In this document: piece by piece, positions 1 through 64,000 of the stretch
Layout of the letters: every line of letters begins with the position of its first letter
Position numbering within the stretch: position 1 is the stretch's first letter
Assembly: GCA_034687125.1 (NCBI GenBank)
Contig: JAQGBZ010000045.1
Location: 186,001-250,000 of the forward strand
Direction of reading: 5' to 3'
Length of the DNA stretch: 64,000 nt
Source: Neelides folsomi
Taxonomy: Eukaryota > Arthropoda > Collembola > Neelipleona > Neelidae
Translations under genes and position numbers: made by a program
The notes under the pieces: model-generated
Told to the model about the DNA's origin: nothing
The model's database searches: none
The model's input: the letters and a program-made list of their open reading frames with translations, nothing else

Positions 1-648
1 AAAATGATTATGACTAGCGGCTCGTGGCCGTGAAGGACGAATTCACATTTTTTCTCAAAATAATTCGAAATCCTCGCGCCACGAGTTTCCTTTCTATTCT
101 CCAATGATTGGTTGGGGGCCAGGGGCGAAATTGGGGCGAAATAGCCCTGAGATTTCTACGCAGGTCCTTTTTTGCAAATTGCGTCAAAAGAGAAGCGATT
201 GAAAAAAGTAATCGCTTATTGCTCGTATGTCAAATGGCTATGCTTTTATCATATCTCATGAGAATCTTGAAACATAAAAAGAAGCTTCACAAAAATACAA
301 ATTAAAAAAAACTGTTGAGAAAGGCCTTTGATCGGAGAGGATAAAATTATTGATAATCTCAAGGAAGACCTTCTGAATTAAAATTATACACGGCATTAAA
401 ATAAAGAGAATAAAGTGACGCATTGTAAATGAGTTTTTATTATTGAATGTAAGGGGGAAGGTGAATAATAATAATATTGGGTTTCTGCATTGTCGGCCGA
501 ATGTGATTACATACACAGGAAGGATGAAGGGACCCTTCTCACATGAAGGGTAAATGCACTGACTAATTCATCTCTGGGGGAAATTAAAATATTTTAATGA
601 AGATACGTTTCATTGTTTTTTTTATCACAAGTCCGTCTTTTGGCCATT
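1..648. other. Intergenic, downstream of ELL
   Basis: No coding exon is recognisable. Open frames are short and show no family resemblance. TTTATT on the plus strand near 432 would read as AATAAA on the minus strand, about 215 bp past the ELL stop, and is a possible poly(A) signal for that gene. Confidence 0.5.
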
Positions 649-3600
649 TTAGTTCCCTCCGTCGTACTCCGCGACGGCTGCTTTGATGTGAGCCAACTTC
701 TCATGGAGGTAAGAAAACTTTTCTTTCGCCTCCTGGTAGCGCCGGTTCCGCTTGTTCAAGTGGTACTCACGAATGATCTCCTCCCGAACCTCCTACAAGT
801 GACGAGGTAAATTTAACCACTTTGTTTTTCCCACTCCTCTGAGGAGAGGAAATTAAGTTTTGAAAGAGGAAATATTGAAAATTACGGCATAGGCGTGGGA
901 ACCGGGTTCCTCGGAGCGAAGACGCTCCTCGAGCTGAGCAAACTTATTCTTGACTTTGTCTATCACAGAATGCAGATCACGGTACTCGGCGTACTCAGCG
1001 TTAAACTCACGCTTGTACCTCGCACGTTCCTCTACTGAACGGATCGCCCCGAATTGCCTATTTCCATATATCAAGAGACTGAATAAGAATTTAATATTCC
1101 AATATGGGTCAGTTTAACTTTGGATCAATTGGTATAAAAAACTGTAGGTGTAGGTTGTGGGTGACATACGCCAAGTAATTAGTATTATTAGAATATAAAG
1201 GCTGCTTGTGAATGTCATCTGATGTGTCATCGGGGGAGGAGTCAGGAGACTCTTTTTGCTTGTGGGCATGAGTTGATCCCGCGGAGGAACTTCCTTTCCC
1301 GCTGTCCACCGAGTCGGATTCATCCGAGTCTTTTTCTCTCCACGCGAGCTCGGAGGAGTCAAAAGGAGGCCAGGGCTCCGGACTCTTCCCGACCCCCGGA
1401 CTCACCCCTCGAGGAGAGGGGGGAGAGGGGGGACGCTGCTTGAAGTGGGAAACCCGCGTTCGCTTCCCGCCTCGCCCGTCCCCGTCCTCCCCAGGCCTCT
1501 TGCAACCGGGAGAGACAAGAGAGGAAGAAGCCGAAGAGTGGCCGGAACGCGGTGAGCTGCCGCTGCTACCCATGCTGCAGTCGCTCCCGGGTGGAGTCAA
1601 ATTCTCCGGTTTATTCCTAAAAAACATCATTACATCACAAATTAAATATTTAATCTCAAGAGTTTCAAGTTTTCAATTTATTTAATCTTAATTATGTAAA
1701 TGAATTTTAATTAATTTTATAAATTTAATCTTAATTAATTGAATTATCAATAAATCTAATCATAATTAAATGATTTATCCATAATAATCAAACCTTCTCA
1801 TGAGGACCCTTTCTTGTTCTGACCAGAAGGGCCATTCTTCATTCACGTCGTTCCACATGCCTCTTGACAAATGGTAGACGTTGTCCTTCAAATGAGACAC
1901 CTGAGCCAAGGCACTCATCAACAGTTTCTTATCCTTGTCTTTCAGACCCTCTGGAAAAACAAAAACAGTTCAGTTATTGGACCTTGTTGATTTGACCATC
2001 TGCCAAAGAACCTCACCTTTAGAGATTTTGCTGTATAATTCCGGCTTTTTATACGTTTTCACTGCCAGCATGTGAATGAGCCGATCGCTATCAGATAAAA
2101 ATATCATTTCATTTGATGCTCCCATTTATCCATTCATTTTTACTCCCTTTCTCGTATATGTATGTTATAAAAATTTACCGTAAGGGCCTTCGAGTAATGT
2201 TAATAGTATCTAAATGCGGCGGTTTCTCCGGTTTACTTCCCGTTTCCGGTCTTGGCGGCTTCGCTCGCTCATATTTTCTTGAGAATGGATTGTGGGTACT
2301 GCTGCTATTATTATTATTATTATTATTATTGTGACCAGGAGAATCGCGTCGTGTTGATGACCAAAGCGTTTTCTTCCCGCCCCGCAGGTGGCTATCGTTT
2401 TGTTCAATCTCCTTCGCACTAAACCCATCCAATGAATATTAATTTCTCTGCTTGCTTAACCCAATTCAATCCACGAAATAAATAATATTGTTTTAATATC
2501 TTCAATAAGTTTAAATTCAACTCCTTTTACCATTCAGATTTTTTGAGTTCTTCAATTTCTTTCATCCTAAGGCGTGTGGCATCGTAAACGTCGTCTTTCG
2601 CAAGGATCCTCATTTTGAAAGGAACGGATCCCATTGACTCCAGCGAACGAGACCCGCAGAGCTCAACGCACTCAAAGGACCCTGATGGCCCTCCGACATC
2701 AGAATTGCAAGAGAGGGAAAAGTCAAAGGATACGCCCTCGCAACCGCCCCCGCCCGGTACGTTGATACGCTATATAAAAAACAAATCCCATGTAATACTG
2801 TAATGACGTCAGTGGACATAATAATAGCATATATAGTCAACTGGAGACATGAGAGTCAAAATAGACGAATGACGACGATTATTAAACAGACGAGGGCCGA
2901 GGACTGACGAAGAGAGATAGTTTGCATATTATGCGACAGAGATATGGATAGCCAAAGGATGGTTCCCCCTGGCCAAACCATCATTCACTTCCTCATTCCA
3001 CGAGGTTGAGGTGCTCAAAGACCCAATTGTTGGCTTAACGCCAAAAAATACCCAAAATTCACGTCGGAGCAAAGTATAATCACCTCGAGAGTCATCATAA
3101 CTTTCTGGCTCCTTTTTTCATTGACAGGACAGAAGAAGGTGATTCCTAACTAATTAACTCTTTTATAAGAGTAGCAATTAAAAAAACTTCCGATCTTATT
3201 TAAATTATCTCTGGCCTCCAATTCTAACAACTCTCAATTCTCTCAAGAAGGAAGACTCGTTATAGTGGATAATTAAGTGGCGGTAGTTATTAAAATGAAG
3301 AAGATGGAATGAAGGTGTGGGTCGGGGCTTAACAAAGGAGGTTTTGGGTCATTTGTAAGTGGGGCTGATGCGTCGCTAGTCGAGATATTCCGCTCATTCC
3401 GGAAGTCTCTCGACCCACACCCACATTCCTATAGACCCCCCTTATGCTCCTCTACAGTACAGATAGTATACAGACCCCAGTGAGGTCCCTCAAATGTCAT
3501 CCCTATGTCTACTAACACAGCATATTAAAAATGATGAGAATGAACCACGAGGTTACGCAAGAAGAATCATTGGAGATGTGGAACTTTCTATAAGGAATTG

Positions 3601-6600
3601 TAAAATGTTTTGAATGGCCCTGAGGGCCGAGATTCGTAGAAATAGAGAAGGGTCGACTCTTCTTATCACATCCACATCTCTCACCGTCAAGATAAGGTTA
3701 ACTCCACTACCCAAGTGGATATGGGGAAAATAAAAGGTGTCAATGTCGAAGTTGGAAAGTGGCCCCGGTGGAGCCAATCACAATCCTACTTTTATCTCTC
3801 CCAATTATAGAAGTGAATGCAATGAGGGGAGGTGCAATTGCACTTGCCCCCCCCCCCCCACCTCCCTTCAAGGAATTCCCTTTATCTCCCCACCAAACCT
3901 CATTAATATTTCATTAACTCAAATCCCACTGTCCATCGGTCCGTCGGTGATGATAAAAAGGAGTATTAGGAAGAAATAACAATAAAGTTAAAGACTTACG
4001 CCTTCATTCCCTAGGAACTTTAACGTTGCTTGCTGCCCAGTCTTATGCTGAAAGAAACAAAAAAAGAACATGAGGATCATTTCATATATATTTTAAATGT
4101 GCTATCATCCTATCTCCTCTCGCCCGAACCCAAATCAACATTTTCCACATTTGGGGAAACCTCGAAACAAAAGTAGAATTACAGAGCTCTCAGCTCCTTC
4201 CCTATTGTGCTTGTGCTTAATTAGAACTTAAAGTACATGTACAGGGATAGGAAATAGGATAGATACTCACTTTGTGTAAACTCTCTGTACAATTGTAACA
4301 TTGCCCATTCACAAGTTGGGGAGTTTAATGTAACACAATCGGTTAGGATATTTCGTTCCTTGTGTTAATAGTTGTTGTAATAGAAGGAAAGGACTCGTAC
4401 TCGAATGTAGGTAAATGTGACAGGTAAATGGGGATTAAAGTGGAGACAAATATTCAGGCCCATGATTTGCTTGTAATATTTGTTTTTAAAACGCGCGTTG
4501 GGCTAAATAAATATTTAATAATATAAAAACTGCTCAACTTTCAACACCTTAAGCCACAAATAAATACATTACACATTAACTACCAATTTCCCCAAAAGCT
4601 TAAAAAGCCTTCAACGACCAGCCCAATTTAATTCCCACTTCCCACCTTTTTAACCTTCCCTCTCGCTCATCAGGGAAAAATTATTATTATTGAGAGAGGA
4701 GCAAAACATTTAATTTATTTAAATATGTATGTTTCGCCGTTTATTAACCTCACATCGGCTCCACAATAGGTGTAATATACAAATAATATCAACATGCATA
4801 ATCCAAGTGACGTCATTCGATTCTTCCAAACTCTTTTTTTATGTGAGCCGAGGTTCCTGGAAGGCTGATGAATCTGAATTTCCCCAATCTAAAAGCAGAG
4901 CAGTTGTGAGCGGCTGGTTCTCCTATTATGCCCTTAAAACTCCCTTTTACTTATCCACTCCTTTGTGGCCAATTTACAATACCTTAGAGTTGGATGATGT
5001 AGGGAATGTATGGACTTACATAAGGGATGCTCGTGACGTGTGTACTTTCTAATCTCATTTCCCTATTAAAGGGGGAGGAGGGGTTCTGCCCGAGGCTAAT
5101 CTTACAAACCCTTCCGCATCTCGCCCTCGACTTATCGAGAAATCGAAAGTATCCCTATATATTTATCAAAAGGTGTACTTCCGTCTCTAGTCATTCCACG
5201 TGAAGGGGAAAAAATCACTTTTTTACCATCTCATTCAATAATAAATAGATTTTATTTCCGACAAGAAGGAACTGAAATGAAAGAACAGAAATGGGAGGAA
5301 TCTCTCTATTTGGAATCTGGTGAAACACAATTGAGGAAAATTGAGGAAAATAAGATGATGGAATCAATGGGATGGTGAAATTGATGTGGTCGTATTTACA
5401 TACTCTAAATACTCTCATCCCGTTTTAAACTTTAATTTCCTCCTATCTGTTTGCTTCCACAATTACCCTTCCCCATTTCCTACTTTAAGGACATTCGAGC
5501 CATGTTTGGAAATGAACCCTTCCACAAATAAGTTTATGGGGGAATAAATAGAATAAAAATTGACAATTCTGGAAAGGTTTCGTCGTCCGTTAAATTAAAA
5601 TATCTCAACGACCTTCTTCCATCCCCTAGCCGCCGCTTAATCTCGCCCTCATCGTAAATGCGGATTAAGACTAAATTAATAGTCATTCACCATTCAATAC
5701 TTCTCACTTGGCTCCTGAGTGCGGTTTATGTATGTGTGGAAATGGAGGATTTAGATTAAACACAATATTAATAAGCGTTGAAGTAAGGTGTATTATTATC
5801 TACAATGCAGTCGGTTAATGTAATAATTTATTATATCTCTCATTTTATTTCGAATCAGCTCCTTGCATACGCAGAGTGATAGGGTTTGGGGGTCGAGGGG
5901 CGGAGAACGAGATTTCCACTCTATATCGATATTTCATATAATATAATGTGTAACCATTATACCCATTATTTATTATTGCAACTATGTATTATTCTAATGG
6001 GCTTTCCTCTATCCGAGCCGTATCTCATTTTGTCCAATCTTACAACGATATATATTTTTATACATAATAGATTCTTGGGCCCTTTTTCCCCAGGAATATA
6101 TATTGGGAAGCCCAAGGACCTTTCAGGAACCCTTAAGATTTATTTGGGAGGATTGGGAAAGGATGGATGTAAAAGTGGGAAGGCCCCCCTCTTCTCCACT
6201 TGGAGAGTTTTGTAGAGAGTTGGATGGAAGTGAAAGGGGAGATAAGAAATCCTTCCAGCTGATGGTTAAAGGGCCCTTCATCGTCCCCTCAATTCAATAG
6301 GAACCGTATGGAAGTTAGGGAAATTCACCACCCGAGAGAAAGGAACTCTCCTTGAACCATTTTAGCATAAGGGGACAACGAACGCCTTTGGTCCCTCTGC
6401 ACCAAATCTTCCATTTTAATTTGATCAACAACCGACAGATCCTGGAGAATATCAAGGGCCCAAAAATGAAAGACTGGGGAACGGGAACGAGATGGAAAAA
6501 TGGATTTTAATTGGGAGAACGTTACACTCGAATTGAGAGATTTTTTGGGAGAGAAAGGGGGAGAGTGAGAAGAAGGGGCTGGGTAGGTCAAATAACCTGA

Positions 6601-6737
6601 AACTTGAGGAACTCCTCGATGGCCCTTAGAGCGGAGTCGGTGAGCTTGACGAAAATGGCGGCCTTCCTATCCGATTTTCGGGTATTTTGAAGGTGAGGAG
6701 ATGACAATCCATACTTAAGAGACTCCACCAGCGCCAT
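649..6737 (-). CDS. ELL: RNA polymerase II elongation factor ELL (Su(Tpl) homologue), 8 exons
   Basis: ELL suppresses Pol II pausing and is a subunit of the super and little elongation complexes in the nucleus. Exons, 5' to 3' on the minus strand: 6737-6597, 2769-2531, 2418-2179, 2087-2017, 1950-1794, 1616-1170, 1057-886, 792-649. All junctions are GT-AG and phases agree, giving 1611 nt (536 aa). The first exon carries VKLTDSALRAIEEF, typical of the ELL N-terminus. Exon 2 matches the GSF.C(I/V) and later DDVY.A segments of vertebrate ELL. Exons 3-5 contain LRDRLIHMLAV, KKPEL and GLKDKDK, as in the ELL RVIHLLALRPY-KKPELLLRL region. Residues about 425-536 are the C-terminal occludin/ELL domain (RYKREFNAEYAEYRDLH, then YLHEKLAHIK and stop). 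Between them lies a Ser/Pro-rich linker. Length is close to vertebrate ELL (about 600 aa). Start: the first ATG preceding KYGLS, as in human ELL. Intron 1 is 3.8 kb; a small extra exon inside it cannot be excluded. Confidence 0.93.
2307..2330 (-). repeat. (ATT)8 microsatellite encoding poly-Asn in ELL
   Basis: Eight perfect ATT triplets lie inside ELL exon 3. On the coding (minus) strand they read AAT x8, giving Asn157-Asn164, followed by Ser-rich sequence in the linker of the ELL N-terminal region. Confidence 0.9.
2770..6596. other. ELL intron 1 (3.8 kb)
   Basis: The donor follows Gln47 at 6597 and the acceptor precedes 2769. It contains a 13-C homopolymer at 3847-3859 and AT-rich filler. 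Open frames at 3553-3777 and 5886-6591 have no recognisable homology or consistent splice signals, so none is annotated. Confidence 0.7.
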
Positions 6738-9494
6738 TTCTGGTCGGATTCTGGCGAGGAGGAGGAGACAGCCCTCAGCAACCCACACACACCTCACCAC
6801 CCCGTATTTCCCCCTCGCCCCACTTACACACGAGGACCTTCCCTTAACACCTCCTAATTATTTATCTTTTTCTTGATTTGATTTAACTCTAAACCCCCAT
6901 TAATCCCAGGGAATCTATTCTAAAACCACTCTGATGATGATTTAACAAAGTTCAAAAAGTGGAAACTTGAAAAGTACCGTTCGAATGATAGTACAATGGG
7001 TGATTGTAAAATAACAATTGAAATTCAAAAAAAACTAAAAATTAATATTTACAGGTAAATGATGATTGAACACGAAAAACAACTTGATTTTTAAACTACT
7101 TAAGAATTGCGTATGAGAGACAAAGGACACAACGAACACTCCCAAAAAACCCCCAATAAGTACTAATAACTGAGTTAAAAGACGTCACAATAATCCTACC
7201 CTACTTGATTGAACTCTTGAGGTATCTTAATGCTAATTAACTACAACAAAACAACTTATTTTAATTTTTAACGAGAGCGATAATAATACGCAGTTAACAG
7301 TGGATAAAGTTGAAGAAAGTGTTTGAATTAAATGCAAAATATTTCGCAGCTCATATCCGCTCATAAGGAAAGGGTCATTGTGAGACAATTTCTCCTTCAC
7401 AAAGTCACATCCCTCCGCCTCAAGTAACTCTCAAAGTTGGTTCAACGAATTCGCAAAAATCCCAATGAATCAGCAATGCGAAAACGAGTACACACTTTGC
7501 CCCAAAGTGCAGTAACAGCGCGCAGTGCATATGGTGCTAAACTCCCAAGCTATTTATTCTATGAGTTCTATCTCCTTCTATAGGATTCTCCGTATATTAA
7601 TCTACGTGAACATCCAAACGACGTAAGTACTTTCAACACACGTCATTCTCTCGCCAAAAGTGTCAAGATGCGAGATGACGAGAGAGATACACAAATCCCT
7701 ATATATTTTATATATTTATATACAGATGATGTATTCATTATATTTTATCTCCAACACTTTCGTATGGGCTATGGGCTAAGTGGGCTATAGTGTCATTTTG
7801 CCATTGAATGAAATTTATTCTTTTATGCTTATTGCTTATTGAATTTTTATGTTTAGTAAATAACTATCTTGTTTATGGTGAATTGGATACACATAAACAA
7901 GAACAATCAATGTAATTTCAATAGAAAAATTATGATAGCTTTTAAGTACTATTCCATGTAATAATACCGACGATGATTTATTTATCTCAGTCCAATTAGC
8001 ATATTTATAACTATGTTACAATTACAGCTTTTATCTATGTTCGTTTTTTATTAAACTGGTCGATATGTGTTATAATAATTATGAGCAAATATAGTTTTAT
8101 ATATTATATTACTTTAATAAAAAAAATAATAAATAAGAGGAATGTATAACTTGTACTTTACTTACTTTGCGTACTCTACACTTCTCGAATATGGTCTTTT
8201 ACCACGAAAATGATAATAAAGCTGTACCTAATAAGAGCAAATTGAGTGGAGGTAAGGATTGTGAAACGTGAGTGTAAATAGTTATTTATTTGTCAGTCAC
8301 AATGTTGGACATGGTTATTGCTCGTATGTTATTTGTATATGTATAATTTTTTTCTTGATGAGCATCTCAAATAATTTATTATAATTATTGGGTATTTTTC
8401 CATGTACAGTAGCTCTTGATGGCCCAGTCCTTATGATAGAGAGTGTATGGGTGTGAAGAAGGCCATGAATAAAATGGACAGAAGTTGTAAGAAAAGAAAT
8501 GTATTGGAGCTACTTACACATGTTCATTTATCAGATTAAACATCTCTTGAGTCTTCTTCTTCGAGGAGAATGAAAAAGTGATTGTGAAGATTCGATAATT
8601 TATAGGAGAGAATCCCTTATAAAATAATTTTTCGCATTGCTCAACCCTCCTCCATTGACATGGATTTGAGGATGAGGAGAAATGTGGGGAAATAGTAAAT
8701 GAATGAGGATTGCCGTAACTTGAGGGATTCTCATGCCAAGTTGGATCATCTTCTTTGAGGACGAGTTATTCGCATTAGAAGGAAAATGAGACAAGGAGAC
8801 ACTTGATCAAATGACAATCCCCGTGTCACTCGTGTGCGTCCAAAATTATATTTCAACGAACAAGGAAAGCACTTCCACTGTTTTTTTCAATAATCATAAT
8901 CATAACTCACCTGGTGCTGGGGAGAAGATTATGAGTGGTGAAACACGGGTTCCTTCCTTTTTTGAGACCATTGGGAAATGGGGAAGAATGAGAGTCCTCG
9001 ATGCGCGAAGATCCCCCGGTTGTATAATCCTATCTTGTATAAACCTCCTCCATTTATTATCTCATTAATACAAAAGAGGGGAGATTGAATGGATTTTAAG
9101 TAACTGGTTGTAAGGTAGTGAACGTGCAGACTCATCCTTTCCTATCAACATGGTGTGGATGACCTCGGGTGGATAATAGTTGTCACCTGGGCCCTTGTGT
9201 CCACTCTTCGGTTGCCCAATGAGTTTCATCACTTTATTATGCAAATGGGACGCGAGGGTGATTCTAATTCTAAATGTTCCCGGTCGAGTTCATTCGGCGG
9301 CCGCCTTTCGTAATGTGGAGTGAGGCGAGCGAGGTGGGAGAATCTCGCTTTACGACCACCAAATGACAGATTTACTCCTTTTCCAAATTGCCCATTTATC
9401 CCACATCTTCACCTGGGAGAAGAAGATGGTCGTTGTCCAGCGGGGGCGTCTGCACGACTTCCCTCCCAAGAAGCGCCCCTTGCGAGGACTCGTG
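6738..9494. other. Intergenic, between ELL and the secreted-protein gene
   Basis: Holds the divergent upstream regions of ELL (right-to-left) and the secreted glycine-rich protein (left-to-right). Very AT-rich from about 7.7 to 8.4 kb, more GC-rich at 9.28-9.5 kb next to the TATA box. No exon or repeat family could be supported. Confidence 0.5.
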
Positions 9495-9502
9495 TATAAA
9501 AA
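9495..9502 (+). promoter_or_regulatory. TATA box (TATAAAAA) of the secreted-protein gene
   Basis: TATAAAAA lies 58 bp before the start codon at 9553, with TCACA-type initiator-like motifs about 30 bp downstream (around 9525-9540). A strong TATA box is typical of highly and stage-specifically expressed arthropod cuticle genes; that link is inference. Confidence 0.75.
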
Positions 9503-9552
9503 GGAACGGCGGAACGTCGCTACCTCACAACTCACACAATCACAACTTCATC

Positions 9553-10864
9553 ATGAACAAGCTCGTAAGTCCATCCTTTCATCTTCATCTTACAAAGATC
9601 TTACAACCAATATCTCATAACAAAGATCTTACAACTAAATTCTCACAATAAAGATCTTACAACAAAAATTTTATAACTAGGATTTTACAGAAAAGATTTT
9701 ACAACAATTTTTGCGATTTTTTTCCAAATCTTTCTTGATAATAGACAAGAAAGCTCTTTAAAAAGCTTTTAACAAGAAAGTTTCTCAAAATCTCAGTTTT
9801 TTGAAAATGTGTTCACCAAGTTGTTTTTTCTTAGTTTATCATCGCCGCCCTCGTGGCAGCCGTCGTGTGCGAGCCTCCATCCCAATACGGAGCTCCATCC
9901 AACTCCTACGGATCCCCCGGAGGTTCATCTGCAGGAGGATTCTCAGGTGGAGATGAAGGCGAAACCAACGAAGGCCAAGCCCCAGGTCCAGTCGTCGACC
10001 AAGCTCTCCTTGCCCGGATCGCCGAGATCCTTGGCCAACACGCTGAGTCTGGATCAGCCTCAGGAAACTCCGGATACTCCCAAGGAGGACAACAAGGAGG
10101 ATACTCTGCCCCAGCCCCAGCTCCAGCCCGTGGAGGATATTCCCAAGGAGGTTCCTCAGGAGGATACCAACAAGGAGGACAACAAGGAGGATACCAACAA
10201 GGAGGAAACCAGGGAGGAAACCAAGGAGGATACTCTGCCCCAGCCCCACAAAACTCTTATGGTAAAAATCTCCTTAAAACCTCTTTAAAACCTCCTTAAA
10301 AATCTCCATAAAAATCTCTTGTCTAAATGGCCTTTGTATTTCATTTCCTTCTAACTGTGTTTTATAGTTAAACATGTAACACTTTCGTTTTTAATGTTAT
10401 TTGACCAACTGCCAAGTGTGTGCTTATTGAGTTGTTTTGTTTATTTTGTAGGCGCTCCAGGAGGTGGCCGAAGCTCAGGTGGCCCAGTTGAACTCGGAGA
10501 AGTCTCAAAGGGACGTTTGGTCGCCAACTTCGGTAAAAGCACATACAAAATGCAACCTAATTGTCAAACAACTTTTTCCTAATCTTTATTGCCAATTTGT
10601 TTATTCAAACGCTCAATGTACTATTTGTACGTATTGTCATTTTCATTTATCTTCCCTATAAACGTTCCATTAACTTTTTTTTATTTTATTTTAATATTTC
10701 AAACAATGAAAATGATTAGGAATATGTGGGCCTGAATTTTAAACTTTTAAACTCATTATGTTTTAATTGCAGTCGAGATGGGACAAAGCCAAGGAGGACG
10801 TAACCAGGGAGGACAACAATACGGAGCACCCGCTGCCCCAAGCCAGCAATACGGAGCCTTTTAA
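9553..10864 (+). CDS. Secreted Gly/Gln-rich cuticle-type protein, 4 exons
   Basis: Exons 9553-9564, 9835-10261, 10452-10532, 10773-10864; phases agree and give 203 aa. The first coding exon is only 12 nt (MNKL) and splices to the hydrophobic core FIIAALVAAVVC, so the signal peptide (about residues 1-16) is split by intron 1, a common arrangement in arthropod cuticle genes. The mature part has a Pro/Ser/Gly head, a conserved-looking patch (VVDQALLARIAEILGQ), then repeated QGGY/QQGG and APAP units, a charged strip (ELGEVSKGRLVANFG) and a QQYGA tail. I see no Rebers-Riddiford chitin-binding domain, so chitin binding is not shown. The likely role is a structural, low-complexity matrix or cuticle protein. 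AATAAA at 11014 follows the TAA by 150 bp. Longer open frames in other frames and on the opposite strand arise from the GGA-rich repeats. Confidence 0.85.
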
Positions 10865-12481
10865 AGTGGAATTAAGAGATAATCCATTTATTACCGGAAA
10901 GATCCCTCTGGGGGTGGCGACATAGTCACCGAGTTCCTCCGCCGCCCCCACAACCCTTCTTTACCACCTCCACAACTCGTGCCAACTCTTTTTAAAAATG
11001 AAATTATATTTTAAATAAAAAAGCATATTTCCTCACTTACAAATCTTGGTTCATGCATCTTCTTTCCCAATCTTACTTTCACTTATTTCATTCTCCCAAT
11101 CTCTGTACTCTATTTTTGAATAATTTATCATCACCATCATCATCATCATATATTCATATCTTCATTATCCCTTGTGAAAGACCCCAAAAACCACAAGGTG
11201 AGAATTCCTCTTACTATTTGGACTTAACTGCTTAGGACCTATACAATCTTTATAAGGAATATGGTGCCAAGAAAATTTAACTCTTTGGCTTCATCTTTGT
11301 TGATGTTGGTACCTTAATAAAGGAATCTATCTAATCATATGCACGGCACATCTAATTGTTAAACAACGTGACAAAATCATTCATCACTTCATCTCTATGT
11401 AGAGCAGATGAGAGGGGCTGCATAAAGAATGCAATTCATCCTTCAAAAAGGTCTTAATTTCCCTACACATGTCCCATATAACTCTTGTAAGATCTACATA
11501 ATATGTAAGGCCTGTAACCGAGCTGAGGTCGTAAATGAGTACTAGGCATAATGTAATGATGTGTTGAGGAGAAGAATGAGCATAATTGATAGGAAAATTG
11601 GTAAAATATTCTTGTTTGAAATTAAAAGGAGATTCTTCTAAGAGTTGCATAATATGAGGAATTGGCGAGGAGGCGTTCTGTTGTTGTTGAAGGTAGCTTA
11701 TGCTAATGGTGTTTATCGAAAAGATCCACGAGTCTTTTGAAATTCTCCTTGTATTACCCAAATCATCTCTGGTGGTGGCAATTATGAGAGAAACTCTTTT
11801 TTCCACCCTAAACACGCTCAAGTCAGCAGTGTGCGGTGTTCTGATGTAATTCAAAGTGACGGATAGGGGAATGGAAAGCTTCTTTGAAAATTACTATCCT
11901 TTTGCTGTTGCTCCCTCCACTCATCTTTTTCATCTCTGGTCTGTGAAGTTTGTGATGGAGGGGAGAAAAGAAGAAGGCGAAATCCTTTCCACACTTTAAG
12001 ACTCAAACGTGTGCCAAATTCATTTAAATAACAAAAGAGGAAGAAGGGACGATGATGAAGGAGAAATAGAACGCGCATGAAATGCTTAAACCCTTTACTC
12101 AAAAATATTATACAAACTTTTATATAATTATGTATACACAAACTTATCATCATGATAAGATGTATAATTTGTAGCTGTATAGCTTATTATGTATATGTAC
12201 GAACTTTTAATACTTTTATTAATTTCATTTCCTCCTCGTGCTCATCATTTCTACTTTCTTATATTTTATGATGTATGCACGTATTTCAAAATTGCTAATT
12301 AACAGTTCCTCAGTTCCTCCCATTATCCTCCCTTGAGTAAAATCCTTTTATTTATATACCATAATGGAAACTAATGATAGGCAACATTGATAACAATTTG
12401 TGATTGATGCATTTAATAAGAAAATAGAACATAATTATTTCATTATTCACGTCCCTTTTTGGGCTGCAAATTTTACATAGA
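10865..12481. other. Intergenic with two overlapping minus-strand ORFs of unknown meaning
   Basis: A (TCA)n-like microsatellite sits at 11127-11150. On the minus strand an open frame of 156 codons (11854-11384) directly follows one of 100 codons (12153-11851), overlapping by ATGA. Neither resembles a family I know and no splice partners were found. The first is longer than expected by chance at this base composition but is not convincing as a gene. Confidence 0.4.
11014..11019 (+). promoter_or_regulatory. Poly(A) signal AATAAA
   Basis: Canonical AATAAA 150 bp after the stop codon of the secreted glycine-rich protein gene. Confidence 0.7.
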
Positions 12482-12573
12482 TAAAAGAAAATGCATTTGT
12501 GATGAATGATGAAACATGAAATGAAACGTGACAGTCATTGGATGAAAATGAGGGGTTTATTTTTAAAATAAAT
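12482..12573 (+). repeat. Direct repeat, copy 1 left part
   Basis: About 90% identical by eye to 14427-14517 (shared words include AAAATGCATTTGTG, ATGAAACGTGAC and GAAAATGAGGGG). The rest of this copy continues at 13216 after an interruption. Confidence 0.8.
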
Positions 12574-13215
12574 GTTTCAGGTTGGAACGTTCCCATATTT
12601 ATATATTCTCATGCATGCGTTCCCAACAGTGTTCCCGGTTACACATTGCAAAGTTTGGTAAAACGAAATTTTGAATTTTTTGGTATGTGAAATATATAGT
12701 ATACCTATTATCCTAGAGCACATTGGGCAAAATTTCAACAAAATTTACACGGATTTCCTTATTATTTTCATTTGGGACTTATAGGAGGGTTTGACTTCGA
12801 CTTGCTCTTCCCCTTGAAACCCCTAGTGACTTCTATCGGGCTAGAGGATGCTGGAGTGGGAGTCTCAAAAAGCATGACTCATCTTGGTTACATTGGCCTC
12901 AATAATATGGAATATTCTTGCCTTTTGCGAACCTTCCGCGCATCCGCACTCACTTCTCGTGCAGCATTTCACAAACCTAAAAGAAGAACACAAGAATAGA
13001 CTTTTTAAAAGTAGATTATAAGGTTTCTCTTGCTCTGCCCCTTGCCTTTCTACGTTATCAAGAGAAAGCTCAAGTTTAAGTCAAAGAGGAATATTCCTGA
13101 ATCTCTCTATTCCCTATATGCTCTAAAATTATAATGGGTCTGTAATGAACAATGTAGAATTTGAAATGTTGTGAAATGGGGCTATGGAACCATCTATCTC
13201 AGGCATTCCGATCAG
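12574..13215. mobile_element. Possible 642-bp insertion splitting the repeat
   Basis: Relative to the uninterrupted copy at 14427-14550, copy 1 is split here. TAAAT is present on both sides (12569-12573 and 13216-13220) and could be a 5-bp target-site duplication. I see no terminal inverted repeats. An open frame of 75 codons at 12772-12999 has no recognisable product. Element class unknown. Confidence 0.4.
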
Positions 13216-13250
13216 TAAATATTGTAAAATTTATTTAGCATTGGTTAGAG
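13216..13250 (+). repeat. Direct repeat, copy 1 right part
   Basis: Matches 14513-14547 (TAAATAT.GTAAAATTTATTTAGC and following bases). It completes copy 1 of the roughly 125-bp repeat that flanks the transposase region. Confidence 0.75.
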
Positions 13251-13281
13251 CTAAAGCTGTGATTTTCAAGATCCGAACGTG

Positions 13282-13374
13282 GTAACGCAGTGATAATCAA
13301 GTTCGGAAAGACGTAACACAGTGATAATCAAGATCGGATAGTCGTAACTCTGAGATAATCAAGTTCGGAAAGTC
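13282..13374 (+). repeat. Three tandem copies of a 31-bp unit
   Basis: Units at 13282-13312, 13313-13343 and 13344-13374, each of the form GTAAC...GATAATCAAG.TCGGA.AG.C, with a degenerate partial copy at 13261-13281. It ends exactly where the transposase open frame begins. Confidence 0.85.
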
Positions 13375-14164
13375 GTGCTGATTAAGTTGACAAATGAATT
13401 TCCACGAACATATTCAAAGATAAGTATAAGCAAATATACATGGTTTGAAACTTCATTAAAAATCAGTTACCAACTAGCTTTGGAGCTCACTGTTTATTGG
13501 TTTTTTGAAACTAAAGTTACTTACGCTGCCGGATATATTGGAGTCTGTCCTGGAACTGCCATTGATTGGTACAATTATTGTCGAGAGATTTGTTTTACGA
13601 TATTAAATAACGACAATATAGCAATTGGTGGTGATGGGCTACATGTCGAGATTGACGAGTCTCACATTTTCAGGCGCAAGTACATGAGGGGCCGTCAACT
13701 TGCAAATGAAGATGTTTGGATTTTTGGGGGAATCTGCAGAGAGACTAGACAGAGTTTCATTCGATGGGTACTAAATCGAACTACAGCTACTCTTTACCCA
13801 ATAAAAAGTTGCTTCCGGTTCTATCATTATTTCGGATTCAGCTCGTGTGTATTTGGGTATTACAAGAGATTTAGGGTTTCAGGCATTTATGGTGAACCAC
13901 AGCCTTAATTTTGTTAATCCCAATAATCCCAATGTTCACACCAATCTCCAAGAAGGGCAATGGAGATTGGCAATAAAAGGATTTGCTAAAAATGATCATG
14001 TAAATGATTATCAGCATATGGGACATTATCTTGCCGAATTTCTATACCGGAAGCAATTTTTAAACGTCTCAACAGACGCCGAGAGAAGGAACCTCGGTAC
14101 GAAGTTGAGAGTTTTCCTCGGCCATGTGGCTGAGGTGTACCCCGGACCTCAAGGAGGTCAATAA
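13375..14164 (+). pseudogene. Merlin / ISXO2-like DDE transposase, frameshifted remnant
   Basis: Two overlapping frames (13375-13908 and 13847-14164) together look like the ISXO2/IS1595-type DDE transposase used by Merlin DNA transposons. An N-terminal segment of the form T..DWY..CREIC precedes the catalytic core. The first Asp is in VEIDES (codon 13654-13656), followed by RRKYMRGR and VWIFGGICRET. The second is in SDSARVY (13835-13837), and the third acidic residue is in HTNLQEGQW (13952-13954). A frameshift between about 13785 and 13832 separates the first Asp from the second, so the gene is broken. The N-terminus is short and no start codon or terminal inverted repeats were identified. It lies 388 bp beyond the ZnT5-like stop codon, in opposite orientation. 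Confidence 0.82.
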
Positions 14165-14426
14165 TCGCCTTTTTTTAAGGCGGGCACATCTTCTCAAAGA
14201 CCTTAGAAGGTGTGTCGAAGGGTGAAGCTCCCTTCCTGAAGAGGTTAAAGCAAGCCGAAACACATCTTTTCCTTCAATTGTCCAACATGAGACTTTATTT
14301 TCAATATGAGAATATTTCCTGATATCCTATGAAATAACACGGGAATCTCCCACAGGATAAGAAATTCCATGTAAAAAGTTTCAAAGACAGGTTTTTCGAT
14401 TTTTAAACTCCGTCCTACGTCCTACC

Positions 14427-14550
14427 TAAATAGAAAATGCATTTGTGTGATGAAACGTGAAATGAAACGTGACAAAGTCATTGGGTGAAAATGAGGGGGT
14501 TCTTTTTAAAATAAATATGGTAAAATTTATTTAGCATTGGTTAAAGCGTA
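14427..14550 (+). repeat. Direct repeat, copy 2 (overlaps ZnT5-like 3' UTR)
   Basis: Uninterrupted copy of the sequence split at 12482-12573 / 13216-13250. It ends 2 bp beyond the stop codon of the ZnT5-like gene and contains that gene's only nearby AATAAA signal. Confidence 0.8.
14526..14531 (-). promoter_or_regulatory. Poly(A) signal of the ZnT5-like gene
   Basis: TTTATT on the plus strand reads AATAAA on the minus strand, 21 bp after the stop codon at 14552. It lies inside the duplicated 125-bp repeat. Confidence 0.6.
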
Positions 14551-14551
14551 A

Positions 14552-17500
14552 TTAAATAGATGATGTCGGAGAAGGAGGATTTGAGGATTGCGGTGAGCTC
14601 CTTCGCGCAACAAATTCCTCCTTTTCTATTTGAGTCGTAAAATGGGCGAAGCCCAATGGGAGAAACAAATCGTTGACAGATCGCCAAACCTCCTATTAAA
14701 AATAATAAGCATGTTTAAAATAGTAAATAAATAATATTTACATACAATATAATATCGTTGCCAAAAACCGTTTAGACCAACATATTTACAAATGGATGTT
14801 ACAATGCTAATTTATTTAGATTCATATTAAAAATTGAAACTAACTTGTTCAGCTGCTTCAGCCGTAACTTGCACATGCAACGACCCCGTGGTGATATCGT
14901 GAGCAAATGTCCAAAATCTCGGTTCTTTATATCCCTTCACACCGTCCATGGCGAGGATTTGTAATAAAACGCCTTGCAAACGACGTTCAAGCCCCACAGG
15001 ACCACCAAGAGCCAACATTCGTCTATGTCAAGAACAAAATATTTAAAATATTGGAAAAGCAACGAGCCAATTCATTCTTACGTATTATTGGCAAGTAATG
15101 GAATTCCATCATAAAGTAGAAGTGCAGCCGAGATGATTCCAGCAATTCCTCCTAAAAGCCCCCACCATTCTCCCCATAAATATCCTATTATTAATGGTAT
15201 GAGTCCTCCAATTTCTCCTCCGACCCGCAGAAAGAGACCTATACAAAATATACATAATCTTCATATTGACTCTCATAAAAGATTAATAGAAAATACATAT
15301 TTATGTTAAAATTGCTTCAGATTTACATTAAGAGACTCAATAATACATACCTTTGAAAGAATTTTGGCTAGAAGTTACAAATGGTCGAGAAAGACTTGTA
15401 ATCAGAGCGACGAAACATAAAAAACCCACAATTGGCGGAGGAGAAATCTGAGGAGTTTCGAGTAAAAACGTCCTTAAACTCCCGGACGCTATCACAGGAC
15501 TCAATAGGCACATACATAGACTCAAGAGGAATTCGTACAAAACCTCCACACGCCCAAATCTTTTTCAGAAAAAATATTTTAATCCTTAAAAGTCATTCTC
15601 ACAATTAGAATTAAAACTTAATAAAAATTTACAATGGAATTTAATATTACAGGTTATTCTTGGATAGTTGTGTAAAATCAAGGATAATAGAAGAGAATAA
15701 ATAAAAATAAATTATGAAATAACATTTTATTCATAATATTAAATTACCCAAATGGGAAAGACTTCGTTGGCGGAATTTGCCTCACAATGTTATTGAGTAT
15801 AGGAGAAAATAATAATGCAGCCTTAATTGTTTGTCTCGTTCCTTCAGCCAAGAGGCCTACATGTCCAAGAATATCTCCGGCAGTGAGAAGCGTAAGTCCG
15901 ACAATTGAATTTAAAAAGAGGAAGAGAAAACGGCGACGTGACCCGCCGTCCGCCTTCAAATGCCTCAAAAGGGTCCCCAGGGCGAGGAAGAAGTAAGAGC
16001 TGTATGAAGGCTGTTGTTCTTCTATTCCTCGGTCTTGGAAGTTGAAGAGGGGAAGGCCATCAGAGGAATAGCCAACAAGGGAGCCTCCTCCACTTGCCTC
16101 TTCACGGCCGCTCACGAGGATTACTCCTGAACACAAACAAATACCGGCTCTTATATAGACAAATGTTGTAACATGAGTAGTGTTAATAAATATGTTATTA
16201 TCGATAAACTGTAACATGATAAGTACTTTAGTTAATATATTGGAAAATAAATTGACATACAGTCTCTAACTAATAAAAGGGCATTTAGTTCATGTGCTTT
16301 ATAATATGCCTTAAAAGCGAACACTAATATGATTATATAAGAAATACTTCTTTGATAAGGTTATCAACTGAGGTCAAAAGTTCTTTAAAAAATTAAATGT
16401 AAAGTAAAAAATTATTGATAATGAAAGTAATGAATAATTAAAAACCTGCTGAGACGAGGGCGAGGGCCGCAAACGAAGAAAAATTTGGCGGTTCATTGGT
16501 CAGCCATAATAATGAGATAAGAGCAGCGGAGTATAAAGAAACGCATGATGCCCAGCGACCACCCAAACGACGTTCCAATCTATAAGATGCAATTTGAGTT
16601 TTAAATTAATAATATTAATAATTGACAAAACTCACAATTAGTGACTCTTTATGGCAAGGTTTCTAACTATAACTATAACCTAAAGTGTTTAAATAGTAAT
16701 AATAATACTATTAAAAAATAATTTAAACGAACCTCCCAGAAACAATCTTTCCAACATAAGTGTCAACAATGAAACCAGCAATGACAACGAAAAAGAGGAG
16801 TGGCACGCGCGACCAAAACCCACTTAAATCTTCATCCTAAAATTTATATATTAAAAAATTATAAATACAAAAAGATAAGCATTGCAAAGTTTCCATTTGC
16901 TTTGAAATACTTAAGACTTACCCCATGTAGTATTGCGAAGGAAGAAACGAGAGTTAAAAAGCTTCCAGAGAGAATTCCTCCTAACCCATCCACACGTTGG
17001 ATTCCTCCCAGATCAGTAGCCAAGTTTGAGGCCAGTGCATTCTTGCCCAGTCGAACAATACTTATTGTCCATAATATTAAAACACCAATCTAAAATATTA
17101 ATTATTAATAAACTATTACATTATGTTTTTAATAATTTGAGCTTAGTATGGAAGATTGTGTTAATTACAGAATAGGGAGTCAGATATTGGTATTGAGAAG
17201 ATATCAAGGTAGGAGTTATGGCGAGTTTGTCTTCATTAAAGAAGAGAACAAGGACGCCAAGGAAAAATAGAATTCCTCCACGAAATCGTGATCCTGTTCT
17301 TCCTGTATAAATGAGAAAACGATTAAATCTCTTTGTCTTGGATAAGCAATGAAATATTGTAATATTCAGTAGACCAATGTTTTTTACGAACATTATATTA
17401 AATATAATAAACTTTCAATTATAAATTTAATAAAAAATAATTTGAATATATTCGCAATCTACCAACAAATATTCCAGATGTAACTGATGCAATTATAAAA

Positions 17501-18155
17501 TCATCATGTGCTGTAATAATGATAGCAGTCAATGGGCCACATAGTTCAAGTCCAACAGAGAATCCAAGTAAAATTATTGTCTAGAATTGCAATTATTCGA
17601 TATTAGGCTTAAAATGCTTTTATCATGTGGGTATTTGGATTATAATTAAAATTTACTTACCCCAAGAAATGCATTCCGAAGAATTCTGACAAAATCCCCA
17701 AATTTGATCCATTTCTCACTTCCAGTTGTTCCATTTGTTTTAGAACACGGTGAAGGCTTCCGAATAAGAAAATACACAATCCCCGATCTGAAATGTGTGT
17801 AAAAATTAAAAGTATAAAGATACATATTCAGAATAAAGAGATACATTATAAGATTTATTAATGTATATAATTATCTGTATAATTAGAATTACGTGAATTG
17901 TATTAAGGCAACAGAGTGGACTGTAACAGCATAATGTCCAAATAACCGGCTCTTCCCTTCTTCGGCGACCTTTAAAACGTCGGCGTAAACGAAGGCTCCC
18001 AACGTCGTAAAAATTTTACATCCTATCAAGAGGCCAGTGACCCAAAGTCGAATTCTCTTCCCTCTCCCGTAAATACTACTGCTCTTATTAATAATGATCT
18101 CATCTTGATTCTCGCCTCTGGAGATGGTCGGAACCGTTCCGGGGAGTCTTCCCAT
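14552..18155 (-). CDS. ZnT5 (SLC30A5)-like protein lacking zinc-site residues, 12 exons
   Basis: ZnT5 loads zinc into the early secretory pathway, as a heterodimer with ZnT6 in vertebrates. Exons: 18155-17893, 17787-17661, 17580-17463, 17302-17169, 17089-16922, 16836-16733, 16579-16446, 16126-15748, 15559-15351, 15238-15082, 15022-14845, 14692-14552; all phases agree; 703 aa (human ZnT5 765). The long N-terminal multi-TM half peculiar to ZnT5 is present (LELCGPLTA, FRGGILFF). The junction SLVGYSSDGLPLFNF parallels human TLIGYSPEGTPLYNF, FGRVEVL parallels YGRIEIL, and the C-terminal domain has YKEPRFW, GSLHVQVT and TTQIEKEEF. Oddity: the TM2 motif H...D (human SDGFHMLFD) is AEGTRQTIK here (Arg447, Lys451). 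The TM5 motif H...D is R...E (Arg550, Glu554). The His-rich loop is gone. Transport by the usual site is therefore unlikely, and a structural or partner role is inferred. All exons are open, so this is not a plain pseudogene. Confidence 0.88.
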
Positions 18156-18466
18156 TTAACTCAAATACATTCCTTCACAATTTTACATTATTTATAAAAT
18201 TACACAATTATACCAATTTTTAATTTTAAAATATGATTATGTAATTAAAAAAGTATAAAATATGACAACCACAAATGTCAACGTGATGAGTTTAAAGAAG
18301 GAACAAGGTAAGGGTTTTTAATTGGCAATCTCTTAACGCCAGCCAAAATACTATAAAAGAATCAAACTTGCATTCTGAATGTGTGCAAAAAATATGTGTT
18401 TGAAGTTGGTGGGAAGGAAAATTGGCATTATTTAGGTGTTGGCGCGTGGAGAGAGCGAGGTGGGTC
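18156..18466. promoter_or_regulatory. Divergent upstream region shared by two genes
   Basis: 311 bp separate the start codons of the ZnT5-like gene (minus) and the unknown two-exon gene (plus). AT-rich on the ZnT5 side. No TATA box is convincing. A bidirectional promoter is inferred from the spacing only. Confidence 0.5.
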
Positions 18467-19118
18467 ATGGAGGAGACTCCGCCGTCGTCACCGGCCCCTC
18501 CTTCCGTCCCGCCACCATCACCCGAACCGCCGAGACTCCAATTGACCTCCTTCCTCGACGGGGACGAGGAGACGGTCGAAATTGTCGCCACTGCCGCGAA
18601 CCTTGTACCCAAAGTCTGTGATATTCTTGGCATCTCACACAGGTGAACCTCGTTGTTCTTTTTTATAATCTTTTTTTATCGTAAGATTACATCCCATTCT
18701 TATAATCTTAAGATAGCTTACTAAAATACTTGCTCTTGAATCATAAATCAACATAGTTATCAATTCCTCAAATTGTTTGAACAAGGCCTTAATGGATTTA
18801 CTTTATAATGGCAGTTGGAGCGAGTGTGATGAAAATGAAGGAGGAGGGGAACGAAACGATGACCCACGACGCAATTTAAAAAGGAGGAGGTCGGGGTCGA
18901 GGGAATCTCGAGAGAGGTCATCTACAGTGGAGGAACTTGACCCGGTGAGGAAAAAGCTCCGAGCCGACCTCGACACTCTCACAGTCCAAGTCCGGGCGTT
19001 GGGAGCTTTGGAGGCGGCCAAGACCCGACTGCTCGAAACTCTCCGTCGTCATCAAGAACAACAAAACTCCCACCGATTACCCGATCAACGAGACGAAGAT
19101 GGAGAAGAGGGTTTGTAA
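18467..19118 (+). CDS. Unrecognised basic / coiled-coil protein, 2 exons
   Basis: Not recognised. Exons 18467-18642 and 18815-19118 (172-bp GT-AG intron, phase 2) give 159 aa. The N-terminus is Pro-rich (about residues 1-25), followed by a short conserved-looking helix region (LTSFLDGDEETVEIVATAAN, then VPKVCDILGI). A charged basic strip RRNLKRRRSGSRESRERSS resembles a nuclear localisation signal. A heptad-like Leu-rich helix (LDPVRKKLRADLDTLTVQVR onward) then suggests a coiled coil. Its GC content is much higher than the flanking DNA and there are no stops, which supports real coding sequence. The acceptor was chosen to keep phase; an alternative at AACAAG|GCC would be out of phase. It is divergent from the ZnT5-like gene. 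The role could be nuclear or chromatin-associated, from composition alone. Confidence 0.6.
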
Positions 19119-22100
19119 AGTCCAGAAGGTGCGGGGGCAAGAGCAATATATGAAGAAGATATTAAGTGTTGAAACGAAAACATTCTTTATAAAAAAAATA
19201 CTATTTTAAATTCAGAGAATTTCTTCAATTCAGATACAGAGACATATTTGATTTATCAATTTTAAAAATTATATTAATTAAAAAAGCAAAATTCTTTGCC
19301 ACTCCATACATTCAGAAAATGAATAAAACATTCAGAGAAACCCACTCTTTCATCCATGTTACAAATTGTCTGTTATCGATCAATTTTCACATTTTATGAC
19401 TTACATTCACTTTCATCTTCTCATGCGTTCATGACGATCTTTTGTGATCCGATTATCCACATCTCATATGTAATTAATTATACTTATTTGTATCATACAC
19501 ACAAGTTGTTTATTTAAGTGAGAGTTTCTTTTGTTGTGATTATAAATAAGAATTGAATTTCATAAAAGCTTCATCTTCTACCAAGTTGGTACATTTAACC
19601 CATTCAAGTATTTTTATCATTTATTTTAAGGAGATCTTCGTCAGATGGATCTCTTCAGCAGTGGTTGAATGAGTTAAAGATAGGGAAGAATCCTTTCACT
19701 TCTCTAATCTCTTTCAGAGATGATTAAACCATTAAAGCGCCTACTGTACATTTGTACATCTCCTATTTAACATCATCAACATGTGAAGACGAAGATGATG
19801 GAAAAGTTTAAGCTTTTGTTCTGCTCCGTTTCCTATTTTATTCTCTCAACAAATTCGTTCCTTCAACTCTGCACTCCACTGCATGGTTGAATGCAATTTA
19901 ACCGCATCCAACTTCTAACTTCCTCACCTCTACTCTCTTGTTGATTTATTTTCCCTATTGTCATATTTCACTCCTTCTCAGAATCCAAAGATTTAAACTG
20001 AATTAAACATAAATGAATTTATAAATAAAAATAATTATTGACAGTAATAAAATAATATTATTGTTCCTTATTACATTATTACGCAATTACAAAGACTGGT
20101 AGTTAATAGAAGTGTCCATGTATTGACTCATAAATATAATATTACATTTATCGATAATTCCATAATTATTACAAGCATAAAACATTTTAGTGGCAATTGA
20201 ATTAACAATTAGTTTGATAACTTTTATTAATAATAACTTTTTATTGATCGTCATTTCATTATAAAACTTTATTCATTAAGGCTTGCTTGGAGTAATATAA
20301 GTAATAAATGGGAGTACTTGTGTAAGTTGTGTACATACTCGTGTACTTATTGTATTTACTGCTTAAATAATGTATGAGGAGGGAGGATATGAAAAGACCA
20401 AATGTGAATGAGTAGAATGAGCGTTTAATTCAAGTGGGAGTTGGTTTTGGGGGTCGGCGGTGAAACTCGTTGTGACGAAGACGGTTGTTCCTTCAACAAC
20501 TCCAATCGACGCCGAGAGTCAACGTGTGTAGGAACTCACTTGGCCCGTCTCTTGCTTTACTTGCTTAACTTTGATTGTCAGTGTTTATTTTCACTTATTC
20601 TGGTAGTTACTCCGGATTGACAACTCTCCCTCTACATTCATATTACGCGGAAACGAGTAAGATCACACTTTTATTATTATTTGGAATTTACAAACTCTCT
20701 TTTACACACACCACTGTTATACATTTTAATGGTTCTTAAAAGACCCAAAGGGATTAGATTTCCTTCCGCACGTCCTTAACTCTTATTAGTTCTTATTATT
20801 ATGGAGGGAATTATTTTAACAATCAAAATTCAAATTACGCAATTGGTAACTTAATTTGAGAGCCATACATCTATTTGCCTGTATATTTGTTTATGCAAAA
20901 CCTCATGGATTTTTATGCATATTTAGTTTATTGAGTAATGGGAAAGAGCGGTTATAAAAAAAGACTTGAATCTCCATACCTGTATTCTGTACGATTAACT
21001 TCCTATTTCCGCTTCTCTTCTTATCTTCTTCATTTGTAAATAGCTCTCCTTTATCGTCCATTTCCATTCCAAGTTTTTCGACTCGGCATTCAATTTACAT
21101 TCTTTTCCACTTCCCTTGAAAGAGCACGAGGGGAAACTTCTCATTATATTATACAACCCGAACGATACTCCAACTTAATGATGTGAATGATAGGGAGAAT
21201 ACAAAGGCTAATTGTAAGTAAAAATGTAAATAAAGTGAAGAAATGTCTTTTTTGAGTACAAACGACAATTCGGCTTCACATTCATCCTTCGTATTATCTT
21301 CCATTCATCATTCCTCTTCACATCCTCATGTCACGAGTCAGTCACTAGAATTCACATCCGTAAGTGAATACTAAAGAGTGTGTACATAACACCAGCGGTA
21401 TGTACATCTGTATTATAATATGTGTTACGAGAGGCCAAGTTTTGTCTGTTGCCAATAAGGTTATAAAGCGTAATATGGGAGATGTGAATATATCAAAATT
21501 CCTCTGCAGAGAGATGAGATGAGGTTAGTAGGGAAAGGGTTGAGGATCTCAAACACCGTTACACGACGTCCCCCCTTGTACACAACGCTCATATTATTCA
21601 GCCAGAGGAACCACGTACTTTTAAACCATAACATTCCAAATATTTAACATATTTATTAGCAGTATTAGACACACGCTATTTAAATATACCATATGTAATA
21701 TATACAAAAGCCTATCCTTCAACGAGTCACCGTATTACAGCGTATGAGTTTCTAGTTGACAATATGATTCAAAGCGTGTACGGAGAATGAACGCTGTAAT
21801 ACTTTGGGCAAGATTGAACGATATGAGTTAGTTAGTTAGATTTTACTATCTCTTTTAGAGTTAAAGTACTTGCATACCTACCTTAAAGTTAGTGGGTATA
21901 TAGATTTTAAATGTGTTTAGAAATACTAAATACAAGAAATCCGTGTGTTGGTTCGTGTTAGATTTAACTTTCAATCGCTTTGTGTTGGTCGTAACAAAAT
22001 AGACATTTAATTGACAAGAGCTTTTACATTGGAACCTTTGTTGAACGGTTTACCTTACATGGTGCTTTCGGCAAGCTTAGGAGACCACTCGAGCAAAGTA

Positions 22101-25100
22101 ATTGAAAAAAGGAAATAGGCCAAATATTACCTGTCTTCGGCCAAATTATTAAATATGAATCGTTCATAACGAGGGATCTGTATGAGCCAAGAGTTGTGTC
22201 TGATTAACAGATTACAATCCAGTTTCTCGCTCTTTTGCATGGAATCTCCAACCCTTTTGGTTCATCTTCCCCATGAAATCATCCTTGCAAAGGAATTAAA
22301 AAGAACTTCCTACGTACAATCAACTCCATTCTTCTGTATAGAGCTAATCCGAATCTCAATTAAGGTCCGTTAACGAAAAAAACCTCAAGGGGGAGAGATG
22401 CGGAATAGCCGTTAGGACGAAGCTATTATTCATCAACAACGCATCAAGGAGGAATTGTGACAGATGCCTCTTCGCTTTATAATGGACGTGTAGGTAATTG
22501 TACACATCTACACATACAGAGATTTGAGAGTTTTTATTCCAATCCTTATTAATCTTTAAATGCCATCCAAGTACTTATTAAACTTATTATCCCCACATTT
22601 AACTATTGTTTGATGAAGAAAAGTGTCACTTTAATTGTTCGCCCTACTAATCCGAATTGGAAGGTGTCTTTATTCACAAATCGTGATTCTTCCGTTCCTT
22701 ATAAGCCTCTACGATTAAGCCGAGAATGAAAATTGAGCCGAATTATTATTATTTTTAATGAGGAAGAGATCCGGTCAAGAGATTCCTCTTGGATCGTACA
22801 GGATTTTTAATAACACCATTATTTATTTTCACTCATTCATTCACTCATTCAGTTTCATCGTTCTTTTCAATGCCTAGTTGAGTCTTGTAATCCCCATATT
22901 TAATTTTCATGTGTGTGTTTCATATTAAATACATATGTTCCATACGTATTTCATATCTGTTTCATATGTATTTATGAGAATTGAGTCAAGACCAGGACTT
23001 TTACTATTGTTGCAAAGGGCTCGAGGCCAAAATATTCCCTATTTATACTTTACCCTATTACTTATTATTTTTTTATGAACAATGTCCATGCCAAGTCTTG
23101 CTTATCTCCCAATAAAAATCATTACCCATACGAATTTATGCATAATTTCATTTACTTAATATCAGGACCTTGACTCTTGCATTATTTCTGACAAGGAAAA
23201 GCCATAAGGTGTTGGTGGTTGTCAATAATCCTACCAACGAGCTTTTATGCAAGGACAATGGAGTTAATTCAGAATATTTTATTAGTCTTTTATCAATTTT
23301 ATATCCCCACTCGTGTCTGCGAGGTTTATCGAATTTCCTCCTTATAAATAATCAAGTGAGGTAGGAGTGAGTTATAGAGGCCAATGGAGTCATTAGAGGT
23401 CAAAGCTTTTGAATGTGAGCCCCGAGCACCCTAATCCGCATACTTCCTCATATGTCTAACCATTTCACTCTGACTCATAATATTCTGCCCTAGTAGGAAC
23501 ACTTCCCACGGAGGAATTTTCATTTGGAGGTAAATACAAGTAAATACATACAATGATGCATTTACCTGTGAATAATATAACAATATTACAATGAAGGTGT
23601 GTGGAAGTGAAGGAGCCTTGGATTGAAGTTGAAAGTGGGCTACGGACCATCATGTTTACTATATTGACGTTTTCGTCTCCAGCACGACGCCTTGTGATGG
23701 CGTAATTCAATGCCTTTCCACTTCTCCAGAAGATCTCTTGGAGAGAAAGTTTCCCCCAATTGTATTTAAAGTAATAGTTGAGGAATGTGAGCGGAGGTAA
23801 TATATCTCTAAAAATATAAGAAAGTGGAGCGAGGGTAAAGAAGAGAATCATGAAGTTGATTGTGAGGAAGAATAGATTCGACAAATATCTTCACCCCCAT
23901 TCTCCACTTCACAGCCGGGTATTTCTTTCATTGAATTCACCAATGATCTTCTCATCATCACTCTTCCCTTTTACGCTCAAGATGTGAATTGAACTTGCTA
24001 TTTGTTTTAACGGCAGGAGTGAAGAGATTATTATAGTGTTTAAAAGGCCCTTAAAGGAATCCACAGGGATCTTCTTTTACCCATTTACGTCGGTGACTCG
24101 GGTGGAGAAATAGGTCACTTAATCCACTAGAGAAATCCCTGCTATACTTCATACCAATCTTCATAGTGTGTAAGAATCTCATTCGAATATTTCAATACAA
24201 GCCCCCAATTTTCCTTTCGCTATTTTAGCAACACCCAATTCCCCCTTTCTTTTTAATACCTTAATAGCTTTTGAAGCAAAAGCTTCTCTCAGCTCCTTAG
24301 CCCATTATTAAAAGCTAAAACCTTCCAAACTGCACTTTCCTTTGAGACTGCATTCCCCTTCTAAACTACATTTAATGCCTACCTTAAGTATCTGTATATG
24401 ATATATTAAATGCATAAAATAATTGAACTATAATAGTTACGCTTATATTTAATATAAATTCATACTTGCCTGTATACTTCTAACTTCTATGCAATACGAT
24501 ACGATCGTATAAAAGGTCTCAAGCAGCGTATAGAGCAAAGCGCATAAATCTGAATAGAAGATTCGACGATAAAAAGATAGATAATACAAAATGTATCAAA
24601 AGACTTCAAAGAGATTGATAAGTCATGGAGGTTTGCAATTTTTTATTAAGATTTTTTATATTTAACGGCCTTCGGTTTTTTATTTAAGAAAATCTTCGTA
24701 TTATTGAGCAGGCTGTAGGTGGGAAAAGGTTTTGTAGTGATTCTCTTTAACTCCACGTGAGTTAAATCGCCCTATCCTTACAATGAAATGCAAGGCCATT
24801 TAACTTCACATTCCAAATACCACGAAAGGTTCAATCCAACAACAAACAACATACAAAATTTTTACTTATTCATTGCGCCTCTCTCCATACCTTGTTCACT
24901 CTACTTGAGAGTTACTTGAATGCCATGCATTACATTACATTGCTGCAATGCTCTGCAATCCGCAATAAAAATTACGTTTGGAATTGAAAATCCTCATTGT
25001 TGGAATAAATGCGGATCCTCATTGAGGAAATGAATTTTTCCAGATTCGAGAGGAGAATTTTGTTAAATGCGGATTGGATAATTGTATAGAAAAGGAATAT

Positions 25101-25906
25101 CATTTCCTCATAGCACTATTCGTTTTTGTACTTTTGGGTTTATTTAGTAATTTCAGTCCCAAGAGTGAATTAAATCTGAAATTGAAGAGAAGTAATTGAA
25201 TAATCCTCTGAAGGTTTTTAATGGATTTAGTAATATGATTTTCATTGTGAGGCTTTTGAGAGTGAATGTGTGTATTTTGAGAGGATTTTGGTGAATTCTG
25301 GTTCAACTTTGCATGTCGAGTGTTGAACGAGGTGTGACGGGGGATGAAAAGTCTGGTGGTGGTCAATTTAATACGCCTAAACTCCCACTGGTGGGGCATT
25401 CAATGTATCGGAAGGGCCAAGGATTTTTATTAAATGTTATTTACTTCCAAACATTGACTCATTCCTCGCATTGCTGGTTCAGTTTTAGTTTTAATAATCC
25501 TTTATCAATGTTCCTTGCTCAAATGGATCATCGTTAATTTCTCATTAATTATTTATTCCTTTTGGTTTGTTCGAGTGGAAAGATAGAGCTTTTACATAAT
25601 CCCTGCTCAGTTTCTTCACTTTATTCCTAACACGTAAATCCACAATTAAACCAACACTGTTAAGTTGAAGTTTATTATCATTCTACAGTAGTATTATACT
25701 TGTATGTATTTAAGCTCTTGTGATCTCGTCCCATTTTTCTTGTGTAATATTTGTAAGCTTTATGGGGAATTCTTGCACACGAACAAATACAGGTCTGTTG
25801 AATTACCCAATGTGGTCGTAACTTTGAACGTGGATTATTAGAGGAAAAACGGCATGGAATAGGAGTTTACATTTTAAGTTCATTCGAGTCATTTGTTTCT
25901 CCACAG
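19119..25906. other. Large intergenic / upstream region of the PTP gene
   Basis: About 6.8 kb, AT-rich, with no exon recognised on either strand. A GC-richer patch at about 20445-20570 might be a non-coding exon of the downstream phosphatase gene but has no decisive support. Open frames at 23465-23884 (minus) and 25100-25399 (minus) lack homology I recognise. Confidence 0.5.
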
Positions 25907-26032
25907 GACCTTTGTGACAGAGCGGCGAAGATGAACAGGAGATAGGAGAGCGAAATGGGCCACAATGGAATTATGGAATTAAGATGCAGCGTCGGTGACT
26001 GAGCCCAAACTCCGACATGAGAACTCGACAAG
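25907..26032 (+). promoter_or_regulatory. PTP leader exon with two upstream ORFs
   Basis: A good acceptor (TTTGTTTCTCCACAG) precedes 25907, so this exon seems to be spliced to a further upstream leader. It holds two short upstream ORFs: 25931-25945 (5 codons including the stop) and 25955-26002 (16 codons including the stop). The main ATG follows at 26017. Both end before the main start, so they could damp translation by requiring reinitiation. Confidence 0.6.
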
Positions 26033-29000
26033 GTAAGATTATTAATTGGGTCTAATTAAGTGCGAGAAAATTAAGGGCTAGAAAGTATGTGGACATTTGG
26101 GAGTATTGGTTCAGCTAACGGAGTGCCCTCAATTACCATCGGAAGTTGGCCCTGAGGAGGAATCACCCACAATCAACTTCCTTTCTCTTTCATTCATCCT
26201 TAAATAAATTCGCCAACTGTCCAAAGAGGAGGAAATTGAATTCCCTTATTTTAAATATTTTAAATTCAATTAATTCAACTATTTGAAACTTTGTGAAAGA
26301 GGAAATAGAGGAAATGAGGAATAGAGGAATTCGTTTCCCTTTAATTATAAAGAACTCAAAAGAACTGCTTTTTTCCCGAAAGCTCATATGTTAGTTTATG
26401 AGTAATGTACACTAAAGTTTAAATGAGTTAAATGAGTTAAATGATTGAATGGATAGAAAGTGGAATTTGAGAGAAACACGATCCTTTTGAAATACGGCGT
26501 CATTAAACGATTCGACACTCAACAGACATTTTATTTCCATAACCTTTGTTACCCACAAAAAAACTTGTGATTGGAGACTTTTAAATTCCACACAGGCCCG
26601 GATCTAGGTGTGGGCAAGAGGGGCGGTTGCACAGGGCTTCAACTGGTTAGAGGGCCTCAAAAAGTTCAAGCTTACACTAGATATTATTCGTTTGAGAGTT
26701 TAGGCTAATTTATATCTAGGGTAAGGTCGAAAATTTTGAGGTATAAAATAGCTATTTTATGCCTAAAATAACAAAAAATTCTCCGGACCTAAAGGTCCGG
26801 ATGGTTCTAGCTGAGGAAAAGTCAAAAAGTTTTTCGAAAACTGTAAATCCTGACCGACTTTAACCGGCGAATTTTTAAAAAAATTGGGGACCTATATGTA
26901 GTGATCGTGTAGGCAAAAAAGGATATAGTAATATTTATAGTAATAGTTTACATAAAAGGGCCTTTTATTTTGGCTTGCCCAGGGCCTCAAGTTTGAAGAT
27001 CCGGCCCTGATACCACATGCCACCATTCCCTCTAAATGTTTAGTATTGATCATTACTGCGTATTATGGCATAGTAAAGGACATTAAAATCATTCATTAAC
27101 TAATTTTTAATGCATTCTTTTACCTGATTATTATTTTTTACAAACAGGATTTCTTTGGTCAATACTATTCGTCACAATCTCACTGCTTTTCCATCCTGGT
27201 AAGAGCGATGTGAATGAAAATGACGAACTCGAAGAGACGACTGAAGGGTCAACGGTCAGATTTGGCTCTCGTCTCCGCGGGTTCGATGAAGTGACCTCAG
27301 AACGGAACACAGTGGGGCCGCCACGAAGATCCCCAGCCATTTCTTCATACAATCCAACCACCTTCAACAGAATTCTCAAACGGAGAAAAAAGCCTGAGAA
27401 TAAAACTGAAGAAGTTGGGAGCGAATCTTCGTATATTACATCAACTAGTCAACCATCTCGGACTGTTTTAGTTCGCAAGAGACCAAAACCCACCGTCCTT
27501 TCTGATACTCAATCAACTGATGGAGTTTTGCTTCGATCTCGACTCTCGCCCAGACCTACAACTACAGATCATCCTGGATCATATTCAGATCCACCAAGAA
27601 CATCTTTGGATCAACCAAGATTATCTTCAGAACAACCCAGAATACATGTAACATCCGAACAACCGAGAATCCGATTTCCATCTCTTCAAATCACAACCAC
27701 AACAGCAATTCCATTTGAATTTAATCCTTCGGTAAGGGTCAAGAATGGAGTTTACAAATTCCAATATTCTGATCCTCATTATGTCTCCGGTCCGCCGGAA
27801 GATGAAGTGAGTAGAGGTGAAGAAAAGGATGATTTAGCATACGGTGATGACTATGCCCCCACCACACCATTTTCGCAAAATGACGAGGAAAGTGAAGCAG
27901 ATGACACCACAACAGTCTCACCCTACTACCGAGACTACTTTGGCCAACTCAATGCCTCAACAGAAGACGACGTTTACTCGACCGTCTTTCCCATTCTCAA
28001 AGGTGCTAATAGTAATGAGAGTCATGAAGAAGAGGAAGACGTCCATACCAGAAACGCCTCAGATATAACAGGAGAAAATGTGGGAAATGAACTCCAATTA
28101 AATTCCACTTCAAAGCTTCCTTTAAATACAGATAGCAGTCATAATTTGAGTTCTAGTAAAGTTGAACATTTTAATCATAGTTCGTCAATTAACGTAACAT
28201 TTACAAATTTACCTAAGCGAAACGAAAGTTATAAAGAAAATGAAACTTTAGTCTTTAATGGTCAAAATGGTTTGAATGGTTCAAAATTGAATGAGAGCTT
28301 CATAGGAAATGAGACCAAGAAAGAAGGAAATGATTCAAATTCGCGAGTCTCATCAACTCCGGCTTTTGTCCCGTCCAAAGATCCGAACCTCTTGGGCAAG
28401 GACGAGGACGAGGAGGAAAGTGAAGAAAGGAAAGGAGTTGAAGAAAATGCCGTCGGACCTCCTAAAACCTCTCAGTCAAATGGGGCATCGTTTCCTTCCT
28501 CTTCCTCCTCTCCTTTCACTCCTTCCCCACCGGTAAATTATTCCATTAAGAATGAGAGTGAGAAAAATGGGACGACGGAGAAGTCGAGGATTTTGGCCCC
28601 AACCTCCACCACTCCTTTGAGCCACAACGTGACAAAGTGGAGGGGAAGTGAGAAACCGACAAGTGCGAGTGATTCTTATTCTTGGTTCAATTCAAATTCC
28701 TCTCGACCGACCCAGTCGTCTGAGGAAAAGAGTAGTGAAGAAGAACCCACCGAGCCCACGAGCATTACAACGACAACCATAGGGGTTCCGTCAATGCCGT
28801 CTTTCCCAGGACAACTCCACGTTGAGACGTTCATTGTTTTGAAAGTGTGGATGGAGGTTTCGAGCTTCTGCAACAACTTGCCACAATTTAAATCAATGAT
28901 CCTTGATGTTTTCCCAAGTCACATGTAAGAACTACAACTCTGTAATCGTTTTATATCTTTTATCTTCTTCCAATTTACAATCGTGAATCATGGACACCTA

Positions 29001-32000
29001 TTATAAAAAATCAAAAAGTTGAATAATAAAATATATTTTAAAATATTTGAATATATTTTTCATTAATGATTTAAAGGGAGGTTGAGGAGAAACAATTGGT
29101 CTTAAGAACCCATCCCAAATGTGATGAGAATTTGAGCGGAGAAGGAGGAAACAACGTGACGGTGTTTTTCTATCTCACTAACAAACAAAACTCGGACTAT
29201 TCAGAAGATCTCACAAGGGAATTCAAAGGGCAATGGGCCGCTAACAAAGCCAATGGGATATTTTTGCACCGGGTTAGTAATTTTCCAATACTTATAGTAT
29301 GTAGCATTATTTAATAACTCGTGTCTGTATTTAATCATTGTTTTCATTATAGAATATTGATGTGTATTTAATCATAGACTTGCCAAGATTTATAAGCTAA
29401 CATTTAAAACGTGTGTAGGTTGGGTCGGTGGAGATGGTCATATCTTCAAGTGGAGGTCGAGGGGCGTCTTCTGATGAGAACTCTGTCATCATCTGGTGGA
29501 TCATTCTCGCTTCGGCCATCGCCGCTTCCCTCTTCCTCCTCGCTATCGTTCTCGTAAGCCACCCTTCATCAACAATACTTCACTTTGTATAATAAGCGTA
29601 CTTTATGCACCCCTTCTTCTTATTCCTTTTGAGGAAAATCAAGTAAGGAGATTGAAGGACGCTAATTAAAAATTCATATACCAATATTCCAAATACTTGA
29701 AGCTCTTAAGTTCTATGAACAAAACTCATACATACAGATAGTGATAGTATGAAGTTCATAGTAAGAACAAAACTCTTGTAAGGTAAATAAGCATGATACA
29801 CATTAAAACTTCACCACACATTCAAATGGACAAAAAATAGGGTAGCTAGTGGACTATAAGAATGAAGTTTCTTTATTACTCATTTTTTTGAAAAGAAACT
29901 TAAACTGTGGCTGGTAGAGACAATTCCTAAACTATTATGTTATTATGTACAGTATGGAATTAATGGATAAGCTTGGATTTAAGATTTAACATACATAATA
30001 AGAATTTATTTACCTTCCTTTTATTATTTTTACCATTTTTGATCATAGCTAATAGCTACATTACATAGACCAGGGCTAGATTTAATTCGTGGGTGAATGC
30101 TAAAATATAAAAGACATTTGAATATAAAAAGTTTAGTGGTTCCATTGAAGGCGTGAAGTTTCCTATCTTTGGCTCAAATCCGAAGATTAAAAAAGTGTGT
30201 ATGTGGGTGGAGATGTAAAAGATAGGAAGAACCATTCCTATCGTTCGCCATATCACTCACTTGCATCGTTCTATCTTTTCAACTTTCAAAAGGAAAAGTT
30301 GATGGAACAACACACGTGTGTCATTCACACAAATTGCCCATTTGTTCTTGTTTCTCACTTTTCATCAACTTCCTCATGAGTGAATGAATTGGGGATATGA
30401 TTTTAAAGTGAAGCAAAGGTTTATTATGAACACAATGCCCTCCATTATTTATTTCCCTTTTAAACATGGATTATTGTAGACTTGATTTGATTGTTGATGT
30501 TTGAATGGTGAATTGTCTTGTCATATAGCTCGTCATGCGACATCGGCAAGCAAAGAGCAAATTTGCCAAACGCTGCACTCCCGTCTCCCTCGATGATTAC
30601 TCTCTTGACAACATTTCGGTCTTCAACTCTTTCAGGCGAAAGAGGGTCAGACATTCCAAGAGGTCTTACACAAATGCTGCCTTCGACGACCCTGTAAGCT
30701 TTATTATATATTTACTTCTTTGATAATATTCACTAATTAATCCTTTATAATCACTTCAGTTAATTCTATTCATTAAACTAAACTTTGTTTCATTCAAAAG
30801 TCATAAAAATCAAAAGTTGTCCAACTCATGTTTTTGATCATTATTTACACAATTAGAATGGGCCGTCGCGTTCGCTTAACGGTCAAACTTTGAACGAACT
30901 GGTTGGGGATGGAAGTAAAGTGGGAGAGTTGGAAGAAGAGTTCAGAGAAGTTCCCAACCAAAATGCGTCCCTTGATGATATCCCTAATGGGGCTGAAGTA
31001 AAGAACCGATATGCGAATGTGATCCCTTTGCCTGATTCAAGAGTGTTACTCACTTTCCAAGATGACCAACATTCGGACTATATTAACGGTACAAATAACA
31101 ATACGAATCACATAATTATATCACCTGGAAATAATTATCTTTAATGTTTGTAAACATGCTAATGTGCTTTTATGATTTATTCCATTTCATGCTAACTGAT
31201 GAATTATGAATCTATTACAATCATGAATTACTCAATGCAGCAAATTACGTTCGGGTAATTTTTTATTGAAATTCCATTTTTACATATTATCTTTTACTTG
31301 AGTAAACGGATTAGTAATTAATGTATTTTGTGTATAGGGGTTCATGGGAAGCAACAAGAGTTACATCATCACTCAAGGTCCATTGGAAGAGACGATGGTT
31401 GACTTTTGGCGTATGGTGTGGGAACAACAAATTCGAGTCATTTTTATGCTCACGGACTTCGCTGAGGCTGGCATTGTAATTGGAATCAGATTAATATAAT
31501 TAATAGTTTTCAATAATTACAAATGCGGGATGAAATGAGAACAACAACTTTGTGGTTTTTTTAGGCAAAATGTGCTGAGTATTATCCGAGGTCAGAAACC
31601 ATCGACTGTTCACAACTTCATGGAGATTTCCAAGTCACTCTTGAAAAGAAGGACATTGGAGATAATTTCATCACTTCTTACCTAGTTCTAAAGGTCATTA
31701 CGATAATTAATTACATAATTAATCAATGCCTACCCGTATCACCTTGCCGGGTTTTTCGAAACTGTATAAAATAATATTTGATTAATTAGGACATGGAGCG
31801 AAGTTTACGACGAGATGTGATTCATCTTTGGTATCATTCATGGCCAGAGACGGGGGTTCCCCAAGACCCCAAAACAACTGTTGATTTCCTCGTAAAGGCG
31901 AGGAAATATACGAAAGAAAATGCTCCAATACTTGTTCACTGCAGGTAAAGAAAACTAACTTGAACTATCCATATTATTATTGATATTATTATGTACAGGA

Positions 32001-32466
32001 TGGGCCATAAGTATCGTTTTTAAATAAACAATCGTATGAAAGAAAAGCAACAAAGAAGCAACTTATGGCCCAACCTGTATAATGTAAAAGAAAATATTTA
32101 ATAACACACTGACAACTAACACACACCACTGTCTTACTTACCCGACTATGCGTCTATCTACTATAATATGAAAGAAAATAGAATAATTCGTTTATAAAAC
32201 ATTTAATAATAAAAATATTAAATGAATTATTGTATTTTATTAGTCCTGGTACGGGCCGAAGCGGAACAATCGTGGCCTGTGATATTTCAATGAAAGAATT
32301 CGAGTCGAATGGGACCCTCGACATTCCAAAATGTGTTTCAAGGATTCGAACAGATCGAGCAGGAGCCGTTCAGACCAAAGAACAATACCTGCACATTTAC
32401 AGAGTTCTTGCAGCATTCGCCTCTGGAACTCCACCGGAACAAAAGTCGAATGAAAATGATGAATGA
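26017..32466 (+). CDS. Receptor-type protein tyrosine phosphatase, single PTP domain, 11 exons
   Basis: Type I membrane tyrosine phosphatase. Exons: 26017-26032, 27148-28924, 29077-29272, 29419-29553, 30529-30693, 30857-31088, 31241-31254, 31338-31475, 31565-31693, 31790-31944, 32244-32466; phases agree; 1059 aa. Exons 1-2 join to make a signal peptide (FLWSILFVTISLLF). Residues about 30-590 are a Ser/Thr/Pro/Glu-rich mucin-like ectodomain with a dense run of N-glycosylation sequons (28.0-28.35 kb). A compact cysteine-containing module precedes the TM helix (about 686-711) and may be SEA-like; this is a guess. The PTP domain (about 790-1045) has KNRYANVIP, DYINANYV, ITQGPL, DFWRMVWEQ, the P-loop HCSPGTGRSGT (Cys985, Arg991) and Gln in QTKEQY. 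The WPD loop reads WPE (Glu954). Exon 7 is 14 nt. Not IA-2/PTPRN, whose P-loop differs. The exact subfamily is not assigned. Confidence 0.9.
26593..27009. mobile_element. hAT-like MITE, 417 bp, in PTP intron 1
   Basis: Terminal inverted repeats CAGGCCCGGATCT (left) and CAGGGCCGGATCT (right, reverse complement) match at 12 of 13 positions. They are flanked by 8-bp direct repeats ATTCCACA (26585-26592) and ATACCACA (27010-27017). An 8-bp target duplication and CAGGG-type ends fit the hAT superfamily. No coding capacity, hence a non-autonomous element. Confidence 0.85.
31996..32077. mobile_element. 82-bp mariner-like MITE in PTP intron 10
   Basis: Ends are near-perfect inverted repeats (CAGGATGGGCCATAAGTA and, reverse complement of the right end, CAGGTTGGGCCATAAGTT), bounded by TA on both sides (31994-31995, 32078-32079). 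TA target sites and CCATAAGT ends are typical of Tc1/mariner elements. At 82 bp it consists of little more than two TIRs. Confidence 0.8.
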
Positions 32467-35352
32467 GCTGGAAATCTTAAAACGAATTGTACCTTCATTA
32501 CCTTAAACTTAAATACTTACTGTAATTTAATTTAAGCATTAACTTTTCCTTATCTCTCCCATAACTTAATCTTTACACATTTACCACATAAATATTTGAG
32601 CATGGGAATCTCTTCAACTTTACACTTTTACAGGCAACAAAGTATTTTCTCATCACTTATAATCTTTCTACTTTATTCACTGTAAGCGAATGTAATATTT
32701 AGGGCGCGTAATATTGTAAATATTTAATATTTTTTAATGAATGAGTTGTAATTAGAATATATAGGGAAAACAAATATTATATTCTCCTATATAAAATTCA
32801 CCAACTCAAATTAATACATAATTTCAATGGCATCTTTTAAGTATGTCAGAGTCACTCAATTGTTACTTCATGTTAAATATTATATAATCATAAAAATACA
32901 AATATATAATTAGGATATAGATAATCTGTATATAGTTTTATTAAGAAGACTGTTCGTTCCTTCTCAATCTCTATTATACACAGAAATGTAGCTAAAAAAT
33001 ATTATCGCGTAAATGGTGTAATAAAAGTTAAAAGCCAATTTCTCTATGTTCGTTTTAATTTATTCTCCTCTAATTGCTTTATTTATTCCTCATGCGGAGT
33101 AAGTAGGAACAACATTAGTTAAAAAAAATCACATCCATATTCAAACCATATTTAATGGATCAAACCAGTCAATGGGGGTTTTATGTGGAAATGCTGGATT
33201 TCTCTTTATCTGATTTTCGATTTTTGGTCTCTTGTTTTGCTCCATCCAATCTTCACTATTTAATTAAGGTAATTGCTGGGAAAAACATACATGAGTGAGC
33301 TCGATCAAAAGCTTCCTCTCTCATTTATGCAATTTGTAATTCATCCGAAGATCCGAAGCACATTCAAGCCCCAACTCCCAAATGCTATTTAGAATGGTAA
33401 AGCTGGGTTAATGAATCTTTAATCAACGGATGCATATTAGACATAGGAAATGAAACATGAGTTTCCTCCAATAAACTTTCTTGTATTGAGCAGGAGCGAA
33501 TAGGAGAACACGTGTATTAAGGAGACCAGTGGTTTCGTTTTACATATATAATAAAGTGAACAATTACGATGTTTATTATGTCATTCCGGCTTCTTCATCA
33601 TCTCAATAATTGGCTTTAAAGTCTATATCTATAGGAAGAATCCTTGTTCCCACATTGTTATTTTAATCGCAGATCGTTTTTCCTCAAGTAATTAAATCTT
33701 TACTGCATTCAGCCTTCTATGGACTTTTCTGCTCAACAGGACTTTAAACAATTCCTGATCCTTGAAAATGGTTTTTGGTTATACATACACGAGATGATCA
33801 AAAAGGCTTTCATCATTATCTTCTCAAATTACTGTTCTTTTAGTTTTCAATCTTTTCAATGACACACTTTAATATTTGACTAAATCAAATCTCTTACTGT
33901 TGTGTTTTTTATGATAAAAAATTAAAATTAAGTATAGTAAAATCCTATGTTGATTGTAATTTCTTAATTAAATTTGTCTAAAAAGCAATTTGAAAATTGT
34001 TAATAGACTTAATAAAAATAATTCATAATATTCAACAAACGACATATTGTATAAATTTTACAATATTTCAAAAATATTGATCGTTCAATTATCGATTCAA
34101 TGTTTTTATGCATAAACAGTAGTAATGAATTTTAAATGGTACACTCAATAATGGCAATACAAATTCTATACACAATTATTCTTTAAACTTATACAGTACT
34201 TATTAGCATTGATTTTTATTGCATTTATGTATTTACTTTACATAAACTTTGATAAGGACAATGCCTCAAAAGACTCAAAACATAAAGTAAGGTACATAAT
34301 ATGCATTTATGCATATTAAATACTATACATACTGTACATAAAACCAATAAGTGGTGATAGTAATTATTGTGAGTTTTGTGAGTGTAAAATATGTGTAGTT
34401 AATGTACCAAGGCGTACATTTGTCTTTTGTTGTAATTCATTTGCATACCTTTTCTTTATTTGTTCAATTTTCCCTTCATGGTTTTCTAAGAAGGAGAGCA
34501 GAATGAAAATGTATTAGGACTCTGAATGACTTCTGGAAATGTTATTGGTGATATTTCTCATTTGAGATTATTCTTTCCGTGCTACCAAACACCTCACACT
34601 CTTCTTCTAATTCAAGGTAAAAACAATCAATTTTAGTCCCAATTGAAAAGATTTGTTAATCAGAGATTCTCAAAGTCCTTCATTATCATTCCAATACTGT
34701 TATTTTCCAATGCGAGTAACGCTAATAAGAATTTAACAAGTTTAACTAATTCGTAAAATATGAATATTTGCGGCAATTTTACACGGGGATATTTAATTGC
34801 AAACTTAATTTACATATTTTGGCATTTATCAATGGAGCATCTCTTTTCTCAGCTACACAGGATGAATAAAATTAAGAAATAAACTGTTGATCTCTACGTA
34901 ATACAAGGAGGAGAGAAATTAAGAAAGGGGTTACTTTTTAAGGGTCATAGAATATATATATATATGGAAATTTTTAATGATGATCAGTAATCATTATTGA
35001 AATTATTGACACAAGCCAGTTCATAATGTGGGAAGGGAATTAGAATAAGAAAGGAGAAATTAGCAAGTGAAGCTCACAATGAAACTTCTTTGTCCAATTA
35101 TAACTCTTTTCCATAAGAAAGTGGGCAATTTGTAAATGAAAAGCGGACAATGAATACCTGACCTCGCAGATCTCACAGAAAATAACCAATTCAATCTAGT
35201 AGCATCTCTCCCGCCCTTGGAACTAGTTAAATGACAAGTTGGAATTAAAATTCAAGCCAAATTAACTTCACTTCTCCCTCACTCCTCTTTCTCCCCTCAT
35301 CTTCCAATTGCTCAAATTGAGTCAAAGATCAAAATGGGGTTTCTTGTGGTAG
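32467..35352. other. Intergenic, PTP 3' flank and NKCC-A 5' flank
   Basis: AT-rich, no exon recognised. Contains a short (AT)n run at about 34952-34965. The probable untranslated leader of NKCC-A lies at the right end: a possible acceptor (GGTTTCTTGTGGTAG) abuts its start codon. An ATG in strong context at 35334 opens a 15-codon frame (including the stop) overlapping that start. Confidence 0.5.
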
Positions 35353-38300
35353 ATGAGCGGTTTGAACGTCCTGAGTGAAGCCAGAGGTTCCGTTTCTCCA
35401 CGTTTCCAAATAGCCCGGGTGAACACAAATAAAATACATCCATCCAACTACCATCCTGCAAGACGGGTTTCATCGACCTTCTCTCCGATTTCGACAGTTT
35501 ATGAAGAAGAAGATTATTCTCACTGCTCACTAAATAATAATAATTTTGAAATGGCTGGGAGAAAAGCGTCCCTTGCCGGGAGAAGAAAATCCTCTCATTT
35601 GCCCGATCTGGAAGAATATCAAGGGAATAATACCATTGGAGTTTATGGGAAGTCTCTCGCAAATTATACACAGGTTACACAATTGTGTATTCCTTAATCA
35701 TCGTTATTTATTATTATCATTTATGTCATTATTCTGTAAACACAGTTCCGTAATGTTAATTAAGTCCATGTTATGGATTTTCAGGATGCGTTGCCAAAGA
35801 TGGAAAACTACCGGAATATGATGTCTCTACAGGCAGCATCAAGACCCACAATTGATGAACTTCACGATCATACTGAAAGACAGCGTCCTAAAGTACAATT
35901 AATTAAAAATTCTATAAAATAGTTTTTACGAAGATTACATAAATGAATCACAATGAAATGATGATTTTTATTGTTTTTAATTTTTTTACTTAATTACTTA
36001 ATTAGGGAGGAAATAGTGAGGATGCACTTCCAGCAAATGCACAAGTCAAATTTGGGTGGATTGAAGGATGCCTCGTTCGATGTTTACTCGTAAAAAGACA
36101 TAATTTTGAAGAATATCGAATCATACATCTTTCTAATAGAATGAGTTCAAGTCATTGGAATCAATATTTTATAGAATATTTGGGGTGTTATGCTTTTCCT
36201 CCGTCTTTCTTGGATGGTAGCTCATTCTGGGATTATCCACGCTTTGATCATCATCGTCATTTCAACAAGTTAATTCTCATTCAAATACCTAAATAAAAAT
36301 GAATACGAAATATATTACATTTGTGCTAATTATTCTAATTTTCCGACAGTTGTGACAACGATAACAACCCTGTCCATGTCTGCTGTAAGTTTCCGACATT
36401 ACATGATTTACAAAACTGATCATAATTTTTAATGACGTTTCTCCATTATCACCCATTACAGGTGTCAACAAACGGAGAGATAAAAGGAGGTATGTGTAAC
36501 TCAGCTCCTCTTAAAATTATTCCTTTTGTAAACACGATTACATACATACATATATGTGATACTCTATATGTGTTAGGATTTATGGTACACCACACACGGA
36601 TGTTTATTTATAAGATCCAAAATTAAAATTAAGATTTTTAGGTGGCCTTTACTACATGATTTCCCGATCACTTGGACCAGAATGCGGAGGTCAAGTTCAA
36701 TACAATATTATTTATTAATGTCATCAAAGACTCACCTTTGTTAACAAATACAATGGAATGTGTAGGAGCTATTGGTGTGGTGTTTTCGTTTGCAAATTCT
36801 GCTATGGCGTCACTCAACACTGTTGGATTCTCCGAATCAATGATTTCTCTACTTAAAGTTCATGATTTGAAGATTGTCGACGGACACATCAATGATATCA
36901 GAATCATTTCATGCATTGCTCTCTGTGGTAAACTTTAATCGTCAACTTTAATTGTTCTAGCATTTATTGTACTTATCGCTATAATGTTTAATGAAATTAT
37001 ACTCAATTTATACAATCTTTTCTTGGTTCTTTAAAGATTAAAACTTTTAACTTTTAAAGTACTGAATTACATAATAAAATTAAATATTTTATAGTAATGC
37101 AGGCCGTTATTCTTATCGGAATGGAATGGGAAGCAAAGGTAAAGAAAAATAAATGAAAATGAGAACTTAATACTAATGTTAGTAAAGTTAAAGTTATTCA
37201 AGGGTTTTAACAAATTTTTTTATATTGTTCTTAGGCTCAAATGGGATTGCTTGTCATTTTGCTTGTTGCAATGTTAGACTTTGTTATTGGAGCTTTTATG
37301 GGACCTCAACGTGATGAACAAATAGCCAAAGGATTCGTAGGCCTTAATGGTAAATTCAATAATTTATAAAGGTTTTCAAACTTTTAAGTTACATACTTTT
37401 ATAAATTTATTAAATTACTTTACTAAAGAATTTTTTCAATTTGTTCTTCTTTGCAGTTACTGTGCTGGAACAAAATTTAGGTCCTGGGTATCGTTTTGCT
37501 GAAGGAATTCAACAGGATTTTTTCACCATTTTTGCACTTTTCTTCCCATCAGTGGCCGGAATTCAAGCTGGAGCTTCAATTTCTGGAGATTTAAAAGTAC
37601 AATAAGAATTCATTGTTTCACTTTAGATCCTTTCTCCTTTTATACCAAAAATTGTATTACCCTTTATTGTTGGAGTGCATTGGTAATCTCTTGGAAAATT
37701 CAATTGATATCACTACAGGATCCAGGCGGTGCAATTCCAAAGGGAACTCTTTTAGCCATTTTCATCACATCAGGGTCCTATATTATTTTTGCCGTCCTTG
37801 CTGGAGCTGGAACACTCAGAGAAGCTACAGGAAATTCTTCTCAAGTTGCGGATTGGTCCTTTGAAGATTGTCGTAATCAATCTTGTACAGCAGGGCTTTA
37901 TAATGATTTTAATGTGAGATTTTAAATTTAAATAAACATTTACTATAATATTAATTACATACAATACTCGTATATTTAAAAATATTTTATATTAAAGACA
38001 AAGCTAGACGTTCTTCAAATATTTGAGAAAAATGATAATATGCCAATTTTAATTATTTTAAGGTTATGGAACTTATGAGTTTATTTGGTCCACTCATTTA
38101 TGCTGGTTGTTTCGCTGCCACACTTTCCTCTGCTTTGTCTTGTTTGGTCTCTGGACCAAAAACCTTCCAAGCTTTGTGCAAAGACCCGGTTTATCCATAC
38201 ATGTCCAAGTTTGGAAAAGGGTTTGGAAAAGCGGATGATCCATACTGGTCATACGCAATTGGATTTGTCGTCGCACTCATCTTCATTCTTATTGGTATTG

Positions 38301-41210
38301 TAAAGAAAGAAAAAAATGTGAAAAATGATTATTGATTTCTCTAACGGTTATTTTGAATGCGTAGGGGATATCAACACCATTGCTCCCTTGATCTCAAATT
38401 TCTTCATGGTGGCTTACGCTATTCTTAACTTTTGTGCATTTCACGCATCAATTGTGAAACCACTTGGATGGAGACCGACCTTTAAAGTATTTACCTTTAC
38501 TTAATTAAAATGATCAAATGAATCGATTCAATTAATGGAATGATTCCTATAATTAAAACCATTGGATTGAATAATTAATTTTTCGTTTCAGTATTATAAT
38601 TGCTGGGTCAGTTTGTTTGGAGCTATTGCATGTGTCGGTAAGTCCATGATAATTAACTTTCTCCTCATTTACATTTATTATAATTTATAACTGATTTTTA
38701 TTGAATTTGTCTTTTCCGTTTCTTACCGTTTATTTTGTACCTGTTTGAAAACCTCCAGTTATAATGGTAAATTCATTTAAATATAGAATTAATGAGTGAT
38801 GAATATTAAAATTGACATGACTGAAATGAGTTGGGTAATCAATTTGCCAATTTAACCAATTAATAGTTTCTCATGGAATGGAAGACTGCGTTGGTTTCTC
38901 TGGGTTGTGCCATCATCCTTTACTTAATCGTTGTCTATCGGAAACCTGACGTGAATTGGGGAACGAGCAGTCAAGCAGCAACTTACAACAGCGCCCTTCA
39001 TGCCCTTCACAGTCTTGCCAATCAAAGTGAACATGCTAAGAACTATCGGTTAGACGAACTATTCTAACTATGCTATAAATTACTCCACTATTGATATAAA
39101 TTACAAATGTTAATTTGTCTTAATTCAGTAATTGGTAGATTGATATTGATACTCATGAATGGTTTCCAAATTAGGCCTCAGATCCTTGTTCTATGTGGGC
39201 ATCCCTATGCTCGTCCGATTTTACTCGACTTTGCCAATCTTTTGACCAAAAATAATTCCCTTCTTCTCTGCGGAGGAGTAATGAAGCAAAAGATTCCAGC
39301 CAGGGTTCGTGGCAACCTTGTGGCCAAAGCATACGAATACCTTGATGATCATGATGTGAGGGGATTTGTGGTTTTGGTCGACAATGAAGCGTTTGACGAT
39401 GGAGCTCAAGCTCTCTTTCAAGCTGCTGGAATTGGTAAATTAGCCCCGAACATTATTCTTTTTGGATATAAAGCTAATTGGCAAACTTGCGAGCCACGAG
39501 AAGTTCGCGAATACTTTCATGCTTTACAGTAAGTCCAAACAAAACATTGTGATTTACTGAACTAACAATAAAGTATATTAAATATTAAAACATTAAATAT
39601 TTTAGTAATGTAATCACTTTAATTTTAAAAGTTACTAGTTAAAGTTAAAATTTAAAGGGGGCCATTTCATTAATTATGGTTAATTAAACAGTGAAGCTTT
39701 GGACAACTACATGGCAATTGCCATATTGAGAGTCAAAGGAGGCTGCGACGTCTCTTCAGTTGATGGATCTGATAAAATCATGGAAGCAATGGGGAAATCT
39801 CCTTCAACGGTTTCACAGGATGGAAAAGAAGATCAAAAGAGCTCGGATACTGTAGAGAAAGAAAAACGAGCAAATGAAGTTCAATTTAATGGGAAAAAAC
39901 AGAAGAAGAAGGATAAAACACCCAAAGCCACATACAAGTATAAATTATTTACTCCATATATCCATTTATCCCTTTAACAAAATTGAGATCATTAATTCAA
40001 AGAGTAATTTGACCGAATTTGCTCGTAATTCATTTTAAGATCCCGAGGTAATTCTGGCGAACCGATAGAAATCGCAGAGAGCTATTCCTACTTTTCGGCT
40101 AAACAAGGAAAGGGAACGATTGATGTTTGGTGGCTTTACGATGATGGAGGTATTTTTCACTTTTCCCTTCATTTCTCCTTCCATTCTTCATCGTTAGGGA
40201 TTTATTGTGTAGTTATAAGCCATCATAAATGGGTTCAAACAATATCAAAGGTTAATCATGTTTGCTCAAACTTTATTCATTTTGCTCATGGCGTTACAAA
40301 TGTCGGATTACATTTGCTAAAAGCCTTAAGCTTCGGATTATTTTCATATTTACGCTCCTCTATCTGTTTACTCTAATAATGTTACACGAGAATTTTAACG
40401 CTTGGGATAATGTTTACTTTCAATTTATTTTCCCCTTAGGTTTGACCCTTTTGCTCCCGTACATTATCAGCACTAGAAAGAATTGGGAATCTTGCAAACT
40501 CAGAGTTTTCACTCTTGCGAATAAAAAGGCCGAAATGGAGAAAGAACACATAAGGTAAAAAAGGAATTTAATTCACGTTATAATTCCTATAATAAAAATG
40601 ATCTACTGTATAATGGCCTTTCCCTGGGAATTTTAGCATGGCTGGCTTACTAAGCAAATTCCGTATTGATTACTCCGACCTGACTGTCATCCCCGATATC
40701 ACGGCCCGGGCCGAGGGAACGACCAGAGCCTTTTTCGATGCTCTGATTAAAAACAAGAGAGCAATGGATCCAGAGGAAGTAAACGAAGACACCATTGGAG
40801 AATCTGAGCTTGGAGTTCTCAAGGAGAAAACTAATCGCCACTTGAGACTCAGAGAACTTCTCTTGAAGCACTCAAGCAACTCAAATCTCATCGTCATGTA
40901 AGGATTCTTTTTTAATCAAATAGGATCCTTTAAGTTATTTATTTAATTATCATTCCAGGACTTTACCTGTCCCAAGACGAGGAGGAGTTTCAGCTCCGTT
41001 GTACATGGCTTGGCTTGAAACTATCACAAGAGATATGCCGGTGATTATCAATTAACTTAATTTATATTCTTATGCACGAATTAACCATTTTTATAACTAT
41101 TTGACCTTTTTACACTTTATATTAAATAATGAATTAAATGACTTTTATTTATGCAGCCGTTCTTACTCGTTCGAGGAAATCAATCCTCCGTCCTCACATT
41201 TTACTCATAA
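35353..41210 (+). CDS. Na-(K)-Cl cotransporter paralogue A (SLC12A1/2/3 family), 24 exons
   Basis: Electroneutral cation-chloride cotransporter. Exons: 35353-35673, 35785-35892, 36006-36089, 36175-36268, 36350-36384, 36462-36489, 36642-36689, 36766-36927, 37095-37138, 37235-37349, 37457-37596, 37719-37913, 38063-38294, 38365-38486, 38592-38637, 38759-38766, 38867-39048, 39175-39528, 39692-39937, 40040-40149, 40440-40554, 40637-40897, 40959-41040, 41157-41210; phases agree; 1061 aa. The N-terminus has an RFQI (17-20) SPAK/OSR1-type docking motif and TQDALPKMENYR. TM1 is [15 protein letters not shown]8 TLSSALS, and the extracellular TM7-8 loop carries Cys and N-glycosylation sites. The cytosolic C-terminal domain ends LLVRGNQSSVLTFYS, as in NKCC. 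Odd: the TM3 K+ ligand Tyr is Asn257 and the TM6 Thr is Ala380, while Na+ residues look intact. One exon is 8 nt. K+ dependence may be lost. Confidence 0.93.
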
Positions 41211-41718
41211 AGTCGTTACATTTACTAAGATCGATCAATCACTGATTTATCTTATAACCATCGATCACCCCTTGGGCCAGTTATATATTACAGATACATA
41301 TTAATTATATATTATAAATTAAGTTTTAATCTTGTTTTATTTAAATATTTTAATCTTGAGGAAATGTGCAATGTTTTGTTGAAGTTGAATGTTTGAACTG
41401 TACAATATCCTCAATTTATTAGCAAACTCGTTGAACTCAATAAAAACTATATTTATAAAAGTAAATGATTCTTTTGCACAATTCCAGCCCATTAGATTCA
41501 TCAATGGGGTTTGTATGCAATCAGCTTAATGAAAAATGGTAATGAAATGGCCGATGTAGCACAATTAAACGAATTTTTAATTTGATAGAATATCCCTGTA
41601 ATAATATAATAATAAAATCGAACTTTGAACCCTCGAGCTTGACTAGCGAGGAAAAGTATAAAATGGAGTTGTTGGGTCATCAATTCATCACAAACAGCAC
41701 GTTCCATGGTCATGGAGG
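41211..41718. other. Convergent 3' region between NKCC-A and NAXD
   Basis: 508 bp separate the NKCC-A stop (plus) from the NAXD stop (minus). It contains AATAAA on the plus strand at 41439-41444 for NKCC-A and TTTATT (AATAAA on the minus strand) near 41414. No other gene is visible. Confidence 0.6.
41439..41444 (+). promoter_or_regulatory. Poly(A) signal of NKCC-A
   Basis: AATAAA 228 bp after the NKCC-A stop codon; no closer canonical signal was noticed. Confidence 0.5.
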
Positions 41719-42959
41719 TCACGGACCAAAGAGGAAAGAAAATGATTGGTGTATCAGTTTCACCAAATCTGTAGTCGTGGTAGATCTTCCATTCTGAGAA
41801 TACTGGAACAGAAAAGAACATAAATACATGCCATTCTCAAGAATTTCAATATTGTCATTTTAGATAAATATATTTCTGGAAATGCAAATTAATTCTTACA
41901 GCGAGTCTCGCGCATTCTCTTGTAAGACGACAAGCGCCATAAGCAGCTAAGAGATCAGGGGGAGCTGGAGCTTCGCCCCGGTCACCAAAAGAAGAAGCCC
42001 AATGATAAAGGACGGCAAGAGTTCCAGCAAGGAGATCTCCTTGGCCGCCACAACGACGATTGCTTCCTCCACCAGTACAACAAACAGTGAGACGACCATT
42101 TGATGCTACATCTGTCGCACTGTTCAAAAAAATATTTTTTTCTTAAATAAATAATTAAAATGTTTAAATATTAACAGATTCGTTGAATGGTATTGGTTTG
42201 GTAGATTACCCTTTGTGTAGAATTGTAACAAATCCGAGAGCGGCAGAGAGTTCACGAACCTTTAAAATTAAATTCAGTAATAATTTGAATGTTGAATTCT
42301 ATACCAAATACATTTTATAACAGAGTTGATAAATTGTGGATTTTTTACTCATTATATTATTATTTATTTAACATAATTTACGTTATTACCTTTTCTGTTG
42401 AAGCAGACGGAGCCGGTTTGACTTCCGACCCAAGGACGGCTGTACAGAGCCTGGAAAACTCTACCGAATTGGGAGTGAGAATCGCTTTCGAATATCCTTG
42501 GATGAGATCGGGTGATTGAGTAATGATAAAAAGACCGTCAGCATCAATAACAAGAGGCTTTTCCATCTCCTTCAGCTTTACAATTAATTTCTTCACGTTC
42601 TCGAGAACGACCGGGTCTCGTCCAAGACCCGGACCGATGACGAATGCATGCATTCGAGGAGCCCATTCAAGAATTCCTTCAACTCCACCTTCGACATCCA
42701 GGAGGGGATGAACGATTAGCTCTGGAGAATAGCTCTTGATCACAGTCGACGCTGCACGACAGCAAAAGATGTGAGCGAGATCGGCCCCGACTTTGAGGGC
42801 GGATATGGCTGAGAAGTAGGGAGCTCCGGTGTATTCCTCGCTCCCGCCTACGACCGCTATTCTTCCGGCTTGACCCTTGTGCATGGCATTGGAGAGGGAT
42901 GGAATTGTTTGCTTGGCAGAGAACAGCAAAGCGTCCTCGGAAATCGGGGTGTTACTCAT
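41719..42959 (-). CDS. NAXD: ATP-dependent (S)-NAD(P)H-hydrate dehydratase, 4 exons
   Basis: Repairs hydrated NAD(P)H back to NAD(P)H using ATP (with the epimerase NAXE). Exons: 42959-42390, 42259-42210, 42119-41900, 41802-41719; phases agree; 307 aa from this start. Ribokinase-like fold: [20 protein letters not shown] and [15 protein letters not shown] match the human N-terminal region. [11 protein letters not shown] and LVIDADGL follow, then the signature [15 protein letters not shown] with the catalytic Asp (about 235), and [11 protein letters not shown] at the C-terminus. Start: ATG at 42959. An acceptor (ACTTTTTCAG) just upstream at about 43039 and the absence of any ATG on the minus strand between it and this codon favour an upstream leader exon and this start. 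A frame open to 43082 would give an N-terminal extension if unspliced; no clear mitochondrial peptide is seen. It lies between two NKCC genes, opposite strand. Confidence 0.92.
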
Positions 42960-43633
42960 CCTTCTCCGACCCGCTATTTTACCCGCTAATGGCTTAATGT
43001 TGATCAAAAAAGTTGTCCAACTCCGACTCACGTACAGCCTGAAAAAGTTTAATGAATTAAATCGAATATACAAATTTTTCAAAATATAGTAAAAATGTAA
43101 AAATATTTAAGTAACATTTAATTAACAATATTTTACATTTAGCCACAAATAATGACAAATTCACACATGGTTAACTCGACGAAAGATTCAAATCGAAGGT
43201 AAATCTGGTTAATGTAAATAAAGAGCCAATAAACTCGCTTTCAAATAATTCACCGCGAAATATAGCAGAAAAAAGCCGAAGAACTTAAATACATTACTGA
43301 TTTATATAAATTGTTTAAGCTTTTATTGTTACAGTATAGAAGATAACTCAGGGCAATTTTTTTTAAACAATTTCTTTTTGACAAGTGTGCAGAATAAAGT
43401 TAGATTACCTTTTGGTTTAGAATATCCTTTGAACAAGTAATTGGGATATATAGTAAATGTAAATTCTCTTATTTTTCTTTAGTTTTGCAGACAATTAATG
43501 TCAGAGTTATAAACCGAAGTGAAATGATTTAAGTTGATGTTGAAGGAGGTTGTCTGCGGAAGATGTGGTTTTGTAGGATGTTGATGAGAAAGTGAGTCCT
43601 CGCAATCGCAGGGCCTTCGATCCGAATCTTCGG

Positions 43634-43640
43634 ATTTATA
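43634..43640 (-). promoter_or_regulatory. TATA box (TATAAAT) upstream of NAXD
   Basis: GGGTATAAATCC on the minus strand. About 200 bp downstream is ATG-free on that strand and ends in a possible donor (AAAAG|GTAATC near 43410), consistent with a leader exon spliced to the acceptor at about 43039. An imperfect palindrome ATCCGAATCTTCGGAT overlaps the downstream side and contains a GAAnnTTC pattern like half of a heat-shock element. Confidence 0.5.
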
Positions 43641-44463
43641 CCCTTCTTTGCGCAACTCCGCCCACCCTTTAATTCATTCGGATTCCTGGATCTCTCCCGG
43701 TATTTACAATCGAATATCTTCGGACTTTTCAGTATAATGATATAAACAATATAAAGAGAGAAAGAAATTAGTAGGTGTATTATTTTATAGTACTACTTTT
43801 GTATGGTGCTTCATTTCATTCCATTGTTCCATTACTATACATGGAAAAAGACTCAAACTCTTGATTAAAAGATTATAAATGGAACAATTCCAAATACTCT
43901 TAAATGCTTTCCATTATTACGCATTATAAAATTCCGGTTGATGGTAAAAAGTAGCTGTTGATCTTGATGAATGTTTTATAAAGTCGTTATTGCTTTTTTC
44001 GCAGTATTCAAAATCAATATTTTTATTGTTCCTAATTTAATCAATTGATCAATTCCAATTAATTGATTGAATCAATTAATATCAACTGTAGACTCAATAA
44101 CTCACGCATGATAACTTTTTATAATTGCTTCTTTGTATTTCAAGTCGCATTTTAAAATTAAATAAACATCCTGGATCTGTATACTGAACTATAACATAAA
44201 TATAATAATACACAAGTAAGTATAGTAAGAATTTTTAATGTTGATGAGTCAAGCTATGAACTTTGACATGAACTATGAAATGATTGACATAATTGAATAA
44301 ATATTTATAATATGAAAATTCGCATATTATTCTGAAGTCTGGCTGAAAAGCAGCCAAAAATAATAATAAAGAGTACATAAACTAATTTGACAGACAATGA
44401 GTAAAAATAATTTGTAGTACGTATACTAGTAGTACATAATATGAAATATATATGTATTTATAC

Positions 44464-44489
44464 AATATGCGAATAGTGGTTCGCATATT
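44464..44489. repeat. 10-bp inverted repeat, third copy nearby
   Basis: AATATGCGAA, a 6-bp spacer, then TTCGCATATT: perfect 10-bp arms. The word TTCGCATATT also occurs at 44319-44328. It may be the remains of a small element; no target duplication was found. Confidence 0.6.
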
Positions 44490-46636
44490 CCAGTCCAGAT
44501 GGTTAGTTCTAAATGTAAGTTTGTATATGAAATTATGGTTTATAGAGGGAACTGGATAAAATCGGTAGTTTTGTCTATCTGTATTTTGGGGTTATTAATT
44601 TTTTATGAAAGATTCCGAGTCTGGGGGACAAGTTAATTATGTGGCATGTGGCATAATGAAATTTTGAGCATGATAATCGCATTAATGTGATTTACATGCG
44701 ATCTATAATCCCTCATTACGTTATTTAATGCATGAGAAGACATTTTGTTCATTGAGAATTTTCCTCATATAATTCACAGAAGTCGCTATTATGTAGCAAA
44801 GGATCGTCAATCCATCAAATCCAAGAATTTGTTTAAAGGAATCAAATCATTCAACTGTAGTATAAACAATAACAATTAAAAATGGAATCATGATGTTTAT
44901 GATAAACTTATGTACATATTTAACTTCTGTGAGTGCCGAATGTTGACTGATCAAGGCAAACAAGAATTGACATTTATATTTGTTAAGAGAATGAGCTATT
45001 GCGTAATGCATTTCAACGGCAAAAGAGAACTAAATATAAAAATTTCAAATATGTACATTAAAATAAGTGTGATTTGACTTGGCATAAAGACTGATCTTTC
45101 GTAGAATGGCGGAAGTTCAGACGCGACACAGTACGTTATCTTCCCGACCCCATGCATAACATTGAGTAATAAAATGTTTTAATAAATAAGGGCAACTTGA
45201 AAGCTTTGCCCTCTTTATAGTAATAGTGCTCTAACGTAACGTATTTATATGAGTTTTATTCGTGTCGAAGAAGAATACCTCATTGTGTCCCTCATCAATT
45301 AAAACAATTTTTACATGAAGTGTGAAGGAATTTGATATCCACTCTGTGCATACATTATCATTCCTTCACTCTCCTTTTTAAACTCTATTTTCATGCAGGT
45401 GGACTTTTCATCTGTCACTCATTCTTGGGAGTTCGGAGGATTATTTCAATTAATGAATATTCATTTGTGAACAAAACCTTCAAAGTCGAGACGGTCGAAT
45501 TCCACATTACTCTACAAAAAATTCATCCGCTGATCGAAATTCGTAAATCATAAATAATTAAAATTCAACATGCAAAAATTATCTTTTACAACTATTCCCC
45601 TTCGTTCTTTCTTTTCTCGACTAACCTCATAAACTCATGACCTTCATTTTGTCCCAATTTATTAAAACTAAGGTTTAAATAACAGGTAAAAACTTTATAT
45701 ATTAATTAATTAAATTAAACTTATATAACTTATCTAAGAATTTTGCTCTTTATGCGTGTGTCCTATGTTTTTATATTTTCAATACGCCAAGCATATTGTA
45801 GTAAAACTTAAAAGCCCTTTCCAATTCACAATATCAATTATTATTGTAAACTACAATTGAAGCAATGTAACAATTATTATTTTTTCTTAATAGAAATCGT
45901 TTAAAAAATTAAAGGAAGTAAAAATACATAGTATAACAATATATAAATTCTACATAAATGTAAAATATAATATTCATCTAACATAAACAAATCAATTTAT
46001 ATAATTTTTATTAATTTCGGTAAGCATTCATTAATTAAAGTTAATTATTCATGAGTGATTGGCGTGATTAAGTTTATGAGTAATGTTGAAAGTCTCGAAA
46101 GTCATATTTTTGTTATGATTTAAAACTTTATATTATTTATATAAATAAATATATATTATAAATAATATAGTGTTAAATGTTAAATCATGATCGTTTAAGT
46201 TTAAATATAATTAAAGTCTGAAACTCTGAAATGTGTGGAGTGGGAAAACGAGAAAAGAAAGGGAAAACGGGAAAATGAAAACAAAGAAAATTCAAATCTG
46301 ATCATTTGAACGAACTTTAGCGCGAACCGAAGCGCATGAATTATTTTTTACTCAGATTTTTTCTCTTTTAATTTTTTGGTTCCCCAAAACCGGTTTTCGG
46401 TTTTGGCTCCGAAAGGGCACATAAATAGGCATTCTAATAATAATTCCAATGATAGGTATTGCTCATACCGTTCCCCCTCAACGGGCGAGGGCGTGAATAA
46501 GACCATCTGCTCTTGGGTTGGGGGCCGGCGAGTTTTGGTAAGTTTTTCCCTCATGAATGAGTGGAGTGTGGAGATTAAAGGGTTCGTCCGGTCTTTTCCC
46601 TCTTCCAGTCGGGTAGCAGCCGTTGAAGAAGGCACA

Positions 46637-49600
46637 ATGCCGTCGGGGAAGCTTTCCATCTCTACCAAGAACTCCCGTGAGGACGTCGAGGGCTCGCGGT
46701 TCCACGTTGCGAAAGTCGGAGTCGAGGCGGACGAGGGTGAGGGCGGCGATGGACTTTCTCCGAATCAATTCACCTACGTCTACGACACCAAGTACTCCAA
46801 GTCTCTTGGGCAGTTGACGAGGGAAGCTCTTCCGAAGCTTGACAATTACCGGGACTTGGCCTCGGTCCATGCCGGCTATCGACCCACCATCGACGACCTA
46901 CACAATGCGACCTTCCATGAAAAGGTAAATTTTTTTCTTTCCTCCCCTTCCCTTCACATGGCCCTTTTACACACTCTTGCAAAACCAAGCAGAAACTTAC
47001 GTTTTCTTTGTTCAGAAACTATAAATTGAATGAGCAGATGTAACATAAAACATTTAGTGCTTGGCACAATGAATTTACTATTTGCAAGGTTAGGGCTATT
47101 AACCCAAAACTCAAAGTATCAAAATCTTGGCATTTAAATCAACATTGAGCTATTGTCATTTCTGAAATTGTATTATATTTAAACTTGATAATGGCATATA
47201 AAATAAATGACGTGCACAATGAAGACCAGGGTTAAATATGCATAAAAATATTAATAATAATTAAGATAGCTGGGATATCCAAACAGGATGAGAATGAGGA
47301 AGCTTTTACACCAGCTATTATGAGCATACATTATTAGGAATACAATACTAAAATATTTCATATAAAATTATGTACAAATATCAAAGGGACATTTTTTATA
47401 TAAAGCGCAAAATTTTATTAATTCGTATAGTTTAAAAATATTAAATATAGAGGAACCACATGCAAATGTTCTTGGAATAAAAAAAGGCTATAATAATAAA
47501 AAAAGTGGTCAGAATTATATCGAGATATAATTGTATCATGCTTACTTATAATAATATAGCTAACTATCTTCCATTAATATAATATGTATTTAAATATTAT
47601 CCACTAACAGGACGATATGAAAGCATCGAAAATATATTACAAATCTTCAAATACAAATATTTTTAATGGAGCTTTGAGCTTTGATCTCGCCATTTCCTTT
47701 CTTTTGTAAAAGCGAGTCAAAAGAAATGATATTTTGTATGATTTCTGATTTTGTAAAGGAACATTAAACAAGGATATAAGTAAGTACACACATAAATATT
47801 ACACGCATATATGCAATATGATCCGATATGACCCTATCATTTCTATTCCAATGAATTACATTAAAGCCACAATTGAGTCAGTGAGTATCCGATTGATACA
47901 TATGAGCATGAACATTCGATTGAAATGTTTGAGCATGAAACTTCCTTATCTTCCAAAATTATAAGAAAAGAGAGATATGTTTGAAAAATAGGAGAAAAGC
48001 ACACAAAGTCATATCAAATACTCAGTAATTCCACATGATACAACTATAAGATATAAGATATATTCCATACAGGTATTCAGGTATATTGGGAGGAAAAGTA
48101 TCGAGGTTCAATTGCTCCCATTTTTTTCATCACCTTTTTTTCTTCCAGATTAATATTTGTAAATTGTATACAAGCAGTTACGCATTATTGTTTTTTTTCC
48201 ATCAAGTTTCCTCATATCAGAGAAACGGGCTATTTAACATTAATTCTCCACACATTCTCCTTCTGGTCATTTTCTTCCCTGTGATTAATTCCCAAATGCC
48301 TTCACGTTCAGTCCAAACTCCAATTAATAGACTTGGCGAATCAATATTTTTTCTGCCCACTCATTTGAATATTAAGTCGAGTGGGAGCTCGCGGGGCTGA
48401 TGAAAATGAAGAGATGCTTCCAGGCTGAACAAATGGCTCGAAAGGTATTGAAGTGTTGAAACTATTTTAATTGCTTCTCGATGACACAACCTGGAGTTTA
48501 AATGAGTCTTAAATGGACAAATCTCAACGTGAAGTATTGTGAGAACTCTACCTTGTTTTCAAGATGAGCCAGAGAGTTCTTCGAACTTCTTCATAGCAGG
48601 TGGTGTGGAATTGACTCTTTGGCTTCACCATGAAGAAAGCATTATTATTATAACTATTACGTGTGGTAAAAGAGTAGAAGGACCATTAAGTATTTTATAT
48701 GTAATATGAAGTTGAGGATATCTTCATACAAAATCATTTGATCCATTCTTACCGTGTTCAACTTCAGACCCAGAGGATTGAAATCCAACTCCCACTCTCA
48801 GTTTTTATTTTCATTTTCATTTTGACACTTTCTCTCATCAGGCACGAAAGGGCAATTCGCAGTTGAGAAATGCGTACATGTACTTTTCTCGGAGAGTTGA
48901 AATCTTGATAATCATAATCATACTTGTATTAAATAAAATGATTTAAATTGTCCCATGAATCATGTCAATTTAAATAGGTAGACATAATTTTCTAAATCTT
49001 ATCAAAAGTATCAATTTCACATATTCAACGTTGGCTATATAAAACACGCATTTAAATATAATTTAAATACATTAGGTATATTATATGTATGGATTAGTAT
49101 GGTATTTGTACTTATTTTATTAAAATATTAAAAGTTAATGCAAATGAGAGCATAGTTTAAATTGTGTAAGACTCTTATTTATTTGGATTATGTATTTCTT
49201 GTTCTGATGTGGAAGAAGGTTGAAGGTGATTCCATTACTACTCAATCAAGATTGAAAAATGAGAGTAAATGCCTCGAGTGTGAGAGGAGATTGTGGAATC
49301 CCTCCAGGATCTCACTTTTATGACTCTGCATTGGGAATTCTTTTAAAACATTCTCAATTACTCATCCCTATCCCCAACCGGCGAATTCATTCCTACAATT
49401 CTTTAACTATTCTTCTACAAATGAGACCACGAGACCGTGTCGAAGTTAAGGAGACTCTTTAAGACTCTTTGTACCGAGCGCAAATATTTTCATTCCAAAC
49501 GAGGTAGGTAATGTATTTAGTAGGTAGATGTACTTCATGTACTCGTACTCTATGCAGGTGAATACGTTGATTCAAATGGATTCAAATTGACAACGTGTTC

Positions 49601-52600
49601 TCACTGCACTACCTCATCAAACTCATCATACTCCACATTTGAGCTCAGACGGTTTTTTATCTTAAGTCTTTAGAGTTTATAAGTTGAAGGGAAATGAAAT
49701 GGCATTGAGTCATGTAGCTATTAAATTATCTGCAAGAAGAAGTCCTTCGTTTAAATGAAAGGGAGTGTTTGGAGTGTGAGTCGGCTTATTTTAATGGTCA
49801 TGTTGGAAGGGTCATAATTGGGGTGTCGGGAGAGGAAGAAGCCAACGAACACCTTCCCTACAACTCATGGAGTGTTAAAGAGGGTTCGGATCATTATACC
49901 TCCAAAGACTTCGATGACTTCAATCCCCTTTTTGTATATAAGTAACTACAAATACATACATATTGTATATCTGTATATGCCATTTTGAGAACGCTTTCTC
50001 CTGTAGGATCCTGGATAATATACGAGGCCAGTGATCCCATTGTTAAGAAGAAATGATCCTCGTTAAACTCCCTTGGACCTTTTTCTTTATCTCTTCAAAG
50101 GATGGTTTTGTGGATGTAATTGAGTGCTGTGTATAATCCCTATGTTTTTATTCTTTTTAGTCGGTGGGAAAAGTGGACGAGGATGGTCCAGCGCTTAAAG
50201 GAAAAGTCATAAAGTTCGGATGGCTCGAAGGAGTATTGGTACGAAATGAATCCCTTTGAACTTCTCTACCACTTAATATTGTAAATTGTAACTACCATAA
50301 TTTTTAAGTATGATATACCTACTTATATTTAACAATATGTTATAAGAAGTTATAAAGTTCTAATACAAATCATAAATATTCTACCGTATATGAGTAAGTG
50401 TAAGGCTCATATAAGTAATATATTTATCATGTATAGATGAGATGCCTGTTGAATATTTGGGGTGTGATGCTTTTTCTTCGGCTTTCCTGGGTTGTTGGAC
50501 AAGCAGGAATTGGTAATTGACACTTTTGTCATAAGATGAAACTTAATATGAATTAATGAAAATGATGAAATTAGTTATTTAATGGTTAAATTAAATTTAA
50601 TGGCTAAATTAATGATTTATAGTGGAAGGGATTTTGCTCATTTCTCTCGCCAATCTTGTGACATTCATCACAGCGTTTTCCATGTCTGCCGTGTCAACAA
50701 ATGGACAGATCAAAGGAGGCGGAATTTACTACATGATTTCCCGATCCCTTGGCCCAGAATTTGGAGCGGCAATTGGTCTGATGTTCACTGTAGCGAATTC
50801 CATTGCTGTTTCACTTTACATCGTTGGATTTTGTGAGTCGCTTAATGATTTGCTGGAGGCAAACAATTGGGGCGTGATCATCGACGGAGGCTCAAATGAT
50901 GTTCGGGTCATTGGGGTAATTTTCCATCATAAACTCAATTTTAATTTTCTTACCCATACTTATTATAAATTCAATAAAATTAAGATTTGGAGTGTTTTAA
51001 TACGTACTGATTTATTCATGACAGGTTGCGGTCCTCATTGGAGTACTAGGTGAACAATTTGAACACTTTTCCAACCTTAGTTCTTTTCCTTTACGTGTTT
51101 TTTAATTTCAGTCTTGGCCTTCGTGGGAATGGATTGGGTGACGAGGGTAAAAGTTTATTACTTACTCAACTTTAAATTTACTTTCCTAGTATTTTTCCAC
51201 AAATTTATGAATTAAGTTACAACGTGCTGTTTAATAATTTCAGACGCAAATGTTCCTCCTCTTTGTCCTTCTTGCTGGTATGTAAACTTCCATTTAGATG
51301 CCGATGATGAGTTTTCTCTTCGCACTTCAATGCACTTTAATTTATAGCTCAAGTTGATTTCATCATTGGAAGCTTCATTGGTCCGGACGATGATTTGGAG
51401 AAAGCTAAAGGATTTACTGGATTTGCTGGTACAAATATTTTTTGATAAGAATATAAATTACTTATAAGTATTAATTTAACAAGTAACTAAATTATTAATT
51501 GATAATTTATTTATTATGAATTTTAATTTTTTTTATTCTTCAGCTCAAACCTTTCAAGAAAACACATATTCTGATTATCGTACTGGATTGGATGGGGACA
51601 AAACTCAACAAGATTTTTTCACCGTCTTCGGTGTATTTTTCCCAGCCGTAACGGGAATTGTGGCTGGTGCCAATTTGAGCGGAGATTTGAAAGATCCTGG
51701 TTCAGCCATTCCGAAAGGAACTTTGTTGGCCATTTTCCTCACTTACCTTTCTTACATTGGATATGCCATCATGATGGGAGGTTGCGCGATCCGAGAAGCT
51801 TCTGGAGATGTCAATGAATATCTAGAAACTTTTAATGAAACTGCACGAGAATTGTCGCCAAACTTTACAGACTTTCGTGATTGCGCCAATCGCGAGTGCA
51901 AATATGGCATGCTAAACAGCCCCCAGGTAAATAAATACATTTTTCTCAGTTTTTTCTTAACTTTTTTTCATTGCAGGTGATGGAACTCATTTCTTCCTGG
52001 GGTCCATTAATTTACATGTAAGAAGAAAAAGTTAAAAAATTGCAATTAACAAACATTTACATTTTCATAGGGGTTGTTTTGCTGCAACGTTGTCTTCAGC
52101 TATTGCAAGTCTCGTTGGAGCTCCAAGAGTTTTTCAAGTAATTTGAGAACCGCTTTCTCAATTATTTAATAATTCCAATTGCATGTTGATTTAATCATTT
52201 ATACTTTTTTAGGCTCTTTGTAAAGATAAGCTTTACCCGGTGATTCACTTCTTTGCCAAAGGTTATGGAGCTAATGATGACCCCGTGCGAGGATATGTTC
52301 TTGTCTTCATAATTTCTCTAGGCTGTCTCCTCATTGGTAAAGCTTTAATACTCCCATTGATATCCAACCTATAATAGTTATTAATAAAAACAAGTTTAAT
52401 TAATTTGAGATTAATTCAGCTGAACTGAACCTGATTGCTCCGCTTCTTTCAAACTTTTTCTTAGCGGCATACTGCCTTATTAATTTCTCCGTCTTCCACG
52501 CTTCCATCTCAAAGGTTTCGTCACATTTTATGAATGATTTAATTCGGGTTTTATGGGTTTTATTTATAAAATTGAATAAATTGCAGTCACCAGGCTGGCG

Positions 52601-55085
52601 CCCGTCGTTCAAGTATTACAACGCATGGGTCAGTTTAATTGGAAGCATCCTATGCGTTGTCGTTATGTTCCTTATGAATTGGCCAACTGCCCTTGCCACG
52701 CTTGTTGTCAGTGTCATCCTATATCTCTACGTTTCATATAGGAAGCCAGATGTCAATTGGGGGAGCAGTGTAAATAAATGATTTGTTTCTTATTCACATT
52801 ACAGAAATTATGTTCGTATAAAAGTTCATAAAGATTAATTATTATGATAATTTTGATAGACCCAAGCTCAGTCATATAACAGTGCCTTGAAGTCTGTACA
52901 AGATCTGAACGCAGTTGAAGAACATGTGAAAAATTATCGTCCACAACTTTTAGTACTTTCCGGATTTCCGTCCACTCGTCCTCCACTTATTGACTTTGCG
53001 AATCTCCTCGTTAAAAATCTTTCTCTCATGATATGCGGGCATGTTATGAAGGGTCCATCCAATCAAAGGCTTCGAAGCACCCTTGCAAAACAAGCTTATT
53101 CGTGGCTTACCAAACATAAGAAAAAAGGGTAAACTTTCTCTCATCTATTTTCATTTAAAATTTAAAACAATTATGTTTAACTGCACTAAACATGAAAAAA
53201 CTTGACAATGTTTTGACTTATCATTCAATTATTTGAATTTAATTAAATAAAATGAATAACTTTTTATTAAATCTTTTTAAAAGATTCTACACAATAATTG
53301 AAGATGATAATTTTGAACGAGGCGCTTGGAGCATCATGCAAATAGCAGGGTTAGGAAAACTCCGTCCGAATATGGTCCTTATGGGGTACAAAAAGGATTG
53401 GGAAAAAACTGATGACATTGCCGCTTACGTCAAAATTATACAGTAAGTGAAAACTCCTCTTACGTTAATGACACTTAAGAGTAATCCTAAAATGTTATTT
53501 TATGGATAGTGAGGCGCTGGATATGCATTTGGCTGTTGGGATCCTGAGGATGCAAGAAGGTCTGGATTACTCCACTCTTGTTGAAGAGGAAGATCAAATG
53601 ACTCCACAGCAATTACTTGAAGTGAAGAAAGATAAACCCATTGTGAGGAATCAATCCGAAGGGCAGCTGAGTCAAGGTGGCATCTCAATTAGTTAGTTTT
53701 TATCAATTATTTAGAATATTTTTCTCGAATTTATATAGCTATGTGTATTTTAAATGAGAATTAATATGTGTATTAATTATTAAGATGATAAGATTAAATG
53801 GTATTTAATTTATATTAAGATGGAGTAAGCAGCGAGACGAGTAGTCCACCGCCTTCCCCAAAAAGTGAAAAGAAAGGGAAAAAGAGATCTGCGTCGGTTG
53901 TGTATAAAAGTCCAGGGGGTTCTCCTCTTGGTCGAGATGTTCTGGCAAGATTAACCCATTTTAGTCGGAAACAGAGGAAAGGAACAATTGATGTCTGGTG
54001 GCTGTAAGATTTTTAAATTGATAAATCTGATTAAATAAGTTATTATAATTATTATTATGCATATATAACATTGATTGTTTAGTTAGAAGTTTGGAGATTT
54101 ATAACGCACATCAATTTTCTAAATCTCTATTTTTGATATTAAACTTTAATATAGATATGATGATGGTGGATTGACTCTTTTGATTCCGTATCTTCTCTCG
54201 ACTCGATCTCAGTTTGCTGGATGCCAGCTGAGGATTTTCTCTCTTTCGTCGAGAAAAGACGAACTGGGGAGTGAACAAAGAAACATGGCAGCTCTTTTAG
54301 CGAAATTTAGGTGAATAATCAAGAATTTTTATATTACATAACTGTATACAGTATACTTAATAATCTTTAGTGTAATAGTGTATTTTTCATGTGCAAATGT
54401 TGATTAATTGACTATTGTTGACAGGATTGACTATTCTGATGTAATTGTTATACCTGACATAACAAAGAAAGCTTTAGACTCCACAAAGAAAGAATTTGAA
54501 GCTCTTATTGAACCATATCTTGGAATTGAGGGAGGAATTACCGAATCAGAATTAACAGCCACGAAAGAAAAAACAAACAGGCAAAACCATTATTATCATA
54601 ACTTATTTTACATAAACATATATTTAAATGCATGATAGTGTAATGTGGCGAAATTGGTAGTTACTAAAAATGCGTTAGGTATAATTTAAAGTTGAATGTT
54701 TTTAAAATTATTTGTTGTATAATTAAAGATTGAACTTAAACAAAGTAGTTAATTCCTTCTTTTGTTGGTTTATTTTTGTTTATTAATCCTTAATTTTTTA
54801 AAATTTTTTAGGCATTTAAGATTAAGAGAATTGCTTTTGTCTCATTCGAGAGAAGCCACTTTCGTCGTGATGTAAGTTCTTTTTAATTTAACTTTCATTC
54901 ATTAATAAAAAAATAAGAAGAATAAGAACGATATTATTTTTTCTCTTAACAGGACGCTTCCAGTTCCGAGACGAGATTTCAGTGCACCACTTTATATGGC
55001 TTGGCTTGAAATGCTGAGTCGAGGGATGCCGCCGTTCCTCCTCGTTCGAGGCAACCAAACTTCCGTCCTCACATTCTACTCTTAA
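46637..55085 (+). CDS. Na-K-Cl cotransporter paralogue B (SLC12A1/2 family), 22 exons
   Basis: Exons: 46637-46924, 50161-50238, 50437-50512, 50623-50915, 51025-51049, 51112-51146, 51244-51277, 51348-51428, 51544-51926, 51977-52017, 52071-52137, 52213-52336, 52420-52514, 52587-52769, 52860-53128, 53284-53442, 53510-53676, 53820-54003, 54155-54310, 54425-54580, 54812-54871, 54953-55085; phases agree; 1028 aa. The N-terminal RFHV (21-24) is a SPAK/OSR1-type motif; [13 protein letters not shown] holds the conserved regulatory Thr region. TM1 is [14 protein letters not shown]+ ligands are kept (Tyr213 in TM3, Thr340 in FFPAVTG). Several N-glycosylation sequons lie in the TM7-8 loop. The C-terminus is [18 protein letters not shown]-like and ends SVLTFYS. 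Start: ATG after a likely leader intron (46538-46608); if unspliced, an in-frame ATG near 46553 adds about 28 residues. The intron at 54581-54811 starts with GC. Confidence 0.94.
46925..50160. other. NKCC-B intron 1 (3.2 kb)
   Basis: Between Lys96 and Ser97 of NKCC-B. AT-rich; no alternative exon or other gene recognised. The frame at 48086-48400 has no homology I know. Confidence 0.6.
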
Positions 55086-55096
55086 CCAAACTTTTC

Positions 55097-55102
55097 AATA
55101 AA
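55097..55102 (+). promoter_or_regulatory. Poly(A) signal of NKCC-B
   Basis: AATAAA 12 bp after the NKCC-B stop codon, within the 183 bp that separate it from the stop of NKCC-C on the other strand. Confidence 0.7.
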
Positions 55103-55268
55103 AACCTAACCCGTTTTCTAGTAAGTCATCCGAGTGCGTAATAAATATATCCCGGTTGCAAGTTTAAAGTAATGTATTACAATATATTCTAAATATCTTA
55201 TACTTACATGTAATAAGCGAAATAAACTCTTACATTCACAATAAATCGTTAAATTTTTATTCAACTGG

Positions 55269-58200
55269 TTATGAATAGAAAGTAAGTACTGATTCTTGAT
55301 TTCCACGGACAAGCAAAAAGGGTGGCATGTCTCGTGTTAATACCTCCAACCACGCCATACTACAAATCAAAATAAATAAACATTTTGCATATTGAGGGTA
55401 AAAGGATTGGGACATTTAACATACTAAAGAGCTGCAGACACGACACCCTTCCTTGGCATTGGAAGCGTCCTAAAAAATAATTTTAATTTAAAATATATAA
55501 TATTTTGATAATAAATGGATAGTTTATATGAAAATAAATTTTGCATTACATTACGACAAGCGTAGAGCCCCTTGAATGCTCTTGGAGTAATTCTCTCAGT
55601 CGGAGATGTCTAAAAATACAATGTTAATAGTGATCCAAAATAGAAAAAAATGCACTTGAGACAATATAATTAAAATTAAAAAAGTAAAGAACCTATTTGT
55701 TTTCTCTCTCATTGCGATTATCTCAACTGGAGAGATTCCAACAGACTCGTCGGAAGATTCAACAAAAGGTGCGGTGATTCTGTCAAAAAGTGCCATCGAT
55801 TCTTCTCCAGCTTTTCGAGTGATATCCGGAATGATATGTAGGGAATCAAAATTGATTCGGAACTTGGCAAGAAGCTCAGCCATCCTTATCAAGAATATTA
55901 CATTAATATTACATACAGTAGATCTAGTCTAAAATATTTCTGTACGAAAAAAACATCATTCTACCCATCTGATATTTTATTGGTAACATTCTAATAATAA
56001 AATAATTTACTTGAGTTGATCAGTTTCAAATTCATCGAGTTTATTAGCAATTGCAAATACTCTCAGCCTGCAGCCAGTCCAAGCTTTCCTTGTAGAAATG
56101 ATATATGGAAGCAAAAGTGTTAAACCCCCGTCATCGTAAAGCCACCAAACATCAATCCACGGTTCTTTGTATCCTCGTTGGAATCTTGTGAGGGATTCTA
56201 AAACATCACGGCTAATCACACCACCCTCAGGAGACCTTTAATTATAATTTACAAGGATATAACGCATCTTGTATTTAAAAATAAAAAACTTTTAATATTT
56301 AATTTCTTGGAATTTTTTGTCTGACTTACTTGTACACAATGCCAGATTTCTTCTCATCCTTTCCATTTCCATTACTATTCACTGTTAAATTGAATAAATG
56401 CTATTTTATTTCTGTGATTGAAATCTAAATAAGAATTGTATATATCTTACGTTATTGCAAAGATTTTTAGTAAATTTTACCAATATTGGGAATAGAATCA
56501 AGTGAAGAATCCTTGCTTTGTTCATGACTTCTTGCCATTTCCTCTTCACCAAATCTTATCTTTTTGCTGAAATCCAACCCACCGGGAACACGCAGAAGAG
56601 CCACGGAGACATGAAGATCCAACGTTCGATGAATGACGTTGAAATATTCTCGTAATTCCTTTCTATCACATACGCTCCAATCTCCCTTATATCCTGATGT
56701 GATTAAAATTATAGAGATATAATAATAGAATAATAGATTTAATGCGCGTCTGTGATTATTTTATAGAACTTACCCATCAAAAGTATATTTGGTCTCATCC
56801 TCCTATTTGTAAAAATATTAAAATATTAAAAACATACAAAAAATATTTTAAAATTAAAGTCTAATGCTTTTATTAATAATAAAATATAAATAAAATAAAA
56901 AATTAAATTATTGTGCAGATGTAAACTTGTTCTGTCATAATGTAAGTTGATTGAATATTTATGTAAATGTAAGTACACAAAATAATTACCCGATTCCATA
57001 AGCTTGCAGAAGTGCATTTGCTCCATCTTCAAAAGACATTCCATCAAGAGGACAAAAGAAGGCTTTCATCTTTTGGGCTTTAAACCAGCTTTGGGCCTTA
57101 AGATCCATAGCTGTTCGCACTTTGTTCGGACAAGAGCCCTAAACAATACATTCAACAGTTGAACTAAACATGAAATTAGAAAAAATACAAAGTTTGTAAA
57201 GTTTCTTACTTTTACAATGTGACCGCAAACGATGAGAGAAAGTTTCTTTGCGAGAAGATAACCAAAGTCAACAAGCGGAGGTCGAACCCAAGGAGCTCCG
57301 CACAAAACCAAGAGTTGAGGTCGAAAGTTCTATAAGGTAAGTTTGATTATTGGAAATGGATTATTAATGAAAATTAAATTGAAGTCAAACAAAGAGAAGA
57401 GAACTAAAAGTATTTTTTATTAAACCTTGACATGTGGTTCAACATTATTCAATTGTTGAACGGACAAAAGGGCATTTTTGTATGTCTGTGCCTGTGTTGA
57501 ACTTCCCCAATTGACATCTGCAAATAAAATATCAAAATACATGAGACATTGCGCATTGTATTGAGTTTGAGAAGGAAGTTCTCCATCTATCAGTATATAA
57601 ATTGTATGCAATTAAACGTTAATTTTTATAAATTCAAAATTGACCTGGTTTTCGGAAAATCACAATCATGTACAAGCAGAATATGGCAGCAAACGTACAT
57701 AACGCTGTTACCCAACTAATAATTAAAGTATAAAAAAATTTGAACATTGGCCAAATTAACGGTTGTTAAAATGTAAATGATTTTGAGAAAAGAAATGTAA
57801 TTGACCTTATAAGGAACATGACAGCCACACAAAGGAAGAATCCAATGAGAGATATCCACATATTGTAGTACTATGTATGATCAATCAAGTTTATCAAAAT
57901 GAGCTAAATTTAATTTTTGACTATATAATTTAATAAGTACTTTAAGGATCAACATTTTTGCATACTTTGAATGTTGGTCTCCATCCCACAGGTTTTGCGA
58001 GTGAAGCGTGGAATGTTGAATAGTTCACAAGTGCATATGCCGCAAGGAAAAAGTTGGAAATCAAGGGAGCAATGGCATTTAACTCGGCTATTAAATTAAA
58101 AATTCAATTAATATTTTTACTAAATTTTTTCTTAATTTTTGAAATGGTACTTCTAACAAATGATAATTTGATAAATCATACCAATAAGGATGAATGCAAG

Positions 58201-61200
58201 AGCAATGAAAAACGTCAGAACGTATCCTCGAACCTTTCAAGTCAATTAAATAAGACACATTCACACATGTGTGATAGTGATAGAGCATATATATAATGAT
58301 TGAGTATTTTTATAATGGACAATATTTAAGTAATTTAAGAGTTATAATTTAATGTGTTTTCCTTACTGGCTCATTATTTTTCCCATATCCTTTGCCGAAA
58401 AATTTAATATAGGGATAAAGTTTGTCATTGCAAAGTGCTTGGAAAACTTTTGGAGCTGAGACGAGGGAGGCCAAGGCCGAAGAAAGTGTTGCAGCAAAGC
58501 AACCAGCGTAAATCAATGGACCCCAAACACTCACAAGTTCCATAACCTTTTTAAAAGATAGGCATTTTTTAAAGAGTCTTTGGTTATAATATAATTTAAG
58601 ATTGTATTACCTGAAAGTTATTCATAAGACCATAAGCGCATCCTGTAGAATTTCCAATTCCTCCCTCAGAACAATCCGTGAAAGAGAAAGACGCAAGGAG
58701 TTCTTCGTATGTGGCATTGCCAGAAACTCCATTTGCATCACGAAGCTTTTTGTCAAATATACATTAAGTATTTTATTAAAACTACTAGTACTCATTAAAT
58801 AGTACTTTTGTAAGACTTACATACAAATACTGAATACAAATAAGTATTACAATTACAATGGAAAAATTCGCATTTTACTTATATTCTATGCACTTACAAC
58901 TGTGGAACCAGCGATAATTGCAAATCCCAAATAAGAAACAGTCGTTACAATAATGGCCAAAATTGTTCCTTTTGGAATAGAAGATGAAGGATCCTAAAGT
59001 TATATCATAAATCATAGAGTATTAATCTTGCATTATAACAATAATCTTGCATATATATACACATTATTCAAGTGTGCATATTTCATATTGATTGTATTCA
59101 GTTTTACAGCCAAATCTCCAGAAATGTTTGCTCCAGCGAGAATTCCCGTTGCAGCTGGGAAGAAAATTGAAAAAACTGAAAAAAAGTTGTGCTCGTCTTC
59201 TCCTTGCGTTCGATAAACCGGGCTAAGATTCTCCAAAAATAAACTCCCTAATAAGTAATTAAAATTTTAATTACAAATCTTTATATGTCAATTATCATAT
59301 TTATTAGTAGAGTATATTGGTATTAGAAAGACCATTGTATCCGACAAATCCTTTAGAAAGCTCGTCACTACTTAAAGGACCCACAAAACTCCCAATGACA
59401 AAGTCAATCATGGCCGCAACAAGAATAAATAAAAGCCCGACTTGCGCCTACCAAATTATTAATATTTTAAAATAATATTCAAATTCTTGTTTATAATCAT
59501 TAGAACTTGCAGGCTTACTTGTGGTTAGTTAAAACAATATTAAATTAACTAATAATTTTGTACCGTTGCTTCCCATTCCATTCCAATGCACACAATGAGT
59601 GTTTGGAAGACAATAGCAGCGGACCCAATAATCCGCACGCTGTTGGTTGGGTCTTCAACCACGTAAGTGTTAAGACTCTTTAGAAGATCCACCTAATTAA
59701 TTATACAAAAATTTAGTACAATTCTTTATAATTTTTTTATCATTTATCTAACATTAATGATAATGGTAAGTATTAAAAATATTACCATTGACTCTGCAAA
59801 TCCGACAGTGTACATGGCCACAGCTACCGCGTTCGCCTTGGTTAAAAAAGGATTGAAGAAGCGAAAAGATTTAACAGGCATTTCTTACGACAGCGAAAAT
59901 AAGTCCAATTGAAGCTCCAAATTCCGGACCAAGAGACCGTGATATCATGTAATAAGTTCCACCTAATTAACATTAAATTTTCATTAAACGTTTCATCACA
60001 GCTCGTCATTGTGTTGGCAGTAATGGAGAAAGCATCAATATTTAGTTTATGCAACACCCGGCTTCATAAATATAATTGGATTGAATTCATACAATTTACA
60101 TAATAAAGTAAACATGAATATAAACACTAAAATTTAATTGATAGTGTAATAAAATCAATAGCATTGAAGGTCATTTCATAGAGTATATTCATATATCTCA
60201 TGAATGAGCAAATTCTAGTAATAATAACACACATTAATGATACACAAATGCACAAAATGATTGGTTGACTTTTCGTGTCAATTTAACTCTCAAATGATTT
60301 CTATCCGCATCATATTTATGCAGTTCATTAATGTTTGGCACTTTCACATTGCATGTGATTGTGAATGAATGTATGTAAATATTGAGTCGAAATATTGATC
60401 TTGCTAAAAGTCTAAATTGTTCTTTGGCCATTTTACATTCTACTTTATAACAAAGAATTAGAACAAATAAAATGAGCTGTGGATTGGAAATGTTTTTTGA
60501 AGCGTGAAAACAAGCAATATGAATAGTGGATGATTTAGAGATTGTCACACATTGTAACATTTAATGTTCAATTACCCGCCTTGATGGTCCCGTTCGTACT
60601 GTGGAATGAATGCAAGTCAACTTCCGAAACTTTACCTTATCCATGATAAAAATATTAATTTCCTCTCTATGCTAAGGAGAGAATTCCATTGGAATTTCCT
60701 CTTCTGATTTGGGAAATGAACTCATGGGATGGGGAAGGTCGCCAACACCCCAATTTGTCAAAGTAGAAAGAATATTAAATGGTATCTATTGTCCCACTTT
60801 CAATTCACACCACAATGACGAAATTATTTGTTAATTTTGAGAGTTTAAAACAAGGTATGTGAGATCCAGTCATTAAATTTTTAAAAAAATAAAATTTTCT
60901 CATTTGTTAAATTATTGTATCAGTAGACATTTAGGAAATTTTATAATGTACGTATTCAACATAATACCTACAGAGTAGTAAATAGTTGAATAAAAAGGAA
61001 ATAATGGTAAAGGTTAAGGATTCCAAAATGTGTTTGGTTGACTCATACGAAAAAAATTTCAACCACACACTTTATTAAGGATTTACGCATATAACGACCA
61101 TATGCTTAACTTAAATGTCATTTATACATAGTTAGTTATGGTAGGTAAATTTTCGGAAGATTGACCTTATGGCACTCATGCTCAAGGAAGTTATGAAAGT

Positions 61201-62426
61201 GACAGCTGTAGCGAGGAGTACGATGATACATCCTTGCACTTCAATTAAAAACAATTAAATGTTATTAGATGAAGATAGTCGGGCTAATGAAGTATTGTTT
61301 TACCAATCCCGGCCTGCCCCACGCACCATGAAACGCGAAGGAAAAGCATCACGCCCCAAATATTTCTGAATTAGTAAACAAATTCATTAATGAAGAACAC
61401 TATTTCATTTTAGTGGGATTTTTAGAGGAAATGTATAATTCTTGGAATGTATCTTCATTTCTTGTTTATTATGGAAAAACTTACAAGAGACATCTTACAA
61501 AAACTCCTTTGATCCATCCGAATTTCACCATTCCTTTATATTCTTCAATCTCGCCTTTTTCGCCTTCGCCGACACTCTATAAATAATAGAAATAATATAC
61601 TCTAACTTACATTTAGATATGAATAATGTTCTCGCAAACATTTATTTATTCTATAATAAATTCAATCGGACATTCATAAAAAGATTTTAACCCTATTTAT
61701 AAAATTTTTAAGAAAATGTAAAGAAATGTGAAAAATGAAGAAATCCACGTTCCAGAGAAAAATTGATAAAAATGTCAAGATATAAGATTTCAGGGTTTGA
61801 TGATGTAGAAACACTTTGAACTTTACAACTCGCCATTATAATTTATGCAAAAAAGCTATATTTACCTATTTATTGGTAAATGTCAATATATGGATTACAA
61901 AAGTTTGTGTTGTAATAATCCAATGTACTTTAATTGCAATTTTACCTTCGCATGAAGCGACATGTCATGAAGTTCATCGAGCGTGGGCCGGTTATTATAT
62001 TGGATTGACATCATATTCCTATAGTTGTCAAGTCTCGGAAGGGCCTCCCTTGTGAAGTGTCTGAACGATTTGCCATGCCGAGTGTTGTTCTCCCCTCCAT
62101 CGGACCCATTCGGACTGATGAGCATGAATGGAGATCCGCACCGAGAGACGTTCTCAGCATTCCCTATATTTTCATATATATTACATTGTACATTTTAAAA
62201 CTATATTTGGAATGTATACAAAAATTTGTATGTTTTCATAAATGTTATATGTTTTTGTTAAATAACTATAAAATGTCAATATGGTTCAATTATTGGTATT
62301 ACCATCAGAGGTTCCCTTATATCCAACAAGGGTCGGATGTGTCGGTGGCGATTGTTGTTGTTGTGCTGTGGAGTCAACCCGGTTTACTTGGAACCGATTA
62401 CGTTTGTCCCTCAAGTCAACTTCCAT
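55269..62426 (-). CDS. Na-K-Cl cotransporter paralogue C (SLC12A1/2 family), 29 exons
   Basis: Exons: 62426-62303, 62163-61946, 61576-61485, 61365-61304, 61238-61166, 60598-60576, 59962-59889, 59836-59786, 59692-59564, 59447-59333, 59247-59108, 58993-58898, 58745-58611, 58546-58367, 58233-58182, 58087-57966, 57870-57806, 57715-57645, 57517-57426, 57329-57210, 57138-56990, 56802-56774, 56693-56481, 56381-56330, 56235-56011, 55884-55693, 55609-55550, 55469-55425, 55359-55269; phases agree; 1029 aa. N-terminal NRFQVNRVD (RFQV 11-14) and [17 protein letters not shown] closely match vertebrate NKCC. K+ ligands are kept (Tyr231; Thr354 in [18 protein letters not shown]). SSAIPKGT-type TM7 start, TFTDCS loop with N-glycosylation sites, [26 protein letters not shown]-like TM8 and terminal SVLTFYS. 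Of the three copies this is the most NKCC1-like by eye. An acceptor (TTTTTATAG) lies 3 bp before the ATG, implying a leader exon. It includes 23- and 29-nt exons. Confidence 0.94.
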
Positions 62427-63752
62427 CTTCTATAAAAAAAAATCACAAATACTCCATGTGTGGGGATTGTACTAGTCAACAATTAGGATATACTCAATTT
62501 ATTAATTGGTTCATAATACTTTTAAGTATGTTATGTAATACTGTATGGAATATCAAATATTTACTTTGTAACACCAATATAAGTATCAATATAAGTATCA
62601 GTATATCTTCATATGAACTACCCGTATTTGGGTGTTTGAGGGATTGTAATATAAAAGGGAGGAATAAGGATCAACTTCCCACATCCCCTACAAAAAGATG
62701 AGCCCGGAGGGTGAGAGCCTTTTTCTTCCCCTCTTCACCTTCAAATACCCGAATAAATGGGAGAATATTTCTTGGAAATAAAGATGGAGAAGTGTAAAGG
62801 GAGAGATTGCCGGTTTCTAAACTACTTTGGTCAATCGTCGATCACGAAAGAAAAAGTAAGAAATCAATATTCTCTATGTTTATTATTCTATGAATGCGCC
62901 TGCAAGATTACATAAATACCACAAATACCTTTCAGCAAATCCAGTCAAATTCACTATTTAATTTATTCGTTCTACTCTGGGGTTGCAAAAGGTCAGTTTT
63001 ATATAAAAACCAGAACTTTCAGGAATTATGAGCTAATGCTTCCTGTCAGCCAAAACTCCTTAAATAATTAAAGAAATAAAAATTAATCTAGGGATATGGC
63101 CCAGATACATGGGCTTGGATTTGAACCTTCAGATAAATGCTCCTTTGTTCACTTTCGTTCATTTTTAATAATTTATTGATAACAAGGAACCTGACCTAAC
63201 TGTATTATAATAATTACTGTATTTTTAATTATATAATTATGAAAAAAATAAATATGCGAATTATTAAATTGATCTTACGGGGATAAACGTTTGATTGATG
63301 ACTGTTGATAAAAAACGAGAGTTGTTGCAACCGCCGGTGGTTCGAGCGGACTGAGGGGGAAAATTCCATTCAAGTACAAAACTCTCATTTTCTTCCTATG
63401 CTTCGCCATATCCCATTTACCTGCTTCAATACCCTAAATAATCCAAATCCAGGTGGGCTCAAAACTCATACAGCTTATTCTATTCTATTATCTACACAAT
63501 GAGAATTAAAAGTAGTTATTATAAGTTCTTAATTGTATTTAATCTCATTTAATGTTGGTTTAATGTAATGAACAATTTTCCTTTGTTTTCTTTGCTTTCT
63601 CCTCATATCACTTGTCCTCTAGACTCAGCGAACTTCCACCGCCCATAGGACGAATTGATCTTGAGTTCTTTGGAATTTGGACAGATAAATAATTGAGAGT
63701 TGTCGACGAATGTGACATCGCCGACCGGTCAATGTGAGGAGTGACGAGGACG
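62427..63752. other. Intergenic between NKCC-C and IER3IP1
   Basis: Divergent upstream regions. On the plus strand TATAAAAG (62650-62657) lies 41 bp before an ATG at 62698 that opens only 27 codons, ATGAGCCCGGAG followed by a possible donor (GG|GTGAGA); a start exon is possible but unsupported. AATATAAGTATC is repeated in tandem near 62575-62600. Confidence 0.45.
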
Positions 63753-63843
63753 ATGGCCATCTCCCTTTGGAATTTATTTGAAGCGACCCTTCTCTGCATC
63801 AACGCTGTCTGTGTCCTCAACGAACAAAGATTCCTCTCAAAAT
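63753..63843 (+). CDS. IER3IP1: IER3IP1 / Yos1 homologue, first exon (partial)
   Basis: Small ER/Golgi membrane protein (about 80 aa in animals) involved in ER-to-Golgi transport. The exon encodes about 30 residues: MAISLWNLFEATLLCINAVC, then VLNEQRFLSK. It aligns without gaps to the human N-terminus (MAFTLYSLLQAALLCVNAIA, VLHEERFLKN), including the first TM helix. The donor T|GTAATA at 63844 leaves phase 1; the remaining exons lie beyond the window. The opposite-strand open frame at 63608-63820 is a shadow. Confidence 0.8.
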
Positions 63844-64000
63844 GTAATAAAATTATTTTATTATAAAATATTTACAATAATAAATAAAATACAGATACAT
63901 ATTCCACATTTCAATTTTAATGTCAATCCTATTTTAAAGCAAAATGAACAGATTTAACCTATTTTTATTAATGGTTAATAATTTTTTAATGTTTATAGTT
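63844..64000. other. Start of IER3IP1 intron 1
   Basis: Very AT-rich sequence to the window edge, with no acceptor followed by a recognisable IER3IP1 second exon. Confidence 0.6.

Follow-up and report, generated by a model that had tools for sequence, protein, structure and literature searches.

The gene on the minus strand at positions 18155-14552 of the window, which is the 64-kb stretch of DNA analyzed here (contig 45, 186001-250000), looks from its sequence like this genome's own ortholog of the zinc transporter ZnT5 (SLC30A5), and the loss of its canonical zinc site is well supported. Since neither this protein nor the ZnT6 found in the same genome can form a His/Asp zinc site, the presumed complex of the two probably moves no zinc. 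We favor the reading that the ZnT5-ZnT6 pair lacks zinc transport and is kept as a non-transporting complex, to which we assign a probability of roughly 0.5. The underlying observation is sound and unusual, and the function proposed for the pair is what we infer from it. Among the titles and abstract openings of the literature, we found no description of a ZnT5 without a zinc site.

Structure and coding status of the gene

The gene is composed of 12 exons that encode 703 codons and a stop codon. Its introns, all with GT-AG boundaries and between 59 and 319 bases long, link twelve stop-free stretches, and an alternative last acceptor 3 bases further on would drop one residue. The exons and the codons at the four zinc ligand positions are the following:

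Exon 1: 17893..18155, minus strand, start codon and N-terminal ZnT5-type membrane part
Exon 2: 17661..17787, minus strand
Exon 3: 17463..17580, minus strand, holds GLELCGPL, where the working human ZnT5 sequence reads GLTLCGPL
Exon 4: 17169..17302, minus strand
Exon 5: 16922..17089, minus strand
Exon 6: 16733..16836, minus strand
Exon 7: 16446..16579, minus strand
Exon 8: 15748..16126, minus strand, LVGYSSDGLPLFNF linker motif of ZnT5, followed by TM1 and TM2 of the CDF domain
Exon 9: 15351..15559, minus strand, TM3, luminal loop and TM4, with a short TM4-TM5 loop without His cluster
Exon 10: 15082..15238, minus strand, TM5 and TM6
Exon 11: 14845..15022, minus strand, C-terminal cytosolic domain, with KEPRFWTF
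Exon 12: 14552..14692, minus strand, end of the C-terminal domain, with QIEKEEF and the stop codon
Arg447 codon: 15834..15836, minus strand, position of the TM2 His zinc ligand (exon 8)
Lys451 codon: 15822..15824, minus strand, position of the TM2 Asp zinc ligand (exon 8)
Arg550 codon: 15225..15227, minus strand, position of the TM5 His zinc ligand (exon 10)
Glu554 codon: 15213..15215, minus strand, position of the TM5 Asp zinc ligand (exon 10)

No stop interrupts the reading frame, while a sequence of 703 codons with the composition of the introns should contain about 60. The GC content of the exons by codon position is 0.51/0.45/0.37, compared to 0.21 in the introns. Because of the open frame, the GT-AG joins and the difference in composition between exons and introns, we conclude that the locus is a gene and no relic of long standing. 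Near the stop codon, repeats adjoin a transposase-like frame.

Identity as ZnT5

The Pfam family PF01545 (Cation_efflux) matches residues 416-601 of the window protein (E 8.4e-12, 45.7 bits, cut-off 26.6). When the whole protein is compared to solved structures, the top match is ZnT7 (8j7t, E 8.5e-12), which has the full zinc site that the window protein lacks. ZnT7 is devoid of the N-terminal extension typical of ZnT5. The window protein, like ZnT5, combines a long N-terminal membrane part, with hydropathy peaks running through residues 35-360, with a CDF domain and a C-terminal end of the form Q-[VI]-EKE. Over its N-terminal part (residues 1-405), 99 of 357 aligned positions are identical between the window protein and human ZnT5; the human ZnT5 and ZnT6 sequences used in all alignments are working copies rather than fetched records, that of ZnT5 with 765 residues. 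The ZnT5 motif GLxLCGPL and the linker L-x-GYS-x-x-G-x-PLxNF are both present. ZnT5 is described as marked by a long N-terminal part that carries nine additional membrane segments (PMC7949119), and the length quoted for the human protein, 765 (PMC3538338), matches the working sequence.

A relation of the N-terminal part to a known fold found no support in profile searches. Pfam gave nothing above cut-off for the N-terminal part of the window protein (PsbJ and DUF4943 were weak and below it) and no match for that of the working human ZnT5 sequence, and a PDB search with a two-row profile of the N-terminal part found no match. The N-terminal alignment, the shared motifs and the ZnT5-type extension make descent from ZnT5 well supported. 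The original prediction of an open 12-exon gene that aligns lengthwise with ZnT5 is therefore upheld by the 703 codons, the PF01545 match and the N-terminal identity.

Replacement of the zinc ligands

The intramembrane His/Asp (or Asn/Asp) metal site that characterizes the CDF family is not found in the window protein. In the HMMER alignment with ZnT7 (8j7t), R447 and K451 lie on the TM2 His and Asp, R550 and E554 lie on the TM5 His and Asp, and neither site has an adjacent gap. Within TM2 the window protein reads GLLAEGTRQTIKAA under GLISDSFHMFFDST of ZnT7, and within TM5 it reads GLFLRVGGEIGG under GVFLHILADTLG; when the two stretches are scored alone, the former is weak (15 bits) and the latter strong (32 bits). 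A single alignment with ZnT8 over residues 430-672 (24 bits) returns the identical register at all four ligand positions. The columns therefore read R447, K451 / R550, E554, as compared to H, D / H, D in ZnT7, in ZnT8 (PDB) and in the working human ZnT5 sequence, and both structures confirm the four replacements that had been called from the sequence alone. The reported absence of the His-rich TM4-TM5 loop is confirmed as well, as the loop has no His cluster and the whole protein has 9 His. Besides the four site residues and the missing loop, the window protein differs from ZnT5 in a luminal Pro-Pro motif that falls in a gap. Alternative splicing that restores the motifs was also considered, and the 64-kb window showed no additional exon that would supply the His/Asp motif of TM2 or of TM5.

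Without the canonical site, zinc can hardly be transported in the canonical way, and we regard the loss of such transport as highly probable. Zinc may in principle be carried through an unconventional site, formed by Glu554, Glu444, the pair Asp434/His438 or the TM2 Asp that remains in ZnT6, and Glu can indeed bind zinc. The spacing of Asp434-x-x-x-His438, 13 residues ahead of the canonical TM2 positions, is ligand-like, but the pair lies near the TM1-TM2 junction, away from the canonical site. Moreover, His and Asp are both missing from residues 540-570, the stretch that includes TM5, and a cation would be repelled by Arg447, Lys451 and Arg550. We consider zinc transport by this means very improbable.

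The four positions are also unusual in that all of them are charged. This exceeds what the charge content of the two helices would predict, with P-values of 3.7e-5, 7.7e-5 and 2.9e-4 when the ends of TM2 and TM5 were set in three different ways by the analyst. Given this excess, the former zinc cavity seems to stay polar. The excess also fits the original suggestion that fixed charges mimic the bound metal.

The presumed ZnT6 partner

The genome encodes a ZnT6 at contig 232:81227-82546 (PF01545, E 1.3e-7), with 123 of 330 residues identical to the working human ZnT6 sequence. The gene is open across 8 joined exons, and its first coding exon was not found. ZnT6 belongs to the CDF proteins and, like the window protein, has no complete transport site. 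Human ZnT6 has no N-terminal part of the ZnT5 type, carries hydrophobic residues in place of the two His and keeps both Asp. The four positions of the window protein, three basic residues and one Glu, are instead all charged. A MAFFT alignment places L, D / F, G at the ligand positions of the ZnT6 of this genome, compared to L, D / F, D in the working human ZnT6 sequence. The TM2 register is found also in a very weak PDB alignment stretch (3.4 bits) that does not extend to TM5, and the TM5 register rests on the working human ZnT6 sequence and on an equal, hand-counted spacing of 23 residues between the TM5 position and the Asp of TM6. On this register, the ZnT6 of this genome lacks the Asp that is retained in TM5 of human ZnT6, a loss beyond what could be seen when the original prediction was made. 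The same residues rule out that the catalytic site has moved to ZnT6.

ZnT6 is described as the auxiliary half of the ZnT5-ZnT6 heterodimer, in which hydrophobic residues replace two of its coordinating ones (PMC7949119). The heterodimer is presented as conserved across eukaryotes, including yeast and plants (PMC7949119). In yeast, Msc2 and Zrg17 form a heteromer of a ZnT5 homolog and a partner with only a partial CDF signature (PMC7949119, PMC3538338, PMC1868760), and Msc2 reportedly supplies the endoplasmic reticulum with zinc (PMC7949119). The pair described here would likewise join a ZnT5 homolog to a partner, but in this genome both partners are without a zinc site.

Other CDF genes and the search for a canonical ZnT5 or ZnT7

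We searched the 75.1-Mb assembly of 840 contigs for further CDF genes. We identified ZnT1-type genes on contigs 94, 604, 217 and 28, ZnT2-type genes on contigs 622 and 389, and a ZnT9-type gene on contig 3, the types being assigned by reading the translations. As a control within the genome, five of the six ZnT1-type and ZnT2-type genes (contigs 94, 604, 217, 622 and 389) retain H, D / H, D, and the ZnT9-type gene was left out of the scoring of TM5 ligands. The site of the sixth, the ZnT1-type gene on contig 28, was read by the analyst as His, Asn / Glu, Asp, and changes of the site are therefore not restricted to ZnT5 and ZnT6 in this genome. The loss of a C-terminal His (HFW to RFW in the window protein, LFW in the ZnT6 of this genome) was considered as a second mark of demetallation and dropped, because both ZnT2-type genes, whose sites are intact, also read R.

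Searches of the assembly with PF01545, ZnT7, ZnT5 or the window protein turned up neither a canonical ZnT5 nor a canonical ZnT7. A DNA pattern fitting the TM5 motif of human ZnT5 and ZnT7 returned two matches in the whole assembly, both in ZnT1-type genes, and a TM2 pattern with one mismatch allowed returned three, all with stop-filled translations without likeness to a transporter. The PF01545 search alone missed both the window gene and ZnT6, and hence a strongly diverged ZnT7 could be missed too. A canonical ZnT7 should not escape these searches, except where its motif is interrupted by an intron or the gene is missing from the assembly. A rough check of completeness located matches to class I tRNA synthetases on 5 contigs. 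The genome thus probably lacks canonical ZnT5 and ZnT7. The assembly also holds a cytochrome oxidase subunit I gene on contig 742, which, read together with the neighboring genes, points to a probable arthropod.

These searches give no support to the original expectation that the genome encodes a canonical ZnT5 or ZnT7 at another place, nor to the reading of the window gene as an extra pseudo-transporter paralog that regulates such a protein. The loss of the zinc site is real, as that reading would have it, and an assembly in 840 contigs may miss a gene, all the more as the family search was not exhaustive. However, the family, protein and motif-pattern searches and the tRNA-synthetase matches speak against it, and with no canonical ZnT5 or ZnT7 the window gene is unlike an extra paralog beside a working ZnT5. 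We judge this explanation quite improbable. What stands of the original proposal is a structural or regulatory role with ZnT6, which is plausible with the canonical site gone and a ZnT6 gene present; a canonical ZnT5 or ZnT7 beside it is not supported by the searches.

Distribution of conservation

We compared the parts of the two proteins with their human counterparts, all comparisons being based on this one genome, working human sequences and PDB matches. The window protein and the working human ZnT5 sequence are identical at 97 of 336 positions in residues 1-380, at 42 of 187 in the CDF membrane part and at 27 of 88 in the C-terminal domain. For ZnT6, the corresponding values are 73 of 242 in the CDF membrane part and 48 of 80 in the C-terminal domain, although this 60% identity may be normal for ZnT6. 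In both proteins the C-terminal dimerization domain shows higher conservation than the transport core. Human ZnT5 and human ZnT7 show the opposite order (94/160 in the CDF membrane part and 24/84 in the C-terminal domain), but they are an unclean control, being paralogs with different partners and the ZnT7 piece lacking its middle. Taken at face value, the comparison suggests that, in this genome, no part is less protected than the transport core and that constraint has shifted away from it. Only 44 of the 124 aligned residues common to human ZnT5 and ZnT7 are retained in the window protein, and the loss of four particular ligands is therefore partly expected from the general divergence of the core. 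A scan of viral_contigs for relatives gave 28 pattern matches, none of which (0/28) was confirmed.

This distribution bears on two further explanations. One is that the gene is on its way out, with zinc supply shifted elsewhere and both ZnT5 and ZnT6 slowly decaying. The low retention of shared residues, the loss of ligand-position residues in both proteins, the failure to find ZnT7 in the assembly and the repeats with the transposase-like frame near the ZnT5 stop codon would all fit such a decay. The frame is nevertheless open over 703/703 codons, with intact splice sites and coding composition kept, and ZnT6 is open across its joined exons with a C-terminal domain still close to the human one, which makes ongoing decay rather unlikely. 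The other is that the complex transports something besides zinc, such as protons, an anion or an organic ion, through a cavity that has stayed polar and reversed its charge. In its favor, all four former ligand positions are charged (P-value ~4e-5 to 3e-4) rather than hydrophobic as in ZnT6. The CDF membrane part is, however, the least conserved part of the window protein, the Arg/Lys/Arg/Glu residues could equally be an inert cluster of salt bridges, and we know of no CDF protein that moves anions. Transport of another substrate is therefore unlikely.

A possible non-transporting ZnT5-ZnT6 complex

ZnT5-ZnT6 and ZnT7 are among the pathways by which secreted and surface enzymes are supplied with zinc. 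If the ZnT5-ZnT6 pair of this genome is kept as a non-transporting complex, its C-terminal domains would still pair, and the pairing of ZnT5 with ZnT6 is indeed described as likely to occur through these domains (PMC7949119). The cluster of Arg/Lys/Arg/Glu charges would fill the zinc cavity of ZnT5, with salt bridges sitting where the metal was, and may lock the fold as bound metal does. Luminal zinc supply may have moved to other CDF transporters, of the ZnT2 or ZnT1 type, and the complex would keep a job independent of transport, for example the stabilizing or sorting of client enzymes of the secretory pathway. A specific stabilizing or sorting role is a tentative proposal. Equally tentative is the fuller account in which the whole complex turned non-transporting, with zinc-site losses in both partners, ZnT7 gone, phosphatases kept and Arg/Lys/Arg/Glu replacing the metal.

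A role without transport has precedents in the literature. Transport-null ZnT5-6 and ZnT7 still blocked the degradation of alkaline phosphatase, perhaps depending on the cell type (PMC7949119), and a two-step model of stabilization followed by metallation has been described (PMC5666860). The stabilizing effect of ZnT5-ZnT6 and ZnT7 may not need transport, and it is described as hard to separate from zinc supply (PMC7949119). If our reading is true, this animal, with ZnT5 and ZnT6 kept but their zinc site lost, would amount to a separation-of-function experiment performed by nature. The traits still under selection would then reveal the job of the complex apart from zinc, including that of the little-understood N-terminal part of ZnT5.

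The same reading raises the question of how the animal metallates its alkaline phosphatases. Neuronal silencing of the fly ZnT86D, the ortholog of ZnT7, is reported as fatal to development (PMC9569493), and the absence of ZnT7 together with that of a working ZnT5 would therefore be a real puzzle. Clients that need zinc remain in this genome, with alkaline phosphatase matches on 5 contigs, in support of a retained role. The Pro-Pro motif in the luminal loop has been implicated in the activation of alkaline phosphatase (PMC5666860, PMC7949119). In the window protein this motif of human ZnT5 aligns to a gap, which speaks against a conventional phosphatase role, and a PPP occurs a few residues further along the same loop.

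Zinc transporter genes elsewhere in the assembly

The zinc site of a ZnT1-type gene on contig 28, which we classified from its translation, seems likewise to be altered, as judged from its TM2 and TM5 motifs:

G000:C28:197000-206000 (locus L026), about 4711-3171 within the locus, minus strand: ZnT1-type gene

Its TM2 reads DAYHMLYN, with His and Asn at the ligand positions, and in our own alignment its TM5 reads GIVETFRDSFG, with Glu and Asp at these positions; the C-terminal HDFHVW is retained. Two further ZnT1-type genes, on contigs 94 and 604, are highly alike and carry identical TM2 and TM5 motifs. This pair represents either two haplotypes or a recent duplication. The ZnT2-type genes on contigs 622 and 389 also form a pair of similar sequences with intact transport sites, and at the C-terminal HxxHxW motif they have HNLRIW and HNLRLW, with Arg replacing the second His.

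Alkaline phosphatases, which are relevant here because these enzymes need luminal zinc, were matched on contigs 520, 89, 517, 385 and 695.

Genomic surroundings of the ZnT5 gene

Window about 18467-19117, plus strand: gene-like stretch, read by eye
Window 12507-12573 and 14448-14547: direct repeats (27 nt, 96% alike; 41 nt, 93% alike)
Window 13247-13370: degenerate 31-nt units in tandem, downstream of the ZnT5 gene
Window 42378-43106, minus strand: NAD(P)H-hydrate dehydratase (PF01256, E 7.2e-38)
Window 51480-51980, plus strand: amino acid permease-type exon (PF00324, E 1.9e-16)

Since the gene-like stretch lies head to head with ZnT5 and starts about 310 bases from its start codon, the two may have one promoter in common. 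Downstream of ZnT5, the direct repeats, spaced ~1.94 kb apart, enclose a transposase-like frame (window 13354-13908), which we take to be ISXO2-like and for which a Pfam search returned no match. A 36-nt stretch starting at 13216 has a second copy, 94% alike, at 14512-14547, whose end lies four bases from the ZnT5 stop codon.
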